From the NCBI RefSeq assembly GCF_000422505.1, contig NZ_KE383867.1:252494-316493 (forward strand): DNA of 64,000 nt, written 5' to 3'. This document shows, piece after piece, positions 1 through 64,000 of the stretch. The notes under the pieces were generated by a model. The model worked only from the letters and a program-made list of their open reading frames with translations, had not been told where the DNA came from and did not search any database. Numbering within the stretch: position 1 is the stretch's first letter; every line of letters starts with the position of its first letter. The position numbers were made by a program, and so were the translations under genes. This DNA comes from Paenibacillus pinihumi DSM 23905 = JCM 16419. GTDB lineage: Bacteria; Bacillota; Bacilli; Paenibacillales; Paenibacillaceae.

Positions 1-86
1 TGATGCGAGGTTTCTTTGGATTGGAATTGTGATGTGAAAAATTGTGGGCTAAAATGTTCAAAGCTAAATAAGGATGGTGATAATTC

Positions 87-1727
87 TTGGCTGATCTGGA
101 GACGAACATTAAATATCAAGAATATGCCACTCTAGAAGACATGTGCTTTAAGCTTCGGGAAATTGAACATTTCAAGAGCCGGGCGAACAAATGGGATTTA
201 AGGCTTCAGTTTATCGAGTCTCATATGATTTTTGTGGCAGCAAGCGGCCAGGGCTGGCTGACGATTGACGGGCAATTTACGGAACTTCGCCAGGGAAGTG
301 TTTATGTTTTTGCGCCCGGTCAACTCGTCGAAGCAGCCGCACACTCTTTTGATGAACGCGGGTTTTACTATATGCGCTTCGATGTGATGGACGATGACGG
401 ATCATCAATCCATTCGATGCAGATTATTAAGCGGAATAGTCCATTCCCGGCCCAAGGGGAAGTTATTGTTACATCCCCTGTTTCCGTTAATTCGATGTGC
501 GAAACCATTTGTCAATTGTTGCAGGACGAGGATCGTTTAAAACGATTTCGCGGGCAAATTCTTTTTCAAGAAATGCTGTATACCATCCTGCAAGATGCCC
601 GACTCGTACAAGGAAATGACTTGGAAGTGGTGCTGGAATACGTGAAAGGCTACATTGAGCAGCATTATCAGCAGGAACTTTCCATCGATCACCTGGCTAA
701 GGTGGCTGGACTCAGTACACGTCATTTTATGCGTTTATTTAAAAAAAGGTATGGCTGTAGCGCAATTGACTATTTGGCCGTATTCCGTATTAATCAGGCA
801 CAACAGCTTATGAGATCAGGTGGGGAAAATCGTATTCGGGATATTGCAAGGCATGTCGGGTACAATGATGATCTTTACTTTCGACGCAAATTTAAACAAG
901 TATCCGGTTTGCCGCCGGCAACATTTATGAAGAACAGCAGGAAACAAATAGTCGCTTACCATTTCTCCAACATTGGGCAACTGATTGCACTTCAAATTAA
1001 TCCTTTTGCCGCACCAGCCGATCACCCATGGACGGATTACTACAAACGGAAGTATCAGATGGATTCTTTACTGCCGTTAAGCTCAAATGCATTGATAAAG
1101 ATGGAAGAAGTTCAGCTTGCTAAGCCAGATTTTATTATTGGAATTGATATTCATTTGTCTTCCGAGGAGCAGGCCATACTTCGGGAAATTGCACCGGCAT
1201 TTTTCGTGCCCTGGATGAATAACGATTGGCGGATGCATTTGCGCTTGGTTGCGCAGTTCCTGGACCTGTCAGGAGCAGCGGAAGCTTTTCTTGATAAATA
1301 TGATCGTAAAGCCTTATTTGTTAGACAGCAATTGAGGAACACCTTCAAGGATGAGAGTCTTCTTATACTGAGAATTACCGGTGATCATTATCATGTTCTG
1401 GGTAGCCGAAGCTTGGGAGAAGTGTTTTACAATGATCTGGATGTTGTGCTTGCACAAGGTGTCGATCCGACAAGAACGGATCAGCAGGTAACGCCGGAAC
1501 AATTGGCAGATTTTGATGCGGATCGGTTATTGCTGATCGTAGACGAGGATAGCCGGTCACAATTCAGTTGGCGGGCACTCATGAACTCTGGACTATGGAG
1601 GGATCTGAAAGCTGTCAGGAATAGTCGGGTAGATTATCTCCCGTCCTACCCTTGGGTAGAATATACGGCTTTCACTCATGATCTTTTGCTCGATGAAGCG
1701 TTAAAGATTTGGCGGGATCGTGCATAA
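87..1727 (+). CDS. Btr-like AraC regulator fused to a siderophore-binding domain
   Basis: This is a likely iron-siderophore sensing transcription activator. The protein is 546 residues. It has an N-terminal cupin-like AraC sensor (about 20-150), an AraC double helix-turn-helix (about 180-280, with HFMRLFKKRYG and IARHVGYNDDLYFRRKFK), and a C-terminal domain (about 285-545) that resembles periplasmic ferric-siderophore binding proteins, including the phrase KPDFIIGIDIHLS. The same layout is known in Bacillus Btr, which binds bacillibactin and activates its uptake operon. A TTG start is chosen because AGGATGGTGA lies just upstream. The next two genes are a siderophore-binding lipoprotein and an iron reductase, which fits a local regulator. 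The actual ligand is unknown. No clear terminator follows it. Confidence 0.85.
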   Translation: MADLETNIKYQEYATLEDMCFKLREIEHFKSRANKWDLRLQFIESHMIFVAASGQGWLTIDGQFTELRQGSVYVFAPGQLVEAAAHSFDERGFYYMRFDVMDDDGSSIHSMQIIKRNSPFPAQGEVIVTSPVSVNSMCETICQLLQDEDRLKRFRGQILFQEMLYTILQDARLVQGNDLEVVLEYVKGYIEQHYQQELSIDHLAKVAGLSTRHFMRLFKKRYGCSAIDYLAVFRINQAQQLMRSGGENRIRDIARHVGYNDDLYFRRKFKQVSGLPPATFMKNSRKQIVAYHFSNIGQLIALQINPFAAPADHPWTDYYKRKYQMDSLLPLSSNALIKMEEVQLAKPDFIIGIDIHLSSEEQAILREIAPAFFVPWMNNDWRMHLRLVAQFLDLSGAAEAFLDKYDRKALFVRQQLRNTFKDESLLILRITGDHYHVLGSRSLGEVFYNDLDVVLAQGVDPTRTDQQVTPEQLADFDADRLLLIVDEDSRSQFSWRALMNSGLWRDLKAVRNSRVDYLPSYPWVEYTAFTHDLLLDEALKIWRDRA

Positions 1728-1786
1728 AAAAATGGCGTTATCGTCAATATTATACCAATATAAATTAATCTATACTCCTATTATAT

Positions 1787-1805
1787 GATAATGATAATCG
1801 ATGTT
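1787..1805 (+). promoter_or_regulatory. Fur box upstream of the siderophore-binding protein
   Basis: GATAATGATAATCGATGTT matches the 19-bp Fur consensus (GATAATGATAATCATTATC) at 15 of 19 positions, with the first 13 exact. It lies about 50 bp before the next start codon, in an AT-rich stretch suited to a promoter, so iron repression of the downstream pair is inferred. Confidence 0.75.
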
Positions 1806-1853
1806 AACTAGTGATTGTCATAAATAATTCATTTTCAGGAGGATCATCCAAGA

Positions 1854-2831
1854 ATGAAACAACAACATCGTTTTTTAGCTGGACTGGCTATCTTAATACT
1901 AGTCATGTTTAGTACGGCCTGTGGAGCCGATAAGAACGGAACAACTACTGGAAATACTGGAAATGCGAGTGAGGAAGCCGCCGACAACCAGCGTGTAATT
2001 TCAACTGTAAAAGGTGATATTAGTATTCCAATCGAGCCTAAAAGGGTCATTGGGCTTTCTGTTGTCTATCCAGAGTTCTTATATGCACTTGGTATTACAC
2101 CCGTTGCAGTACAAAACTATCACCAGGAATTCCCGGGTTATTTAACAGAACCCTTTAAAAATACAGTGAAGATGGGAATTGCCCAAACCCCTAACTTTGA
2201 AGCTATTCTTGCTTCTGAGCCGGATTTAATAATTGCTCCTGTATGGTGGTCGGATAAAGATTATACTGATCTTTCTAAAATCGCTCCTACTGTGTTATTG
2301 CCGCAGCGAGATGATTGGCGAGATGAGATGCGAGATATTGCCGAGGTTTTAAACAAAGTTGAACAAGCTGAGGCGATTATTCAAGATTTGAAAAAGAAGG
2401 AAGAAGTGGCCAAAGAGAAGCTACGTTCTCTTGTTGGAAACGAGACGGTCATGTATATGATGATCATGGCGAAGGAGATTGTGATTTACGGAGAGAATAT
2501 CGACCGCGGCAGCTTTATTCATCAGCAACTGGGTCTAAAACCGATTAAAGATTTCCCGCAAAGTGAGCGCAGTGTTTCAATTTCATTGGAAAAGATACCT
2601 GAATATAACCCGGACCACATCATTTTGCAGTTAGATAATGACTCCAGCGAAGTACAGAATAGATATGAAGAAATGATGAATAGCTCTTTGTGGAAAAACA
2701 TGACAGCTGTGAAGAAAGATCAGGTGTACATGATGGGGGGCGCTGAATGGTTTAGCCTTGGCATGTCTCCACTGGCCGACATGAATGCGATTGACGATGT
2801 TGTCCGTGCATTTGATAATAAACAAAAATAA
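1854..2831 (+). CDS. Iron-siderophore ABC transporter substrate-binding lipoprotein
   Basis: This membrane-anchored receptor captures ferric siderophores outside the cell for ABC import. A signal peptide ends in a lipobox (FSTAC, Cys about 23). The rest is a class III periplasmic-binding fold of the FecB/FhuD type, 325 residues in total: RVIGLSVVYPEFLYALGITP near the N-terminus, then NFEAILASEPDLIIAP, and NSSLWKNMTAVKKDQVYMM near the C-terminus. An AGGAGG site precedes the ATG. A Fur box lies upstream and an iron reductase gene overlaps its stop (TAATG). No permease or ATPase gene lies beside it, so it must pair with a transporter encoded elsewhere. The siderophore type cannot be told from sequence. 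Confidence 0.88.
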   Translation: MKQQHRFLAGLAILILVMFSTACGADKNGTTTGNTGNASEEAADNQRVISTVKGDISIPIEPKRVIGLSVVYPEFLYALGITPVAVQNYHQEFPGYLTEPFKNTVKMGIAQTPNFEAILASEPDLIIAPVWWSDKDYTDLSKIAPTVLLPQRDDWRDEMRDIAEVLNKVEQAEAIIQDLKKKEEVAKEKLRSLVGNETVMYMMIMAKEIVIYGENIDRGSFIHQQLGLKPIKDFPQSERSVSISLEKIPEYNPDHIILQLDNDSSEVQNRYEEMMNSSLWKNMTAVKKDQVYMMGGAEWFSLGMSPLADMNAIDDVVRAFDNKQK

Positions 2832-3625
2832 TGGGGGACGCAGTGGGCACGTTTGATTTTCCGCAACTGGAAGAAAAATTTTTTCTTACTTTGAATGAAC
2901 CGGAAGAAATTATATTTACCATCCCTGCAAGCGACCTATTAAAAGAAGAAAGCATGAAGCATTTAATCGGTACGTACGGCATGCTTATCCAGGCTAGGGA
3001 ATGTTCCGCAACGGCAGCCTTTTTTATTAGTTGGTATGCGGGAGTATGTGGAGCTTTGCAGCACATGCTGTATAGAGGAGATGAATTGGTGCTGGATTTG
3101 TCCTTGTCCAAATTATCTGTACAGTTATATAATTGTGGCCCTTATCCCCGTTTTTCATTTAAAATCAACGAATTGCAATATCACAAAGCTCCAATACAGA
3201 ATCGTGACGATTGGATTAGGGAATTGCTCGATTCGTTTTATCGGGTGAACATAACCCCTGTAATTCAAAGCTTAGCTGAATCTGTTCAAATGAATGTCAT
3301 TCCATTATGGGGACAAATCGTGAATACAATGTATGCTCAAATCGAAGAAGAATTAGCTGGAGCGTCAGATGAAAAAGTCTGGAAAAGAATCATTTCTCAT
3401 TTTGAGCTGCTCAAACGTGGGGTGATGTCCAGCGCATTCGGACTCCGCAAAAACCCGTTTGATATCAAACGAATTTTCGTTGAACACCCAACGATCCCGG
3501 ATCAAAAAGTGGCAATAAAAACAGCCTGCTGCCTGGCTTGCTGCCTGAATGGAGATTTTGGCTACTGCTACGAATGCCCGAGATTAAAAGAGAAAGACCG
3601 GGCATTCATGAGAGTGAATGGATGA
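2831..3625 (+). CDS. FhuF-like ferric-siderophore reductase, IucA/IucC C-terminal type
   Basis: This 264-residue cytoplasmic protein probably releases iron from imported siderophores by reduction. Its C-terminus carries a cysteine cluster (Cys233, 234, 237, 238, 246, 249; CCLACCLNGDFGYCYECP) like the 2Fe-2S motif of FhuF-type proteins. The usual form is CC-x10-C-x2-C. Here there is an extra CC pair and one residue more between the first pair and the last two cysteines. The ATG overlaps the previous stop by one base, so translation is coupled to the siderophore-binding lipoprotein and both fall under the Fur box. A strong terminator closes the unit. The family assignment rests on the Cys motif, length and neighbours. 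Confidence 0.75.
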   Translation: MGDAVGTFDFPQLEEKFFLTLNEPEEIIFTIPASDLLKEESMKHLIGTYGMLIQARECSATAAFFISWYAGVCGALQHMLYRGDELVLDLSLSKLSVQLYNCGPYPRFSFKINELQYHKAPIQNRDDWIRELLDSFYRVNITPVIQSLAESVQMNVIPLWGQIVNTMYAQIEEELAGASDEKVWKRIISHFELLKRGVMSSAFGLRKNPFDIKRIFVEHPTIPDQKVAIKTACCLACCLNGDFGYCYECPRLKEKDRAFMRVNG

Positions 3626-3628
3626 GGG

Positions 3629-3656
3629 GAAAACCGCCAAAATGGCGGTTTTTTTA
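3629..3656 (+). terminator. Rho-independent terminator after the iron operon
   Basis: An 8-bp stem AACCGCCA/TGGCGGTT (3632-3639 with 3643-3650) with an AAA loop is followed by a run of T. It lies 4 bp after the fhuF-like stop codon. Confidence 0.92.
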
Positions 3657-3679
3657 TTGTGTTTAGATAAATCACCCAA

Positions 3680-3708
3680 TTGACAGACGATGAAATGAAG
3701 AGTATCAT
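3680..3708 (+). promoter_or_regulatory. SigA-type promoter of the DUF6530-MoxR-VWA operon
   Basis: TTGACA (3680-3685), a 17-bp spacer and TATCAT (3703-3708) form a near-consensus promoter. The start of transcription would fall near 3715, about 85 nt before the first gene and just before a block of short tandem repeats. Confidence 0.7.
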
Positions 3709-3717
3709 TAGTTTCAG

Positions 3718-3749
3718 ATTTAGTAATTTAGTAAATTAGTAATTTAGTT
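3718..3749 (+). repeat. Four tandem 8-bp repeats in the 5' leader
   Basis: Four consecutive 8-mers follow the pattern ATTTAGTA: two exact copies, then AATTAGTA and ATTTAGTT. They start a few bases after the predicted transcription start and end 50 bp before the first gene. They could be a regulator site or a slippage-prone tract; nothing in the sequence decides. Confidence 0.8.
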
Positions 3750-3798
3750 AATTCAGATTCGATCCATCATCCGAAAATGTATATTGGAGTGTGTTAAT

Positions 3799-4278
3799 AT
3801 GAAAATTCCAACAACCCTAAAACATAAACCTGTTGTCGTATCGGAAAATTATGAGCAAGTTGACGGGCGTTACGCCCGGAACACAGATGCCAAAGGCCTG
3901 TCCCTCGGGTTAGCCCAGTGGAATGACAGGGGGAAGGTTGAAGTTTCCGCCAAAGTATGGAGATATACCGGTGAGAAATGGTCCAGGCAGTCCGAGGAGC
4001 TTCCTATGCATCGGGTGCTTGACCTTGCCATTCTGATCTGCAGAACCAGCTTGCACTTTGAGGAAGCATACCGCTTCCCGAAAATGTATGACCCGGAAAA
4101 TCCGACAATTGACCGGATCGGGCTGCAAGGGGATGCCATGACAGTATCTATTTGTGACGGCAATCCAATGATTGACACTGATATCAAGATGTTCGCTCAG
4201 GCCCTTAGTGAAGATGGCGAAATGATCGGCGAACGGCTGCGTGTATTATCTGGTTTGTTGAACGAAATGGGGCTTTAA
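3799..4278 (+). CDS. DUF6530-like conserved protein of unknown function
   Basis: This is a 159-residue soluble protein without signal peptide or membrane segment. It resembles, from memory, the conserved Firmicute family DUF6530, for which I know no function. The N-terminal part (VSENYEQVDGRYARNTDAKG, then LSLGLAQWND) is polar. The middle holds RQSEELPMHRVLDLAIL. ATG at 3799 is preferred to the TTG at 3784 because GGAGTG at 3786-3791 would lie inside the longer version and sits 8 bases before this ATG. It is the first gene of an operon with a MoxR-type ATPase 25 bp on and a VWA protein, so it may be a substrate or adaptor of that chaperone pair; that role is inference only. Confidence 0.65.
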   Translation: MKIPTTLKHKPVVVSENYEQVDGRYARNTDAKGLSLGLAQWNDRGKVEVSAKVWRYTGEKWSRQSEELPMHRVLDLAILICRTSLHFEEAYRFPKMYDPENPTIDRIGLQGDAMTVSICDGNPMIDTDIKMFAQALSEDGEMIGERLRVLSGLLNEMGL

Positions 4279-4303
4279 TCTTTTTAAAGAGGTGAATAAA
4301 GAA

Positions 4304-5401
4304 ATGGAACAGGAATATTATGTGTCCCCGGCACGAAAGTTGACGGATGCAGAACAGCAGCTTGTATGGAACAAGCCGCAATCCCACAAAACAAGTGCAG
4401 AAGAACAGCGCATTAGCAAAGAAATCAAGCGCAACTGGAATCGCGGAGAAATGAAAATTGCGAATATTTTGCTGGAGGGCGACGCCGGTTCCGGGAAAAC
4501 ACAGCTTGCAAAAGCATTATCGTACAATCTCGGGCTGCCCTATACAAAAGTGACCTGCTTTGCTGATATGGATAAATCCGATGTGATCGGTGCGATTTTG
4601 CCGATTATCCCCACCGAACAGCTGGAGAAGATGGAGTCTGAGGAGCAGACGGTTCTGCAGGCGCTATATGAGAGTGACGGCTTTCACAGTGCGACCGAAA
4701 TTGTGATGCAGGCTCTGGCTGTCAGCCGGGAGCATGCCACTCATAAGCTGAAGCAGCTGATGAAGAAAGTGGAGCAGAATACGGAAGGGGAATCCGTTGA
4801 ATACCGCTTTTACCCTTCGGAGATTGTCAGAGCTTATCAAAACGGATATTTGCTGGAAATTCAGGAGCCAACCGTTATTCGCGACGCCGCGGTGCTTATG
4901 GCGCTTAATTCAGCGCTGGAGCTGGATGGCAGCATTAACCTGCCAACAGAAATTGTAAGGCGCCATCCTGATTTCGTAGCGGTTATCACGACCAACCGCA
5001 ATTACGCAGGAACAAGACCGCTCAATGAATCGCTGCGGGACAGAGTTCAGCATACGGAGAAGATGGATTTGCCGGCGAAGGAAGTCATGCTGGAGCGGGC
5101 AGCAGCCAAGACTGGATTTGATGATCTTGAGGTGCTGGGTGTGCTGGCGGATGTCATCATACTTCTGGATGAGACTGCGCGTGCCAATGCGATTAAAGGC
5201 GTGGCGGGCATGCGTTCATTTTTCTACTGGGTGGATGCGGTCGCCGGAGGAGCCTCGGCACAAGAATCCCTGTACCACAAAGTGATCTATAAGATTACGA
5301 CGGACCCGGAGGAAATCAAAATTCTGGAGGATGTGCTCAAAAGCAGGGGACTTCAGGAGAGCCTGAATGAGCTCGAGGCCAATCTTAAAAAAAAAGTATA
5401 A
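4304..5401 (+). CDS. MoxR-type AAA+ ATPase
   Basis: This 365-residue ATPase has a Walker A motif at 59-66 (GDAGSGKT) and the sensor-like VAVITTNRNYAG. After it comes SLRDRVQHTEKM, a likely arginine-finger region as in MoxR/RavA/CbbQ proteins. MoxR ATPases act as chaperones with a VWA partner that carries a metal-ion-dependent adhesion site, often to load a cofactor or mature an enzyme complex. The next gene, overlapping by one base (TAATG), encodes such a VWA protein. An insertion of about 75 residues between the Walker A region and the sensor has a winged-helix-like look (SATEIVMQALAVSREHATHK). ATG at 4304 is chosen over GTG at 4292, since the latter lies inside the AAAGAGGTG ribosome site. 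Confidence 0.85.
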   Translation: MEQEYYVSPARKLTDAEQQLVWNKPQSHKTSAEEQRISKEIKRNWNRGEMKIANILLEGDAGSGKTQLAKALSYNLGLPYTKVTCFADMDKSDVIGAILPIIPTEQLEKMESEEQTVLQALYESDGFHSATEIVMQALAVSREHATHKLKQLMKKVEQNTEGESVEYRFYPSEIVRAYQNGYLLEIQEPTVIRDAAVLMALNSALELDGSINLPTEIVRRHPDFVAVITTNRNYAGTRPLNESLRDRVQHTEKMDLPAKEVMLERAAAKTGFDDLEVLGVLADVIILLDETARANAIKGVAGMRSFFYWVDAVAGGASAQESLYHKVIYKITTDPEEIKILEDVLKSRGLQESLNELEANLKKKV

Positions 5402-6507
5402 TGGACCGGGCCGAAATCCGGATCTGGGGCAAGATTGATGATTCGGATTTTGATCCCGTTCCCGAGAAAGATGAGCAAGGCATCGCTTTTAAAAAATCCG
5501 CAGACAGTGAGGACAGCACGTCCAGTGTTGCGGATGAGACTACCGGTATGGAGAGCACAGATACAGGGGAGAACGGTACCCCCGGATATCATCAGGCGAA
5601 TCCGGAACCCATGCCGGATGATGCCAAGGAGCAGGAGCGCAAATTCCGTAAGAAGCTGAACCAGGACACCAGAGAGAGCGTGGCGAATTCCATTCATAGC
5701 AGAGTGAAACTGATTGTTCACCGTCCGGAATATGGTCCCGAACACGAGCAGGAGTATTTGAGTCTGAGCAAGGAGCTTCTGCCTGTCATAAGAGAGATTG
5801 CGAGAAAGACACTCCCGCTGCTGGAGCACGAGGTTTCTGCTGATTTCGCCAGAAACCAGTTTTACGGCAGCAAATTTCAGGCAGACCGTGTAGCGCTTCA
5901 GGATTACAGATATTTTTCCAAAAAGCGTCCGCCGTCAGAGTCTCCTTCGCTTGTGGTCGGCCTGAGAGTCGATGAATCCGCGTCAATGGCTGCTTTCGGA
6001 AGACTGGAAGCAGCGAAGCGTGCGGTGCTTGCCGTTTATGAATTTTGCCAGATGTGCCAAATTCCCGTTCTCATTTATGGAGACACGGCGGATGTGTCCA
6101 GACTGGAGCAGATGTCGATATACGCCTATACGGATTTTGAGAAGACGGATTCGAGTGACCGGTTGCGGCTTATGGGAATAAGGGCCAGAAGCAATAACCG
6201 TGACGGGATGGCGCTGCGTATTATGGGTGAACGGCTTGCTGCTGCACCACAGCAGACAAAATTATTAATCAGCTTAAGTGATGGACAGCCCAAAGCAATG
6301 GCTGATTACACTGGACAATATGCCCGCCGGGATATGCAGCAGACCATAGCCGAGTATGAACGGAAAGGCGTTAAACTTCTCGCAGCGGCAATCGGCCAGG
6401 ACAAGAATGTCATTCATCAAATCTACGGAAGCGAGAGGTTTCTGGATATTACAAACCTTGCGGAGCTGCCTGCCAAGCTGGTGCGGATGATCGCACGTTA
6501 TTTGTAA
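5401..6507 (+). CDS. VWA-domain protein, partner of the MoxR-type ATPase
   Basis: This 368-residue soluble protein has an acidic low-complexity N-terminus (about 20-75), a helical middle, and a C-terminal von Willebrand A domain (about 185-365) of the CobT/NorD-like kind. The metal-binding motif DxSxS is present (Asp191, Ser193, Ser195, in RVDESASM), and Asp294 in SLSDGQPKA matches the later metal ligand. Such proteins join MoxR ATPases in chaperone-like complexes. It starts on the ATG overlapping the ATPase stop, so the two are made in fixed ratio. The client is unknown; no metalloenzyme gene lies beside it. Confidence 0.82.
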   Translation: MDRAEIRIWGKIDDSDFDPVPEKDEQGIAFKKSADSEDSTSSVADETTGMESTDTGENGTPGYHQANPEPMPDDAKEQERKFRKKLNQDTRESVANSIHSRVKLIVHRPEYGPEHEQEYLSLSKELLPVIREIARKTLPLLEHEVSADFARNQFYGSKFQADRVALQDYRYFSKKRPPSESPSLVVGLRVDESASMAAFGRLEAAKRAVLAVYEFCQMCQIPVLIYGDTADVSRLEQMSIYAYTDFEKTDSSDRLRLMGIRARSNNRDGMALRIMGERLAAAPQQTKLLISLSDGQPKAMADYTGQYARRDMQQTIAEYERKGVKLLAAAIGQDKNVIHQIYGSERFLDITNLAELPAKLVRMIARYL

Positions 6508-6546
6508 TGATAACAAAGTTAGATGTGGTAGAGAGGAGAATTTACT

Positions 6547-6906
6547 ATGGATAGAAACAAGCGCAAGGAATTACTGGAAGCATACAAGGAACTAAAAACG
6601 TATATGGGTACCATACAAATTACGAATAAGGCAAACGGCAAAATATTTGTGGAAAGCTATCCGAACCTGAAAAACAAATGGATGACCATTCAAATGTCGC
6701 TTGGCATGGGGCAGTTTCCCAACTTTGAACTCCAGAAGGACTGGAATGAACTCGGGGCAGATGCGTTTGACTATGAGGTCCTGGAACAGAAGGAATCCGA
6801 CAAGGTGGCTGATGTGAAGTGGGAGCTGAAGCAAATGAAAAAAAAGTGGTTTGAAAAATTGCAGCCGTTTGAGGAAAAAGGCTATAACAGGCCGATAACG
6901 AGATAA
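6547..6906 (+). CDS. GIY-YIG-like domain protein, probably catalytically degenerate
   Basis: This 119-residue protein looks like the small GIY-YIG-related family common in Firmicutes. The start of the domain would be MGTIQITNKANGKIFVES, followed by QLQ-type phrase ELQKDWNELGADAFDYEVLE, which is typical of that family. The GIY and YIG triplets themselves are altered (about MGTIQ and KIFVES), so nuclease activity is doubtful. It lies 39 bp after the VWA gene with its own AGAGGAG site and is followed by a terminator, so it is probably the last gene of the MoxR-VWA operon. The assignment is from remembered family features, not a search. Confidence 0.6.
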   Translation: MDRNKRKELLEAYKELKTYMGTIQITNKANGKIFVESYPNLKNKWMTIQMSLGMGQFPNFELQKDWNELGADAFDYEVLEQKESDKVADVKWELKQMKKKWFEKLQPFEEKGYNRPITR

Positions 6907-6931
6907 GGCTTAAAATACGAATGAAATATTT

Positions 6932-6982
6932 AAAAGGCTGTGGCCATTTTATCCAAGAGATAAAAGCGGTCGCAGCTTTTTT
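6932..6982 (+). terminator. Terminator ending the DUF6530-MoxR-VWA operon
   Basis: AAAAGGCTGTGGCC (6932-6945) pairs with GGTCGCAGCTTTTT (6968-6981) over 14 positions, three of them G-U, and a T run follows. The loop is 22 nt. Confidence 0.8.
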
Positions 6983-7376
6983 CTGTCTGGGATCTGTCTA
7001 TATGGAAATTGGTTTAAAGACTTGTCCGAATCTATGAAAAAAGTCCCTTTCGGCAGCAGAATGATTGCTCTATAATCTATTTACAGCAACAAATAAAGCG
7101 CTTACATTTAAAGTAAAAAAGAGATAAGTATTAGTTGAATTTAATACAATAAATACCATATTTAACTTTTTGAGTTGTAATTTTTATGTTTTCTTTCTTC
7201 AAAAGTTCATGTTTACGAATCAGGAAATTAGAATCATAGATAGGCACAAAGTACTGGAAGGAAAAACATGGAATCTGTCGAAATAACATTTATAGTCATA
7301 TGAAGGGTGGTGATAACAACTCAAATGAAGATGCATTACGGTACTTTTTACATCACAGATTGAACAGGGGGTGCAC
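6983..7376. other. AT-rich intergenic region before the KinB-like kinase
   Basis: I see no gene in these 394 bp. The stretch holds a cre-like site at 7093-7106 (ATAAAGCGCTTACA, 12 of 14 positions of TGWAANCGNTNWCA) and a Spo0A-box-like TGTCGAA at 7276-7282. It presumably contains the promoter of the downstream kinase, but no -35/-10 pair stands out. Confidence 0.4.
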
Positions 7377-8639
7377 ATGATAAAAGAGTTGTTTTTGGAA
7401 TTACTTTTTATTGTTTTTCCGATACTATTATATCAATTTTTAATATTAATTCATGTATCCAGCGGCTGGCGCTGCCAGATCGGACTTGGCCTGTTTTGCG
7501 GACTTGCGATGAATTCCTCTGTGTTGCTTCAGGGCTTGTTAGCGGCTGATTTTAGCAGGGATTTTATTTATGTTCCGCTCATTATTTCCTTGCTGTATGG
7601 CGGATTTGCATCCCTGGGTATTGCAATGCTTTTCTTTTTTATTGTGCGGTATGCCGCTTGGGGTGGTGAATGGAATGAGGCCCTGGCTGTTATTCTCATC
7701 GTCGTCTGTGTCGTCTCGCTGGTACGGTCAGGATTCATGAGATGGCAGCCATACCAGCGTTTTCTGATTACGCTTGGTCTGTCCTTCATGGCCTATTATA
7801 TTTCGCAAATTTACAGGACTGTCCATAAGAATCAAGAGGAGCTGGTGGAAGCGCTGATCTTCTCGCCTGGCCTGGTGGTTCATCTTGGAGCAATGGCACT
7901 CATCACGCTTTTTATGGAGATGGTAATCAGGAGCAAGCAAGTACGGGAGGAGATGCTGGTCTCCGAGAAAATGAATGCGGCAGGGCAGCTCGCATCGGCA
8001 TTTGCACATGAGCTTCGATCCCCGTTAACGGTGGTGAAGGGTTACTTGCAGTTGGCGACGCGCGGGCTGGAAGGAGAAAACAGGCGGTATATTCATAACT
8101 CACTGGCGGAGCTGAACCAGGCTGAGTATGTCATTAATGACTTCCTTAATTTTGCGCGGCCGCAGGTAGAGAAGGTAGAAGACTTTCTCGTATGCGATGT
8201 ACTGGGTCAAATTAAGGACTCGATGTCCCCGATGGTTGTGTTGTATAAGGTGGATTTGAATATGGAATGCGAACAAAATTTGTGGATTCGTGCGGACCGG
8301 CTGAAAATCAGGCAGGCATTGTCCCGGATCATCGAGAATGCGATTGAAGCATCCGGGGAGGGGCAGGTCAGGGTAAAGGCTTACCGTGAATCCGGGCATA
8401 TTTGTTTGTCCATATGTGACAATGGAAGAGGGATGTCGAAGGAAGAACTGGAAAAGCTGGGGACGCCGTTTTACTCTACAAAAAGGAAGGGAACAGGGCT
8501 TGGCCTAACGGTCTCTTTCCGTATTATTCAAGCCATCTGCGGGCATTGGAAGTATACGAGCAAGAAGGGGAAAGGAACAACGACAGTTGTCAAACTGCCT
8601 TCACACCCTGTGATGGACGCGCCATGTACGGAAGTTTAG
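7377..8639 (+). CDS. KinB-like sensor histidine kinase with five or six membrane segments
   Basis: This membrane-bound kinase has an N-terminal block of about 190 residues with several hydrophobic segments, similar to the 5TMR-LYT type sensor found in sporulation kinases such as KinB. A HisKA domain follows with phosphorylated His211 (AFAHELRSPLTVVKG). The C-terminal HATPase domain has DNGRGMS and GTGLGLTVSFRII. There is no linked response regulator, which fits an orphan kinase feeding a phosphorelay such as Spo0F/Spo0A. ATG at 7377 (421 codons with stop) is taken instead of GTG at 7371 because AGGGGG (7366-7371) would overlap the GTG. A Spo0A-box-like heptamer lies about 100 bp upstream. The input signal is unknown. 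Confidence 0.82.
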   Translation: MIKELFLELLFIVFPILLYQFLILIHVSSGWRCQIGLGLFCGLAMNSSVLLQGLLAADFSRDFIYVPLIISLLYGGFASLGIAMLFFFIVRYAAWGGEWNEALAVILIVVCVVSLVRSGFMRWQPYQRFLITLGLSFMAYYISQIYRTVHKNQEELVEALIFSPGLVVHLGAMALITLFMEMVIRSKQVREEMLVSEKMNAAGQLASAFAHELRSPLTVVKGYLQLATRGLEGENRRYIHNSLAELNQAEYVINDFLNFARPQVEKVEDFLVCDVLGQIKDSMSPMVVLYKVDLNMECEQNLWIRADRLKIRQALSRIIENAIEASGEGQVRVKAYRESGHICLSICDNGRGMSKEELEKLGTPFYSTKRKGTGLGLTVSFRIIQAICGHWKYTSKKGKGTTTVVKLPSHPVMDAPCTEV

Positions 8640-8692
8640 TTGAGTAAGCGATTGCCCAATTGCAAGACAGCCCTTTCAAGGCAGTGATCATG

Positions 8693-8780
8693 CAAAAGCA
8701 GCCTCCCGTCAGTGAACTGCACCCCATTTGTAAGACAAGATCAACTATGGAGGTGCAGTTTACCATTGGGGCTGCTTTTG
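8693..8780 (+). repeat. Nested stem-loop element, possible IS or MITE relic or terminator
   Basis: An outer 11-bp perfect stem CAAAAGCAGCC/GGCTGCTTTTG (8693-8703, 8770-8780) encloses a second stem TGAACTGCACC/GGTGCAGTTTA (8713-8723, 8752-8762; one G-T). That inner stem continues imperfectly into CCAT/ATGG. The inner ends TGAACTGCACCCC... resemble, from memory, the tips of IS3-group elements of Firmicutes. It could equally work as a terminator for the kinase gene 54 bp before it. Confidence 0.55.
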
Positions 8781-8870
8781 TGTCTGTACAAGGGTTGCAG
8801 GATCAAATGACCTGAGCTGCCGGCCTTCACGCCCCCTCTCCAAATGGCCTGGGGACGGGCTGGTTGGTCG

Positions 8871-8909
8871 TCTATGCTATTGACATAGACAATCAAATAA
8901 GCATAGATT
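8871..8909 (+). promoter_or_regulatory. Promoter with an inverted-repeat operator, upstream of the GntR/LacI regulator
   Basis: TTGACA at 8880-8885 and TAGATT at 8904-8909 (18-bp spacer) make a plausible promoter. A perfect 8-bp inverted repeat, TCTATGCT (8871-8878) and AGCATAGA (8900-8907), brackets the -35 and overlaps the -10. That is the arrangement expected for autoregulation, about 150 bp before the regulator gene. Confidence 0.5.
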
Positions 8910-9057
8910 ATTCAAGAGAATGAAGAAGGGGCTTGTAAAACGAATGTTAGCAAAGTAAAATTATGACAAGAAAAGACAGGATGCGAGGTGATATACGCAG
9001 TCAGTGGCATAACCAGTAGAATTGATATGGACATTAGAACAGAGGTGAATGCTTGAA

Positions 9058-10260
9058 ATGAAGTCCCGCAACAGCAAGACAGGACGTAAGCCACTGCTCT
9101 ATGTACAGATGGCTGAGAAAGTAATGGACGAAATCAGAAAGCGGAATTTGCAGCCGCATGATCCGGTCCCATCCGAAGGCGAATTGGCCAAGCTGTATGC
9201 GGTCAGCCGAATGACCGCCAAGCTCGCTCTGCAGATATTGGTGAAGGAGGGCGTTGTATATAGGCTCGAGCGCAGAGGAACTTTCCTGTCAGCGGATTTT
9301 GTACAGGAGAATGCCAAGGAACTGGTATTTCAGCCCGCGGCCGCGCCGCAAAAGCAGGCGAAGCGAAGGATCGCCATGGTATTTCCGAATCTGGATGACT
9401 ATACCGCGAGAATTATCGCTGCTGCGGAGCAGGAAGCGCGAAAATCAAATTGTCATCTGCTCGTTCGCATCTCGACTGACAATGAAGATGAGAGCGAGTG
9501 CCTCCAGGAGTTGTACGATGACCAGGTAGACGGTATTATTTTGTACCCCCGGGGGCGGATGAAGTGCAGTGAGAAAGTGTTGGAACTTACGCTGTCCAAC
9601 TACCCGCTTGTGATCATCGACCGGATTTTCCGCGAGCTTCGCATCGATTGCGTCTATCATGATCACTATCAGGGAGCCTATAACCTGACGAAATATTTAA
9701 TTGGCAAAGGCCATATTGAAATCGGTTACATATCCATTTCATTTGACGGGGTTACAAGCAGAGAGGACAGATATAAGGGGTACATGCAGGCCATGCTGGA
9801 CCATAATCTATCCGTGAACAGCAACAATATTTTTCTGCAATGTACAGAGGAGTTCATGAGCAATCTGAACACCCCCAACCCGCAGCTGGAAACCTTTCTC
9901 GGCAACAATTCTTCCCTTACCGCTGTTGTGTGCATGGACGACTATTTGGCGACATCCTGTCTCTATACGGCGCTGCATATGAACAAGTCAGTTCCCGAGG
10001 ATTTGTCCATAATCGGATTTTCTGATATTCAACTCTCAAGCCTGCTGCCGATTCCACTTACTACGGCAAGACAGATTACGGAGCAATTGGGTCAAGCTGC
10101 AGTCAATCTGGTTTGCAAGCGGATGGAAAATTCAAGGGAAGGGGCCATTACGATAAAAGTAAATACGTCTATTATTGAACGCAGCTCGGTACATACGATC
10201 CGCAGGGCGCTGGACAGCCCGATCATCGCAAGTCCGGGGAATGGGCAACTGTACCAATGA
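9058..10260 (+). CDS. GntR-type DNA-binding domain with LacI-type sugar sensor (AraR-like)
   Basis: This 400-residue regulator has an N-terminal GntR winged helix (about 8-75; PSEGELAKLYAVSRMTAKLA, then EGVVYRLERRGTFLS). The C-terminal domain (about 95-380) is of the LacI/periplasmic sugar-binding type, with RRIAMVFPNLDD and EDLSIIGFSDIQLSSLLPIP. The layout is that of AraR-like repressors, which leave DNA when they bind a sugar or sugar phosphate. ATG at 9058 is favoured because AGAGGTG ends 10 bases before it; an ATG at 9049 and a TTG at 9053 are also in frame. No sugar operon lies directly beside it; the next gene is the crystallin-Vps62 protein. The ligand cannot be told. Confidence 0.85.
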   Translation: MKSRNSKTGRKPLLYVQMAEKVMDEIRKRNLQPHDPVPSEGELAKLYAVSRMTAKLALQILVKEGVVYRLERRGTFLSADFVQENAKELVFQPAAAPQKQAKRRIAMVFPNLDDYTARIIAAAEQEARKSNCHLLVRISTDNEDESECLQELYDDQVDGIILYPRGRMKCSEKVLELTLSNYPLVIIDRIFRELRIDCVYHDHYQGAYNLTKYLIGKGHIEIGYISISFDGVTSREDRYKGYMQAMLDHNLSVNSNNIFLQCTEEFMSNLNTPNPQLETFLGNNSSLTAVVCMDDYLATSCLYTALHMNKSVPEDLSIIGFSDIQLSSLLPIPLTTARQITEQLGQAAVNLVCKRMENSREGAITIKVNTSIIERSSVHTIRRALDSPIIASPGNGQLYQ

Positions 10261-10326
10261 TATTTTGGACAGGCAGTTTCCACTGGCATCAAAGAGAATA
10301 AAAAAATTGACCCCGAATGAGTTGTA

Positions 10327-10341
10327 TATGTCAATGACATA
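10327..10341 (+). promoter_or_regulatory. 15-bp perfect palindrome, candidate operator
   Basis: TATGTCA-A-TGACATA is a perfect 7-bp inverted repeat around a central A. It lies between the GntR/LacI regulator and the crystallin-Vps62 gene, 57 bp before a cre site. Its binding protein is unknown; the adjacent regulator is one candidate. Confidence 0.4.
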
Positions 10342-10397
10342 CATTATCCTTATTGTATGGTTCTGACATAGTTTGAAGGAGAGAGGAGGATTGGTTT

Positions 10398-10411
10398 TGT
10401 AAGCGTTATCA
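10398..10411 (+). promoter_or_regulatory. cre site (CcpA) upstream of the crystallin-Vps62 gene
   Basis: TGTAAGCGTTATCA fits every position of the cre consensus TGWAANCGNTNWCA. It lies 90 bp before the start codon, so catabolite control of this secreted protein is likely. Confidence 0.7.
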
Positions 10412-10500
10412 CATTATCTTGAAAGTGAATCCTGCAAGCTCTATTTGTTAAGGAATGTATAGTGTAAGGTACAACCAATAACGAAATAAGGAGCCCGATT

Positions 10501-11997
10501 ATGAAAAAAATCAAGTTGTGGGTAGTCGTTGCGCTTTTCGCAATGCTGTCATCTTCATTGGCTTTGGCAGGGGCGGAAACCGTGCAAGCCAACGCTCTGC
10601 CGGTAACCGTGTATAAGGACGGGGATTTTACAGGAACCTCGCAAAGCTTTGACGTTGGCTTTTACAATGATAATGTGCTCAAGTCCGGAGTCGGCAATGA
10701 TCAAATTTCATCCGTCCGGGTTGCGCCGGGATATCGGGTAACGCTTTACAAGGATGCCAATTACTCAGGAGACAGTTACATACTTACGTCAGACTCTTCA
10801 TGGCTCGGTTGGTTTAACGATGTAACATCCAGCCTCAAGGTTGAATTGATCGGCGGTCCGAATCTGCCAGTCATTGCTTATGCCAATTCTCCTTATGGAG
10901 GAGTGGAGCAGCAGTTTGATGTAGGTGAGTTCAACTGGGACGTTCTCAACGCCGGAGTCGGCAATGACAAGATGTCTTCGATCCGAATCCGCCCGGGCTA
11001 CAAGGTGACCCTGTACAAGGATCACAGCTATCAGGGGGCATCGAAGGTATTGACGGCGGACCAAATATATTTGGATGACTTTAATGACAGCGTTTCCAGT
11101 TTAAAGGTCGAGAAGATTTCGCCGGTGGACTCCACAAGCATAGCGGTTCCTGGTAATGCATACAGTGATGCTGCCAAGCGGCAGCTCCTGCAAACATTTG
11201 CACCACGCATCTGGTTTGCCCAAGGCGAAGTATACTTCCCGTCTTCTGTGGAATACACCTTCCCGTATGTAGACCGCTATCTGAATCCAAACTCGGGCAA
11301 ATATGAGCTGAAGACAAAGGTAGATCTGAATCCTTACAACCTGAAGCTGCCTTATTTCGTAGGGGATTTGGCCAATGCTCCAATCTATGCTTTCTGGGTA
11401 GAAAAGGAGTATGGAAATGTCGATCTGGTGTACTTCCAGTTCAGTGCTTATGATCTGGGCAAGACCGTGCTTGGTACAGAGGTTGGCGACCATGTCGGCG
11501 ACTGGGAGCGGATCACAGTCCGTTTAGCGAAGTTCGAAGACAACAACACCCAATACGTCAAGCCGGTGCAAGTCCTGTACGGCGCGCATTCCTTCAGCAC
11601 GGTATACAGATGGGATGAAGTTGACAAGATCAATGGCACGCATCCTGTAGGCTATTCCGCATTTGGTTCGCACGGCATGTGGAAAGATCCGGGCAACCAT
11701 GTCTACAAGGACTTGGTCGTTGTGCAACTGATCGACGTAGCCAACCAAGGTACAGCATGGGATACATGGAACAACATTCAGGCATTCCAATACTTCCCGA
11801 ATCAGGGTACTGGCGTCGGGCTCGGCAATCCATTCCCGGCTTGGCTCGGCAGAGACTTCAGCAACCCGAACAGCGGTGCCATCTATCGCTTCGGCAATCC
11901 GGCACAAGGCAGCTTCTTCGGCCAGCCATTGCTTGCTGACGGACCTACCGGACCACAGGAAAAAGGAGCCCTGCTCAATGACGTGGTGCTGGACTAA
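10501..11997 (+). CDS. Secreted beta/gamma-crystallin and Vps62-domain protein
   Basis: This 498-residue exported protein has a signal peptide (about 1-32, ending near VQANA). Two crystallin-like modules follow (about 35-118 and 120-205), each with YKD-F-G-S/Q repeats and the phrase GVGNDxxSSxRxxPGYxVTLYKD. The C-terminal half (about 220-490) resembles the Vps62/DUF946 family: APRIWFAQGEVYFPSS, DHVGDWERITVRL, HSFST and GSHGMWKDPGNH. Crystallin modules often bind calcium and stabilise secreted proteins. The Vps62 module has no firm biochemical role that I know of, though bacterial members are secreted. A good AAGGAG site precedes the ATG and a cre site lies upstream. It appears to be monocistronic. 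Confidence 0.75.
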   Translation: MKKIKLWVVVALFAMLSSSLALAGAETVQANALPVTVYKDGDFTGTSQSFDVGFYNDNVLKSGVGNDQISSVRVAPGYRVTLYKDANYSGDSYILTSDSSWLGWFNDVTSSLKVELIGGPNLPVIAYANSPYGGVEQQFDVGEFNWDVLNAGVGNDKMSSIRIRPGYKVTLYKDHSYQGASKVLTADQIYLDDFNDSVSSLKVEKISPVDSTSIAVPGNAYSDAAKRQLLQTFAPRIWFAQGEVYFPSSVEYTFPYVDRYLNPNSGKYELKTKVDLNPYNLKLPYFVGDLANAPIYAFWVEKEYGNVDLVYFQFSAYDLGKTVLGTEVGDHVGDWERITVRLAKFEDNNTQYVKPVQVLYGAHSFSTVYRWDEVDKINGTHPVGYSAFGSHGMWKDPGNHVYKDLVVVQLIDVANQGTAWDTWNNIQAFQYFPNQGTGVGLGNPFPAWLGRDFSNPNSGAIYRFGNPAQGSFFGQPLLADGPTGPQEKGALLNDVVLD

Positions 11998-12125
11998 GCA
12001 AATAACAGCGTTATCAATTAAGGCAAGGCAGCACTTCTCCATCTTTAATTGACATGAGGAGGTGGGGGTCATGGCAGGGTAAGAGAGAAATAACTCATGG
12101 CAAAATCAATTATGGAGGGGTTCAC

Positions 12126-14081
12126 TTGAAAAGAAACAAATCATTTATTTTGCTTCTCGTCATCATGGCTCTGGTTATGGCAGCCTGCAGCAACAATGCA
12201 GCGCCGAAAGAGGCAGAAAAACCGAAGGATAACACAGATAAGCCGGTTGAAACGGCACAGTCCGATGTCAAAGAAGCTCCAATGCTGACAGCACTGGTTA
12301 CGGCAGGGACACTGCCTAAGCTGGAAGAGCGCATGCCGGTCCAATCGGATATCATGGTGCAGGAGGTTGTCGATGAGATCGGAACGTACGGCGGCGACTG
12401 GAAAATGCCATGGACTGGACCTGGCGACAAGTGGGGCGTCGGCATGGCGACTGAGGAAGCACTGTTCCGTTTCAACAAGACAGGCGACAAAGTGGAGCCT
12501 AACGTTGCCAAAGGCTATGAAGTCAATGATGATTCTACCGTTTTTACGATTCATTTGCGTGAAGGCATGAAATGGTCGGACGGCGTGCCGTTCACAGCTG
12601 ACGATGTATTGTTCTACTGGGAGCACATGCTGACGAAGGAAACCTTCGGCAAGAAAATCTACGATGCCTACTATTCCGTTGATCCTGCGACAGGCAATAA
12701 GGCATTGGCTGAAGTGAAAAAGGTCAATGATTACACGTTTACGGTGACACATAAATATCCAAACGTTCAGTTTCTGGAGCGCGTAGCGATCGATAATAAA
12801 TGGTTTTTCGCACCAGCACACTTCCACAAGACGATTCTTCCGGAATTGGTAGGTGATGCGAAAACACTCGAAATCACCAAGCAATGGGGCTATGAGGATC
12901 CGAAGGTTTTCCTGGTTGAGACCGGTTACTACGACTGGATTCACTACCAGATCCCAACGATCAGAGCCTGGGTTCCAAAAAACGATCCAAACAGCGATCA
13001 GTTCATTTATGAGCGCAACCCGTACTACTGGAAAACAGATGCGGAAGGCAAGCAGCTTCCTTACATGGATCGTATCGTCATGACGAAGATTCAAGACCCA
13101 AGCCAAAAGCTGCTCGGTACACTCTCTGGCGATTACAACCTGGTAACCTTTGATTCCAAGGATTTCACGGTTCTGAAGGAAAACGAGAAAAAAGGTGATT
13201 TCCGCGTTATTCCTTGGACACAGCCGACTTGGTCCAGTGCAGGAGTCCAGTTGAACCAGACGACACCAGATCCTAATCTGCGCAAGCTGTTCCAGGACAT
13301 TCGTTTCAGAGAAGCACTGTCCATCGGGGTTGACCGTGTAGAAATTTCCGAAATCGTCACCAATGGTCTTGCTGATCCGATTCAGGCTTCCGTACCGGAA
13401 GGCGTTATCGGCTATCAAGAGGGATGGGCGAAGCAATGGGCTGAATACGACCCTGAACGTGCCAATCAGATTCTGGATGAGCTTGGTCTGACCAAGCGTG
13501 ACAAAAACAATTTCCGCATATTCGCTGACGGTTCGGATTTGACGCTGGATATTGTAGAAGGCAGCCCGGATAATGCAGCATTCCTGGAACTGCTGAAGAA
13601 ATACTATGAGAATCTGGGACTTAAACTAAATGTTAAAGTCGTGGATTCGGGTACACAGTTTGACCTGAAATACGCAAACAAGATTCCGATGCATACAGAG
13701 AATATCTCTGTAGCGAACGTAGCTTTCCGTCCGGATACACTCGTTCCGCTTCGCGTTATTACACCTTGGTTCGGGCACTACGGACTGTACAGCTCTTCAG
13801 GGGGTAAAGAAGGCGAGAAACCGGAGGGCGATGTGGCGCTGATTCTCCAGCTGTGGGATAAGGTCAAAGCAAGCAAGAGCGTAGATGAAATCAATCAATA
13901 CAGCAATGAGATTGTGAAGCTTCATATGAAAAACCAATGGGTCATCGGTTATGCCGGCCCAACCCCGGTGCTGATTACAGCATCCAACAGTGTCCGCAAC
14001 GTTCCGTCCAATCTCGTATGGGCAGATGAATACCGTACACTGGGCCATGGCCATCCGTCGCAGTTCTATATCAAGCAGTAA
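12126..14081 (+). CDS. Oligopeptide/dipeptide-type ABC transporter substrate-binding lipoprotein
   Basis: This is the extracellular receptor of the importer encoded just downstream. A lipobox (VMAAC) closes the signal peptide at about residue 20, and the rest is a large SBP_bac_5-type protein of 651 residues, longer than typical OppA. Family phrases include NDDSTVFTIHLREGMKWSDG and FTADDVLFYWEHM. TTG at 12126 is chosen since GGAGGGG ends six bases earlier and the hydrophobic signal then starts properly; a longer reading frame back to 12054 would bury the signal peptide. A stem-loop follows the gene, so the receptor can be made in excess over the permeases. Peptides are the default substrate, but members of this group also carry plant oligosaccharides. 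Confidence 0.85.
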   Translation: MKRNKSFILLLVIMALVMAACSNNAAPKEAEKPKDNTDKPVETAQSDVKEAPMLTALVTAGTLPKLEERMPVQSDIMVQEVVDEIGTYGGDWKMPWTGPGDKWGVGMATEEALFRFNKTGDKVEPNVAKGYEVNDDSTVFTIHLREGMKWSDGVPFTADDVLFYWEHMLTKETFGKKIYDAYYSVDPATGNKALAEVKKVNDYTFTVTHKYPNVQFLERVAIDNKWFFAPAHFHKTILPELVGDAKTLEITKQWGYEDPKVFLVETGYYDWIHYQIPTIRAWVPKNDPNSDQFIYERNPYYWKTDAEGKQLPYMDRIVMTKIQDPSQKLLGTLSGDYNLVTFDSKDFTVLKENEKKGDFRVIPWTQPTWSSAGVQLNQTTPDPNLRKLFQDIRFREALSIGVDRVEISEIVTNGLADPIQASVPEGVIGYQEGWAKQWAEYDPERANQILDELGLTKRDKNNFRIFADGSDLTLDIVEGSPDNAAFLELLKKYYENLGLKLNVKVVDSGTQFDLKYANKIPMHTENISVANVAFRPDTLVPLRVITPWFGHYGLYSSSGGKEGEKPEGDVALILQLWDKVKASKSVDEINQYSNEIVKLHMKNQWVIGYAGPTPVLITASNSVRNVPSNLVWADEYRTLGHGHPSQFYIKQ

Positions 14082-14099
14082 TACTGAGAGACGAATCGT

Positions 14100-14137
14100 G
14101 ACAATAGTGGGGAACTTTGCTTCCCCGCTATTGTTTC
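14100..14137 (+). terminator. Stem-loop between receptor and permease genes (partial terminator or mRNA stabiliser)
   Basis: A 12-bp stem CAATAGTGGGGA/TCCCCGCTATTG (one G-T pair) is followed by the weak T run TTTCCTTATT. It lies 18 bp after the receptor stop codon and probably lowers read-through into the permease genes. Confidence 0.65.
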
Positions 14138-14195
14138 CTTATTCCGCTATACATCGGTAAGGCTTTTAATTGTTCCGGAGAGGATAGGATATGAG

Positions 14196-15194
14196 ATGCT
14201 TCAATACATTATAAAGCGGATCCTATTGGTCATACCTGTTGTGATCTTGATTTCGTTTGTTGTTTTCTATATCATTCAGCTTCCGCCAGGTGACTATGTG
14301 TCCAGCTACTCGGCCAAAATGTCGGCAGCAGGCGATGTCATGACACAGGCAGAGATGGATGAAATGAGGGCCAATCTGGGCCTGGACCGTCCGGTATATG
14401 AGCAATATTTTGTGTGGATGAAGAAAATTATTTTGCATGGTGACTTTGGTTTCTCGTTTAACTTTAATAAGCCCGTTATTGACGTCGTAGGGCAGTATAT
14501 GGGCCTTACGATTGTCGTATCGCTAGTCACAATGCTATTTCAATATGCAGTGGCCATTCCTATCGGTATCTATACAGCTGTCAAGCAATACTCTGCAGGA
14601 GATTATTTTTTCTCGGGCCTCAGCTTTATCGGTATGGCGACACCAAACTTTTTGCTTGCCATTATTTTAATGTATCTGTCGTATACATGGTTTGGCGACC
14701 CGCTGCTCGGCTTATTTTCCAATGAATATGTAAATGCGCCATGGTCTATGGAAAAGGTATTCGATCTGATGAAGCATTTGATTATACCGGTTATTGTAAT
14801 CGGGCTTTCCAGTACAGCCGATCTGGTCCGAATAATGCGGGGTCAGATGCTGGATGAGCTGAACAAGCCGAATGTGGTGACAGCAAGAGCCAAAGGTTTG
14901 TCAGAATGGAGCATTCTGTGGAAGTATCCGACACGCGCAGCGTTGAATCCGATTGTCAGTACGCTGGGATGGTCGCTTTCTTCCATTTTTACAGGTGCGA
15001 CGATTACGGCAATTGTTTTGAACCTCCCGATTCAGGGACCTGTCATGTATAACGCATTGCTCGGTCAAGACATGTATCTTGCCGGCTCCTGGCTGTTATT
15101 CATGGCGTTGCTGACCGTAGTTGGTACCCTGATTTCCGATATTTTGCTTGCATGGCTTGATCCAAAAATCCGTACAGAGTTCAGGGGTAACTAA
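14196..15194 (+). CDS. OppB/DppB-type ABC permease
   Basis: This 332-residue inner-membrane subunit has an N-terminal membrane helix and five more, and a large extracellular loop after the first (about 30-100). The cytoplasmic coupling segment is VVTARAKGLSEWSILWKYPTR, matching the EAA loop of this family. With the OppC-like partner it forms the channel. GGAGAGG lies 11 bases before the chosen ATG. The next permease gene follows after 3 bp. Substrate choice is set mainly by the receptor encoded upstream. Confidence 0.88.
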   Translation: MLQYIIKRILLVIPVVILISFVVFYIIQLPPGDYVSSYSAKMSAAGDVMTQAEMDEMRANLGLDRPVYEQYFVWMKKIILHGDFGFSFNFNKPVIDVVGQYMGLTIVVSLVTMLFQYAVAIPIGIYTAVKQYSAGDYFFSGLSFIGMATPNFLLAIILMYLSYTWFGDPLLGLFSNEYVNAPWSMEKVFDLMKHLIIPVIVIGLSSTADLVRIMRGQMLDELNKPNVVTARAKGLSEWSILWKYPTRAALNPIVSTLGWSLSSIFTGATITAIVLNLPIQGPVMYNALLGQDMYLAGSWLLFMALLTVVGTLISDILLAWLDPKIRTEFRGN

Positions 15195-15197
15195 GCG

Positions 15198-16343
15198 ATG
15201 AAAACACTACCTGTATTCAAAAGACAAAAACCCGCAGTTATCAGTCCGGCAAAAACCAAGGATGCCAATTACAGCTCGCAATGGCGGCTGATCTATTTAA
15301 AATTCAAGAAGCACAAGCTGGCTCGCATCAGCTTGGTTATTCTGGCCGTGTTGTACACTGTCGCTTTATTTGCCCAATTTATCGCCCCTTACGGGCTGCA
15401 AAGCTATGATAGCAAATATGTCAACGCGCCTCCGATGGGACTGCATTTTATAGATGCAGACGGCAAGTTCCACTTCAAGCCGTTTGTATACGGGCTCAAG
15501 TCCGAGCGCGACCCGGAGACCATGCGTAAAATGTTCGTTGCGGATACGGAAAATCGCTATCCGATTCAATTTTTTGTGAGGGGCGAGGAGTATAAATTTC
15601 TGGGCCTCATCCCAACCTCCCTGCACTTGCTTGGCGTTGAGGAGCCAGGACGCATTTTCCTTCTTGGAACGGATGGCATGGGCCGGGATATGTTCTCTCG
15701 TATTGTGCTGGGAAGCCAGGTTTCACTTAGCATTCCGCTCGTCGGGGTCGGAATCAGCTTCGTAATTGGCTTATTTCTCGGAGGCATCTCCGGTTATTTC
15801 GGCGGCTGGATGGATTCTGTAATTCAGCGCATCATTGAGATTATTCGTTCCTTTCCTACACTTCCGCTGTGGATGGCATTATCGGCGGCAATTCCGCCCC
15901 GCATACCTGTCGTGACTATGTATTTGTACATCGTTATTATTTTCGCCTTCATCGGCTGGACCGATCTGGCGAGGGTCGTAAGGGGCAAGTTCATTTCTCT
16001 TAAAAATGAAGATTATGTCGTGGCTGCGAAAATCGCCGGGGTGAGCGATGGCAAAATTATTGTCAAGCATTTGCTGCCGGGCTTTATCAGCTACCTGGTT
16101 GTGGCGACGACACTGGCGATCCCGGGCATGATTCTCGCCGAGACTGCCATGAGCTTCCTCGGACTCGGTATCCGCTCGCCGGCTACAAGCTGGGGCGTAC
16201 TGCTTCAGGAAGCCCAAAAGATTGAGAACGTTGCCTTGTATCCTTGGAAGCTGTTCCCGCTCGGGATCGTTATTTTGACTGTACTCACCTATAACTTCCT
16301 GGGTGACGGCCTGCGCGATGCGGCAGACCCATATAAGAAATAA
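15198..16343 (+). CDS. OppC/DppC-type ABC permease with a long extracellular loop
   Basis: At 381 residues this subunit is longer than the usual ~300 of OppC. The extra length is an exported loop (about 70-155, DADGKFHFKPFVYG to GVEEPGRIFLLG) between the first helix and the conserved segment GTDGMGRDMFSRI. The EAA-type coupling loop is DYVVAAKIAGVSDGKIIVKH and the C-terminus has DPYKK. Enlarged OppC proteins with this loop accompany large receptors such as the one encoded here. It lies in a tight operon, 3 bp after the OppB-like gene and 33 bp before the first ATPase gene. Confidence 0.87.
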   Translation: MKTLPVFKRQKPAVISPAKTKDANYSSQWRLIYLKFKKHKLARISLVILAVLYTVALFAQFIAPYGLQSYDSKYVNAPPMGLHFIDADGKFHFKPFVYGLKSERDPETMRKMFVADTENRYPIQFFVRGEEYKFLGLIPTSLHLLGVEEPGRIFLLGTDGMGRDMFSRIVLGSQVSLSIPLVGVGISFVIGLFLGGISGYFGGWMDSVIQRIIEIIRSFPTLPLWMALSAAIPPRIPVVTMYLYIVIIFAFIGWTDLARVVRGKFISLKNEDYVVAAKIAGVSDGKIIVKHLLPGFISYLVVATTLAIPGMILAETAMSFLGLGIRSPATSWGVLLQEAQKIENVALYPWKLFPLGIVILTVLTYNFLGDGLRDAADPYKK

Positions 16344-16375
16344 GGAAATTACTAAGAGGCAAGCGAGGGGATAGC

Positions 16376-17419
16376 ATGACGACTCAGGCAGCTCGCACGG
16401 AGCAACCTCTACTGTCCGTTCAAGACCTTAAGATCCAGATTCAAATGGATAACGGAGTCATGCACGCAGTGGACGGAGTAGACTTTGATATTTATAAAGG
16501 CAAAACTTTAGGACTGGTAGGCGAGTCCGGCTGCGGTAAAAGCTTGACCAGCAGATCGATTATCAGCATCAATCCCAAAGAATGTGAGACGACAGGCAAT
16601 ATTGTATACCATTCGGAGTCTGAAAAGGCGCTCAACAATCTGAATTTGCTGTCACTGCCGCCTACCGGGAAGAAAATTCGTTCCATTCGCGGACGGAAGA
16701 TTGCGATGATCTTTCAGGAGCCAATGACGGCATTCTCTCCAATGTATACGATTGGCAATCAGATTATGGAAGCCATTCTGATTCACCGGACAAAGGATAA
16801 GAAGGAAGCCAAGAAGATCGCCCTGGAAATGCTGGCCAAGGTAGGCATTTCCGATCAAGAAAAGCGTTTTGACCAGTATCCGCACGAGTTCTCAGGTGGA
16901 ATGCGGCAGCGGGCCATGATCTCAATGGCTTTATCCTGTAATCCGGAGCTGCTTATTGCCGATGAGCCGACAACTGCACTGGACGTGACGATTCAAGCCC
17001 AGGTACTGGAGCTGATGCGCGAACTGCAGAAGGAGCTGGGGATGGCCATTTTGCTGGTGACGCATGATTTGGGAATCATTGCACAAATGTGTGATGAGGT
17101 AGCCGTTATGTATCTGGGCAAAATTGTGGAGCAGGCACCGGTGAAAGAGATCTTCTATAATCCGAAGCATCCGTATACAAAGGGTTTGCTCAAATCGATG
17201 CCAAGGCTTGGCGGGACCAAGAGCAAACGGCTCGATTCTATTGAAGGATCAGTTCCCATGCCGATCGACATGCCTCCGATGTGCGGTTTCTATGAACGCT
17301 GCAAGGACCGGATCGAAGGGGTGTGCAATACAAAGGCTGTGCCGAAAACCTATATCTCCGATCAGCACAGCGTAAGATGCTTCCTGTATTCGGATCAGCT
17401 TGAAGGAGAAGCACAATGA
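16376..17419 (+). CDS. OppD-type ABC transporter ATPase
   Basis: This is one of the two nucleotide-binding subunits powering the importer. It shows Walker A GESGCGKS, signature FSGGMRQRAMI, Walker B LLIADEPTTALD and the H-loop VTHDLG. The C-terminal OppD/F extension (about 270-345) carries Cys residues (MPPMCGFYERC...GVC...C) that in this family can bind an iron-sulphur cluster. The protein is 347 residues. Its stop overlaps the next start by 4 bp (ATGA). Confidence 0.9.
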   Translation: MTTQAARTEQPLLSVQDLKIQIQMDNGVMHAVDGVDFDIYKGKTLGLVGESGCGKSLTSRSIISINPKECETTGNIVYHSESEKALNNLNLLSLPPTGKKIRSIRGRKIAMIFQEPMTAFSPMYTIGNQIMEAILIHRTKDKKEAKKIALEMLAKVGISDQEKRFDQYPHEFSGGMRQRAMISMALSCNPELLIADEPTTALDVTIQAQVLELMRELQKELGMAILLVTHDLGIIAQMCDEVAVMYLGKIVEQAPVKEIFYNPKHPYTKGLLKSMPRLGGTKSKRLDSIEGSVPMPIDMPPMCGFYERCKDRIEGVCNTKAVPKTYISDQHSVRCFLYSDQLEGEAQ

Positions 17420-18447
17420 CCAAAAAAATCTTAAATGTCGAAAATATAAATAAATATTTCCAAGTCAAATCCAAAAAAGCCTTGTTCCGCAAGCCTGCTT
17501 CTGTACACGTGTTGAATGATATCTCCTTCGAGCTGCTCGAAGGAGAGACATTGAGTATTGTAGGGGAATCGGGCTGCGGCAAGACCACGCTTGGGCGTTG
17601 TCTTGTCAGGGGAATGGATGCGTCTTCCGGCAATGTCTATTACCATACAGAGGACGGACAACAGATTGACTTTCTCAAGCTGAAAGGGAAGCACTCCAAG
17701 CAGTACCGGCGAAATATCCAGATGATCTTCCAGGACCCGTATTCCTCGCTTAGCCCGAGAATGAGTGTGTTCGATATTATTGCCGAACCGCTTATTGCCA
17801 ATTTTAAGCTGAGCAAGTCCGAGGTAGAACAGAAGGTAATGGAGATCGCCGAGAAGACTGGCTTGAATGTCAATTATCTGCAGCGATATCCGCATGCTTT
17901 CTCCGGTGGCCAGAGGCAGCGGATTGCGATTGCCCGGGCGCTGATTATGCGTCCGCGATTGATCGTATGCGATGAGGCCGTGTCGGCATTGGACGTATCG
18001 ATCCAGGCACAGATCATTAACCTGCTTAAGGACCTGCAGGAGCAATTTCAAATTACCTATATTTTTATCTCTCATGACCTTTCGATTGTACAGAATATCT
18101 CTGACCGGGTAGCGGTTATGCATCTGGGCAAAATTGTTGAACTGGCGACAACGGAATCCTTGTTCAGCAGCCCGAAGCATCCGTATACAGAAGCGCTCAT
18201 GTCAGCAGTTCCCCAGCCTGACCCGGAGCTGAAGAAGAGCCGGATCATTCTGGAGGGCGAAATGCCGAACCCGGCTAATCCGCCTAGCGGCTGTCACTTC
18301 CACCCGCGCTGCGCTTACAAGACAGAAAAGTGCGTGCAGCAGGCGCCTGAGCTTCGCCAGGTAGCCGACAACCATTTTACTGCCTGCCATTATGCAGAAG
18401 AGCTGAACCTGCAGGGCGTACAGGACGAGACGGCAAGTGCGATCTGA
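17416..18447 (+). CDS. OppF-type ABC transporter ATPase
   Basis: This is the second ATPase of the importer, 343 residues. Visible motifs are Walker A GESGCGKTTLGRC, signature FSGGQRQRIAIARAL, Walker B LIVCDEAVSALDVS and the H-loop ISHDLS. The C-terminal extension has the usual GCHFHPRCAY...C pattern with four cysteines. It is the last gene of the five-gene operon and is followed at once by a perfect terminator, so nothing else is co-transcribed. Confidence 0.9.
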   Translation: MTKKILNVENINKYFQVKSKKALFRKPASVHVLNDISFELLEGETLSIVGESGCGKTTLGRCLVRGMDASSGNVYYHTEDGQQIDFLKLKGKHSKQYRRNIQMIFQDPYSSLSPRMSVFDIIAEPLIANFKLSKSEVEQKVMEIAEKTGLNVNYLQRYPHAFSGGQRQRIAIARALIMRPRLIVCDEAVSALDVSIQAQIINLLKDLQEQFQITYIFISHDLSIVQNISDRVAVMHLGKIVELATTESLFSSPKHPYTEALMSAVPQPDPELKKSRIILEGEMPNPANPPSGCHFHPRCAYKTEKCVQQAPELRQVADNHFTACHYAEELNLQGVQDETASAI

Positions 18448-18452
18448 TTTGG

Positions 18453-18484
18453 AGCGTAGTGATGTTTTCATCACTACGCTTTTA
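18453..18484 (+). terminator. Terminator of the Opp-type operon
   Basis: A perfect 12-bp stem AGCGTAGTGATG/CATCACTACGCT with a TTTT loop is followed by TTTTA, 5 bp after the OppF stop codon. Confidence 0.92.
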
Positions 18485-18573
18485 AGTGAAGAAGCTATTA
18501 GCTTCAGGAGAGGGAGGGCTGATTTGCATCAGCCTTTCAGCTACAGCCCGATAACAATAATGGAGAGGCTGCT

Positions 18574-19086
18574 ATGGAACACATTGTAACATTTTTCACA
18601 ACAATTTTTGCCCAGTATGAAATCTATATCCGCATCCTGATCAGTGCCATCCTGGGCTTGCTGATCGGATTTGACCGGACGCACAAGCATAAGCCGGCGG
18701 GCGTAAAGACGTACACGTTCGTTACAGTTGCTTCGGCTTTAATTACAATTGTCTCGATTGAGAGTGTAGAAATGTACAGCCATCTGCATAACCGGACGAT
18801 GATGGACCCGATGCGCCTGACGGCTCAAATCGTATCCGGTCTTGGCTTTCTGGGTGCGGGTCTTATTATGAAAAGCGGATTTGAGGTAAAGGGACTCACT
18901 TCAGCGGCGATGATTTTGTTTGCGGGAGGCGTCGGGATCGGTATTGGCGCGGGCTTCTATGGCATCGTCATCTTTACGATCATTACCGTTTTCGTCTTTA
19001 TCCGGGTGGGCGGCTTGATCGAGAAGCTGGAACATGACAGGATGCACGCAAGCGAGAAGAAGGATTTGTCGGCTTTGAATAAATGA
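18574..19086 (+). CDS. MgtC/SapB family membrane protein
   Basis: This 170-residue inner-membrane protein has about four or five hydrophobic segments. The N-terminal motif ILGLLIGFDRTHKHKPAGVKTYTFV is typical of the MgtC/SapB family, and RLTAQIVSGLGFLGAGLIMK carries the family signature. Family members are linked to growth in low magnesium, acid stress or ATP-synthase control in other bacteria, but the role here is open. The soluble C-terminal domain of Salmonella MgtC is missing, as in many short family members. GGAGAGG precedes the ATG, and a shared terminator with the converging LPMO gene follows. Confidence 0.85.
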   Translation: MEHIVTFFTTIFAQYEIYIRILISAILGLLIGFDRTHKHKPAGVKTYTFVTVASALITIVSIESVEMYSHLHNRTMMDPMRLTAQIVSGLGFLGAGLIMKSGFEVKGLTSAAMILFAGGVGIGIGAGFYGIVIFTIITVFVFIRVGGLIEKLEHDRMHASEKKDLSALNK

Positions 19087-19134
19087 ATTTTGCATAATAA
19101 TGCTGTAGCATGAACTCAAGCATTTTAGCAGAAT

Positions 19135-19191
19135 AAACAAACCAGCCCTCAACATTTCTGCCTGGGCAGAAAATGGAGGGCTGGTTTGTTT
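19135..19191. terminator. Bidirectional terminator between mgtC-like and LPMO genes
   Basis: A 16-bp perfect stem AAACAAACCAGCCCTC (19135-19150) with GAGGGCTGGTTTGTTT (19176-19191) holds a second small hairpin in its loop. It has A-rich and T-rich flanks, so it can end both converging genes. Confidence 0.88.
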
Positions 19192-19226
19192 TAACGCCTT
19201 AATTTTTTTGGTACGATAATTGTCGC

Positions 19227-20576
19227 TTACTTCAACAGCCACAATGCCGGTGTTGTAGCAGGCTCCCAGCTTACGATGGACGTGTGAGCCTGTCTGCACT
19301 CATACACAGCACCATTGTAAGTGACTTTTGCACCCACAGCGTAAGCTGTATTTGGAGCCCATGCTGGTGCGGTTGAAGCGGCAGCAGTTGTTCCGCTTAC
19401 AGTGCTGGCAGCGGATTGGTTACCGGCGGCGTCAAAAGCATATACACTGAACGAATACGTGGTGCTTGGGTTCAGACCTGTTACGGTGTAGCTTGTAGCT
19501 GTTCCGGATACTGTTGTAACAAGATTGGAGCCTTGGTAAATGCGGTAGCCTGTTACACCTACATTATCTGTGGAAGGGTTCCACATCAGCATAATGCTGG
19601 AGGATGTAGGCGCTCCCATAACATGCAGTCCGCCTGGAGCTGTAGGGGCTTGAGTATCAGGACCGGATGGAGCCAGCGTTGTTACGCTGATGGAATTGCT
19701 GTTAGCCGACACATTGCCAGCAGCATCAAACGCTCTGACAGCAAAGTTATACGTTGTGTTTGCAGTCAAACCAGTTACCGTGTAGTTCAAAGTAGAGCCG
19801 GAAACCGTTCCGATCTGGTTAGCGCCTTGAAAGATCCGGTATCCGGAAACCCCCACATTATCTGTGGAGGCGTTCCAGGAAAGGGATACGCTGGTTGTAG
19901 TTGTGCCCGATGCAGCAAGTGCAGACGGAGCTGTAGGAGGTTGCGTGTCGGCAGGATTGCTGCCGGAGAAATTAACGTCAATAACATTATAGAATGCGTT
20001 TACAGTATCATGGATTTCCCAAACAGCGAGAATAACGTGATATCCTGTGCGCGCAGGAACATTACAATTGCTGGTGTAAGTCGTAGGAGGCTGTGTTCCG
20101 TTGTAGTTGTCCGTACAGAAAGGAGTGAGGTCAAACGAGTTGCGTGTCAGTGGAGCATTTGGATTCCAGTTTGGCTTGGTGATGTAGTATTTCCAGTTTG
20201 TTGTTCTGTGGTTGGCTGTGAATTTCCAAGTGAAGGCGTTTGGTCCGGAGTTAATGTTTACTTTAGCCCAACGTGTAGCCGACTGCTGGTCAAGCTCAGG
20301 GAATGCTCCATTGGCACTGGCAATTTTTCCGTCTACCGGTCCTGCAGCAGGGAAACCTTTAGGAGCTTCAAGACTTTGCGGTTCCCATACAATCGAACCA
20401 CAGTTCTGATTCTGGCCTGATTTACAAAGTGCTGCACGGCTTGCAGGTCCTTCAACATAGCCGTGGGCAGAAGAAGTTTGCGGTGCGATTACAAAAAGGG
20501 ATGAGGCGAGCGCCATAATAAGTGCGAGAGCAAAAAACTTTTTTACACCCGATTGAGGCATCTGGATTGTGTTCAT
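19227..20576 (-). CDS. Chitin-active LPMO (AA10) with two FN3 domains and a CBM5/12
   Basis: This is a secreted copper enzyme that oxidatively cleaves chitin or cellulose. Signal cleavage after Ala37 (TSSA) exposes His38, the N-terminal copper ligand, and His123 (TANHRT) supplies the second half of the histidine brace. The AA10 domain runs to about 205 with paired cysteines. Two fibronectin type III domains follow (about 212-300 and 308-400), then a C-terminal CBM5/12 (about 405-449; [20 protein letters not shown]). Chitin is the likely substrate given this CBM. AAGGAGG lies 8 bases before the ATG. A consensus promoter about 300 bp upstream gives a long 5' leader. Confidence 0.92.
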
Positions 20577-20872
20577 GTGATTTTTCCTCCTTGGTTTTGT
20601 AAGATGGCTTGCAGATGCATGCTTGTGCTGAAATCTGATCGTCTTAACTCATGTACCAACCTCCTCTGTCCTTAGATTTATATAAACTCAAATGAGCCTA
20701 TACACAGACTTGGGTTGAAAGATAAGATCGAAAAGCCGGAAATGAAGTAAAGAAGGAATGATGAATAGTAGTAGATACAGACTGTGTCAATAAGTAGGGT
20801 GTAAGGCGGGCGAATAGAAAGAGGATAAGTCGAGAGAAAGCGTAACGTGCAAGCAGTAAAATCTTGTAATAC
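20577..20872 (-). other. Long 5' leader of the LPMO gene
   Basis: If the promoter at 20880-20910 is used, the LPMO mRNA carries about 295 untranslated bases. I see no gene or strong hairpin in them. A weaker TTGACA (20785-20790) with TATTCA could be a second start point for the same gene. Confidence 0.4.
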
Positions 20873-20879
20873 TGAATCT

Positions 20880-20910
20880 ATTATAGCATAAAAAAAGGAA
20901 ATGTTGTCAA
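20880..20910 (-). promoter_or_regulatory. Promoter of the LPMO gene
   Basis: On the minus strand TTGACA (20910-20905) and TATAAT (20885-20880) are both perfect hexamers. The 19-bp spacer is longer than ideal, so activity may depend on a helper factor. Confidence 0.6.
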
Positions 20911-20995
20911 TCAAAAAGTCCAATATTAAAAATTTTTAGCAAATATAAGCGAGAAATCTGCAATATTATGCGTCTTTTAAGCAAAAAAACGTCAA

Positions 20996-21023
20996 TTGTC
21001 TTCTCAACTCTTTTCCTTATAAT
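20996..21023 (+). promoter_or_regulatory. Rightward promoter-like sequence of unclear target
   Basis: TTGTCT (20996-21001), 16 bp and TATAAT (21018-21023) form a decent promoter facing the epimerase operon, 345 bp before its first gene. It lies upstream of the cre site and the direct-repeat operator. It may give basal transcription. Confidence 0.4.
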
Positions 21024-21118
21024 CAGCCTATGCTTCGTCGCCGGGGTGGGACAAATTGCTGCTGCCCGGCCATTGCTGACAGGTTCATGTTTATGGTAAG
21101 CTGGACACCAATCACAAT

Positions 21119-21132
21119 TGAAATCGCTTACA
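21119..21132 (+). promoter_or_regulatory. cre site (CcpA) upstream of the epimerase/two-component operon
   Basis: TGAAATCGCTTACA fits all positions of TGWAANCGNTNWCA. It lies 33 bp before the direct-repeat operator, so catabolite repression of this sugar regulon is likely. Confidence 0.65.
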
Positions 21133-21164
21133 CCACAAAAATAAATTTGCTTTGCATAACGGCT

Positions 21165-21229
21165 GCAAATTTTTGAACAGTATCAGACCAAATTATTGCA
21201 TTTGATCGAACCGGCATTGCTGATAGAAT
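21165..21229 (+). promoter_or_regulatory. Direct-repeat operator and promoter, copy 1 (epimerase/two-component operon)
   Basis: Two half-sites, CAAATTTTTGAA (from 21166) and CAAATTATTGCA (from 21189), are 23 bp apart. They are followed by TTGATC (21202-21207), 16 bp and TAGAAT (21224-21229). Two further copies with the same half-site spacing lie at 25722 and 28960, so this is a shared regulator site, probably for the YesN-type protein encoded here. Confidence 0.75.
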
Positions 21230-21367
21230 GCTAGTATGGAGAATGACTGTCTGCATGTTGATCTGTGAGGGGGCAAGTTTCGCAGCTGTCCTAATAGCTT
21301 TGGGCTGACCGGGTCACAGACAAGGGCGGTATTCCAAGGCGGTATTTCCGATGATGGAGGAAAAGTG

Positions 21368-22312
21368 ATGACACATATATATTGGACGCAAGAGAAGCGG
21401 GAGGGTTATGACGCCTGGGTGGGAGATAACGGATATATATCACTGTGCATGATTCCGGAGCTTGGGAGCAAGGTGATTTCCCTTGTCAGCCGCAAGACCG
21501 GACGGGAGTGGCTGTGGAGGAGCGGCAAGCCGCTCGGCAACAAGGGCTTTGGCACATCCTTCGCCGAAAGTGACGAGAGCGGATGGGATGAGATGTTCCC
21601 GTCCATCAATGAATGCCTGTATCCGGAGGCGCCTTATGAAGGAGCTTCGATTCCCGACCATGGTGAAGTGTGGTCGCTTGCGTGGCAGGCAGAAGGATCA
21701 GGAGAGGAACTGCACTGCCGGGTAGAAGGTCCGGTCTTCCCGTATACGCTGAAGAAAACCTATCGTTTTACCGCGGAGAATACATTGCGGATTGATTATG
21801 AGGTTCATAACCGCGGCGGATCGCCGTTGTCGTTCCTGTGGGCGGCCCATCCGCTGCTTCAGATCACGGAGGGAATGCGGCTGCAAGTAACCGGATCGCC
21901 GGATGAGATTGAGGTTTCCTATTCCGCGGGCAGCCGTCTGGGACAATTCGGGGACAAGCAGCCATGGCCGGTTATCAGGCAGGAAAGCCAGGTCATTGAT
22001 CTTGGGAAAACAGAGCCAATGAGCGCTGAAACTGCGGAAAAATATTATTTTACCGGGAAGCTGGACACAGGCCGGGCTTCGCTTCACGACCCGGCAACCG
22101 GTGAGTCGATTGAATTCCGTTTTCCTGCCCGGCAGGTGCCTTATCTGGCAGTTTGGGCCAACTACGGAAGCTATGGCGGTTACTACCATTTGGCAATTGA
22201 GCCGGCAACAGGCCGCATGGATGACTTAAGCCATGCCATGTCAACAGGAGAAACTGCAGTTGTCCCGGCAGGCGGGAAATATCAGTGGCATATGGAAATC
22301 GTCATTGCTTAA
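21368..22312 (+). CDS. Aldose 1-epimerase-like protein
   Basis: This 314-residue cytoplasmic protein has the beta-sandwich fold of galactose mutarotases and related enzymes (DUF4432/aldose-epimerase superfamily). Landmarks are MIPELGSKVISLVSRKTGREWLW near the start, DESGWDEMFPSINEC, IPDHGEVWSL and SFLWAAHPLLQI. The HGE and AAHP histidines sit where catalytic residues are expected. Such proteins interconvert sugar anomers, or are coupled to glycoside breakdown. ATG at 21368 is favoured over GTG at 21365 because TGGAGG ends seven bases before it. It leads an operon with the sensor kinase and response regulator, so it probably acts on the sugar that this system controls. Confidence 0.7.
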   Translation: MTHIYWTQEKREGYDAWVGDNGYISLCMIPELGSKVISLVSRKTGREWLWRSGKPLGNKGFGTSFAESDESGWDEMFPSINECLYPEAPYEGASIPDHGEVWSLAWQAEGSGEELHCRVEGPVFPYTLKKTYRFTAENTLRIDYEVHNRGGSPLSFLWAAHPLLQITEGMRLQVTGSPDEIEVSYSAGSRLGQFGDKQPWPVIRQESQVIDLGKTEPMSAETAEKYYFTGKLDTGRASLHDPATGESIEFRFPARQVPYLAVWANYGSYGGYYHLAIEPATGRMDDLSHAMSTGETAVVPAGGKYQWHMEIVIA

Positions 22313-22342
22313 TTCTGCAAGGAAAACAAGGGGGAATGCATC

Positions 22343-24130
22343 ATGAAGCGGCTGTTCATGAACCGCAGCATCAGCGCCAAGATTGTCTGGAGCAGCATGT
22401 TGATCTCGCTCATTCCCCTTTTGATTTTGTCAGGTCTGTTCTATCTCTCCAGCACCAATTCCCTGGAGAAGACGATGTTTCGCAGTTCCGGACAAAATGC
22501 GGGCTATTTATCGAGCGGGCTGGACCAGTATTTTCGCAATATTTCCACCTCCGCCCTGGCAGTGTACTCGTTTAACCGCGTTATCGGCCTGATGGAGCAC
22601 GGGCCAAATTATAATGACGCGGAGACGATTTATGTCAAGGAGTCACTGGAAAATTACTACCGTCTGGTTGTCAACAAGAACAAAGACATTATCAAAATCA
22701 TGGTTTATGGCAAGGACAACACGTTGAGGGACGCCTGGTCGAGAGCGGCCAGCTACGATACGATTCAATTGGAGAGGAGCATCCCGCACTATATGGAGAT
22801 GCTCAATTTGCCGTTTCAGCAGTCCATGATGTTCGCTTATAACGAGCCATTGCTGGGGAATGATCTGCTTGTCTATGCGATCCCGATTTATGACCCGTTC
22901 TACAAGCAAAAGTACGGATCGCTCGTCTTCTATATCCAGAAGAAAGACTTTGTCAAAACGATTGAGGAGAACAACAGCCCGCCCAATATTATTGTGTTGC
23001 AAAACGGACGCGGCGAAATCTTTTACAGCACAAATGATTATTATAACCAGGTTGTTCATCCATTCAGCTATCCGGGTCCATGGGCGAATAACAATCCCCG
23101 CAACGTCTCCTTTACACGCAGCGGAGATCTGTTTGTCGGCACATCATACCTGGATAATTCCAATATCGGCATCACGCTCGTCTATCCGAACCCGGAGCTC
23201 GCCCAGAACCGGAAGAATACCTTGTTTATTTCAATTGGCGCATTAGTTATCGTCATGCTCGTTATTTTCATCTTCTCTATTCTGGCGCAGCGATTCATTA
23301 CCCGGCCCATCCAGATGCTCCGCAAAGCGATGAAAGCAGTGCGCAACGGGAACTTTCATGTCACGCTGCCGTCTACCCGGAACAAGGATGATCTGTCCGA
23401 GCTCGGCCGGAACTTTAATTTTATGACCGAGAAGATTCGAGAGTTGATCGAAAATGAATACCAGATGCAGCTTCGCCATAAGGAAGCCCAGATTCTGGCG
23501 CTGCAAATGCAGATCAATCCGCATTTTTTGCACAACACGCTGCAGGCGATCGGCGGCAAGGCGGTACTGAGCGGGGAATACGAAATTCATGAAATGTGCC
23601 ATGCGCTGAGCGACATGTTCCGGTACAGCTTCTATGAAGGAAATATGGAATCCACGGTGGGACAGGAGTTGGCACATGTGAACAACTACCTCTACATTCA
23701 GCAGTTCCGGTTCGAAGAGGCGCTGCATACCGAGATCGGTGTGCCGGATGGTCTGATGCAGCAGGGGATGATTCGTTTTGTGCTCCAGCCGATAATCGAG
23801 AACATTATGATTCATGGTGCGGATAGGCTTGATCAGGGGGTACTCTCCATCAGCATTCGCGCAGTGAGGGAAGAGGACAGCCTTGTGCTGAGGATTCGGG
23901 ATAATGGTGTCGGGATCGAAGCAGGCAAGCTGGCCGCCTTGAGGGCCAGCCTGGAGCGGCGCTCGGTTGAAGTCTTTTCCGGCGTATCGATCGGACTCAA
24001 GAATGTGCATGAGCGCATCCGTCTTGTCTACGGGCAGCCATACGGCCTGGAGGTAGACAGCGAGCCGAATATCGGCACAACAGTCCGCATACGCATTCCG
24101 TACAGCAAAGGGGGCACTGAAGATGTATAA
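22343..24130 (+). CDS. YesM-type sensor histidine kinase
   Basis: This 595-residue membrane kinase senses an extracellular, probably carbohydrate-derived, signal. It has a membrane helix near 20-40, an exported Cache-like sensor (about 45-290), a second helix (about 295-320) and a HAMP segment (about 325-375). A His_kinase (PF06580-type) domain follows with His394 in QINPHFLHNTLQAI, then an ATPase domain (LQPIIENIMIHGAD, DNGVGIE, GLKNVHERIRLVYG). The family usually has HFLYNTL; here Tyr is replaced by His. The regulator gene overlaps its end by 8 bp. The sugar receptor gene that follows the pair is a likely target. Confidence 0.9.
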   Translation: MKRLFMNRSISAKIVWSSMLISLIPLLILSGLFYLSSTNSLEKTMFRSSGQNAGYLSSGLDQYFRNISTSALAVYSFNRVIGLMEHGPNYNDAETIYVKESLENYYRLVVNKNKDIIKIMVYGKDNTLRDAWSRAASYDTIQLERSIPHYMEMLNLPFQQSMMFAYNEPLLGNDLLVYAIPIYDPFYKQKYGSLVFYIQKKDFVKTIEENNSPPNIIVLQNGRGEIFYSTNDYYNQVVHPFSYPGPWANNNPRNVSFTRSGDLFVGTSYLDNSNIGITLVYPNPELAQNRKNTLFISIGALVIVMLVIFIFSILAQRFITRPIQMLRKAMKAVRNGNFHVTLPSTRNKDDLSELGRNFNFMTEKIRELIENEYQMQLRHKEAQILALQMQINPHFLHNTLQAIGGKAVLSGEYEIHEMCHALSDMFRYSFYEGNMESTVGQELAHVNNYLYIQQFRFEEALHTEIGVPDGLMQQGMIRFVLQPIIENIMIHGADRLDQGVLSISIRAVREEDSLVLRIRDNGVGIEAGKLAALRASLERRSVEVFSGVSIGLKNVHERIRLVYGQPYGLEVDSEPNIGTTVRIRIPYSKGGTEDV

Positions 24131-25733
24131 GGTGATGGTTGTCGATGATGAGATATGGGGGAGAAAATCAATCAGCAAAATGATCGGCGAACTGCCGCTT
24201 GCGGTCGAGGTTGTCGCTGAGGCAACGAACGGACAGGAAGCGCTGGAGCTGATTCGTCTCAAATCGCCGCATATTGTGGTGACGGATATGAATATGCCGG
24301 TTATGGACGGGGAACGGTTTCTGGAAAGCCTGTACACGCTGCATAGCAGTATCAAGGTCATTGTCATTAGCGGCTACTCCCAATTCCAGTATATGAAAGC
24401 GGCGTTGAAATACAGGGCGTGCGAGTATGTGCTGAAGCCGGTCTCGATTCCGGATTTGAGAGAGGCGATGCTCAAGGCCATTGAAGCCTGCCGTGAATAC
24501 AGCAGCATGCAGCAGCAGAAGAAATCCAGCGAGGAGATGCTTGGCCTAAGACGCAAGGAATTTTTACAGCATGTGACGGGGCGCCGTATTGCCAATCTAT
24601 CGGATATGAACCGCCAGGCTGCAGAGCTGGATATTACGGATGCCTGCAACAGCTATCAGCTTGCGGTGTGCATGCTGCGCCAATTTCAGGAGACGGCCAG
24701 GACGAAATTTCACGGCAATGCCGATTTGTTTATGTTCAGTGTGGAAAATATTTTGCAAGAGGTGATGCAGGACGACAGCCTGCTGATCTACAAGACGGAC
24801 GACAGCACCCGGTTATGCCTCATCCTGCCCGGCTATGACTATAATGCGGACCGTACCGTTCAATTGCTTCGTGATTTCCATCAGGCAGTCTCAAGGATGC
24901 TTGGCAGCGATCTGGCTGTCGGTCTTAGTCCCGCAAGCGCAGGACTTGAGCTGCTTCCTGAGGCGTATGCAGCGGCGAATACGGCGCTGTGGTCCAACCC
25001 GTTGCAGACGCAGGGATTGTCCATCATGACAAGTGGCGGGGGCACTGCCGCAGAAGAACAGCATGTCAGTGCCCCGGTACTGAGTTCATTTGATCTCAAG
25101 GAGCTTGGTCATGCGTTTGCTTCCGGCAACAGCAAGAGCAGCCGCCGGCTGCTGGGTGAATTTGTATCGAAGCTTGCCAAGCGCCCGGATTTGACCATTC
25201 GCGACGCCCATCTGGAGCTGAACCAGATTGTCGGGCTGGCTGCGTCGGAGGTCAAGGGACTGCCTAGCGCCTTTCCTGCTCTAAGGGAGCCTGGGCTGCT
25301 TGCAGGCATTCTGGATTTGCGGCAGCTGAGCGCTTTTGTGGATCAGCTGGGCGCTGCGGCAGCGGCTCACTTTCAGAGCAGTGAGGGGGCGGATTCCGTC
25401 CATATCATGGATCGGATCACATCGTTTTTGGAAGCTCGGTATTTTGAGAATATCAGCCTGATTGATGTTGCGACCCGTTTTCATCTCGATCCGACCTATT
25501 TAAGCAAATTGTTCAAATCCGCCATTGGTGAAAATTTCGTCGAGTTCATGACGCGGAAGCGAATGGAGAAAGCCTGCGAGCTGCTGCGGGATACCGACCG
25601 CAAAATCAATGAAATTTCCGAGCTGGTCGGTTACGAGAATCAGCGTTATTTCAGCCAGGTATTCAAGAAGTTTACGGACCAGACTCCGTCTGAGTACCGG
25701 GAGCATGCCTTGCGCCCGCCTGCAAAAAATTGA
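24123..25733 (+). CDS. YesN-type response regulator with AraC DNA-binding domain
   Basis: This 536-residue regulator is paired with the preceding kinase. The receiver domain (1-120) has the phosphorylated Asp55 in VVTDMNMPVMDG and Lys in VLKPVSIPD. A long middle region (about 130-420) of unknown fold follows, as is common in this family. The AraC double helix-turn-helix is at about 430-530 (ENISLIDVATRFHLDPTYLS, then ISELVGYENQRYFSQVFKKF). AraC-type domains bind direct half-sites about two helical turns apart, which matches the 23-bp repeats found before this operon, the next ABC operon and the following glycosidase. One of those copies overlaps the end of this gene. Confidence 0.9.
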   Translation: MYKVMVVDDEIWGRKSISKMIGELPLAVEVVAEATNGQEALELIRLKSPHIVVTDMNMPVMDGERFLESLYTLHSSIKVIVISGYSQFQYMKAALKYRACEYVLKPVSIPDLREAMLKAIEACREYSSMQQQKKSSEEMLGLRRKEFLQHVTGRRIANLSDMNRQAAELDITDACNSYQLAVCMLRQFQETARTKFHGNADLFMFSVENILQEVMQDDSLLIYKTDDSTRLCLILPGYDYNADRTVQLLRDFHQAVSRMLGSDLAVGLSPASAGLELLPEAYAAANTALWSNPLQTQGLSIMTSGGGTAAEEQHVSAPVLSSFDLKELGHAFASGNSKSSRRLLGEFVSKLAKRPDLTIRDAHLELNQIVGLAASEVKGLPSAFPALREPGLLAGILDLRQLSAFVDQLGAAAAAHFQSSEGADSVHIMDRITSFLEARYFENISLIDVATRFHLDPTYLSKLFKSAIGENFVEFMTRKRMEKACELLRDTDRKINEISELVGYENQRYFSQVFKKFTDQTPSEYREHALRPPAKN

Positions 25734-25791
25734 ACATGACGAGCACAATTTATTTTATTACCCGTCTTCCGGTTGCACGGTAAGCTAGATA
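25722..25791 (+). promoter_or_regulatory. Direct-repeat operator, copy 2 (sugar ABC operon)
   Basis: CAAAAAATTGAA (from 25723) and CAATTTATTTTA (from 25746) are 23 bp apart and overlap the end of the regulator gene. The -10 is weaker than in the other copies: TAAGCT at the expected place (25781) or TAGATA at 25786-25791. The receptor gene starts about 55 bp further on. Confidence 0.7.
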
Positions 25792-25841
25792 CAAAGCGAG
25801 GAACATTTCGTTTTAATCACCAGTAGAAGAGGGGAAGTAAA

Positions 25842-27158
25842 ATGAAAAAAAGCAATAAGCTTGGCTTGTGTCTGCTGGCGCTTATGCTGATGCTGACGGC
25901 CTGCGGCGGCAACAGCGGCACGCAAACCGGAGGCACTCCTGATAATACGCCACAAGGCGGCAAGGCTGCGGGCAATGGAGAGAAAGTGACCATTTCCTTT
26001 ATGCATTTCAAAAGTGATTTTACAGATGGCATGAATAAAATTGTCGAACAGTTTGAAACCGAAAACCCGGATATCAAGGTAGATGTTCAGCCTGTTAAAT
26101 ATGATGATTACTATACGCTGCTCAAAACAAAAATGGCCGGTGGCGATGTCGTGGATGTCTTTACGCTGAATGCGGGAGCCCAGACCAAGCTGTTCGTGGA
26201 CGGCGGCTACCTGGAGGATTTGAGCGGCAAGCCGTTCCTTTCGAACTTTGAACAGAGTGTCGTTGATTCTCAAAAAACGGATGGCAAGAACTACATTATG
26301 CCAATGAACGCGAACCCGATCGCGGTATTTTATAACAAACAAATATTCAGCGAGCTTGGCATTGAGGTGCCGAGAACCTATGATGCAATGATCGCAGCGG
26401 CTGAAAAGGTGAAAGCGGCAGGCAAGACACCATTCGCGCTCGGCTGGAAAGACGGCTGGACCCTTGGCATGTGGATCGGCAGGGACCTGCCAAGCAATAC
26501 GGCCCTGGTAGCCAATCAGCCGGATTTCTTCGAAAAGCTGGAGACCGGTGAGGTCAAATTCGCAGACAACCCGGCGATCAAAACGACAATTCAGCATGCC
26601 AAGGAGCTTTTTGCTCTCGGAAACAAAGACCAGCTCGGCGTGGACTACAACGGCGTAGTCGATCTGTTCGCCAAGGGCGAAGCGGCGATGATGTACATGG
26701 GCACATGGCCGCTGGCAGACATTCAGAAGAAAAATCCTGACATTTATAATAATATGGGCTACTTCCCTTACCCGTTCAGCAATGACGAGAAGCTGAACAA
26801 GCTCGAATTCAACCCGGATGCATCCCTTGCCATCAGCAGCAAATCACAGCACAAGGAAGCCGCTGAGAAGTTCCTGGCCTTTATGGCGAGTAAGGAAGGC
26901 GGAGATTTGCTTGTAAAGAACATCAACTCCCTGAGCTATGTGAAAGGGACAGATACCAATATCGCTCCGGCTGTCAATGATTTGAAGCCGTACTTTGACA
27001 GCGGGGATATGTATGATTCCCAGGTGTATCTGGCCAAGACGACAATTGACTGGTCCGGACAGCTCATCCAGAATCTTCAGAAGCTGTTCTTCAACAAGGC
27101 AACTGAGGATGAAGTGATCCAGGCGATGGACAATTGGGTGCAAAAAAATCACAAATAA
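25842..27158 (+). CDS. Sugar ABC transporter substrate-binding lipoprotein (family 1)
   Basis: This 438-residue lipoprotein has a signal peptide and a lipobox (MLTAC, Cys at about 21), then a glycine/threonine-rich linker and an SBP_bac_1 fold. Family phrases are VTISFMHFKSDFTDGMNKIV, FYNKQIFSELGIEVP and FAKGEAAMMYMGTWPLADI. It delivers an oligosaccharide to the two permeases encoded downstream. No ATPase gene is present, as is usual where a shared MsmX-type ATPase powers several importers. A palindromic hairpin after the gene may protect its mRNA. It lies directly behind operator copy 2. Confidence 0.9.
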   Translation: MKKSNKLGLCLLALMLMLTACGGNSGTQTGGTPDNTPQGGKAAGNGEKVTISFMHFKSDFTDGMNKIVEQFETENPDIKVDVQPVKYDDYYTLLKTKMAGGDVVDVFTLNAGAQTKLFVDGGYLEDLSGKPFLSNFEQSVVDSQKTDGKNYIMPMNANPIAVFYNKQIFSELGIEVPRTYDAMIAAAEKVKAAGKTPFALGWKDGWTLGMWIGRDLPSNTALVANQPDFFEKLETGEVKFADNPAIKTTIQHAKELFALGNKDQLGVDYNGVVDLFAKGEAAMMYMGTWPLADIQKKNPDIYNNMGYFPYPFSNDEKLNKLEFNPDASLAISSKSQHKEAAEKFLAFMASKEGGDLLVKNINSLSYVKGTDTNIAPAVNDLKPYFDSGDMYDSQVYLAKTTIDWSGQLIQNLQKLFFNKATEDEVIQAMDNWVQKNHK

Positions 27159-27172
27159 CGGGCATCACGAGA

Positions 27173-27203
27173 TAACGGCATAGGCGCTGCCTATGCCGTT
27201 ATA
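27173..27203 (+). other. Intergenic hairpin between sugar receptor and permease genes
   Basis: A perfect 13-bp stem ATAACGGCATAGG/CCTATGCCGTTAT with a CGCTG loop has no T run. It is more likely an mRNA-stabilising or processing hairpin that raises receptor levels than a terminator. Confidence 0.7.
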
Positions 27204-27221
27204 CATCGGGAAAGGGAAGCT

Positions 27222-28100
27222 ATGGCAAATTTAAAACGAATCATTCGAGGCGAGCTGTGGTATGTGCTGTTTCTCATCCCAGGCTTGGCGTTGTTTACGC
27301 TGGCGGTTCTCGTACCGCTTGGCATGGGAGTCGGTTATTCAATGACCAGCTGGGACGGCCTGTCCCCATCAGCGAAATATATAGGCTGGAGCAATTATAC
27401 CAGGGCTTTGGCAGACAGCGATTTGTGGAGCGCTTTATGGAATACGTTCAAGTATGCCATTGTCATCACGATTCTGGTCAATGTGATCGCGCTGCTGCTG
27501 GCGCTGCTGCTCGACAGCTATCTGAAATTCAAGAATGTATTCCGGACCGTATTTTTCCTGCCGGGTGTCATTTCGATTGTACTATCAGGATTTATATGGA
27601 AATATAACTACGCGATCGGGATTCCGAATTTATTCAGCTATTTTGGGGTTGAGCTTACAAGTCCGCTGGGCGATCCCGATTATGCGCTGCTCGGGCTGAT
27701 TATTATTGCTGTCTGGCAGGGCATCGGGTCGCCGATGATCATTTACATCGCGGGTCTGCAAGGCGTGCCCGGCGAGCTTTTGGAGAGCGCACGCATCGAC
27801 GGGGCAAACACGACCAGGACATTTTGGCATATCACGCTGCCGCTGATCGCTCCCTCCATTACGATTAATATGCTGCTGGTGCTCACGGGCGCACTGAAAG
27901 TATTCGATCTCGTCTATGTGACGACTCAGGGCGGACCCGCATTCTCTACCGAGGTAATCACCACCTATATTTTCAAAATCTCGTTCTCGTCCTTCCAGGC
28001 GGGCTACGGAACGGCCTTGTCGATGATTTTCTTCTTGATTCTCGTCATCGTGACCGTTGTGCAAATCTCAATTTTTAGAAGGCGGGAGGTAGACCTCTAA
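27222..28100 (+). CDS. Sugar ABC permease, UgpA/MalF type
   Basis: This 292-residue membrane protein has six predicted helices. The start (LWYVLFLIPGLALFTLAVLV) is typical of this permease family and the coupling EAA loop is ELLESARIDGANTTRTFWHITLPLIAPS. The stop is shared with the next permease start (TAATG), so the two are co-translated to form a heterodimer. The substrate follows that of the receptor encoded upstream. Confidence 0.9.
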   Translation: MANLKRIIRGELWYVLFLIPGLALFTLAVLVPLGMGVGYSMTSWDGLSPSAKYIGWSNYTRALADSDLWSALWNTFKYAIVITILVNVIALLLALLLDSYLKFKNVFRTVFFLPGVISIVLSGFIWKYNYAIGIPNLFSYFGVELTSPLGDPDYALLGLIIIAVWQGIGSPMIIYIAGLQGVPGELLESARIDGANTTRTFWHITLPLIAPSITINMLLVLTGALKVFDLVYVTTQGGPAFSTEVITTYIFKISFSSFQAGYGTALSMIFFLILVIVTVVQISIFRRREVDL

Positions 28101-28918
28101 TGAAAATCAGACAGACCGCTATCTTCTCCGCCGTTCTGCTGGCAGCGCTGGTATTTCTGTTCCCGTTCTATGTCGCTTTGCTTATGGCGCTCAAGACGCC
28201 CAAGGAAACCTTTGACTCCTTCTACGGTTTGCCTTCAAGTCTGAATATGGCCAACTTTGCATCCGCCTGGAGCGCGTCCAATTATCCGTCCGCCATGCTG
28301 AACAGTTTTCTGATTACGGCGATTTCGATCACGCTTATTATTTTCGTTTCCGCCTTGGCAGGCTACTCCATTGCCAGACGCAACAAGCCCTTTTATAATT
28401 TCATCTTTATCGTATTTCTCGCCGGACTTGTCGTTCCGTTCCAGATTACGATGCTGCCCCTTTACAAGCTGGGCAAGGATTTGGGACTGCTGAATACGCA
28501 CTGGGGAATTGCCCTGATTTACGGCGGGTTTGGCGTACAGATGGGCGTCCTGTTCTATGCAGGGTTTATCCGTGCAATCTCGACGGAGATCGAGGAGGCT
28601 GCCAAGATTGACGGATGCTCGACGCCGGGTATCTTTATCCGGATTATTATGCCGCTGCTCAAACCTGTGACGGCAACCGTACTCGTGCTTAATGCGCTGT
28701 TTATCTGGAATGACTTTTTGCTGCCCCTCCTGTATTTACAGGATAAGGCGTACCGGACGATACCGCTCCAGCAGTATTTCTTTTTCGGCCAGTACAGCAG
28801 TGATCTGAACTTGGCCTTTGCCTATGCGGTAATGGGAATGATCCCGATTATTGCCTTCTTCCTGCTGATGCAGAAATATATCATTAAGGGGATTGCAGCC
28901 GGGGCTGTGAAAGGTTAG
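28100..28918 (+). CDS. Sugar ABC permease, UgpE/MalG type
   Basis: This is the second permease of the importer, 272 residues with six helices. The EAA loop reads EIEEAAKIDGCSTPGIFIRIIMPLLKP and the C-terminus KYIIKGIAAGAVKG is characteristic. It is the last gene of the unit: a strong hairpin follows 3 bp later, then operator copy 3 for the next gene. Confidence 0.9.
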   Translation: MKIRQTAIFSAVLLAALVFLFPFYVALLMALKTPKETFDSFYGLPSSLNMANFASAWSASNYPSAMLNSFLITAISITLIIFVSALAGYSIARRNKPFYNFIFIVFLAGLVVPFQITMLPLYKLGKDLGLLNTHWGIALIYGGFGVQMGVLFYAGFIRAISTEIEEAAKIDGCSTPGIFIRIIMPLLKPVTATVLVLNALFIWNDFLLPLLYLQDKAYRTIPLQQYFFFGQYSSDLNLAFAYAVMGMIPIIAFFLLMQKYIIKGIAAGAVKG

Positions 28919-28921
28919 GTG

Positions 28922-28946
28922 AAGGGGCAGACATGGTCTGCCCCTT
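28922..28946 (+). terminator. Hairpin after the sugar ABC operon
   Basis: A perfect 11-bp stem AAGGGGCAGAC/GTCTGCCCCTT with an ATG loop is followed by AAACC rather than T. It may be a weak terminator or a 3'-end protecting structure. Confidence 0.6.
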
Positions 28947-28959
28947 AAACCGGCAACTG

Positions 28960-29024
28960 GCAAAAAATTGAACACCGTTCGCACAAATAATTGAATGTTC
29001 GCTGTCAATCCCTCACGATATAAT
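28960..29024 (+). promoter_or_regulatory. Direct-repeat operator and promoter, copy 3 (secreted glycosidase)
   Basis: CAAAAAATTGAA (from 28961) and CAAATAATTGAA (from 28984) are 23 bp apart. A perfect TATAAT (29019-29024) lies 35 bp after the second half-site, the same distance as in copy 1. The -35 position reads TGTTCG, poor by itself, as expected for an activator-dependent promoter. Confidence 0.78.
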
Positions 29025-29087
29025 GAGCTTCGGGGCGTGCTGCACCAGGATGAAATGCGCCTACTCGTTCATTCGGAGGGATTATTC

Positions 29088-32000
29088 ATGTTGATGAAAA
29101 GCGTGAAATTCTTCGTGATTCTGACGCTCGGATTTTCATTGTATCTGTCGTCAGAGACATCCAGAGCGTCTGCAGCAGGAGTGGAAATTTCACAGACGGG
29201 CAATATTGTAACCGCTACCAATGGGATTCTGTCCGTCACGTATGACCTGTCTTCAGGGACAGGGGAGCTTAAGCAGAGCGGCAATACACTGATGTCCGGC
29301 TTCTACTCGAATTATGGGCTGGACGGAAGCTCCACACGGTACAAGTCGTCAGACCCGGCAGCCCGAACGGCCAGTTGGACGTCTATCGGATCAGACGGAT
29401 ATGGGACGGGCGGCAAGAAGCTGACCATTACGAGCAGTCTCTCATCCGGTTCTACGATTGAGCTGCACCTTGCAATGTATGAGGACAAGCCATATCTGCT
29501 CGCAGATATGACAGTGAGCCGTCCGGGAGGACTGACCGTCAATTTCCTGGAACCGATTGCCGCGAACAACCTCGATATCGGTCCGGGCACCGACAAGCGC
29601 ATTTATACGGCGCCTTATACGAACAACTATGACTTTGGCGTAGCCCCGGTGAATGATTTTGGCAAGAGCCAAAATGGGGATGACCGCCCGCATGGGTTCG
29701 TTGAAACGTGGAGCCCTTTCAACGGCAGGAGCTACTGGGTGGCCGGTATGTTCGACAATATCAGCCAGAAGGGCTTTATTGCAGGGGCAGCGACGACCAC
29801 CAATTGGAAGAGCATGCAGCACCTTGGCCAGGCTTCTGCACCTAATGGTCCGCTGAGCGGCTTTACCGTTTACAATGCGGGCGGAAAGATGAGCGGCCCC
29901 TCTGTTTCCTCCGACCGTTTTTTCCTCGGATACTTCGACGATTACCGTGACGGGCTGGAGACCTTTGGCAAAGTATATGCCGTAGGCGAGCCCAAGCTGG
30001 AGTGGAGCGGAGATGTGCCGATCGGCTTCAACACCTGGTATGCTTACTATACTTACCCGACGGCAGATGCCTTGCTGCCCCTTACGGACTATTTTGCCGA
30101 CCACCTCAAATCACTGGGCTATAATTATATGAATCTCGACTGCTGCTACCAGGGAGTGCCGGGGCAGACAGATGTGCAGAATTTGAATGAATTCGTCGAC
30201 TACGTCCATGGCAAAGGATTAAAGGCAGGGACTTATTCAGCGCCGTTTGCGATTTTTGATGATTTAAACTCGACCGTGCCGGGAACGTCTTATACCTTTG
30301 GAGAGATTGCCCTCAAGGATGCTGCGGGGAATCCGATCAAATCTTATATTAATACGTACATTGTAGACGCGACCCATCCGGGCGGGCAGGCCTATCTGAG
30401 CTGGATTATGGAGACCTATCATGTCAATCCGGGCTTTGATTATGTGAAGCTCGACTTCATCGATCTTGGCATGTACGAGGGCAGCTTCTATGACACAACG
30501 AAGAATGGCATGCAGGCGTATCGGATCGGGATGGATCTCATGCGCGATCTGCTGATGGCCGCGCCGCAGGACATTTTCATTAATGAATCCATTGCACCGT
30601 TAATGCCTTCCGGGCAGGCACACGGCAGAAGGACAGCTGTTGATACGACAATCGGCCTGGAGTCGTATCCGGGCATCGAGCGTCAGGCGTTCAATACGTC
30701 GGCATCCTGGTGGACGAATGGTACGATGTATGCCTATAACGATCCGGATATGATTTTCCCGGAGAACATTATTGACGGCTTTAACAAAATGACATTAAAT
30801 GAAGCAAAGCTGCTTGCCACCTCAATTATTCTGGGCGGTGGACATTGGCTGGTCGGGGACAATGTTCCATTCCTGGCTGATGACAGAATGGATGTTCTGA
30901 TGAATGAGGAATTGCTTGCTCTGGTGAAAAAGGGCCAGGCAGCCAAGCCGGTCAGGATGACGAATTTTTATCATAAGCTGGAGCATTCGCCTGATGTTAT
31001 CTATTTGACGGATACGAACGGGGACAAGGTTGTCGGGCTGTCCAACTGGAATATGAATCAGCCGCTCCCGGTATCTGTTGCCTTCAAGGACCTTGGGCTG
31101 AATCCAAGCGCGTCTTATACATTGACGGAGCTGTACAGCAAGACGAAGACAGGTGTTTACTCCGGAAGCTACAGCCGGACTCTGAAGCCGGGAGAGTCGG
31201 TCATTATCCGAATTTCGGAGCAGTCCACAAGCTGGCCTGCGGAGCCGGTGAATCTGGCGCTTGGCAAGCCTGCGGCAGCTTCGTCAACCTGGTCAGCCCA
31301 AACCGGTTATGAGGCATCCAAAGTGACGGACGGAAGCTTGTCGACACGCTGGAGCGCAGAGGGAGGTACGGCGAACAATCAGTGGATTGAGGTCAATTTT
31401 GGAGCACAGACAGATGTAAACAGGGTTGTCGTGCATGAATACGGAAGCGGCAATCAAAGTTTCCAGATCGAAACGTATGCGCTCCAATATTGGAACGGTT
31501 CCAGCTACGTCGATCTGACCAAGGGGTATACGATCGGCGACCGCAAGGAGTTCAATTTTTCTGCGGTGTCCACAACCAAGATCAGATTGTACGTCAAGAA
31601 TGCGAGGTTCATTCCTTCCATTCAGGAAATTGAAGCCTATCATGTACCGGGCAATACCGGAAGCATCATTGATCAGGACAACAGCGGGGCTGCATACGAA
31701 ACCTACTCGGATATCCGCGATGCGGTTCAGCGGATGCAGACATTCACGCTCACATCCTCGGGCCTGCCAAGAATGGATGTCTATCTGTACGAGAGCTATG
31801 TCAACAAGGTACCGGAGGATAATCTCTATCTGGATATTGTTCTGCTTGATGAGCATGATAATCCTTCTGAAGTGCTCTTCAGCGCTGCTCTTCATCCATA
31901 CAATATGCCGGGCACACCGATGCCGTATGCGATTTTCCCTCGTCTGACGGGGCTGGATACGTCCAAAAAATATGGTCTGATTCTCCGTTCCCCGCAGTCG

Positions 32001-32156
32001 AAGGATGATAAATCGACGAATAATAAATACGGTTTTGCCTATAGCGATGCCAATCCGTACGCGGGAGGCTTTGAGCGGCTGTCCACAGACGGCGGAGCCA
32101 CCTGGCATACAGAGAGCGGAGGCAACCGTGATCTGATTTTCACAATTTACAAATAA
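29088..32156 (+). CDS. Secreted clan GH-D-like glycosidase (alpha-galactosidase type) with CBM32-like domain
   Basis: This 1022-residue exported enzyme probably releases alpha-linked sugar side chains from a polysaccharide. Order: signal peptide (1-31), N-terminal beta-sandwich (to about 310), a (beta/alpha)8 barrel (about 310-620) starting at IGFNTWYAYY, a sugar-binding F5/8-type module (about 717-854, WSAQTGYEASKVTDG), and an unassigned C-terminal domain. Asp456 (YVKLDF) fits the clan GH-D nucleophile and Asp519 (RTAVDTTIG) a candidate acid/base. Two paralogues lie at 46866 and 48923. ATG at 29088 follows GGAGGG by seven bases; an earlier ATG at 28995 would precede the predicted transcription start. 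The exact family and substrate are uncertain. Confidence 0.75.
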   Translation: MLMKSVKFFVILTLGFSLYLSSETSRASAAGVEISQTGNIVTATNGILSVTYDLSSGTGELKQSGNTLMSGFYSNYGLDGSSTRYKSSDPAARTASWTSIGSDGYGTGGKKLTITSSLSSGSTIELHLAMYEDKPYLLADMTVSRPGGLTVNFLEPIAANNLDIGPGTDKRIYTAPYTNNYDFGVAPVNDFGKSQNGDDRPHGFVETWSPFNGRSYWVAGMFDNISQKGFIAGAATTTNWKSMQHLGQASAPNGPLSGFTVYNAGGKMSGPSVSSDRFFLGYFDDYRDGLETFGKVYAVGEPKLEWSGDVPIGFNTWYAYYTYPTADALLPLTDYFADHLKSLGYNYMNLDCCYQGVPGQTDVQNLNEFVDYVHGKGLKAGTYSAPFAIFDDLNSTVPGTSYTFGEIALKDAAGNPIKSYINTYIVDATHPGGQAYLSWIMETYHVNPGFDYVKLDFIDLGMYEGSFYDTTKNGMQAYRIGMDLMRDLLMAAPQDIFINESIAPLMPSGQAHGRRTAVDTTIGLESYPGIERQAFNTSASWWTNGTMYAYNDPDMIFPENIIDGFNKMTLNEAKLLATSIILGGGHWLVGDNVPFLADDRMDVLMNEELLALVKKGQAAKPVRMTNFYHKLEHSPDVIYLTDTNGDKVVGLSNWNMNQPLPVSVAFKDLGLNPSASYTLTELYSKTKTGVYSGSYSRTLKPGESVIIRISEQSTSWPAEPVNLALGKPAAASSTWSAQTGYEASKVTDGSLSTRWSAEGGTANNQWIEVNFGAQTDVNRVVVHEYGSGNQSFQIETYALQYWNGSSYVDLTKGYTIGDRKEFNFSAVSTTKIRLYVKNARFIPSIQEIEAYHVPGNTGSIIDQDNSGAAYETYSDIRDAVQRMQTFTLTSSGLPRMDVYLYESYVNKVPEDNLYLDIVLLDEHDNPSEVLFSAALHPYNMPGTPMPYAIFPRLTGLDTSKKYGLILRSPQSKDDKSTNNKYGFAYSDANPYAGGFERLSTDGGATWHTESGGNRDLIFTIYK

Positions 32157-32174
32157 TTGCATATCGAAATCTCA

Positions 32175-32227
32175 AACAGCCATCTTCTCCGCTACTGCTG
32201 CATGGAGGGGATGGCTGTTATTTCTTT
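32175..32227 (+). terminator. Terminator after the secreted glycosidase
   Basis: AACAGCCATCTTCTCC (32175-32190) pairs with GGAGGGGATGGCTGTT (32204-32219) over 16 positions, two G-T, followed by ATTTCTTTCG. Confidence 0.8.
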
Positions 32228-32356
32228 CGTAGTGTTAAACAAATAATCAGTCTTGCAGGCAAAGACAGCCCGTGTTCCAAAGATTATAGTAGGGTTGGGT
32301 CGAGCCGGATCTGAACTGCCGGTTTTTCACACGGCGGACTTGCTCGAGCCTGCCAT

Positions 32357-33223
32357 TCAACTTATCGAGTTAGGCCGCTTCAATCGGTACTGGCGCGGGC
32401 TGACTCCATAGTAGGCACTAAAATGCCGGGTAAAGGGGTGAAGCGATACATAACCGAGTATATCGGAAATGGTGGTGACGGACAGCTCCGTTTCGAGCAG
32501 AAGATTGGCGGCACGCCGCATGACCAGATTATGATGGTAGGCTTTGGGCGTCAGCCCTGTCTCCCGGACAAACAAGGAGTAAAAGTAAGAGCGCTTGAGA
32601 TCGCACCGGACGGCCCAGGATTCAATGGAGCCAGGCTCTTCCGGGTGCTCGTTTAAATAAGCCAGCAGCTTGACGATCCGGTAGTCGGTAGGCTGGCGGG
32701 TATGGATCACGTTGTACCAGCCCAAAATCCAGGCATAGAGCAGTTGATTGACCATCTCCATCCGGTAATGGAAGGAGCTGCTGTAGACATTCGAGAGGGT
32801 AACGAATGCTTCATAGAGCCAGGGATAGGGCTGGAGCGAAAATGCGCTCGGCAGTGAATCCAGCTCCGGGCATTCCTCGGTAAGCGCAAGCGGGTCCATA
32901 TGAAGGGGCTCTGGCGCATATATAAAGCCGCGGCTTGGTGATAGCGGCCGCTGCGCCTCCCACAAATCACAATAAATATTGTATGAGGAAAGACGGTGTC
33001 CGGGCTTCACATGGAACGCATGCGGCTCCCCCGGCCTTACAAATATGAGCGTCTTGCTCTCAATCGGGTAGCGGATTCCATTAACTTCCATCTCTCCTGG
33101 TCCATCGTTGAATAAATGAAAGGCAAATACATTGCCGGCCCGCAGCTTCTCGTTGGAGCGGCCCGCATAGAGATAACTCATCGAATCCCCGACATAGGGG
33201 GTAAGCTCATTCAGCGTCTTCAT
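32357..33223 (-). CDS. AraC-family transcriptional regulator
   Basis: This 288-residue regulator has an N-terminal cupin-type sugar sensor (about 20-130; FHLFNDGPGEMEVNGIRYP, RPGEPHAFHV) and a C-terminal AraC double helix-turn-helix (about 185-285; WAVRCDLKRSYFYSLFVRET, ISDILGYVSLHPFTRHFSAYYG). It faces away from the GH95 gene and probably controls it and the two genes behind it. The start at 33223 is preferred to 33268: GGAGAG lies seven bases before this ATG. Two copies of a TTAGCGGA-type sequence exactly 100 bp apart occupy the divergent region. Confidence 0.85.
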   Translation of the reverse strand: MKTLNELTPYVGDSMSYLYAGRSNEKLRAGNVFAFHLFNDGPGEMEVNGIRYPIESKTLIFVRPGEPHAFHVKPGHRLSSYNIYCDLWEAQRPLSPSRGFIYAPEPLHMDPLALTEECPELDSLPSAFSLQPYPWLYEAFVTLSNVYSSSFHYRMEMVNQLLYAWILGWYNVIHTRQPTDYRIVKLLAYLNEHPEEPGSIESWAVRCDLKRSYFYSLFVRETGLTPKAYHHNLVMRRAANLLLETELSVTTISDILGYVSLHPFTRHFSAYYGVSPRQYRLKRPNSIS

Positions 33224-33257
33224 AACAATGCTCTCCATTTCATATCGCTTAAAAATA

Positions 33258-33374
33258 TTAGCGGACAAATCATCAAATGAATGGATGACGAAGCAAATAC
33301 ATCATTCCTTAACCATGTTACAATAACTACGAAATTTATGAAAGCGGTCTGCTTTTATTAGCGGATTAATTATC
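33258..33374 (+). promoter_or_regulatory. Two TTAGCGGA-type direct repeats 100 bp apart in a divergent promoter region
   Basis: TTAGCGGACAAATCATC (33258-33274) and TTAGCGGATTAATTATC (33358-33374) agree at 13 of 17 positions and start exactly 100 bp apart. They lie between the AraC regulator and the GH95 gene. They are candidate sites for that regulator, perhaps by looping. Confidence 0.5.
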
Positions 33375-33460
33375 AATATATGAACAAGCTTGCAGCCAGT
33401 CCGGATTGTGTATTGGAACCCCGGGCGGTCAGCAGCAGCATACTCGAGAGGATGGAAAAA

Positions 33461-35776
33461 ATGAACAACTTCAAGCTTTGGTACAACGGCCCTGCAGCAG
33501 GCTGGGCGCAAGGACTTCCGATTGGCAACGGCAGAATAGGTGCAGTCGTTCATGAAGGGCTGGAGCAAGAGACCTGGAACATGACAGAGGTCACATACTG
33601 GTCCGGCAAATCCGAACGGATCACAGGTTCACCGGACGGCAAAGCTGCTCTGGAGCAGATGCGGGAGCCATTTTTCAAAGGTGATTATGCGGCGGGCGAC
33701 CGTCTGGCCAAGGAATTCCTTCAGCCGAAGAAAGGCAACTTCGGGACACATCTTCGACTGTGCGATGTGGTTCTGCGCTATGGGGACCAGATGCAGTCGG
33801 TTGTTCGTGAGCTGAATCTGGAGACGGCTGTTGCAGAGGCTGCATATAGAGGCTCTGATTACACGATTGCAAGAGAGACCTTTGCCTCGCATCCCGCAGG
33901 CATTGTTGTATCCCGGATTAAGGGTGACAAGCCCGGAAAGGTGAGCTTTACGCTTCGTCTTGAAGGGCGCACCAAGGAATTTACAGCTTCTCTGGTTGAT
34001 CCGCATACACTTGTATTCTCAGGACAGGCGCTGGAGGATGTCCACAGCAACGGCCAATGTGGCGTTCTGTGCCAGGGTGAACTGGCTGTCAAGGTTGAAG
34101 GAGGTACGGTTCAAAGCAAGGACCAGGAGATTATCATCGAAGGGGCAGATGAGGCTGTGATTTACTTTGCGGTCCATACGGATTATGCGAAGTCGGGCCA
34201 GAGCTGGATTGCAGACAGCCGCAGACAAGTTCAGGCTGCACAGTCCAAGGATTATGTGCAGTTGAAAGAGGAGCATCTCTCCGATTATCAGTCCTTATAT
34301 AAACGTGTAAGCGTCAATTTGGGCAGTTCCCCGTACAGCGAACTCCCGACAGATGAGCGCACAAGACGCCTGCGGGACGGGCATACCGATGATCCGGCAC
34401 TGACGGCGTTGTTCTATCAATATGGACGGTATTTGACAATTGCCGGCTCCAGAGCAGATTCCCCGCTGCCGCTCAATCTCCAGGGGTTGTGGAATGACGG
34501 GGAGGCGAACCGGATGGCCTGGAGCTGTGATTACCATCTGGATGTCAATACGGAAATGAATTATTACCCGACTGAGATCAGCAATCTGGCAGAATGCCAT
34601 GTTCCGCTGATGAACTATATCGGGCGTCTGGCGGAAGCAGGACGCCTCGCGGCAAAGGATTTCTACGGGTGTGATGGCTGGGTTGCGCATGTATTCTCCA
34701 ATGCATGGGGCTTCACAGTTCCGGGCTGGGAGACTTCATGGGGATTGAATGTCACAGGCGGTCTATGGATCGCTACCCATATGAAGGAGCACTACGAATA
34801 CGGACTGGACCGCGGATTTCTGGAGCAGCAGGCGTATCCGGTCATGAAGGAAGCTGCTATCTTCTTCCTGGACTATATGGTCATTCATCCGAAGTACGGC
34901 TGGCTCGTAACCGGACCTTCCAATTCGCCGGAGAACAGCTTCTATCCGGGAGCGCCCGAGGAGGGCGCACAGCAGCTGACAATGGGCTCTACGATGGACC
35001 AGATGCTGGTGCGGGATCTGTTCGGTTTTGTTTTGGAAACAGCTGAGCTGCTGGATACGGATCAGGAGCTGCAAGCACGGCTGAGAACGGCAATCGGACA
35101 ATTGCCGCCGCTGCAAATCGGCAGGAAGGGACAACTGCAGGAGTGGCTGGAGGATTACGAGGAAGCACAGCCGGAGCATCGCCACCTCTCCCACCTGTAT
35201 GGGCTGTATCCGGGCAGCCAAATCGCGCCGAACAAGACGCCTGAGCTGAGCGAAGCTGTGCGCAAGACCCTGCTCGGCCGGATGCAGACAGAGGAGCTGG
35301 AGGATATTGAGTTTACTGCGGCCTTGTTTGCATCGGGCTTCTCCAGACTCCATGACGGGGAGCGGGCAGCCAAGCATGTAAATCATCTCATTGGCGAGCT
35401 CTGCTTCGACAACCTGCTGACCTATTCCAAAGCCGGAGTAGCTGGTGCGGAGACCAATATATTCGTCGTTGACGGAAATTATGGCGGAGCGGCGGCGATC
35501 GCAGATATGCTGCTGCAGAGCCATGCTGGAGAAATTCATCTGCTGCCGGCTATTCCGAAGGCATGGGAGAGCGGTTCTTATGAAGGCTTGCGTGCGAAGG
35601 GCAATCTGGAGATTGATGCAGCCTGGGAGCAGGGGGCACTGAGCGGAGCGGTGATCAAAGCTTACTCCTCTACGAACGCTGTTGTACGTGCCGGCGAGAC
35701 GGTGGTGACATTGGAGCTTGAGGCAGGGCGTGTATATGAACTGGACAGCCGTCTTCAGGTAACCGCTATCGGATAG
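33461..35776 (+). CDS. GH95 glycoside hydrolase (alpha-L-fucosidase or alpha-L-galactosidase)
   Basis: This 771-residue cytoplasmic enzyme probably removes terminal L-fucose or L-galactose by inversion. It shows the GH95 order: N-terminal beta-sandwich from KLWYNGPAAGWAQGLPIGNG, an (alpha/alpha)6 barrel with WNDGEANRMAWSCDYHLDVN, TGPSNSPEN, and DGNYGGAAAIADMLLQSH near the C-terminal sheet. These correspond to catalytic regions known in bifidobacterial AfcA. There is no signal peptide, so it works on imported oligosaccharides. ATG at 33461 has GAGAGGA upstream; a longer frame from 33380 lacks one. It heads a unit with a second GH95-like gene and an esterase. Confidence 0.88.
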   Translation: MNNFKLWYNGPAAGWAQGLPIGNGRIGAVVHEGLEQETWNMTEVTYWSGKSERITGSPDGKAALEQMREPFFKGDYAAGDRLAKEFLQPKKGNFGTHLRLCDVVLRYGDQMQSVVRELNLETAVAEAAYRGSDYTIARETFASHPAGIVVSRIKGDKPGKVSFTLRLEGRTKEFTASLVDPHTLVFSGQALEDVHSNGQCGVLCQGELAVKVEGGTVQSKDQEIIIEGADEAVIYFAVHTDYAKSGQSWIADSRRQVQAAQSKDYVQLKEEHLSDYQSLYKRVSVNLGSSPYSELPTDERTRRLRDGHTDDPALTALFYQYGRYLTIAGSRADSPLPLNLQGLWNDGEANRMAWSCDYHLDVNTEMNYYPTEISNLAECHVPLMNYIGRLAEAGRLAAKDFYGCDGWVAHVFSNAWGFTVPGWETSWGLNVTGGLWIATHMKEHYEYGLDRGFLEQQAYPVMKEAAIFFLDYMVIHPKYGWLVTGPSNSPENSFYPGAPEEGAQQLTMGSTMDQMLVRDLFGFVLETAELLDTDQELQARLRTAIGQLPPLQIGRKGQLQEWLEDYEEAQPEHRHLSHLYGLYPGSQIAPNKTPELSEAVRKTLLGRMQTEELEDIEFTAALFASGFSRLHDGERAAKHVNHLIGELCFDNLLTYSKAGVAGAETNIFVVDGNYGGAAAIADMLLQSHAGEIHLLPAIPKAWESGSYEGLRAKGNLEIDAAWEQGALSGAVIKAYSSTNAVVRAGETVVTLELEAGRVYELDSRLQVTAIG

Positions 35777-35853
35777 TTTGATCGTTAGTCCCTTGCCGGA
35801 CCAGTTCTGAATCACATACAATCAAGCATCATCAAACCTGGGAGGAAACCACA

Positions 35854-38238
35854 TTGAATTCACATATATTGGCTGGCAAGCACACCCTTCACTATGACCG
35901 CCCTGCTGCTACATTCTTCGAGGGTGCGCTGCTGGGCAACGGCGGGCTCGGCGTTGTTGTCACGACCCGTCCGGATGCGGTAGCCATTCATTTTGGACAT
36001 AACAATGTGTGGGATATCCGGATTGAAGAGAATCATCAGGATCAAATCGGCGATTTCGAAAGCCTCTTTACCAGAATGAAGGACATACCTGTGGATTTTG
36101 CTTCATTGGACGAGGATGACTGGTACCGGGAATATGTTCAAATGACGGCTGAGAACTACAGCCATCCTTATCCGCGCCCGATGCCGTGTGGTACGTTGGT
36201 GCTGGGCTTTGACCGCCGTGAGGCCGAGGTGCTGGGCCACTCGCTGCATATGGACAACGGTTTATGCGAAGTCCATTTCAAATTCGGTGACGGAGAGGCG
36301 ACTTTGCAAATCTTTGCAGACCAGAATGACGACCGCTTGTGGCTGACTATTAAGAATGCAGATGGTACAGGACCAGCATCACTGTTTAACCGGGTCCGGC
36401 TGCTGCCTGATCCGAATACGCCGCAGGAATTGCCTGAACTGAGCGCTGCGGTCGACTTTTCGGCCAGCCAGCTTTCGTACCGTCAGATTCTTCCTTTCTC
36501 CGTGAAGGAAGATGCGGGTGAGGCGGAAAGGGCCAAGAACCGGGCTTTCCGGCTGTCTGCAAGGTTGTCGCAAGCTTTTGAACAGAAAGGGACGGAGGAG
36601 TTGGAGGCGGGACTGATTCGGGGGAACACTTCGTTTACAGCCTGTATCATGCTTGAAGAAGGGCTGGATACAGAGGTGTCCAAGACGCCGCCACTGCTCC
36701 CGGAACCTGATTATAAAGCTTTTACGGAAGCAATGGCGGCATCGGACAGCGTATGGGATGCGTTTTGGTCCCGCTCCGGGGTATCGTTGGAAGATGAGGA
36801 ACTGGAGCAGGTATGGTACCGGAACCTGTATTTCTTCCAATGTGCGGTGAAGCCGGGTGTAACATGTCCGGGATTGTTCGCCAACTGGAGTTACGGCAGA
36901 ATTGGATCGGAATGGCATGGGGACTATCACATGAATTATAATACCCAACAGCCTTTTTGGCTCGCCTTCTCCAGCAATCATGCCGACAAGCATCTGCCCT
37001 ATGTGGATATGGTCGATCACGTGCTTCCGGTCAGCAGAAAGTGGGCAAATGAATATTACGGTCTGCGCGGAGCTTATTTCCCCCACTCGGCCTATCCGGT
37101 CGAAATGAACATGATGCCGTATCCGGTCCCGCACTGGGGCTGGGAGATTTGCGAGACACCGTGGACTGTACAAAGCTTATGGTGGCATTATATGTACACG
37201 ATGGATGAGGATTTTCTGGCGGAACGGGCATTTTGCCCCATAAAGGATGCGGTTCTGTTCATGGTCGATTATATGAAGCGCCCGGATGCGCACGGGGAAG
37301 CATGGGGAGATGACCGTTACCACATTTATCCGACTGTTGTGCCTGAGCTGTACGAGTTGACCCCTGGATTTAAGAAAAACAAGGATTGTCTCGTCGATTT
37401 GACCCTGACCAAATTTTTGTTCCATGCATTTGGCAAGGCGTGCGCGGTGCTGAAAAGGACGGAAGCGGAGCAGGAACTGCTGCAAGAGGTCAGGGATATT
37501 CTGGAGCGTTTCCCGGAATATCCAACGGCCATATCCCAGCGTGGAGAAGTTTTTGTATCTGTTCACGGAGAGGACCCGGAGGCCGTATACAATGTACCAA
37601 ACAGTATAACTCCTGTTTTTCCTGGCGAGGAGTACGGGCTTCACTCATCACCGGAGGATTACGAGATTGCCCTCAATTCGTATTTGAACCATCGCAATGA
37701 AGGCGGCAACGAGCTGGTCTTCTATCACATGGCGGGAGCCCGGCTTGGCCGGCTTGATCTGGAGCGTTTCAAACGCCAGATTGCCTACTGCATGCTGCCA
37801 AACGGAACCTGCACCGACAAGCTTCTGGAGGCTGGCGGACGGTATTCAGACGCGACAGCGTTTGATTATATGGCTCCAATGGGCATCTGGTTTGAAAATT
37901 TTGCGCTGCCCGCGGTTATTAACGAATGTCTGATGCAGAGTTATAATGGCATTATCCGGCTGTTCCCGAACTGGCCGCTTCATCAGCGCGCAGAGTTTTC
38001 CACACTGCGGGCTGTTGGGGGCTTCTTGATCAGCGCCTCTGCAGGAGAAGGAACGGTTAGCTGGGTAGAGGTGCAGAGCGAAGCCGGGGAACCGCTTAGC
38101 GTATATAATCCTTGGGGGGATGTCGTGACCTGCATCAGGGAGCAGGGATCACTGTCCTTGTCGGGCAGCATTCTCACAATTGATACCGTTCAAGGAGAGA
38201 CGCTTCGCCTCGAGCCTGCCTCGGCATCATCACATTAA
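35854..38238 (+). CDS. GH95-like (alpha/alpha)6 glycosidase, divergent
   Basis: This 794-residue protein begins like GH95 enzymes (YDRPAATFFEGALLGNGGLG) but its barrel has WHGDYHMNYNTQQPFWLAFS in place of the usual CDYHLDVN motif. It ends with a beta-sandwich containing SAGEGTVSWVEVQSEAG. It therefore belongs near GH95 or a related unclassified six-hairpin glycosidase family with a different specificity. There is no signal peptide. TTG is the start, with GGAGG seven bases before. It lies 77 bp after the GH95 gene and 21 bp before the esterase, so the three form one unit. The substrate is unknown. Confidence 0.7.
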   Translation: MNSHILAGKHTLHYDRPAATFFEGALLGNGGLGVVVTTRPDAVAIHFGHNNVWDIRIEENHQDQIGDFESLFTRMKDIPVDFASLDEDDWYREYVQMTAENYSHPYPRPMPCGTLVLGFDRREAEVLGHSLHMDNGLCEVHFKFGDGEATLQIFADQNDDRLWLTIKNADGTGPASLFNRVRLLPDPNTPQELPELSAAVDFSASQLSYRQILPFSVKEDAGEAERAKNRAFRLSARLSQAFEQKGTEELEAGLIRGNTSFTACIMLEEGLDTEVSKTPPLLPEPDYKAFTEAMAASDSVWDAFWSRSGVSLEDEELEQVWYRNLYFFQCAVKPGVTCPGLFANWSYGRIGSEWHGDYHMNYNTQQPFWLAFSSNHADKHLPYVDMVDHVLPVSRKWANEYYGLRGAYFPHSAYPVEMNMMPYPVPHWGWEICETPWTVQSLWWHYMYTMDEDFLAERAFCPIKDAVLFMVDYMKRPDAHGEAWGDDRYHIYPTVVPELYELTPGFKKNKDCLVDLTLTKFLFHAFGKACAVLKRTEAEQELLQEVRDILERFPEYPTAISQRGEVFVSVHGEDPEAVYNVPNSITPVFPGEEYGLHSSPEDYEIALNSYLNHRNEGGNELVFYHMAGARLGRLDLERFKRQIAYCMLPNGTCTDKLLEAGGRYSDATAFDYMAPMGIWFENFALPAVINECLMQSYNGIIRLFPNWPLHQRAEFSTLRAVGGFLISASAGEGTVSWVEVQSEAGEPLSVYNPWGDVVTCIREQGSLSLSGSILTIDTVQGETLRLEPASASSH

Positions 38239-38259
38239 ACTTTCGGGGGTTAGAGCAAG

Positions 38260-39399
38260 ATGAATGCACAGACTGAATATGGCCGCGAAGTGCAAGTACG
38301 GCGCGGGCTTCCGAATCTTCAAGCAAGGCGGCAAAGGAATGAACCGATTATAGTCGGATTCCTGGGCGGCTCCATCACGGAGGGCTACGGTGCCAAGGAC
38401 CCGGATACAGGCTGCTACCGGGCTCTGACCGGGCAATACTTGCAGAATGTTTTTGGCTCAGACAATGTCACCTGCATCAATGCAGGCGTTGGAGGGACGA
38501 CTTCAACATTCGGCGCCCATCGTTTCCAGGAGCATGTGATGTCCGGCATCAGCAGTATTGATCTGCTCTTCGTGGAGTTCAGCGTTAATGACGGCGCAGA
38601 CCGTGAAGAATCCATTCGCGGGGTGGAAGGCATCGTCAGACAGTGTAATCGTCTGAATCCGCAGGCTGACATCTGTTTCCTGTATACGGCAGACGATGAC
38701 AATCTGGGAGAGGGGTTGCCGTTCAACATTGCTGTTCATGAGGAAGTTGCCGCCCATTACAATCTCCCGTCAGTCAACTTTGCGGCTCATGTCCGCGGGA
38801 TGATTCGTGAGGGAGAAACAACATGGGAGGAGCTTGCCCCTGACCGCACCCATCCGAATGATGCGGGGTATGCTGTCTATGCAGACAGACTCACTACATT
38901 TCTTGGCACTGTACTCAGCGAAGAGGCAGTTACAGATGTCCACCTGATTCAAGCTGCGGCAACCGCTCCGCTGGAGGCGAATAATCTGGCATATGCGGCG
39001 ATGCAGGATATTGCCGGACTGGCAACGCCTGATGGGTTCTCGCTGCGAGATTTGTCACAGGAGCCGATCATGAACTGGCGCTACGACTCCACCCATCTGT
39101 TCACCGACCAGCCTGGGGCAGAACTGACAATCGGACTGCAAGTCAAAGGAATCGGCGTATTGGCGATGTGGGGGCCAAAGTCGGGCATATTCGAGTACTC
39201 TGTTAACGGGTCGGCGTATAAGCAGGTCAACATGTTCGATGAATGGTGTCTCGGTGCTTATCGGCCGATTATCTCTCAGCTGGAGCTGTATGAAGAGGCA
39301 CAGTCTATCCGGCTGTCGATCCGCAATACGGCAAGCAAGGATGAGCGCAGTATCGGCAATGAGCTTCGGCTTCTGAAACTTCTGGTTATTGAAGAGTAG
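38260..39399 (+). CDS. SGNH/GDSL-family hydrolase, probable carbohydrate esterase
   Basis: This 379-residue cytoplasmic enzyme shows the SGNH blocks: nucleophile Ser38 in LGGSITEG, Gly in NAGVGGTTS, Asn in EFSVNDGAD, and Asp195/His198 in PDRTHPND. A C-terminal beta-rich domain (about 255-379) resembles the sandwich modules found in acetylxylan-type esterases. It most likely removes acetyl groups from sugar units so that the neighbouring glycosidases can act. It is the last gene of the GH95 unit and converges on the two-component genes. Confidence 0.82.
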   Translation: MNAQTEYGREVQVRRGLPNLQARRQRNEPIIVGFLGGSITEGYGAKDPDTGCYRALTGQYLQNVFGSDNVTCINAGVGGTTSTFGAHRFQEHVMSGISSIDLLFVEFSVNDGADREESIRGVEGIVRQCNRLNPQADICFLYTADDDNLGEGLPFNIAVHEEVAAHYNLPSVNFAAHVRGMIREGETTWEELAPDRTHPNDAGYAVYADRLTTFLGTVLSEEAVTDVHLIQAAATAPLEANNLAYAAMQDIAGLATPDGFSLRDLSQEPIMNWRYDSTHLFTDQPGAELTIGLQVKGIGVLAMWGPKSGIFEYSVNGSAYKQVNMFDEWCLGAYRPIISQLELYEEAQSIRLSIRNTASKDERSIGNELRLLKLLVIEE

Positions 39400-39423
39400 C
39401 CCATAATAGTTCACATCGTCACG

Positions 39424-39471
39424 AAAAAAAGCAGCAGCTTGCGAACGGCTAATCGTTCTCAAGCTGCTGCT
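39424..39471 (-). terminator. Terminator of the second two-component operon
   Basis: A 12-bp stem AGCAGCAGCTTG/CAAGCTGCTGCT with a further 5-bp GAACG/CGTTC stem inside is followed on the minus strand by a run of seven T. It starts 2 bp after the kinase stop and may also stop transcription from the esterase side. Confidence 0.88.
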
Positions 39472-39473
39472 TG

Positions 39474-41252
39474 CTATATCCCGTTGTCGGGTGCCTCAAT
39501 GACACCCTTCTGCGGCAGGCGAATTTGCACCGTGGTTCCAATGCCGGGCCGGCTGAACACGTTCACTCCGTAATCTTCACCGAATTTCAATTTGATTCTG
39601 CGGTCGACATTCATAATGCCATAGCCTCGTCCAGGGCGCTCCTGGAGCAGGGATTCGACTGTCTCCTGGCTCATGCCCACTCCGTCATCAATGACCGACA
39701 GCACAATATCATCTGCTTCCAAAATGCCTTTAATATGAATGTTTAACCGGTTGTCCTGATCCCACAGAGCATGAACGACGGAATTTTCGACAAATGGCTG
39801 CAAGGTAAGCTTCACTGTAGAGTGTGGCAGGATTGCTTCGTCTACAGAATATGTGACGTTCAGCTGACCTTCAAATCGGGTTGTCTGAATGGCAATGTAG
39901 CTCTGGGTGAGCTTGAGCTCCTCATGAATCGGAAGGATGCTCTTGCCTTTATTCAGTGAAATCCGGTAGAACTTCGCCAGATTGACCACCATATTCTGAA
40001 TGCGCGGGTCATTATGCTTCATTGCAAGCGATGAGATAGAGCCTAGCGTATTATACAGAAAATGCGGATTAATCTGGGCCTGCAGCAGCTCCAGCTCGGC
40101 CTCCTTGCCCGATATTTCCTTCTGATACACCTCTGTAATGAGATTTTTCAGACGCACGGTCATCTGATCGAAGGCAAAATGAAGCTGGCCAATCTCATCA
40201 TTCCCCAGATTCCGGTGGCCCGCCGGAGTAAAATCTCCCCGCTCAACACGACGCACCATCTTAATCAAGATCGTAATCCGCTTGCTGAACAGCAGTGCGG
40301 TAATATAGATGAGCAGCAGGGCGACCACAATAAAGGCGAGCGAGATCACCAAAATCAGGTTGGAGAATGAACGTGCTTCATGGATGATCCGTTCATACGG
40401 GAAAACCGATACAGTCTTCCAGCCGTTTTTGACTGTATTGGAGACGGCAATAGCCTTCTCTCCCTTGTATACCGCATCAAATCTGCCGGCCGGAAGTCCG
40501 TTCTCTCCGAGGTCAAGCAGCTTGGGCAGACTTGTATTGAGCATTTGCTTATCCGCTGCCGACAAAATAATGCCGTCCTCGTTCACGATGAATATATCCT
40601 TGTCATCCGTCTCCTTTTCCATCAGAGAGTAGATGGCTGATTCGGGAATCCGGAACACCAGAATGCCATAGGGGTATTGAATCTGGTTGTTATTCAAAAG
40701 CCTGGCAATCGTAAACATTGCGGGGCTGTTCCCGGTCTGTGGAGTGGACATATGAACAAGGTTGCCGTGAGATTCGCTGAGCAGGTGAAACAATTCGGAT
40801 TTCCTGGTGGCATCTGTTACCGGATGAACGTAATAATTATCTTTGGGCAACGATGCATTATCCGAATAAATAAAAACCTCATCAAAATCCATGTAGGCCG
40901 TTTTGATCGTGTCGATGCTGTTGCCGATGAATCTGTAAGCCTCCAAATAGGAAGGGGTGTCGTCGTATTCGCTGGTTAAATAGCCGGACAGACGGTTATC
41001 CAGGTAGATGGAGGCGGAAATCCGCTCATAGCTGTCCAGCTTGTTCTCCAGGTTTTTATTGATTTGTGCTGTTGAGGTTACCATATTAATATAAATTTGC
41101 TCCGTCAGCTTGGACTTTGTCAGCTCGAATGAAAAGTAGACGAACAGCAGCATCGGGATGATCGTCACCAGAACGAACACGACAAACATCTTGGAGCGGA
41201 AGCTTAAGTTTACAAAGGGCAAGTAAATCCATTTATGATACAAATAACGCAC
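39474..41252 (-). CDS. YesM-type sensor histidine kinase (second system)
   Basis: This 592-residue membrane kinase has a helix near 20-40, an exported Cache-like sensor (about 45-285), a second helix (about 290-315), HAMP (to about 365), a His_kinase domain with QINPHFLYNTLGSI, and an ATPase domain (LQPFVENSVVHALW, DDGVGMS, GYGIMNVDRRIKLKFG). GTG is the start, about 11 bases after AAGGAGG. It is transcribed with the response regulator gene 18 bp upstream. It probably controls the divergent Lpl-type importer and its glycosidases. Confidence 0.9.
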   Translation of the reverse strand: MRYLYHKWIYLPFVNLSFRSKMFVVFVLVTIIPMLLFVYFSFELTKSKLTEQIYINMVTSTAQINKNLENKLDSYERISASIYLDNRLSGYLTSEYDDTPSYLEAYRFIGNSIDTIKTAYMDFDEVFIYSDNASLPKDNYYVHPVTDATRKSELFHLLSESHGNLVHMSTPQTGNSPAMFTIARLLNNNQIQYPYGILVFRIPESAIYSLMEKETDDKDIFIVNEDGIILSAADKQMLNTSLPKLLDLGENGLPAGRFDAVYKGEKAIAVSNTVKNGWKTVSVFPYERIIHEARSFSNLILVISLAFIVVALLLIYITALLFSKRITILIKMVRRVERGDFTPAGHRNLGNDEIGQLHFAFDQMTVRLKNLITEVYQKEISGKEAELELLQAQINPHFLYNTLGSISSLAMKHNDPRIQNMVVNLAKFYRISLNKGKSILPIHEELKLTQSYIAIQTTRFEGQLNVTYSVDEAILPHSTVKLTLQPFVENSVVHALWDQDNRLNIHIKGILEADDIVLSVIDDGVGMSQETVESLLQERPGRGYGIMNVDRRIKLKFGEDYGVNVFSRPGIGTTVQIRLPQKGVIEAPDNGI

Positions 41253-41270
41253 GGTGGCGGGAGCCTCCTT

Positions 41271-42842
41271 TTAATATCGCATGGAGTTTCGGTATTCCGA
41301 AGGGGTACATCCCGCATGCTTGTGAAATACAGAGCAGAAATATGATGTATTCTCATACCCGACAGCCATCGCAATCTCATGAATCTTAAGCTCAGGCTGC
41401 TTCAACAGCTGGGACGCCGTCTGCATCCGAAGCTGGGTTATATAATTGAGAATCGTCTCTCCGGTATGTTCCTTGAACAGCGAACGGACATAATTGGGGG
41501 AGAGGTAGACATGCTGGGCTATCTTCTCCACGGTCAGCGATTGCGAATAATGCTCCTGAATAAACTCCGTTATTTTTTGTACAACTACTGCATTCCGGTC
41601 TGTCTCCTTCTCAGCAATAAGGGAGCATAGCCGGATACAGTATTGAGCCAAATACACCTCGATTTCCGCCAGTGTTGTCAGCTCCGCAACACTCTTCCAA
41701 TGATCGATCATAAGCAGCTCGGGCTGCGAATGGGCAATCATGGACGAGAAATGCTGCTCCAGCGCAGATAAAATATGAACCGCAGAAGAGCGGATTTGCC
41801 GGGGCTGCGAACGTTCCAGGCGGAGCTGTTCTGCAAATTGTCCGATTTGTTTCTCTGCAGGTTGCGGCATTCCTCTGGCGATGGAGGTGCTCAATTCCTT
41901 AATGAGCGGATCGACGGCAGGTACAGCGGCTGTTGCAGGAGGGATTTCCTCATATAGAATTACCGCTCCCGTCCCTGCAAAGAACCGCTCCTCCGCTGCA
42001 GCTTTGGCTTCTGTATAACGGTTGTGCAGCTCCTCCAATTTCAAGGAACCGCTTCCAAGGGCGGAGATACCAACGACAGCAGTTGTTGTTCCGGCCGCAA
42101 TACTTCTATTCTGCCAGTTCTCCCAATACGTTCGCAGCAGCAGCCTGGCGGCATAGGCCTGCCCAATCGGAATCTGGTGCACGATAAACCAGGCATGTGG
42201 AGGAAGCTTGACCCAAATATCATGTGTACCGGGTATGGCCTCCTCACCCGGCAGCAGCATACGGGGATTGCTTACCGCTTCCTCATTCTTTTCAGACGGC
42301 CCAAACATCAAATAGGAGACGGCAAGCAGACCCTCGGCCTGCAGAGAAGGCTGAATAAGCCGCAGTTCGGCTGCAAGTCCGTGCCTGAGCTGGAGCGAAG
42401 GTTCATGCAGCAGTTTGAACAGCAGTCCTTCAGACATGGAAGCGGCGGAATGGGCAAGCAGAGCTTCAGAATCGAGTCTGCTTTTCATCTTTTCCATAGT
42501 TTCGCCGAGTTCACTTACATCCACCGGTTTGAGCAAATAACCGGACGCTTCCAGATTCAGTGCGGATTTAATATATTGAAATTCATTATGACCGCTTAAA
42601 AATATAATTTTTACATTGGCGTTCAATTGCTTGGCCCGGCGGGCAAATTCCAGACCGTCCATTACCGGCATGCGGACGTCGGTTATGATGATTTGCGGCT
42701 CAAGCAACTTCATCTGCTCCAGTGCTTCCTTGCCGTTGCGGGCTGTTCCTGCTACCCGGAGTCCCATCGTCTCCCATGGTACATAGTGCTCTAGCGCCTC
42801 AAGTTCGATTTTCTCATCATCCACGAGCAGTATGTCGTACAT
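41271..42842 (-). CDS. YesN-type response regulator (second system)
   Basis: This 523-residue regulator has a receiver domain (1-120) with Asp55 in IIITDVRMPVMDG, a variable middle (about 130-405) and an AraC double helix-turn-helix at about 420-520 (QSLTVEKIAQHVYLSPNYVR, IAMAVGYENTSYFCSVFHKH). It lies before its kinase in the same operon and diverges from the ABC importer genes across a 384-bp gap. I did not find the CAAAWWWTTGAA repeats of the first system there, so it should have a different site. Confidence 0.9.
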   Translation of the reverse strand: MYDILLVDDEKIELEALEHYVPWETMGLRVAGTARNGKEALEQMKLLEPQIIITDVRMPVMDGLEFARRAKQLNANVKIIFLSGHNEFQYIKSALNLEASGYLLKPVDVSELGETMEKMKSRLDSEALLAHSAASMSEGLLFKLLHEPSLQLRHGLAAELRLIQPSLQAEGLLAVSYLMFGPSEKNEEAVSNPRMLLPGEEAIPGTHDIWVKLPPHAWFIVHQIPIGQAYAARLLLRTYWENWQNRSIAAGTTTAVVGISALGSGSLKLEELHNRYTEAKAAAEERFFAGTGAVILYEEIPPATAAVPAVDPLIKELSTSIARGMPQPAEKQIGQFAEQLRLERSQPRQIRSSAVHILSALEQHFSSMIAHSQPELLMIDHWKSVAELTTLAEIEVYLAQYCIRLCSLIAEKETDRNAVVVQKITEFIQEHYSQSLTVEKIAQHVYLSPNYVRSLFKEHTGETILNYITQLRMQTASQLLKQPELKIHEIAMAVGYENTSYFCSVFHKHAGCTPSEYRNSMRY

Positions 42843-43226
42843 GGCTTATCGCCTCCTGCAAAAATCCGCTTTTTTTAAAAATATAAGTTTTTAAAATATA
42901 AGATAGTATAAGTTTCACTTTTATCAACGGGTTAAATTTCTGCGCGAAACGGAGCTTTTGTCTGTTAAAGGATGGAAAAGCTGTTTACGCTTATAATAAT
43001 ATTCCCTTATTATCCCTAGTAATTCATTCATGTTTACCTATGTATCATAGTAAATAATATATCGAAATCCAACAATAGATGTCCAGAAATATAGTTAAAA
43101 AGCGGTATCATTCGGTGGATTTTATTATAGAAACAAAACCTTCTGGAGCGTAAGATGATTGATGAGCATTAAAACAAGGTTGCAGCTAATGCATCTATTT
43201 CATTATCAAAACAGGAGGAGTGCCTG
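42843..43226. other. Divergent regulatory region between response regulator and Lpl-type importer
   Basis: No gene is seen. On the minus strand TTGATA (42927-42922), 16 bp and TATCTT (42905-42900) could serve the two-component operon. TATAAGTTT occurs twice, 25 bp apart (42882, 42907). A near palindrome TTTACCTATG-TAT-CATAGTAAA lies at 43033-43054. Any of these may be operator sites. Confidence 0.4.
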
Positions 43227-44183
43227 ATGTATCAAGGAAACGCTATCAAAACAGTCAGGGGCACTGGTTTAATCCAACGGCTGAAAGATCAAAAATGGTT
43301 ATTTTTGCTTATGCTGCCTGCCTTACTTGCGACATTGTTTTTTTCCTACGGTCCGATGTTTGGTCTGTATATGGCGTTTATTAACTATCAGCCCGGGGGC
43401 GGAACGTTCTTAGAGCAATTTTTCGGTTCAGAGTTCGTCGGCCTGAGATGGTTTGAGTATTTCTTTACGACTGGTGATTTTTACAGGGTTATGCGCAACA
43501 CGCTGGCAACAAGCCTGTTGTCCCTGTTCTTCGGATTTCCGGCGCCAATTTTGCTGGCCCTGGTGCTGAACGAAGCGAAACAAGGATTCTTTAAACGCTT
43601 TACACAAACGGTTTCATACCTGCCTCACTTTATTTCCTGGGTTATTGCAGCCAATATTATTGTTACTATGCTTTCCTCCGAAGGGATGATTAACAGCATT
43701 CTGGTAACGCTGGGCATCATCAAGGAACCGATTGCCTTCCTGCAAAACGGGCCTTTGTTCTGGTGGATTATCGCATTATCGAATATGTGGAAGGAAATGG
43801 GCTTTAGTGCGATCATGTATCTGGCCGCCATTTCTGCCATCAACCCTGAGTTGTATGAAGCAGCGAGAGTGGATGGAGCGAGCCGCTTCCGCCAAATGTT
43901 TCATATTACGCTGCCATCCTTGCGTCCAACAATCGTGATTCTGGCGATTCTGGCTATCGGGGGCATTCTGAACGCGGGATTCGATCAGCAATATTTGCTG
44001 CAAAATAATACGGTTCTTGAATACTCGGAAGTTATCGATATTTATGCTTATAAATACGGATTGCAGAACAGCATGTTCTCCTACGGGGCGGCTGTAGGGA
44101 TGTTCAAATCGGTGGTCGCATTTATTCTTGTCATTATCGTCAACCAGATTGCCAAGAAAATGAACGATCAAGCGTTGTTTTAA
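43227..44183 (+). CDS. Lpl-type sugar ABC permease (LplB-like)
   Basis: This 318-residue membrane protein has six helices. Its start, KWLFLLMLPALLATLFFSYG with MFGLYMAFINYQP, is characteristic of the LplB/YtcP permease group that imports complex polysaccharide fragments. The EAA coupling loop is ELYEAARVDGASRFRQMFHITLPS. AGGAGGAG precedes the ATG. The partner permease starts 27 bp on. No ATPase is encoded nearby, so a shared ATPase is expected. Confidence 0.9.
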   Translation: MYQGNAIKTVRGTGLIQRLKDQKWLFLLMLPALLATLFFSYGPMFGLYMAFINYQPGGGTFLEQFFGSEFVGLRWFEYFFTTGDFYRVMRNTLATSLLSLFFGFPAPILLALVLNEAKQGFFKRFTQTVSYLPHFISWVIAANIIVTMLSSEGMINSILVTLGIIKEPIAFLQNGPLFWWIIALSNMWKEMGFSAIMYLAAISAINPELYEAARVDGASRFRQMFHITLPSLRPTIVILAILAIGGILNAGFDQQYLLQNNTVLEYSEVIDIYAYKYGLQNSMFSYGAAVGMFKSVVAFILVIIVNQIAKKMNDQALF

Positions 44184-44210
44184 GACAAAAATTGGAGAGG
44201 AGCGCTTGAG

Positions 44211-45101
44211 ATGGTTTTGGAAAAATACGGGGATTATATATTTAAGTTTTTTGTCTATCTCTTTTTGGTCGTGGTTCTGCTTACAACGTTCCTGCCATTC
44301 TGGAACATTCTAGTTCTATCCTTGAATAGTGCTGGCGACACCGTACGTGGCGGCGTGTACTTCTGGCCAAGGGATATTACCTTTAGCAGCTATCAGCAAA
44401 TTTTGAATGACACCGAGATTTTGAACGGAATTTGGGTAACGATTAAGCGTACTATCGTTGGTACACCGTTGTCTGTAATGGTTATTACGATGCTGGCGTA
44501 CCCGCTGAGCCGCAGGCATCTGGTCGGACGCAAAGGATTTAACTTATACTTTATCTTTACGATGTACTTCGGTGGCGGACTGATCCCATACTATATGGTG
44601 CTTAAAGCGCTGAACATGATCGATACGTTCTCCGTTTTCATTCTGCCAGGCCTGATGAACGTGTTCTATATGATTATTGTACGGACCTTTATGGAGGGGC
44701 TTCCGATAGAAGTAGAAGAGTCTGCTAAAGTAGACGGAGCGAATGATCTGACGATTTTCTTCCGCATCATTCTCCCGTTGACTACACCTGTACTTGCGAC
44801 AATCGGATTGTTCCAGGCGATCGGACACTGGAATTCCTGGTTTGACTCTTACGCTTTCACGTATAGCAATGACCTGAAAACCTTGCAGGCTGTGCTTGTT
44901 AAAATTTTGAACCAGTTCCAGACAGGCGGTATGGTATCCTCGGCACAGATGCTGGCTGATTCCGCCAAGCGTACCGCGGTGTCCAGCGATACTATCCGGA
45001 TGGCGGCGACGATGGTTGCGACCTTGCCGATTGTCATTGTATATCCGTTCCTGCAGAAGTATTTTGTCAAAGGGATGACACTTGGTGCTGTTAAGAGTTA
45101 A
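44211..45101 (+). CDS. Lpl-type sugar ABC permease (LplC-like)
   Basis: This is the second permease, 296 residues and six helices. It starts with the family-typical LTTFLPFWNILVLSLNSAGD; the EAA loop is EVEESAKVDGANDLTIFFRIILPLTTP and the end is KYFVKGMTLGAVKS. It forms the channel with the preceding gene product. A hairpin separates it from the receptor gene. Confidence 0.9.
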   Translation: MVLEKYGDYIFKFFVYLFLVVVLLTTFLPFWNILVLSLNSAGDTVRGGVYFWPRDITFSSYQQILNDTEILNGIWVTIKRTIVGTPLSVMVITMLAYPLSRRHLVGRKGFNLYFIFTMYFGGGLIPYYMVLKALNMIDTFSVFILPGLMNVFYMIIVRTFMEGLPIEVEESAKVDGANDLTIFFRIILPLTTPVLATIGLFQAIGHWNSWFDSYAFTYSNDLKTLQAVLVKILNQFQTGGMVSSAQMLADSAKRTAVSSDTIRMAATMVATLPIVIVYPFLQKYFVKGMTLGAVKS

Positions 45102-45145
45102 TATCGTATAAGTTTTGCACGATTAAAAGTAAATAGGGTAAACAA

Positions 45146-45174
45146 CATGGCTGCCGGGGATCTCGGCAGCCATG
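45146..45174 (+). other. Hairpin between permease and receptor genes
   Basis: A perfect 11-bp stem CATGGCTGCCG/CGGCAGCCATG with loop GGGATCT has no T run. It stands just upstream of the receptor gene and could shield the 5' end of a processed receptor mRNA. Confidence 0.65.
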
Positions 45175-45250
45175 AAGGGAGGTGAGCGTCGGGCGTTTGC
45201 TTCGCAGTTTTGCAGGAATACTATCATGGATTTACTTAGGAGGAATCAGG

Positions 45251-46852
45251 GTGTCTACTAAAAACAAATGGATGAAAATTAGCCTTGTTGTTGCATTGGT
45301 TTCCAGCTTACTTGTTGGATGCGCTTCCAATAAAGGCGACACAAAAACAGGTTCAGATACAGACGGACCGATTACGCTTTCCTGGTTTGATTCGAATACG
45401 AAGGGCGAGCCGTTCACCGATGCCGTCGCTCAAGAGATTACAAAACGTACCGGCGTAAAAGTGGAAATTCAACAGCCGACCGGTAACCCGACGGAGAAGC
45501 TGAGCCTGATGCTTGCAAGTGGCGATTATCCGGATGTCGTAGTGATGAGCAGAGGGGATGCCTCAATGGATAAATACATTTCCACTGGCGCATTCATTCC
45601 GCTGAATGAACTCATCGATCAGCATGGATCTGATATCAAAGAAATGTATGGCGATACACTGATCAAAACCCGCTATACAGACGGTAAAAACTACTACCTT
45701 GCCAATTGGTACTCGCTCGACAGCGACCCGGTATTCGGTATGCTGATGAGACGTAATCTGGTGCAAGAGCTGGCTCCGGACAAAGCGGATGGAAGCCAAC
45801 CGCTGACAACAGAAGAATTCGAAGCTCTGTTGAAAGATTTCAAGAGCAAGCATAAGCAAATTGATGGCAAAGAGTCCATTCCTTTGACAATGAACGGAGA
45901 GAACATGGGTGCAAACCTGGGTGCGTTCAAAGGGATTTGGGGAATGAAAACTTATTACGAAAACAATGGCAAGCTGGAATATGACGTGAAAGATCCGAAG
46001 TACCGTGAAATGGTGCTGTACATGAACAACCTGTACAGACAAGGTCTGATTGAGAAAGAATTCGCGATCAGCAAAAAGCAAACATGGGAGCAAAAGTTGG
46101 CTGGAGGACATGTCTTCTCCACTGCAGGCGCTTTCTGGGATCCGGGTAACGGTAATACCGCTCTGAAGAAAGACGGCGGCGAGGAAAACCAGTTGTTTGC
46201 TTATAAAGTGATTGCACCAGGCGTTGATCCTGCACAAACAACGTTCGGACCGAGAAGTTCCCTTGGATGGGATGCAATCGGTATTACCAAGAACAACAAG
46301 CATCCTGAAGCTACAATGAAGCTGTTCAACTTCCTTGCAAGCGAAGAAGGCCAGCACTTGCTGCTGTGGGGTCTGGAAGGCAAAGACTGGAACCGTGTAG
46401 ACGGCAAAAAAGTTCCGAACGAAGAACTGCTGCAAAGTTTTAAGGACAACTGGGACGATGCTGTGAAGAAGTCTGGCGTGCGCAAATGGCTGTGGTTCAT
46501 CAAGAACGGTCTGGATACCGAAGGCCAGCCATATGATATGACGGTTAAATATGAGCGTAATGAAGTTGATAAGCATGCAATTGCAAGTCTTGGAGATTCC
46601 ACATGGGATACGGCTCCATACGACAACCTGAACCCTGACGGCGGTACGCCAGAGGCTCTGATTGCACAGAAAGTAAAAGATATTATGGATCAAAGCGTGA
46701 CTAAAGTGATTATCGCACCAAGCGAAAAAGAAGCTAACGCAATCTTTGATAAAATGCTGGAAGACATGAAAAAAGCTGGCGACAGCAAAGTTGAAGAAAT
46801 TATCAACAAGAAATATGAAGAGCGCATGAAGCTTTGGTCTGCCAAAGAATAA
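45251..46852 (+). CDS. Lpl-type substrate-binding lipoprotein
   Basis: This 533-residue lipoprotein has a signal peptide and lipobox (LLVGC, Cys24). It is a large SBP of the LplA-like group that binds longer oligosaccharides: ITLSWFDSNTKGEPFTDAVA, MLASGDYPDVVVMS and LGWDAIGITKNNKHPEATMK are visible. GTG at 45251 is chosen because TAGGAGGAATCAGG precedes it and the signal peptide then starts correctly; the frame is open further back to 45182. The gene is followed 13 bp later by a glycosidase, tying transport to breakdown. Confidence 0.9.
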   Translation: MSTKNKWMKISLVVALVSSLLVGCASNKGDTKTGSDTDGPITLSWFDSNTKGEPFTDAVAQEITKRTGVKVEIQQPTGNPTEKLSLMLASGDYPDVVVMSRGDASMDKYISTGAFIPLNELIDQHGSDIKEMYGDTLIKTRYTDGKNYYLANWYSLDSDPVFGMLMRRNLVQELAPDKADGSQPLTTEEFEALLKDFKSKHKQIDGKESIPLTMNGENMGANLGAFKGIWGMKTYYENNGKLEYDVKDPKYREMVLYMNNLYRQGLIEKEFAISKKQTWEQKLAGGHVFSTAGAFWDPGNGNTALKKDGGEENQLFAYKVIAPGVDPAQTTFGPRSSLGWDAIGITKNNKHPEATMKLFNFLASEEGQHLLLWGLEGKDWNRVDGKKVPNEELLQSFKDNWDDAVKKSGVRKWLWFIKNGLDTEGQPYDMTVKYERNEVDKHAIASLGDSTWDTAPYDNLNPDGGTPEALIAQKVKDIMDQSVTKVIIAPSEKEANAIFDKMLEDMKKAGDSKVEEIINKKYEERMKLWSAKE

Positions 46853-46865
46853 GGAGGTAAGGTAA

Positions 46866-48914
46866 ATGACAGAAGGCAATATCAGAATTGACGTTGAGCA
46901 ATCGTCTTCTCTTCTCCGTCTGGATAATGGAAGTGCATCTGTCCAGTTCGATCTTCAGCAAGGAACTACAACCTATACAGGAGCAAATGGCACCGAGGTT
47001 CGCGATGCATCGGTTCAGTTCAGATGGCAGGGACGCATGGTCGGCACCCGTAACTATCAGAAGCATACATTGACCGGAACGCCTGCCCAGGTAGAGGATG
47101 GCTTTGGCAAGGGCCTTCATGTCACGATTCTGCATGAAATGGAAGATGCCACCCTGCCATCACTTTTACAGCACTGTTTCCTGTATGAGGAAGGAAGCTT
47201 CGTCCTGATCCGGGCGGAGCTCTCCAGCTCCGAGCAGTTGAAGATCAACCGGTTTGCCGTCATTCAGTCGTCTTCTGTCATTACACCTGCCGAAAGTTCA
47301 GGGGATGATGACCTGACGGTCCTGCGTGTGCCGTTCGATAACGACAAGTGGGTACGCTATGCGGCGTACACCCTGCCATGCGAGACGGAGAGCTATGAAG
47401 CGTCTGCTATCTACCGCCGGGAGAGCCGTCAGGGAATCGTTGTTGGTTCTCTGACACATGAGCTGTGGAAGACAGGCATCCGGGTAAAGGGGAACGCTTC
47501 CGGCCAGATTGAAAATCTGGAGGTGTTCGGAGGAGCAGCTTCCGAATTGACCCGTGATTCCCTGCCGCATGGCTACGTTACCGGCAGCAAGATTGTATCG
47601 CCGCTCGTGTGGCTTGGCTTCGACACGGATTATCGCGACGGGCTGGAGGCATTCGGACGAGCGAACGCAGTCGTTGCGCCTGCGCTGGAATGGAAGGAAG
47701 GCGTCCCGTTTGGTTGGAACAGCTGGTCTGCTGCGGCAGACCAGCTGGATTACGACCTTTATACGGCAACAAGCAATTTCTTTAAAACGGACGTACCTTT
47801 GTTCCGCAATGAAGACAAGGTCTATGTCAATTTTGACTCCTTCTGGACCAACCTTTCGAAGCAGCAAATCAAGGATGCGGTCGAGCTTGTCCATAGCAAC
47901 GGCCATAAGGCGGGGACCTATTGGACTCCATTTGCCTTTTGGGGAGGACCAGCAGAGTTTGACCGTGAGGTAGAGGGGACAGAAGGGCGTTACACGTATA
48001 AAGACCTGCTGCTTCGGGATTTGGAAGGTGAAGTGCTGCCTGATTTGGACGGCGGTCTGGCGATTGACCCGACACATCCCGGCACCTTGCAGCGGATCGA
48101 CTGGTACACGGATCGATTCATAGCCGAGGGATTTGATTATATCAAGATGGATTTCATGGGTCATGGCGCTTTGGAAGGAAAGCACTATGATTCCGCGATT
48201 ACGACGGGCATGGCTGCCTACCATTTCGGATTGTCTTACTTGGAAGAACGGTTGTCACCTGAGCGTGTTGGGCGTCCATTCTTCATTAATCTGTCCATCG
48301 CTCCGATATTCCCGCATCAGTTTGCACATAGCCGCCGTGTCTCCTGTGATGCGTTTGGTACACTGCATGATACGGAATACATGCTCAATTCGCTGAGTCA
48401 TGGCTGGTGGCTGAACGATTCTGTGTACCGGTTTAATGATCCGGACCACTGCGTGCTGTACAAAAGCTATAACCATGAAGCAACAACGAGGGAAGAAGGC
48501 AGAAGTCGCCTGAATGCCTCGGTCATTTCCGGAACGGTATTTTTGCTTGGGGATGACTATCGGGTGGAGGAGGCTGCATCGCGTGCCAGAGAATGGCTGT
48601 CGAATGAGTCTGTCCTTGAGGTTGCGCGTCTTGGCAAAACCTTTGTCCCGGTAGAAAGCCCGGTCCAGGAAGGCTCGACAAATGTCTTTGCCTTGCATGA
48701 GGACCAGCATAAGGTCTATGTAGCTGTCTTCAACTATAATGCCGCACAGCCTGCTGTCCGCAATATTGATTTGCAGCGGCTTGGACTGGATGCTGGAGCA
48801 AAATATCGGATCTTCGATCTGTGGGAACAGACGGATAAGGAAGGACAAGGCAATCTGAGCGTGGATTTGGAACCCGCCCAGTCAAAGCTGTTCAGAATTG
48901 AAATTAAGAACTGA
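46866..48914 (+). CDS. Intracellular clan GH-D-like glycosidase (alpha-galactosidase type)
   Basis: This 682-residue protein has no signal peptide, so it should act on imported oligosaccharides. An N-terminal beta-sandwich (to about 270) is followed by a (beta/alpha)8 barrel from FGWNSWSAAADQ. Asp429 (YIKMDF) matches the clan GH-D nucleophile and Asp495 (RRVSCDAFG) is a candidate acid/base. A C-terminal sheet ends with QSKLFRIEIKN. The SLH-anchored protein encoded next is a close relative in the catalytic part, sharing FGWNSW, DPTHPG and AHSRR-SCD. AAGGAGG lies before the ATG. Confidence 0.77.
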   Translation: MTEGNIRIDVEQSSSLLRLDNGSASVQFDLQQGTTTYTGANGTEVRDASVQFRWQGRMVGTRNYQKHTLTGTPAQVEDGFGKGLHVTILHEMEDATLPSLLQHCFLYEEGSFVLIRAELSSSEQLKINRFAVIQSSSVITPAESSGDDDLTVLRVPFDNDKWVRYAAYTLPCETESYEASAIYRRESRQGIVVGSLTHELWKTGIRVKGNASGQIENLEVFGGAASELTRDSLPHGYVTGSKIVSPLVWLGFDTDYRDGLEAFGRANAVVAPALEWKEGVPFGWNSWSAAADQLDYDLYTATSNFFKTDVPLFRNEDKVYVNFDSFWTNLSKQQIKDAVELVHSNGHKAGTYWTPFAFWGGPAEFDREVEGTEGRYTYKDLLLRDLEGEVLPDLDGGLAIDPTHPGTLQRIDWYTDRFIAEGFDYIKMDFMGHGALEGKHYDSAITTGMAAYHFGLSYLEERLSPERVGRPFFINLSIAPIFPHQFAHSRRVSCDAFGTLHDTEYMLNSLSHGWWLNDSVYRFNDPDHCVLYKSYNHEATTREEGRSRLNASVISGTVFLLGDDYRVEEAASRAREWLSNESVLEVARLGKTFVPVESPVQEGSTNVFALHEDQHKVYVAVFNYNAAQPAVRNIDLQRLGLDAGAKYRIFDLWEQTDKEGQGNLSVDLEPAQSKLFRIEIKN

Positions 48915-48922
48915 GAGGTAGG

Positions 48923-51900
48923 ATGAAGATGAACGCATTGAAAATGAAAACTTTCAAAATGGTCATCGCCTCCTTGCTGGCTGTACTGCTGCTGCCCGTT
49001 ACCCCGTTTTTTACAACGGGGAATGCGGCGGCGGCAGAGACAGCTGCCTTGTCTTTTGAGGCGGAGGCAACGATTAATACATTGACTGGAAATGCAAGCG
49101 CTAGCAATTGTGAGGCCTGCTCCGGCGGAAAAAAAGTAGGGGGCCTGTATCAGGGCGCTTCTCTGCAATTTAATGATGTGGTTGTTCCTGAAAGCGGTGT
49201 ATACAAGATGACCGTATCTTATCTTTCAGGTGATCCAAGGCCTTTTTCTGTAAGCGCTAACGGCGGAGAACTGGAAACATATAATCCTCCGAAGATGGAG
49301 AATTGGGATACTGTCGGCCAATATACACTTGAAATTCTGTTAAATGAAGGCGCTAACACAATTCTGATCAGCGACGGCGGCGGCTACTCCCCGGACATCG
49401 ACAAAATTGATTTGGCATTTGCAGGCGGAGATTCTTCCTCTGCCAACTACGAGGCTGAAGCTGAAGCGAATGAACTTTCAGGCAACGCGAAAGTTTCTAA
49501 TTGTACAGCTTGCTCAGGGGGCAAGAAGGTAGGAGACCTCTACGAGGGCTCTTCCGTGAAATTCAATAATGTGCAGGCTGGTACAAGCGGCATCTACAAA
49601 ATGACGGTGTATTACATATCCGGCGATCAGCGGCCTTTTTCTGTAAGCGTTAACGGAGGGGAATTGGAGAACTTTAACCCTCCCAAGACAGAGAGCTGGG
49701 ATGTGGTCGGTCAGTATACGATTGACATTCATCTGAATCAAGGCAGCAACACAATTTTGATCAGCGACGCAGGCGGTTATTCCCCGGATATTGACAAGAT
49801 CAAGATTTCCTATGAAGGCGGCTCCAATCCTGGACCGGGTGACGGGGAAGACGGGGATATCGGTACCCTGATTAGCGAGTCCCAATATGGCGGTGTGACC
49901 ATAGCCAAGTACACGCAAGGTATCGTTGCTTCAACTGGAAAATACAAGGTGCAATATAACACGGCAACCGGCTTTGCGCAGTATACGTGGGGCGGCAAGG
50001 TTATAGCCAAAGGTGTCACAAGCGGTGTTCAAGTGGACAGCCTGGTGAAAAACACCGATTACACGACGCACCAGCTCGATGCTCAGCCTCCGGTATCTTT
50101 CCGGGACGGCATTGGCAAAGGAATTGAAATGACGGTTGTGAACACCAAGGAAGGTCTTCCAACCATGAAGCAAAAGTATTATTTATATGAGAATGCAGAC
50201 CATTTCCTGACGGAGACGATCATTGAGAATGATACGCCTATCAGTACGAACTATCTGGCACCTATTATCGTAGACAGAACGGGTGCAATTGACATTGGCA
50301 GCTATGATGACAACCGGGTGCTGGTGGCACCGTTCGATAACGACATGTGGTCCAGATACCAGTCCAAGTCGATGAATACTTTCCTGAATAACGATCATTA
50401 CATCAGCTCGGAGCTTACAGCCATTTTTGACAATACGAGCCGCAAAGGATTGGTTATTGGATCGGTTACCCATGATACGTAGAAGACAGGCATCTACTGG
50501 AGCGGCAACAACAACCGTTTGAATAAGCTGAATGTATATGGCGGCTTCTCTTCAGAATCTTCGACTCATGACAAACTTGAGCATGGCAAGGTAACGGGTA
50601 CAATCGTCAAATCTCCGAAAGTGATGGTCGGCTACTATTCCGATTATCGCAATGGTATGGAAGCCTATGGCCGTGCCAATGCTGAGATTGCGCCGCCACT
50701 GGCGTTTGGTGAAGGCATTCCTACTGGTGTTCCATTCGGCTGGAACAGCTGGGGCGCGCATGAGCATAAATTGAGCTATGATATTGCGATTCAAACTTCT
50801 GACTATTACAAGGAAAAGCTGCAAAACAACAATTTTATCAACAATGGTGATGTTTATATTAACCTCGATTCCTACTGGGATAATATGAACGATGAGCAGC
50901 TCGGCAACCTGGTTAAGCACATTAAAAAGAATGGCCAGCGTGCAGGCATTTACTATGCTCCATTCGTTTATTGGGGCGACAACATGGAGCAGGAAGTCGA
51001 AGGCTCCGATGGTAAATACACCTATGGGGATATCGTACTTCGTGACCATGAAGGCAATGTATTGCCTACAGTTGACGGTGCATATGCAGTGGACCCTACC
51101 CACCCGGGAACAAAACTGCGGATTGACTACTATATGAACCGTTTCATGTCCCATGGTTTTGAATTTATCAAACTGGACTTCCTGACCCATGGCGCTTTTG
51201 AAGGTGTTCATTACAACAAGGATGCTCATACAGGAATTCAGGCTTACAATGAGGGCATGGCCTACGTCAACGAAGTGCTCGATGGCAAAATGTTTGTCAG
51301 TGCTTCGATTGCGCCGACGTTCCCAAGCCAGTATGCGCACAGCAGACGGATTTCCTGCGATGTTGACGGTACGATCGGCAAGACCGAATATCAATTGAAT
51401 AATCTGACCTACGGCTGGTGGCAGGATGGTACGATCTATCACTACACAGATCCGGACTACATGACCCTGTTGAAGGGCGAGACATTTGAAGCGGCGCAAT
51501 CCCGCGTGACTGCACTTGCCATCTCAGGTACACTTTATTTGGGCTCTGACGATGTCAGAAACACAAAAGCACAAGAGCTGATGGAAAAACTGATGACCAA
51601 CCCGGCTGTCAATAATGTTGCGAAGATCGGGAAAGCATTCCGTCCGCTCGAAGGCAACACAGGCCAGAGTGCAGCTGATATGTTCCTTCTTGAAGATAAA
51701 GGTGCTTATTACGCGGCATTGTTCAACTATGCGAATGCTCCTGCAGAGCGTACATTGAGCTATACCCGTGCCGGTATTCCGGTTGCAGACAAGTATACTG
51801 TTACCAACCTCTGGACGGGGGAAGAGAAGACGCTGAGTTTTGTTGATATGCAAAGTCAACTTAAGGTGTCTCTGAAAGCTTATGAATCCGCTCTATATAA

Positions 51901-53206
51901 AATTGTACCTAACAACAATTATTATCCGAGCGGCCCTTCATCTGCTGGAGGCACAGGAGGACAACCGGAGGGACAGGGAAGCAAGCCTTCCCTCCCAACG
52001 GGAATTACACCGGCTGCAGGCACCAAGCTGGAATTGACCAGCACACTGAAGCCGAAGGAAATTGCCAATGGCCACCTGCTTGCAGCACTGGATGTGGACA
52101 AAGCACTGGCAGAGCTGAAGGCAGCGAAAGAGGGAACGGACAGCTTTATTGTTCATGTTCCTGTGGATAAAAGCGCAAGCCAAATTACGTTCGAGCTGGA
52201 TACCCGCATCGTGAAAGAAGCGGCAGCAAGGGGAAGCAAAAAAGCTCAATTGATTGTTGTCAGCAGCCTTGGCAGCTACAATCTGCCGCTTGATGCAATC
52301 CAGCTGGATAATATCAAGCAAGTTAAAGTAACGCTGGGCAAGAAGGCCGGAGAAGTAAAGCCGGCGCTTGCAGAAAGCGGATTTACAGCACTTGCAGGCG
52401 TTTCTTTTGAAGTTTCTCTGATTGATCAAGAAGGAAAAACGTCAGAGTGGAAGCCTGCCAGCCCGGTCTTTGCAGATCAGACGTTTGCTGCGGGCAAACT
52501 GGACCCTGCTCAAACAGCCGTATTAAAGCTTGCTGCATCGGGTGTGTGGACGCCAGTTCCTGCAACTTTTGCCCTCCAGCCGGACGGCAGCTATTTCGCA
52601 GTTGTTCATCAACTGGGCAGTGGCGACTATGCGCTTGTGCAAGGGGACAAATCCTTTGCTGACCTGCAGGGCCACTGGGCGCAGGCTATCATAGAGAAGC
52701 TTGCTTCCAAAGCGCTTGTGCAAGGCACAAAGGCGGATGCATTCACACCAGAAGCTCCGGTAACACGCGGACAAATTGTTCACCTGCTAGTTCGCGGCCT
52801 GGGCTTGTCTGAATACCAGGGGACAGCATCCTTTAAAGATGTACAAGGAGCGGCGCTGCAAAATGATTTGAACGCGGCTGTTGCCGCTGGTCTGGTACAA
52901 GGGTATGCCAACGGACTGTTCCGTCCGGAGCAGCCGGTGAGCCGTGAAGAACTGGCCGTAATGTTCTCGCGTGCGATCGCTCTGACAGATCGGATCGACA
53001 CTTCCGCGAATCACAACCAGCAGCTGCAATTCAAAGATGCCGGGGAGATCAGCAGTTGGGCGATCCAGGCTGTGCAAGATGGAGTGGCAGCAGGATTGTT
53101 CAAGCATGACAGCAGTCTGAACCTTCGTCCTGGCGATCAGGCCAGCCGTGCTGAGGCAGCTGCGATCCTGGACCGCTTCCTGCAAGCAGTGAAGCTGGCA
53201 GATTAA
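48923..53206 (+). pseudogene. SLH-anchored clan GH-D-like glycosidase interrupted by one in-frame TAG
   Basis: The reading frame is one gene of 1427 codons broken only at codon 520 (TAG, 50480-50482). The stop replaces a Trp found in the paralogue at 46866 (THELWKTG there, THDT-stop-KTG here), so TGG to TAG is likely. Order: signal peptide (1-38), two tandem CBM6/35-like modules (about 47-170 and 173-301; SNC-ACSGGKKVG in each), catalytic region (about 310-990, FGWNSWGAHEHK, Asp752 in FIKLDF, Asp813 in RRISCDVDG), Gly-rich linker, unassigned domain, and three SLH domains (about 1242-1427). It was built as a cell-surface enzyme. The downstream part has no own start site or signal peptide. Sequencing error or read-through remain possible. 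Confidence 0.8.
50480..50482 (+). other. In-frame TAG breaking the SLH-anchored glycosidase
   Basis: The bases read CAT GAT ACG TAG AAG ACA GGC, and the frame is open on both sides for 519 and 907 codons. A TGG codon here would restore the conserved Trp seen in the neighbouring paralogue. Confidence 0.9.
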
Positions 53207-53272
53207 GACCTTAGCCAATGTACAACCGCAAATTTTCATAGTCATCTGAAAGCCCAAACAGAACCGATCATC

Positions 53273-53316
53273 AAAGAGCCTTCATCTCCCATACAGCGGA
53301 GGTGAAGGCTCTTTGC
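53273..53316 (+). terminator. Terminator after the SLH glycosidase
   Basis: A 17-bp stem AAAGAGCCTTCATCTCC/GGAGGTGAAGGCTCTTT (one G-T) with loop CATACAGC ends in CTTTG. It sits between converging genes and may work on both strands. Confidence 0.82.
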
Positions 53317-53375
53317 CTGGTATACTTTCTTGTAATATCCCTCTGGACGGTTATTTGCGTTAGCTCTATAAGCCG

Positions 53376-56300
53376 TTAAATTGAAGAAGATTCTTGTCTT
53401 GGAATCGTGAATGATACCGTCGTGCCCGCCCCGGACTTGCTGATAATGAGCAGCCCTTTGCCGTAAAGCTGTATCAAACGGCGGTTTGTATTGAGCAGTC
53501 CGATGCCGCCCTGGCCTTGGCGCGAAGGGTTCAACAGTTGCTCTGCCATTTGTTCCTCCATACCTGCACCGTTGTCTATAATCTCGAATAGTGTATCTCC
53601 GCCCCGGTCAGTGATGCGAATGACCAGTTTGCCCCCGCTGAACTTGCTCAGGAGGCCATGCCGGACGGCATTCTCGACCAGCGGTTGTATGGTCAGCGGC
53701 GGGAGCATAAGCTCAATACCCGGGCCGATATCCCATTCAATATGCAGCCGTTCTCCGAATCTTTCTTTTTCAATATACAAATAGGCATGTACAAGCTCCA
53801 GTTCATGGGACAGCGGAACGAGCTGCTTTGCATTCATAAAGTCGAAGCTGATGCGCAGGTATGAGGTAAACGCATCTCCAAGCCTGCGCATTTTTTCGGA
53901 ATCGATATTGCTCAGCGCCATAATGGAATTGAGTGTATTGAACAGGAAATGCGGCTGAATTTGCGCCTGCAGGTAGGCAGCCTCCATACGCAGGCTGTCG
54001 CTTACCGATTGTTTTAATGCCGTTAATGACCACACCCGATAGCGCAGCTCCAGAGCATCGACAGGCTTGGCAACGTAATCATTGGCTCCCGACAGAAACC
54101 CTGTATAAATGTCTTCTGGCTGGTTCCTTGCGGTCAGCAGCAGTACCGGCAGCTCGGAAATTGTAAAGCGTTCACGGACAATCCGAGTCAGCTCGTAACC
54201 GGACATATGGGGCATCATCACATCGGAAATCAGCAGGTCCCATTGCCGGGATGCAAGGAGCCCTACAGCTTCAACGCCAGACATGGCTGTATGGATATGG
54301 TAGTGCTCTGCAGGAAGAATGCTGAGCAGCACCTTCAGATTGACAGGGTCATCATCAACCGCCAGTATATTCAGCTTCCCTCCCAAAGCAGTGGATGTGG
54401 TATTCTGCAAAGTTGTCCATATGCCGGACAAAGCTGCTGCATCTTGATGTATGATTCTTCGGGAAGTGTCCTTCACGATTACTTCTTCCTGGGAAGCTGC
54501 AGTCTCCACAGTCTGTGTGGCGTTCAAATCAGCTAAAGGAAGTGAGAATGAGAAGATGGAGCCGTTACCGGGCGAAGAATCCATAGTTATTGTTCCTCCA
54601 TGCAGCTCTACAAGCTGTCTGCAAATGCTTAATCCAAGTCCAAGCCCGCCATTGCTTATTCCCGGATAGCCCTGTTCATACCGGTTAAATACGCGCTCCC
54701 TTGTATCGGCATCCATTCCAGCCCCTGTATCGGATACGCGGATAACAGCCTCATTTCCCCGGACTTCGGCGGTAATGGCGATCGTCCCTTCGTCTGTAAA
54801 TTTGACGGCATTATGAATCAGATTGAACAAAATCTGAACGAGTCTCTTTTCATCGGCCAAAACAGGAGGGAAGGTCTGGCCAATATCCATTCGGAGTGTG
54901 AGCGGCTTCCCGTCAGTCATAAACGCGAGCATGTCCATTACGCCGGAAGCAGCGGATTGAACTCGTACCTGTTCCTGTTGAAGCCTGATCTTTTGATCCT
55001 GCAGCTTGACCACATCGAGCAAATCATTGACCAGGAATGACATGCGGCGGCTGATTGTAATGAGCAGTTCCAGATCCTTGAAGCTTTTTTCATTCAGTGA
55101 CTGCTTCTCATTTACGGCAATGGTCTGGGCAATGTTGATAATGCCGTGCAGCGGTGTTCTCAGTTCGTGGGACGTATTGGCCAAAAATTCATCTTTTAGC
55201 TTATCTGCATGCTGAAGCTGTTCACTAAGCCTGGCTTTTTCCCTGGAATTCCGGAAGTACTGCTTGAACCAGTAAACGGAAAAGCCGATAATCGACGCTA
55301 AAATATCGACAGGGTAATAGGTGCCCTCCACAGCGCCGATGTTCACGAAGATCCCCCACACGACACTTGAAAAAATGCCGGTGGCCGCAGCGAATAAATA
55401 GACCGCATCCTGTTGGTTTTTGATGATCATTTTCGCAATGAGATAGACGACTCCGATTATTGGCGGCAGATAGAGCAGGATTAAGATGTTATAGACAAAG
55501 GCTGTATAAAGTACAAAATCGACTGGCGTCACCAATACAACGAAAGAATAGACGCACAATGCTATACGGTATGACTTGAAGGCCCATCCTGGCTTTTCAT
55601 ATGCCGAGAAGCTTGTGGTCAGTAAAATCATGAAAAAGGATAACCACAAATAGGACAGCAATTTGATTTTAAAAGCCCAGGTGTAGTTGATCGGCAGCCA
55701 CAACAGCAGAATGGAATCATGATCGGATACGACGGAAATGCCGGCACAAATCAACAGCAGCAAGAACATGAGAAATATGTTTTGCTTCGGATTGAAGAAA
55801 AACAAAATCCCGGCGTATAAGCCATGAAGCAACAGAATAACAAAGGCGATTAGCTGGAATCCGAGGGAGTACATCCGTTCTGTATCAATTGTCGATTGCA
55901 TGCCAAAGCGGATCGAATGGGTGATTCCTCCGCTGACAGGGTTATCGAAGTTGGCTGCACGTACAAGCAGTTCAATTTCCCTGTGGTCTCCGGCAATGTA
56001 GCTTGCCGTGTAGGATACCGCCTTAGGCTCGTAGTCCGCCTCATGTGCTGCAAGCAGTCCAAAACTTGGATCTGAAATGCCGTTGATTTCGACCTGGGAA
56101 GCAGCTTCAATGGGTTGAAACCAGAAGTAATAAGGCTGATGAATTTCCTTTCCGACCAGAATACGGAGCCGATAGGTGCCATATCCGTAAGATCTGTCCT
56201 TTATTTCTGAAAAGCCGCTGCTCCAGTCCCCGGGCACTTGAATATGGGAGGGGGCTTTAATTTGATTTGCCAGCGTGTCATGATGGGAGATAAATTGCTC

Positions 56301-56522
56301 CGGGTAAAACTCCCATTCCCCATTCAAATAGACAGATCGGTTGCTCTCAAAGTCCCAACTCCTCAGGTCGAGTATGCCTTGGGATGCCAACGGCTGGTCC
56401 GGGATGGCATTGGCTGTGAACCACAGCCATCGCAGCCCAAGCAGAATAGACAGAAATAGAATAAAGAAGATTAACTGTTTGAGGCTAAAGTACCGGTTAA
56501 GTGGGAATTTTATCATATTCAT
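53376..56522 (-). CDS. Hybrid sensor kinase with 7TM sensor, two kinase cores and a receiver domain
   Basis: This 1048-residue protein has a membrane anchor, an exported 7TMR-DISM-type beta-sandwich (about 45-210; VYLNGEWEFYPEQF) and about seven helices (about 215-430). A HisKA/HATPase core follows (about 445-665; ANTSHELRTPLHG, GGLGLGLSICRQLVELHGG), then a receiver (about 715-835; DLLISDVMMPHMSG) and finally a second, YesM-type kinase core (about 850-1045; QIQPHFLFNTLNSI, DNGAGME, GGIGLLNTNRRLIQLYG). Signals may pass from the first core through the receiver to the last. No output regulator lies beside it. The start has a poor ribosome site. The ligand is unknown. Confidence 0.85.
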   Translation of the reverse strand: MNMIKFPLNRYFSLKQLIFFILFLSILLGLRWLWFTANAIPDQPLASQGILDLRSWDFESNRSVYLNGEWEFYPEQFISHHDTLANQIKAPSHIQVPGDWSSGFSEIKDRSYGYGTYRLRILVGKEIHQPYYFWFQPIEAASQVEINGISDPSFGLLAAHEADYEPKAVSYTASYIAGDHREIELLVRAANFDNPVSGGITHSIRFGMQSTIDTERMYSLGFQLIAFVILLLHGLYAGILFFFNPKQNIFLMFLLLLICAGISVVSDHDSILLLWLPINYTWAFKIKLLSYLWLSFFMILLTTSFSAYEKPGWAFKSYRIALCVYSFVVLVTPVDFVLYTAFVYNILILLYLPPIIGVVYLIAKMIIKNQQDAVYLFAAATGIFSSVVWGIFVNIGAVEGTYYPVDILASIIGFSVYWFKQYFRNSREKARLSEQLQHADKLKDEFLANTSHELRTPLHGIINIAQTIAVNEKQSLNEKSFKDLELLITISRRMSFLVNDLLDVVKLQDQKIRLQQEQVRVQSAASGVMDMLAFMTDGKPLTLRMDIGQTFPPVLADEKRLVQILFNLIHNAVKFTDEGTIAITAEVRGNEAVIRVSDTGAGMDADTRERVFNRYEQGYPGISNGGLGLGLSICRQLVELHGGTITMDSSPGNGSIFSFSLPLADLNATQTVETAASQEEVIVKDTSRRIIHQDAAALSGIWTTLQNTTSTALGGKLNILAVDDDPVNLKVLLSILPAEHYHIHTAMSGVEAVGLLASRQWDLLISDVMMPHMSGYELTRIVRERFTISELPVLLLTARNQPEDIYTGFLSGANDYVAKPVDALELRYRVWSLTALKQSVSDSLRMEAAYLQAQIQPHFLFNTLNSIMALSNIDSEKMRRLGDAFTSYLRISFDFMNAKQLVPLSHELELVHAYLYIEKERFGERLHIEWDIGPGIELMLPPLTIQPLVENAVRHGLLSKFSGGKLVIRITDRGGDTLFEIIDNGAGMEEQMAEQLLNPSRQGQGGIGLLNTNRRLIQLYGKGLLIISKSGAGTTVSFTIPRQESSSI

Positions 56523-56689
56523 TTAATTCGGCATTTTTAAACGTATCCCTTGTGTTATGCCATTGAAATGAGGAATTTGATGAAAACAAGCCCGTTTCCC
56601 TGATTTCAGCTTCAATCGCGGAAATGGGGGAGACAGGCCGATTGTTTGGAGAGTTAGCCGTTTGGATGATTAGGCAAAATCAAACGCGG

Positions 56690-57289
56690 CTAGATTCTAA
56701 AGTCAACGGAATCCGTCCGACTGTCAGGGTCATCTTCGGAGTCAGCAGATTCTTGTATTTGTTCCAATCTCGCCTGTTCTGCTTCCCGGGCCAGCCGGGC
56801 CTGCTCCACTGCCGATTTGGACAGTTCCTTTTGCTGCCCGAAGGCTTTGGCCGCTGTTTTAAGGGCGAAGGCGTCCCGGGTCTCCTGGTCAGGCATGGCG
56901 GCCTTTACCTGCTGCGCCGCCTGCAGGTCAGAATGCTGCGTAACGGCCTTCATCATATTTTGTGCCTGCAAGGTGAATAATGCCTGATCCGGCTCCTGCT
57001 TCTCTCTCGCCTCTCGCTCCAGCTTTTCAGCCATTTTCTGCTGCGTTTCTTCAAGCTCTTTTTTACGCTCATTGAGCAGCTCCTGATTTCGCTGCTTTTG
57101 AAGCTCGGCGATTTTGCCCTCCAGATCCTGGATAGCTTTCGCTTTGCTCTGGGCATCCTGCTTGCTTTCCTTGACGTCTGAAATCTGCTTTTGCAAATCG
57201 GCTATCTGCCGGTCCAGCAAGGATGATTGGCTTGAATTGCCGCTTGCCGGGGCAATCCGGCTTACGGCGGATACAGGTTGAATTTTCAT
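56690..57289 (-). CDS. FlxA-like coiled-coil protein
   Basis: This 199-residue soluble protein is mostly predicted coiled coil (about 22-95 and 155-185), rich in Gln, Lys and Glu. The start, LLDRQIADLQKQISDVKESK, is typical of the FlxA-like family. No enzymatic motif is present. FlxA in E. coli is regulated with flagellar genes, but no flagellar gene lies here, so the role is open. AGGAG lies 10 bases before the ATG. It precedes the hybrid kinase on the same strand with 167 bp between, so the two may or may not share a transcript. Confidence 0.7.
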   Translation of the reverse strand: MKIQPVSAVSRIAPASGNSSQSSLLDRQIADLQKQISDVKESKQDAQSKAKAIQDLEGKIAELQKQRNQELLNERKKELEETQQKMAEKLEREAREKQEPDQALFTLQAQNMMKAVTQHSDLQAAQQVKAAMPDQETRDAFALKTAAKAFGQQKELSKSAVEQARLAREAEQARLEQIQESADSEDDPDSRTDSVDFRI

Positions 57290-57396
57290 GGTGTCAGACT
57301 CCTTTCTGATTGGTATTCGTTATTTTTATTATCGGAAAAAGGGGAATGAATTTAAAGCCGCTTTATAGTCGTCAAGAACCAATTACCAAAAATTGC

Positions 57397-57426
57397 TTGA
57401 CTTTTTTTGAAGCACACCTTTAATAT
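57397..57426 (+). promoter_or_regulatory. Promoter of the rtcB leader
   Basis: TTGACT (57397-57402), 18 bp and TAATAT (57421-57426) put the transcription start near 57433, about 390 nt before rtcB. Confidence 0.65.
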
Positions 57427-57447
57427 AGACGATAACAATAACGAGAG

Positions 57448-57571
57448 GGGGCCGATTTATCATGACAGCATGGAACAATTATCTGAATATAACCGCATAT
57501 GAACCTGTTTTAATCATCGGCCCCGCACGGGCGACATGATAGATTGAGGCCGAAGCCTGCAAGGCGGGGCC
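57448..57571 (+). promoter_or_regulatory. Attenuator-like pair of mutually exclusive helices in the rtcB leader
   Basis: Helix A pairs GGGGCCGAT (57448-57456) with ATCGGCCCC (57516-57524), 9 bp. Helix B pairs GGCCCCGC (57519-57526) with GCGGGGCC (57564-57571), 8 bp, and is followed by TTTGTATTTG. The two share bases 57519-57524, so only one can form at a time, as in transcription attenuators. The B loop carries a small AGGC-CGAA-GCCT hairpin (57547-57558). A short ORF runs through the region. Confidence 0.6.
57462..57539 (+). CDS. Possible 25-residue leader peptide
   Basis: ATG at 57462 follows GAGAGGGGG by about 10 bases and opens a 25-codon frame ending TGA at 57537-57539 (begins MTAWNNYLN, ends GPARAT). 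It starts inside the loop of helix A, and its last codons and stop lie in the strand shared by helices A and B and just after it. A ribosome moving through it would decide which helix forms. It matches no family I know. Whether it is translated is inference. Confidence 0.4.
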   Translation: MTAWNNYLNITAYEPVLIIGPARAT

Positions 57572-57624
57572 TTTGTATTTGCGTATGGAAGGTACGGGAA
57601 TCGATAATCTATGATCTGCGTGAG

Positions 57625-57657
57625 AATGCCATGGACGATGAGTCTGTGGCATTTTTT
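57625..57657 (+). terminator. Terminator-like hairpin in the rtcB leader
   Basis: AATGCCAT (57625-57632) pairs with GTGGCATT (57646-57653; one G-T) and a T run follows. It stands about 160 nt before rtcB, so it would have to be bypassed for rtcB expression. Confidence 0.6.
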
Positions 57658-57661
57658 GTTG

Positions 57662-57703
57662 ATATAAGAAATTGCAGCGCGTGACAGCCAGCGATTCTTA
57701 TAT
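57662..57703 (+). ncRNA. Long stem-loop in the rtcB leader
   Basis: ATATAAGAAATTGC (57662-57675) pairs with GCGATTCTTATAT (57691-57703) as 13 bp with one bulged A; the loop is AGCGCGTGACAGCCA. It directly follows the terminator-like hairpin. It may be a regulatory RNA structure; no known RNA family is recognised. Confidence 0.45.
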
Positions 57704-57819
57704 TTCTGATTCGAAACGTCGCCCGGACTGCCAAGGACAGCTAAGCCGTTTAACCTTGTGCAGATGGCGGGGCTGATTTGCAAGCCATAACGAGAGCAAG
57801 GAAAGGAATTATAAATTAT

Positions 57820-59241
57820 ATGTCTACTTATCTTCATAAAGTTAAACTTCCTGCGGGAGATGTTCAGGTGTATGCAGGGCCTGAGCTGTTCAGTACGCTG
57901 GATTATAAAATATTTGAAATGGCCAATAACAATCTGCAAATTCCGGGTATTCAATTTATGAGCTATACACCGGACGTGCATGTAGGCGTCGGAACCTGCA
58001 TCGGCACAACAGCGGTGTGGAACAACGGGGACGGCTATGTATCGCCATCCATTGTTGGCAGTGACATCGGCTGCGGGATGCGGGTCCATCTGACCAATCT
58101 GCACAGCAGCGATCTGAAGGATGTGAAGCTGCGCCGCAGACTGGTCAAGGCAATCGGGAAGCTGCTGCCGATGGAGTCCCACCAGCGTGGACATTTCTCG
58201 GATATTCGCCTAGAACATGTGGTGAAGAAGGGGCTTCATGGACTGCCGGGCAAATATGTGCCGGACAGCTATACGCCGAAGAAATCGACTTCGCTGACAC
58301 ATGTGGAATCCGGGAAATTTGCATTTGATGAATCTGTGCTGGATGCAATGCCGGAGCAGGCGATTCACCGGGCGCACCGCCAGCTTGGTACACTTGGGGG
58401 CGGCAACCACTTTGTCGAAATTCAGGCCATTGAAATTGCCGAAGAACAGCGCGCTGTCGCTGAAGCATGGGGACTTGTCGACGGACAGATTGCTGTGATG
58501 ATCCATTCCGGCTCGCGCGCATGGGGCGGGGCGGTCAATCAGCTGTGTACGACTGCCATAAAGAAGACAATGGGCAGGCTCGGGCTGGGTACGGCTGATC
58601 CCAAGCTGGTCTTTGCGCCGCTGGATCACCCGGACGGTATGCAGTACGTGAATTTGATGTACTCGGCTCTCAATTATGCTGTTGTGAATCGTCATCTGAT
58701 TGCCTATGCGGTTCGCGAAGCATTTCGTGAGGTAATGGGCAGCGGCTGCGAGCTGCGGACGCTGTACGATCTGATGCACAATTATGCCTGGGAAGAGCAT
58801 CATGACAAAAGAGGATCTGTGTTCGTTCACCGCAAGGGAGCAACCCGGGCTCTGCCGGCAGGACACCCTGACAATCCCAAGCCTTATATGGCTACAGGTC
58901 ATCCGGCGCTTATTCCGGGCTCGATGGGAACAGCCTCTTATCTGATGGTTGGACGGCCGGAAGGCGAAGCCAACTATTACTCCATCTGCCATGGAGCCGG
59001 AAGGATTCGCTCGCGGTCAGCAACGAAGAGGCTGGTTACGGTGGAAGAGTTCGCCGGGGCGTTAAAGGTCGGCACCGATGATGAGATCGTCGTCAATCAG
59101 CTTTCGCTGGAATCGATCATTGACGAATCGCCGCAGGCTTACAAGAACGTGGACGATATTATTGAAAGTGTAACGGGAGCGGGACTGGCGGATGTCGTCG
59201 CCAAATGCAAGCCGCTCGCCGCTGTGAAGGGAGCAAAATAA
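57820..59241 (+). CDS. rtcB: RtcB-family RNA-splicing ligase
   Basis: RtcB joins RNA ends bearing 2',3'-cyclic phosphate or 3'-phosphate to 5'-OH ends, using GTP and manganese. This 473-residue protein has the family metal site Asp82 and Cys85 (GSDIGCGM), the histidine in LGGGNHFVEI, GSRAWG, and the guanylated histidine His391 in CHGAGR. ATG at 57820 is preferred to an in-frame TTG at 57778, since AAAGGA (57802-57807) would then be internal. A 10-base repeat ATAACGAGAG occurs both before this gene (57787) and before the leader ORF (57438). An AAA ATPase gene follows after 3 bp. No Archease, RtcA or RtcR gene is seen. Confidence 0.92.
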   Translation: MSTYLHKVKLPAGDVQVYAGPELFSTLDYKIFEMANNNLQIPGIQFMSYTPDVHVGVGTCIGTTAVWNNGDGYVSPSIVGSDIGCGMRVHLTNLHSSDLKDVKLRRRLVKAIGKLLPMESHQRGHFSDIRLEHVVKKGLHGLPGKYVPDSYTPKKSTSLTHVESGKFAFDESVLDAMPEQAIHRAHRQLGTLGGGNHFVEIQAIEIAEEQRAVAEAWGLVDGQIAVMIHSGSRAWGGAVNQLCTTAIKKTMGRLGLGTADPKLVFAPLDHPDGMQYVNLMYSALNYAVVNRHLIAYAVREAFREVMGSGCELRTLYDLMHNYAWEEHHDKRGSVFVHRKGATRALPAGHPDNPKPYMATGHPALIPGSMGTASYLMVGRPEGEANYYSICHGAGRIRSRSATKRLVTVEEFAGALKVGTDDEIVVNQLSLESIIDESPQAYKNVDDIIESVTGAGLADVVAKCKPLAAVKGAK

Positions 59242-59244
59242 AGT

Positions 59245-60573
59245 TTGGATATTTGGACGAAGATAGAGGATTGGAAAGAACACGGTGAATCCAAGGAGCA
59301 GACCAGTGCTGCTCCTGCAATCTATAGCTATACGGAAGCGGCGAATCAGCGGATTGACAGATATGAAATCTATGCCCAGGTAATCGACGGTATTGCAGAG
59401 GCACTGATGGCTCGGTACGGCATCCGTTATGAGCTGTATTCCAGCGGTGACCCGAATATGGAATACTGGAAGCTGCTTGAAGAGGATGTTCGCCGGCCGG
59501 ACAGCGGAGTTGAGCATGTGGCCAAAATTTTCGACAGGCTGGAGGAGAAGACCTTTGCCTATGAAGATAATCGCACAGAGCCGGAATACAGTGTTCACCG
59601 CTCGGTGCATAACAATGTATTCGCTTATCCGGCCTGGGGCGTTGCACTCGCCCGTGTTCCGGTCTTCCGCGAGCATGGCATCGGCAGCGATGACTATGTA
59701 TTTGCGGTTGACGACGATAAATTACGCGCCTTTCTGGGCAGTGTCAGAGCCAGACAGCGGGAGCAAAACATGCGGCAGGTAACGGTTTTTACCGATACAC
59801 GTCACGGCATCAATAGTGAGCTGGAGCCGATTACAAGGACAATTGGACGGGATGAAGTCATTTTGAAGCCGGAACTGAAGCAGGAGATTTTCCGCTCCCT
59901 CGACCAGTTCTTCGCTGCAGACCGCACATTCTACCGTACCTATAACATTCCATACAAGCGTGGAATTCTGCTCTATGGACAGCCGGGCAACGGAAAGACG
60001 ACGCTTGTCAAGTCGATTGCCGGCAGTGTTCCAGGGCCAGTGGCTTACTGGCAGATTACCGAGCATACGTGCAGCGAGTCGGTGGAGGAAGTTTTCAACG
60101 CCGCTGTGCGTCTGGCGCCGATGGTGCTCGTTATCGAGGATATCGACTCGATGCCTCAGGAGGTCCGCTCCTTCTTCCTGAATACACTGGATGGAGCAAC
60201 TTCGAAGGAAGGAATCTTCCTCATCGGGACGACCAACTATCCGGACAAGATTGACCCGGGCTTGATGAACCGAGCCGGCCGCTTTGACCGCTCCTATGAG
60301 ATCGGACTGCCGGATGAGGAGCTGCGCGTACAATACTTAAAGCTGCGCGGCTTTGATACTTTTGCAGGCTCAGAAGGGGTCAGCGAAGCAGCACAGCTGA
60401 CCAAGGATTTCTCGCTGGCGCAGCTTAGCGAACTGTATGTCAGCGCGGCGCTGGAGTGGCATGAGGGGCAGCCTGTCCACGTTGACAAATTGGTGCGGAG
60501 CATGAAGGAAGAGCTGGATAAAGGGCGCAAGGGAAAATGGATGAAACCCGAGGGCCGTCTTGGATTTTATTGA
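59245..60573 (+). CDS. BCS1-like AAA ATPase linked to rtcB
   Basis: This 442-residue ATPase has an unfamiliar N-terminal half (about 1-215), then one AAA module with Walker A G245-QPGNGKT, Walker B VIEDIDSM (Glu298, Asp299), sensor GTTN and the arginine-finger region [12 protein letters not shown]. The order resembles BCS1/CDC48-like remodelling ATPases, but no membrane helix is present. The TTG start lies 11 bases after AAGGGAG inside the end of rtcB, so the two are tightly coupled and probably work together in RNA repair, for example by remodelling an RNA-protein target. That link is inference from the operon. Confidence 0.8.
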
Positions 60574-60731
60574 GAATAAAGGGAGTGTAAGCTAAACTGG
60601 TGTTTATACAGACATGCCTGCTGAAGCGTATCTTGGGGATTAGCTATGAAATTGCATCTTAAATTCCATAGGGCGGAATTTGGTATGCATGATGGAAAAT
60701 TCAGCTATTCAGAGAGGAGATCGGGACCAGT

Positions 60732-61712
60732 ATGAAAGCTGTATTAGTTGATGAGGTGTCAAAGCGTCTTGTTATCGGAGAGACCGCGGAACCCAGTCCG
60801 GGATCAGGGGAACTGCTGGTAACGGTTAAGGCGACTGCACTCAATCGTGCAGATCTGCTGCAAAAGCGCGGGCTATACCCGCCGCCTCCGGGAGCCTCTG
60901 ATATATTGGGGCTGGAAATGTCCGGTATAATCGAAGAGATTGGGCCAGGGGTAAGCGGCTGGTCCAAGGGGGATCGTGTCTGCGCCCTGCTGCCGGGAGG
61001 GGGCTATGCCGAGCGTGTTGTTATTCCGGCAGGCATGGCGATGCGCATTCCATCGTCCTTCACCTTCGAGCAGGCTGCCGGTGTGCCGGAAGTATTTCTG
61101 ACGGCATACTTGAACCTGTTCATGCTCGGCGGACTGAAACAGGGAGACACCGTACTCATACATGCTGGAGCGAGCGGTGTCGGTACTGCAGCTGTACAGC
61201 TGGTTCGCGAAGCAGGTGCAGCCAGCATTGTGACAGCTGGGACCGAAGCGAAGCGGAAGGCCTGCCTTGAACTGGGTGCCGCCCATGCCATTGATTATAA
61301 AGCCGGGCCGTTCGCTCCCATTGTTAAAGAGCAGACCGGGGGAAAAGGCGCGGACATTATTATGGACTTTATCGGAGCGTCCTACTGGGAGCAGAACCTT
61401 GCTTCTCTGGCTGTTGACGGGCGACTGCTGCTCATCGGCATGCTGGGCGGCGCGAAGGTGCCGGAAGTGAATCTTGGTGTGCTCCTAAGCAGAAGGCTTC
61501 AAGTAATCGGAACGGCATTGCGTTCCCGCTCACTGGCAGACAAGTTGGATCTGACCCGGCGCTTTGCCGAATTCGCCCTTCCCCGTCTGGAGGACGGCAG
61601 GCTGGATCCTGTTATTGACTCTGTATGGGACTGGCAGGACGTGGAGCAGGCTCATGCTCATATGGAACAGAATCAGAATATCGGAAAAATTGTGTTGCGT
61701 GTAAGCTCTTAA
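60732..61712 (+). CDS. NAD(P)H quinone oxidoreductase, PIG3/zeta-crystallin type
   Basis: This 326-residue enzyme belongs to the zinc-free medium-chain reductases. It has an N-terminal GroES-like domain (ALNRADLLQKRGLYPPPPGASDILGLEMSG), the nucleotide-binding turn AGASGVG, and the typical end QNIGKIVLRV. It lacks zinc-binding cysteines of alcohol dehydrogenases. Such enzymes reduce quinones in the cytoplasm and protect against redox stress. GAGAGGAG precedes the ATG. It is separated by 158 bp from the AAA ATPase gene and is probably its own unit, sharing a terminator with the converging lipoprotein. Confidence 0.9.
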   Translation: MKAVLVDEVSKRLVIGETAEPSPGSGELLVTVKATALNRADLLQKRGLYPPPPGASDILGLEMSGIIEEIGPGVSGWSKGDRVCALLPGGGYAERVVIPAGMAMRIPSSFTFEQAAGVPEVFLTAYLNLFMLGGLKQGDTVLIHAGASGVGTAAVQLVREAGAASIVTAGTEAKRKACLELGAAHAIDYKAGPFAPIVKEQTGGKGADIIMDFIGASYWEQNLASLAVDGRLLLIGMLGGAKVPEVNLGVLLSRRLQVIGTALRSRSLADKLDLTRRFAEFALPRLEDGRLDPVIDSVWDWQDVEQAHAHMEQNQNIGKIVLRVSS

Positions 61713-61734
61713 AAGTATATAGAAATAGCAGGAG

Positions 61735-62118
61735 TTAAATATTCAGCATGAAAACAGCAGCCCCATTGGCTGCTGTTTTCATGCCTCCCACTCTTTCCGC
61801 TTTATAGTAAGTTCCGTTTTCTTGAACAGCTATGCCATCTGCCGGGTCGACATTGTGAATCTGATACAACCGGGTGCCTTTCTTGTACCTGTTGGAGAAC
61901 AGATTCGGCAAGCCGCTTCTTTCTTTTGTGGATTGCACTTTAATGACTCCGATTTGCTTGCCAATATCATTAACAGCCTCGTTTGTCATCCGATAAACAC
62001 CGTGATCCCAGGTAACCACATCAAATGCCCAGCTTTGAAGTTGTTCTTGGGCGGAGTCTGAGCAGCCCGAAAATACAAAGGTTAAGCAAAAAAATAAAAG
62101 CAGGCTTGTCTTTTTCAT
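61735..62118 (-). CDS. Small lipoprotein of unknown function
   Basis: This 127-residue protein has a signal peptide and lipobox (FVFSGC, Cys at about 19) and a short exported domain without a recognised family. Phrases such as GTRLYQIHNVDPADGIAVQENG suggest a small beta-rich fold. ATG at 62118 follows GGAGGGTGGC; a start 87 bp earlier would put extra residues before the signal peptide. Its last 15 codons lie on a perfect 15-bp palindrome that is also a good terminator for the converging oxidoreductase gene. Confidence 0.65.
   Translation of the reverse strand: MKKTSLLLFFCLTFVFSGCSDSAQEQLQSWAFDVVTWDHGVYRMTNEAVNDIGKQIGVIKVQSTKERSGLPNLFSNRYKKGTRLYQIHNVDPADGIAVQENGTYYKAERVGGMKTAANGAAVFMLNI
61751..61785. 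terminator. Palindromic terminator inside the end of the lipoprotein gene
   Basis: ATGAAAACAGCAGCC pairs with GGCTGCTGTTTTCAT as 15 perfect base pairs around CCATT. It serves the converging oxidoreductase gene and at the same time codes for the last residues of the lipoprotein. Confidence 0.7.
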
Positions 62119-62232
62119 GCCACCCTCCCCCTTGAATTTTTTTGGGAGTTTTATAAATACGACGTTTTGATGCAAATTTATGTTGCTCGCATCAAGCAGC
62201 ATCATTTGATTTTACTATTCTTCAAAAAAAGG

Positions 62233-62348
62233 TTGAACATTTAAATAATCGGTGTTAGTATCTTAATCATACAATTCCGCTTGGAATAATATACTAATCT
62301 ACCGGATAACCGGAGACTTCCACTATTGATGTGAGAAGTCTTTTTTTC
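62233..62348 (+). ncRNA. Candidate small RNA or 5' leader with three hairpins
   Basis: TTGAAC (62233-62238), 17 bp and TAGTAT (62256-62261) could start a transcript near 62268. Then come ATTCC-GCTT-GGAAT (62274-62287), CCGG-ATAA-CCGG (62302-62313) and AGACTTC...GAAGTCT (62314-62341) with a T run. This gives an ~80-nt transcript ending in a terminator, about 90 bp before the amidohydrolase gene. It could be a free RNA or that gene's leader. Confidence 0.45.
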
Positions 62349-62438
62349 GTTAGCAGGCAAGGCACCGGAGAGCTGAAGAGAAAGCCATTAATTTAGAGTT
62401 TCTGCGGTCAGGAACGGACACGAGAGGAGAGAAGGCTT

Positions 62439-63392
62439 ATGTTTCGCAGTCCTTTTCGCGTATTTGACATTCATGGACATCTGCCTTACCGGCTTGTGCT
62501 TGGGGGAAAAAGGCATGAACTGGTTAGCCGCTATGGGGCCGAGCGAAGCGAGCGGATGCGGCTGACGTGGGATTTTCAGGAGCTTGCCATAGAAAATCAG
62601 CACAATGAGACGCTCCCGCTCATTGACCGCTGGGTGCAGGAGCTGGACAAATACAATATTGCCGGATTGAATTTTTTGACGGCACTGGACAACGACAATA
62701 TGGCGGATCAGATATCCCGTCATCCCGGCCGTTTTACCGGATTTGCGTACCATTCGATTGAGGATGAGGGTGCTGCGGAGGAGTTGAAGCGGGCAGCAGA
62801 TGTATTGGGGCTCAAAGGCTACAAGCTGTTTGGTCCGCTGACAGGCATCCCGTTTGACGATCCGTCACTGGATCCGGTATGGACAGTACTTGCCGAGCGC
62901 AAGCTTCCTGTGCTCATTCATTTCGGGCTTCTCGGCCATGCAGGCGGAATTGTTCATCATCCGAATATTAGTCCGTTGGCGATCTTCAACACCGCAAGAG
63001 AATACCCGGATATCCCGTTCATCATTCCCCATTTTGGCGCGGGTTACTTTCAGGAGCTGCTTCATCTGTGCTGGAGCTGTCCGAACGTCTACGTGGATAC
63101 TTCCGGCTCTAACCAGTGGGTCAGATGGATGCCTTACGAGCTGACGCTGGAGACGCTTTTCCGCAAAACGTATGAGCTGATCGGGCCGGAGCGAATCGTA
63201 TTCGGCACAGACTCTCTCGGATTTCCGCGGGGTTATCCTTACAGGTACTTGCAGGATCAGGTCCGTGTCTGCCGCGATTTGCGTTTTGGGGAAGGCGATA
63301 TTGAAAATATCTTTGGCAACAATGCCCGCCGGCTGCTCGGATTGCACACCTTGCACAGCACGAACACACAAATATCCGAGACGGGCGGTTAA
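62439..63392 (+). CDS. Amidohydrolase-2-type metal-dependent hydrolase
   Basis: This 317-residue cytoplasmic protein has the TIM-barrel metal site of the amidohydrolase superfamily: HGH in FDIHGHLP near the start, His in PVLIHFGLLGH, His in FIIPHFGAGY, and Asp in VFGTDSLGFPRGYPY. Related enzymes decarboxylate or hydrolyse small organic compounds; some act in sugar-acid breakdown. The substrate is not evident. GAGAGGAG precedes the ATG. A sugar-binding lipoprotein gene begins 44 bp downstream, so the two are probably one unit and this enzyme may handle the transported compound. Confidence 0.72.
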   Translation: MFRSPFRVFDIHGHLPYRLVLGGKRHELVSRYGAERSERMRLTWDFQELAIENQHNETLPLIDRWVQELDKYNIAGLNFLTALDNDNMADQISRHPGRFTGFAYHSIEDEGAAEELKRAADVLGLKGYKLFGPLTGIPFDDPSLDPVWTVLAERKLPVLIHFGLLGHAGGIVHHPNISPLAIFNTAREYPDIPFIIPHFGAGYFQELLHLCWSCPNVYVDTSGSNQWVRWMPYELTLETLFRKTYELIGPERIVFGTDSLGFPRGYPYRYLQDQVRVCRDLRFGEGDIENIFGNNARRLLGLHTLHSTNTQISETGG

Positions 63393-63436
63393 TTGTACAG
63401 ATAAAAAAACGGATAGAGACAAAGGAGAGGGTTCGG

Positions 63437-64000
63437 GTGAGAAGGAGATCATTGTATACCTTAATGACAACTTTGCTGCTGGGGGCTGTAATGCTTGCGG
63501 GCTGCGGCGGGGCAAACGGCGGCGGGAATAAATCAGACAGCAGCGGACCGGTCAATTCATCGGCTGAAGGGAAAAGCAACACTTCCGCCTCGACAGAGCA
63601 GCCGAAGGAGGTTGCGATTGAATATTGGCAGTATGAATTCCCGGCGAAGGTGGAGCTGATCAATGAGCTGATCAAGCAATTTGAGCAGGAGCATCCGCAT
63701 ATCAAGGTCAAGCAGACGAACTTCCCTTATGACCAGTACAACCAGAAGGTGGCGACGCTCATTCCGGCTGGCAAAGGTCCGGATGTCATCAATCTTTATT
63801 ATGGCTGGCTGCCGAAATATGTGTCCTCCGGCTATTTGCAGCCACTCCCGGAAAGCGAGTTCCCGGCTGCTGATATCGAGGAGCATTTCTTTCCATTCGT
63901 TGAGACAGCCAGGCTTGGCGGAAAATACTATGCGCTGCCAACAGGCGTGCGCACGCTCGGCCTCTATTACAATAAGGACTTGTTTACCAAAGCCGGACTT
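63437..64000 (+). CDS. Sugar ABC transporter substrate-binding lipoprotein, cut by the window end
   Basis: The first 188 codons are present. GTG follows AAAGGAGAGG. A signal peptide ends in a lipobox (VMLAGC), then a Ser/Asn-rich linker and an SBP_bac_1 start: IEYWQYEFPAKVELINELIK, FEQEHPHIKVKQTNFPY, GPDVINLYYGWLPKYV and GLYYNKDLFTKAGL. It is probably the receptor of a sugar importer that continues beyond the window. Confidence 0.88.
   Translation, partial: MRRRSLYTLMTTLLLGAVMLAGCGGANGGGNKSDSSGPVNSSAEGKSNTSASTEQPKEVAIEYWQYEFPAKVELINELIKQFEQEHPHIKVKQTNFPYDQYNQKVATLIPAGKGPDVINLYYGWLPKYVSSGYLQPLPESEFPAADIEEHFFPFVETARLGGKYYALPTGVRTLGLYYNKDLFTKAGL

Follow-up and report, generated by a model that had tools for sequence, protein, structure and literature searches.

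Transcription attenuation that depends on an upstream ORF (uORF) is already known; the variant described here has an unusual set of targets. The published systems below are compared from excerpts of the papers cited. In Bacillus subtilis, the vmlR leader has a uORF on which stalled ribosomes keep an anti-antiterminator from forming (PMC9226507). We characterized the leader of rtcB in a 64,000-nt stretch of the Paenibacillus pinihumi genome, hereafter the window. As far as the excerpts go, this leader resembles that of vmlR in its predicted parts, namely a uORF, an anti-antiterminator, an antiterminator and an intrinsic terminator, and inducing drugs would be expected to hold ribosomes at initiation (PMC9226507). 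It differs in that the vmlR uORF has three codons in the bulge of SL-1 with a single-stranded Shine-Dalgarno (SD) sequence ahead, whereas the leader ORFs of the present family have 18–53 codons and the uORF's own SD would be the anti-antiterminator strand. The target of vmlR is an ABCF factor, whereas the targets here are RNA repair and RsgA-like genes (PMC9226507). The toiL uORF of E. coli topAI offers a second parallel, a single uORF that responds by stalling to drugs of several ribosome-targeting classes, but toiL is described as acting on translation and Rho-dependent termination, and here the terminator is intrinsic (PMC12121999). Likewise, the uORFC-6-1 motif upstream of hflX in Bacillales combines a covarying RNA with a uORF in front of a gene for stalled-ribosome rescue; in the excerpted account it has a conserved Arg-Leu-Arg peptide and a structure that lies entirely 3′ of the start codon, whereas our leaders have no conserved peptide and hold the SD inside the helix (PMC8632094). 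In the literature examined, again in excerpts, RtcR is the sole published regulator of rtcB, described for E. coli and its near relatives; this sigma-54 activator controls rtcBA of E. coli, and Rtc is tied to ribosome-targeting antibiotics (PMC12606134). RtcR is an activator protein, whereas the control considered here lies in a leader, and a search of the P. pinihumi genome for the RtcR domain (PF06956) gave 0 matches while the E. coli control search was positive, in agreement with the first-pass annotation, which had regarded RtcR as absent. Among the matches listed, the literature on rtcB, RsgA, RlaP, PrfH, YrzI and Paenibacillus attenuation held no account of this leader.

We consider it probable that the rtcB leader is a uORF-dependent, four-segment transcription attenuator with a logic like that of vmlR, which is switched on when ribosomes are held at the start of the leader ORF. 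The segments (Table 1) would be the SD region of the leader ORF (1), the end of the ORF (2) and the 5′ and 3′ arms of the terminator (3 and 4). Without a ribosome, 1:2 (helix A) would form and 3:4 would terminate transcription, leaving the gene off. A ribosome that reaches the stop codon would cover segment 2, which would then refold with segment 1, again giving the off state. If, however, a ribosome were held at the leader start or close to it, segment 1 would be masked, so that 2 could pair with 3, no terminator would form and rtcB would be transcribed. The signal would thus be stalled initiation or early elongation rather than a particular peptide or amino acid, and possible triggers would include ribosome-targeting drugs, ribosomes cut in the decoding center and missing tRNAs. 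We infer that the leader is translated, that the switch has this polarity and signal, and that it benefits the cell. The first-pass annotation had described the region as a leader-peptide attenuator or a riboswitch. The attenuator is supported, in a form that depends on the leader ORF, because helix A covaries, openness of the ORF is selected, the terminator is conserved and a family-level antiterminator is predicted to compete with helix A; the riboswitch and the peptide-specific form are not supported.

Table 1. Features of the rtcB leader and the genes downstream (window positions).
Feature	Position	Strand	Basis or remark
Promoter-like site, TTGACT-18-TAATAT	57397..57426	+	9/12 consensus bases
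Segment 1: SD region of leader ORF and 5′ strand of helix A (proposed anti-antiterminator)	57447..57456	+	
Leader ORF, 25 codons, MTAWNNYLNITAYEPVLIIGPARAT	57462..57539	+	
Conserved RNA motif inside the ORF, taaccgcata here, CAACYGCATA type	57490..57499	+	Alignment of leaders
Segment 2	57514..57524	+	3′ strand of helix A (57516-57524) overlaps proposed antiterminator strand (57514-57522)
Conserved CGG right behind helix A	57528..57530	+	ORF-blind scan, leader alignment
Helix B of the first-pass annotation, 57519-57526 x 57564-57571	57519..57571	+	In window, not in nearest relative
Segment 3: terminator 5′ arm and loop	57625..57641	+	57633-57641 able to pair with 57514-57522
Segment 4: terminator 3′ arm and T-run	57642..57657	+	
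Intergenic repeat-like element, 13-bp stem-loop and second hairpin, probably outside the switch	57662..57766	+	
rtcB, RNA ligase	57820..59241	+	Pfam PF01139, E 1.5e-114
AAA ATPase gene behind rtcB	59245..60573	+	PF00004

The leader is conserved among Paenibacillus relatives, as judged by sequence comparison, and in this the core of the earlier observation holds. The closest named relatives of the window's rtcB are Paenibacillus in 78 of the 80 records kept, the other two being one Cohnella and one filed as Bacillus, and an AAA ATPase homologue lies behind rtcB in 66 of 82 rtcB loci searched, the window's own included. An RtcB N-terminus with enough upstream sequence was obtained from 187 of 201 loci, giving 148 distinct upstream regions. 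These were scanned without regard to ORFs for a helix joining an SD-like strand to one 40–190 nt downstream, and for a CGG within 7 nt of it. The helix was present in 108/148 regions (shuffles, 31/444), and helix A together with the CGG in 106/148, as against 1/444 dinucleotide shuffles. At the 80 named loci, the leader stands directly before rtcB in 58 and about 1 kb higher in 11; ten of the remaining 11 have an ORF and a bulged or altered helix in minimum-energy folds read by eye, and L047 is the sole named locus where no leader could be recognized. Where the leader lies about 1 kb upstream, the intervening gene is RlaP (PF10127) in both loci scanned (L046 and L053), and the gene between leader and rtcB in L062 reads like RlaP; in all three the leader heads an rlaP-rtcB operon, and in L053 KptA is also present behind rtcB. 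The promoter that had been noted ahead of the leader was recovered as a promoter-like site (Table 1). By itself, the promoter scan was within chance (6 sites vs. 3.7 ± 1.9 in shuffles), and TTGAC..TAATAT-like boxes were found again upstream of homologous leaders.

Helix A, the GC-rich pairing 57448-57456 x 57516-57524 of the first-pass annotation, was confirmed at those positions, with −17.9 kcal/mol as a duplex. That annotation had proposed covariation among the rtcB leaders of relatives as a check, and covariation was indeed found. In 34 diverse leaders aligned with MAFFT without structure, both sides had changed in 5 of 10 pairs (15 cells in total), and the covariation score was matched by 0/500 shuffles and 0/6 slid versions of the helix. 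The fraction of paired cells, 93.5%, is an inflated figure, because the scan had selected paired helices. The CAACYGCATA motif lies about 25 nt 5′ of the 3′ strand of helix A and is kept at the RNA level across reading frames.

The 25-codon ORF of the first-pass annotation was found again (Table 1), and its reading frame is kept open across the family. Sixty-three leaders that differ in their helix strands were defined on RNA features only. Read from the first start codon behind the SD, the frame remains open as far as the end of helix A in 60/63 (63/63 if any start is allowed), as compared to 4/63 and 11/63 for the other two frames of these rtcB-class leaders; the ORF has its own SD and is kept open. 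The stop codon falls 7–46 nt past helix A, which is read in each of the three phases (29, 11 and 23 leaders). The encoded peptide varies. In nine groups of close relatives, with the start codon and the last 36 nt excluded, variable columns at codon positions 1, 2 and 3 numbered 24, 40 and 38, and variable codons comprised 13 synonymous and 60 nonsynonymous cases. Since the peptide is not kept while the ORF is kept open, the passage of ribosomes, and not the peptide, seems to matter. One could suppose instead an arrest-peptide or amino-acid-specific attenuator, in which the nascent peptide, with its GPxRAT/GLIRAT end, or a run of codons stalls the ribosome, and ends of the GLIRAT, GPVRAT or GLVTNT kind are indeed common to close relatives. 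However, clades differ in which of the three frames they use for the end region, so that unrelated ends result (SSASSGPVTIF and RPLRA, for example), 60 of the 73 variable codons are nonsynonymous, and the leader peptides listed contain no single-codon run. Given the variable peptide and the use of all three frames across the helix, an attenuator specific to a peptide or amino acid is unsupported, and we regard it as highly improbable; neither a conserved peptide nor a regulatory codon run was found in the leaders compared. The GPxRAT end was dropped as a candidate arrest peptide in view of the three-frame reading and the mostly nonsynonymous variation.

A riboswitch or a protein-binding leader, for example one bound by RtcB itself or by an RNA fragment, with an incidental ORF, would agree with the conserved CAACYGCATA motif and with the strong structure of the leader as a whole, whose 389 nt fold better than dinucleotide shuffles (z −4.05, 0/100). 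The first 159 nt alone fold no better than shuffles (z −1.2, 22/200). Against such a leader are the selected openness of the ORF in the rtcB class, the span of helix A, which ranges from 55 to 131 nt with no common fold beyond the helix in the folds compared, and the Rfam 15 covariance models, which gave 0 matches at the gathering threshold in the window (two matches only in 57300-57900, both at chance level with E 0.46 and 0.86). A riboswitch is unsupported because conservation outside helix A is limited to the CAACYGCATA-like motif and the CGG, and because the frame stays open; no conserved, translation-independent aptamer fold emerged from the comparisons, which showed helix A and short motifs only. 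We therefore consider a riboswitch quite unlikely. The leaders represent a conserved, probably translated attenuator family, for which the window's copy gave no Rfam match at the gathering threshold.

The terminator-like hairpin noted earlier at 57625-57657 was borne out as a stem of 57625-57636 with 57642-57653 followed by a T-run at 57652-57657 (−16.8 kcal/mol), and an intrinsic terminator precedes the gene in 105/106 leaders. Complementarity between the end of the ORF and the 5′ arm and loop of the terminator recurs across the family. In the window, this 2:3 pairing (57514-57522 x 57633-57641) involves 8/9 positions by eye and amounts to −9.7 kcal/mol over wider strands. Judged by duplex energies, own 2:3 pairs were only slightly better than swapped ones (1214/20000 permutations were as good, not significant). 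Ensemble folding was then used on the transcript up to the terminator loop, with the start region masked or free, in 31 rtcB representatives. In free transcripts, 2:3 pairing was at most 0.06 in 29/31, the exceptions being L073 and L180, which pair without masking, and it often appeared once the start was masked. Mean 2:3 pairing with the start masked was 0.396, compared to 0.276 with swapped arms (p 0.003), 0.217 with a shuffled arm (p 0.0001) and 0.185 with a shuffled segment 2 (p 6e-6), p values that are optimistic given that the representatives are related to each other. With masking, 21/31 reached 0.25 and 10/31 stayed below. The conserved competitor of helix A at the family level is, in these folding predictions and their controls, an antiterminator made by the end of the ORF and the terminator 5′ arm when the start is masked, exclusive with both the terminator and the anti-antiterminator. 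The 2:3 pairing is weaker than the terminator stem, so the switch has to be kinetic. The window's own copy of the antiterminator appears weakly supported by the same folding: its 2:3 pairing with the start masked was 0.29, scarcely higher than in its controls (0.14, 0.25 with a shuffled arm and 0.22 with a shuffled segment). Both helix B and an SD-like strand, GAGGCCGA, at 57546-57553 compete with 2:3 in the window. The latter is a second copy of the SD-like strand 3′ of the leader stop codon; the nearest relative, L004, has GAGGCTGA 3′ of its leader stop codon.

The low pairing of the window and of 10/31 representatives, together with the non-significant duplex-energy test, would fit a different signal or polarity, in which helix A only limits re-initiation on the uORF, ribosome-polymerase coupling or the general supply of ribosomes sets termination, and the rtcB class has no 2:3 antiterminator. 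Set against this are the family-level 2:3 pairing above all three controls and its occurrence in 31/31 of the RsgA-type set described below, and we think such an arrangement unlikely in comparison with the four-segment attenuator.

Two further elements of the first-pass annotation stood in part. Helix B had been proposed as the alternative to helix A; it forms a strong duplex in the window (−18.3 kcal/mol), but L004 lacks the partner strand, and helix B was accordingly rejected as a conserved switch. The 13-bp stem-loop at 57662-57703, taken as part of the leader, is present but resembles a dispersed intergenic element: together with about 57704-57766 it is similar to elements that other genomes carry between genes at places unrelated to rtcB. 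A two-hairpin element like that of 57662-57766 is common to six sites of the host family unconnected with rtcB (L114, L115, L116, L134, L138 and L141), and nothing like it was seen by eye at the matching place in L004. We take the element for an insertion that is probably not part of the switch. The idea that it is a repeat of this genome was rejected, as a single copy was found there.

Similar leaders were also found in front of other genes. A pattern search matched 92 of 295 host-family genomes (about 70 in a reversed-pattern control) and 26 of 398 genomes of the host class (about 27 in the control). Given this high background, matches were counted only where the layout and the gene were read; the pattern also misses the window's own leader. 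Thirty leaders make up an RsgA-type set, 14 picked with the RsgA-like next gene in view and 16 by leader sequence alone, and tblastn placed an RsgA-like GTPase downstream of 14/14 gene-picked and 15/16 leader-picked leaders (loci within L204-L250). Five genes scanned by profile match PF03193 and three scanned pass TIGR00157. Segment 2 is TCGGTCTC in 27/30 of these leaders, the terminator 5′ arm carries the exact complement GAGACCGA in 6/30 and a variant in the others, and runs of 5–10 pairs connect the two. In 30/30, an ORF that begins with an ATG 13–19 nt past the start of the SD stays open across segment 2, and the other frames are open in 4/30 and, for the +2 frame, 19/30, so that selection on the ORF is less clear in this class. 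For folding, L317 was added and L315, which gave no terminator, was omitted (n = 31). With the start masked, 31/31 reached 0.25 with a mean 2:3 pairing of 0.452, compared to 0.113 in free transcripts, 0.004 with the stop region masked, and a mean of 0.205 with 55/124 reaching 0.25 in the shuffled-arm control; 6/31 pair 2:3 without masking. A TTGAC-TA..[AC]T promoter occurs in 28/31. The second RsgA gene of P. pinihumi itself (L232) has an unlike leader with a 10-codon ORF (MTINVTVMNA); a later hairpin there, GCACACTT..AGGTGTG, has a T-rich tail.

L236, the one leader-picked member that lacks RsgA, stands in front of a GNAT acetyltransferase (PF00583; L236:390-836), and a leader found by an RNA model, L323, precedes a lone AAA ATPase (L323:796-1833) which shares 71% identity over 344 residues with the AAA ATPase downstream of rtcB in the window. 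The covariance model R1 matched 59/118 host-family genomes at E 0.01 or better and, in P. pinihumi, the window's leader only (62.8 bits). In a class-wide sample, 30/299 genomes matched, 21 of them of the host family, all below E 1e-6, and nine outside it, all weak (best E 1.5e-4). Three of the four outside matches read (L334, L335 and L336) have the same layout, with two terminator-like hairpins and genes for small proteins downstream, and YrzI (PF09501) was confirmed for one L334 gene and two L336 genes. Weak outside-family matches before YrzI-type genes score 27.5–30.5 bits, and L336 has four similar ORFs in a row. The fourth outside match, L337, looks like a coding gene, as do the weak model matches L318, L321 and L326, which were dropped; L316 and L320 show a leader-like layout with a terminator.

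The first-pass annotation had raised the possibility that an RNA-repair ligase senses RNA damage or the state of translation through its own leader. We infer the same, and similar leaders in front of an RsgA paralogue and of rlaP-rtcB operons strengthen this reading. In the excerpts available, RtcB2 and PrfH are reported to protect E. coli from colicin E3, which cuts the decoding center of 16S rRNA (PMC9223846), and Rtc is tied to ribosome-targeting drugs; a ligase of this kind would suit a sensor of ribosomes that have started but are not advancing. It is conceivable, as a tentative extension, that genes for RNA sealing (rlaP, rtcB and its companion AAA ATPase), for 30S quality control (the second RsgA) and for further functions form a ribosome-damage regulon, turned on in concert by ribosomes that can initiate but not elongate, e.g., after cleavage of the decoding center or of tRNAs, and, in view of the weak matches before YrzI-type genes, that the class spans Bacilli. 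A leader shared by RNA-repair and ribosome-assembly genes suggests a common alarm for damaged or blocked ribosomes. If true, a leader that directly reads the state of the ribosome would connect RNA repair with ribosome quality control, no regulator protein being needed, and would suggest when the second RsgA is used.
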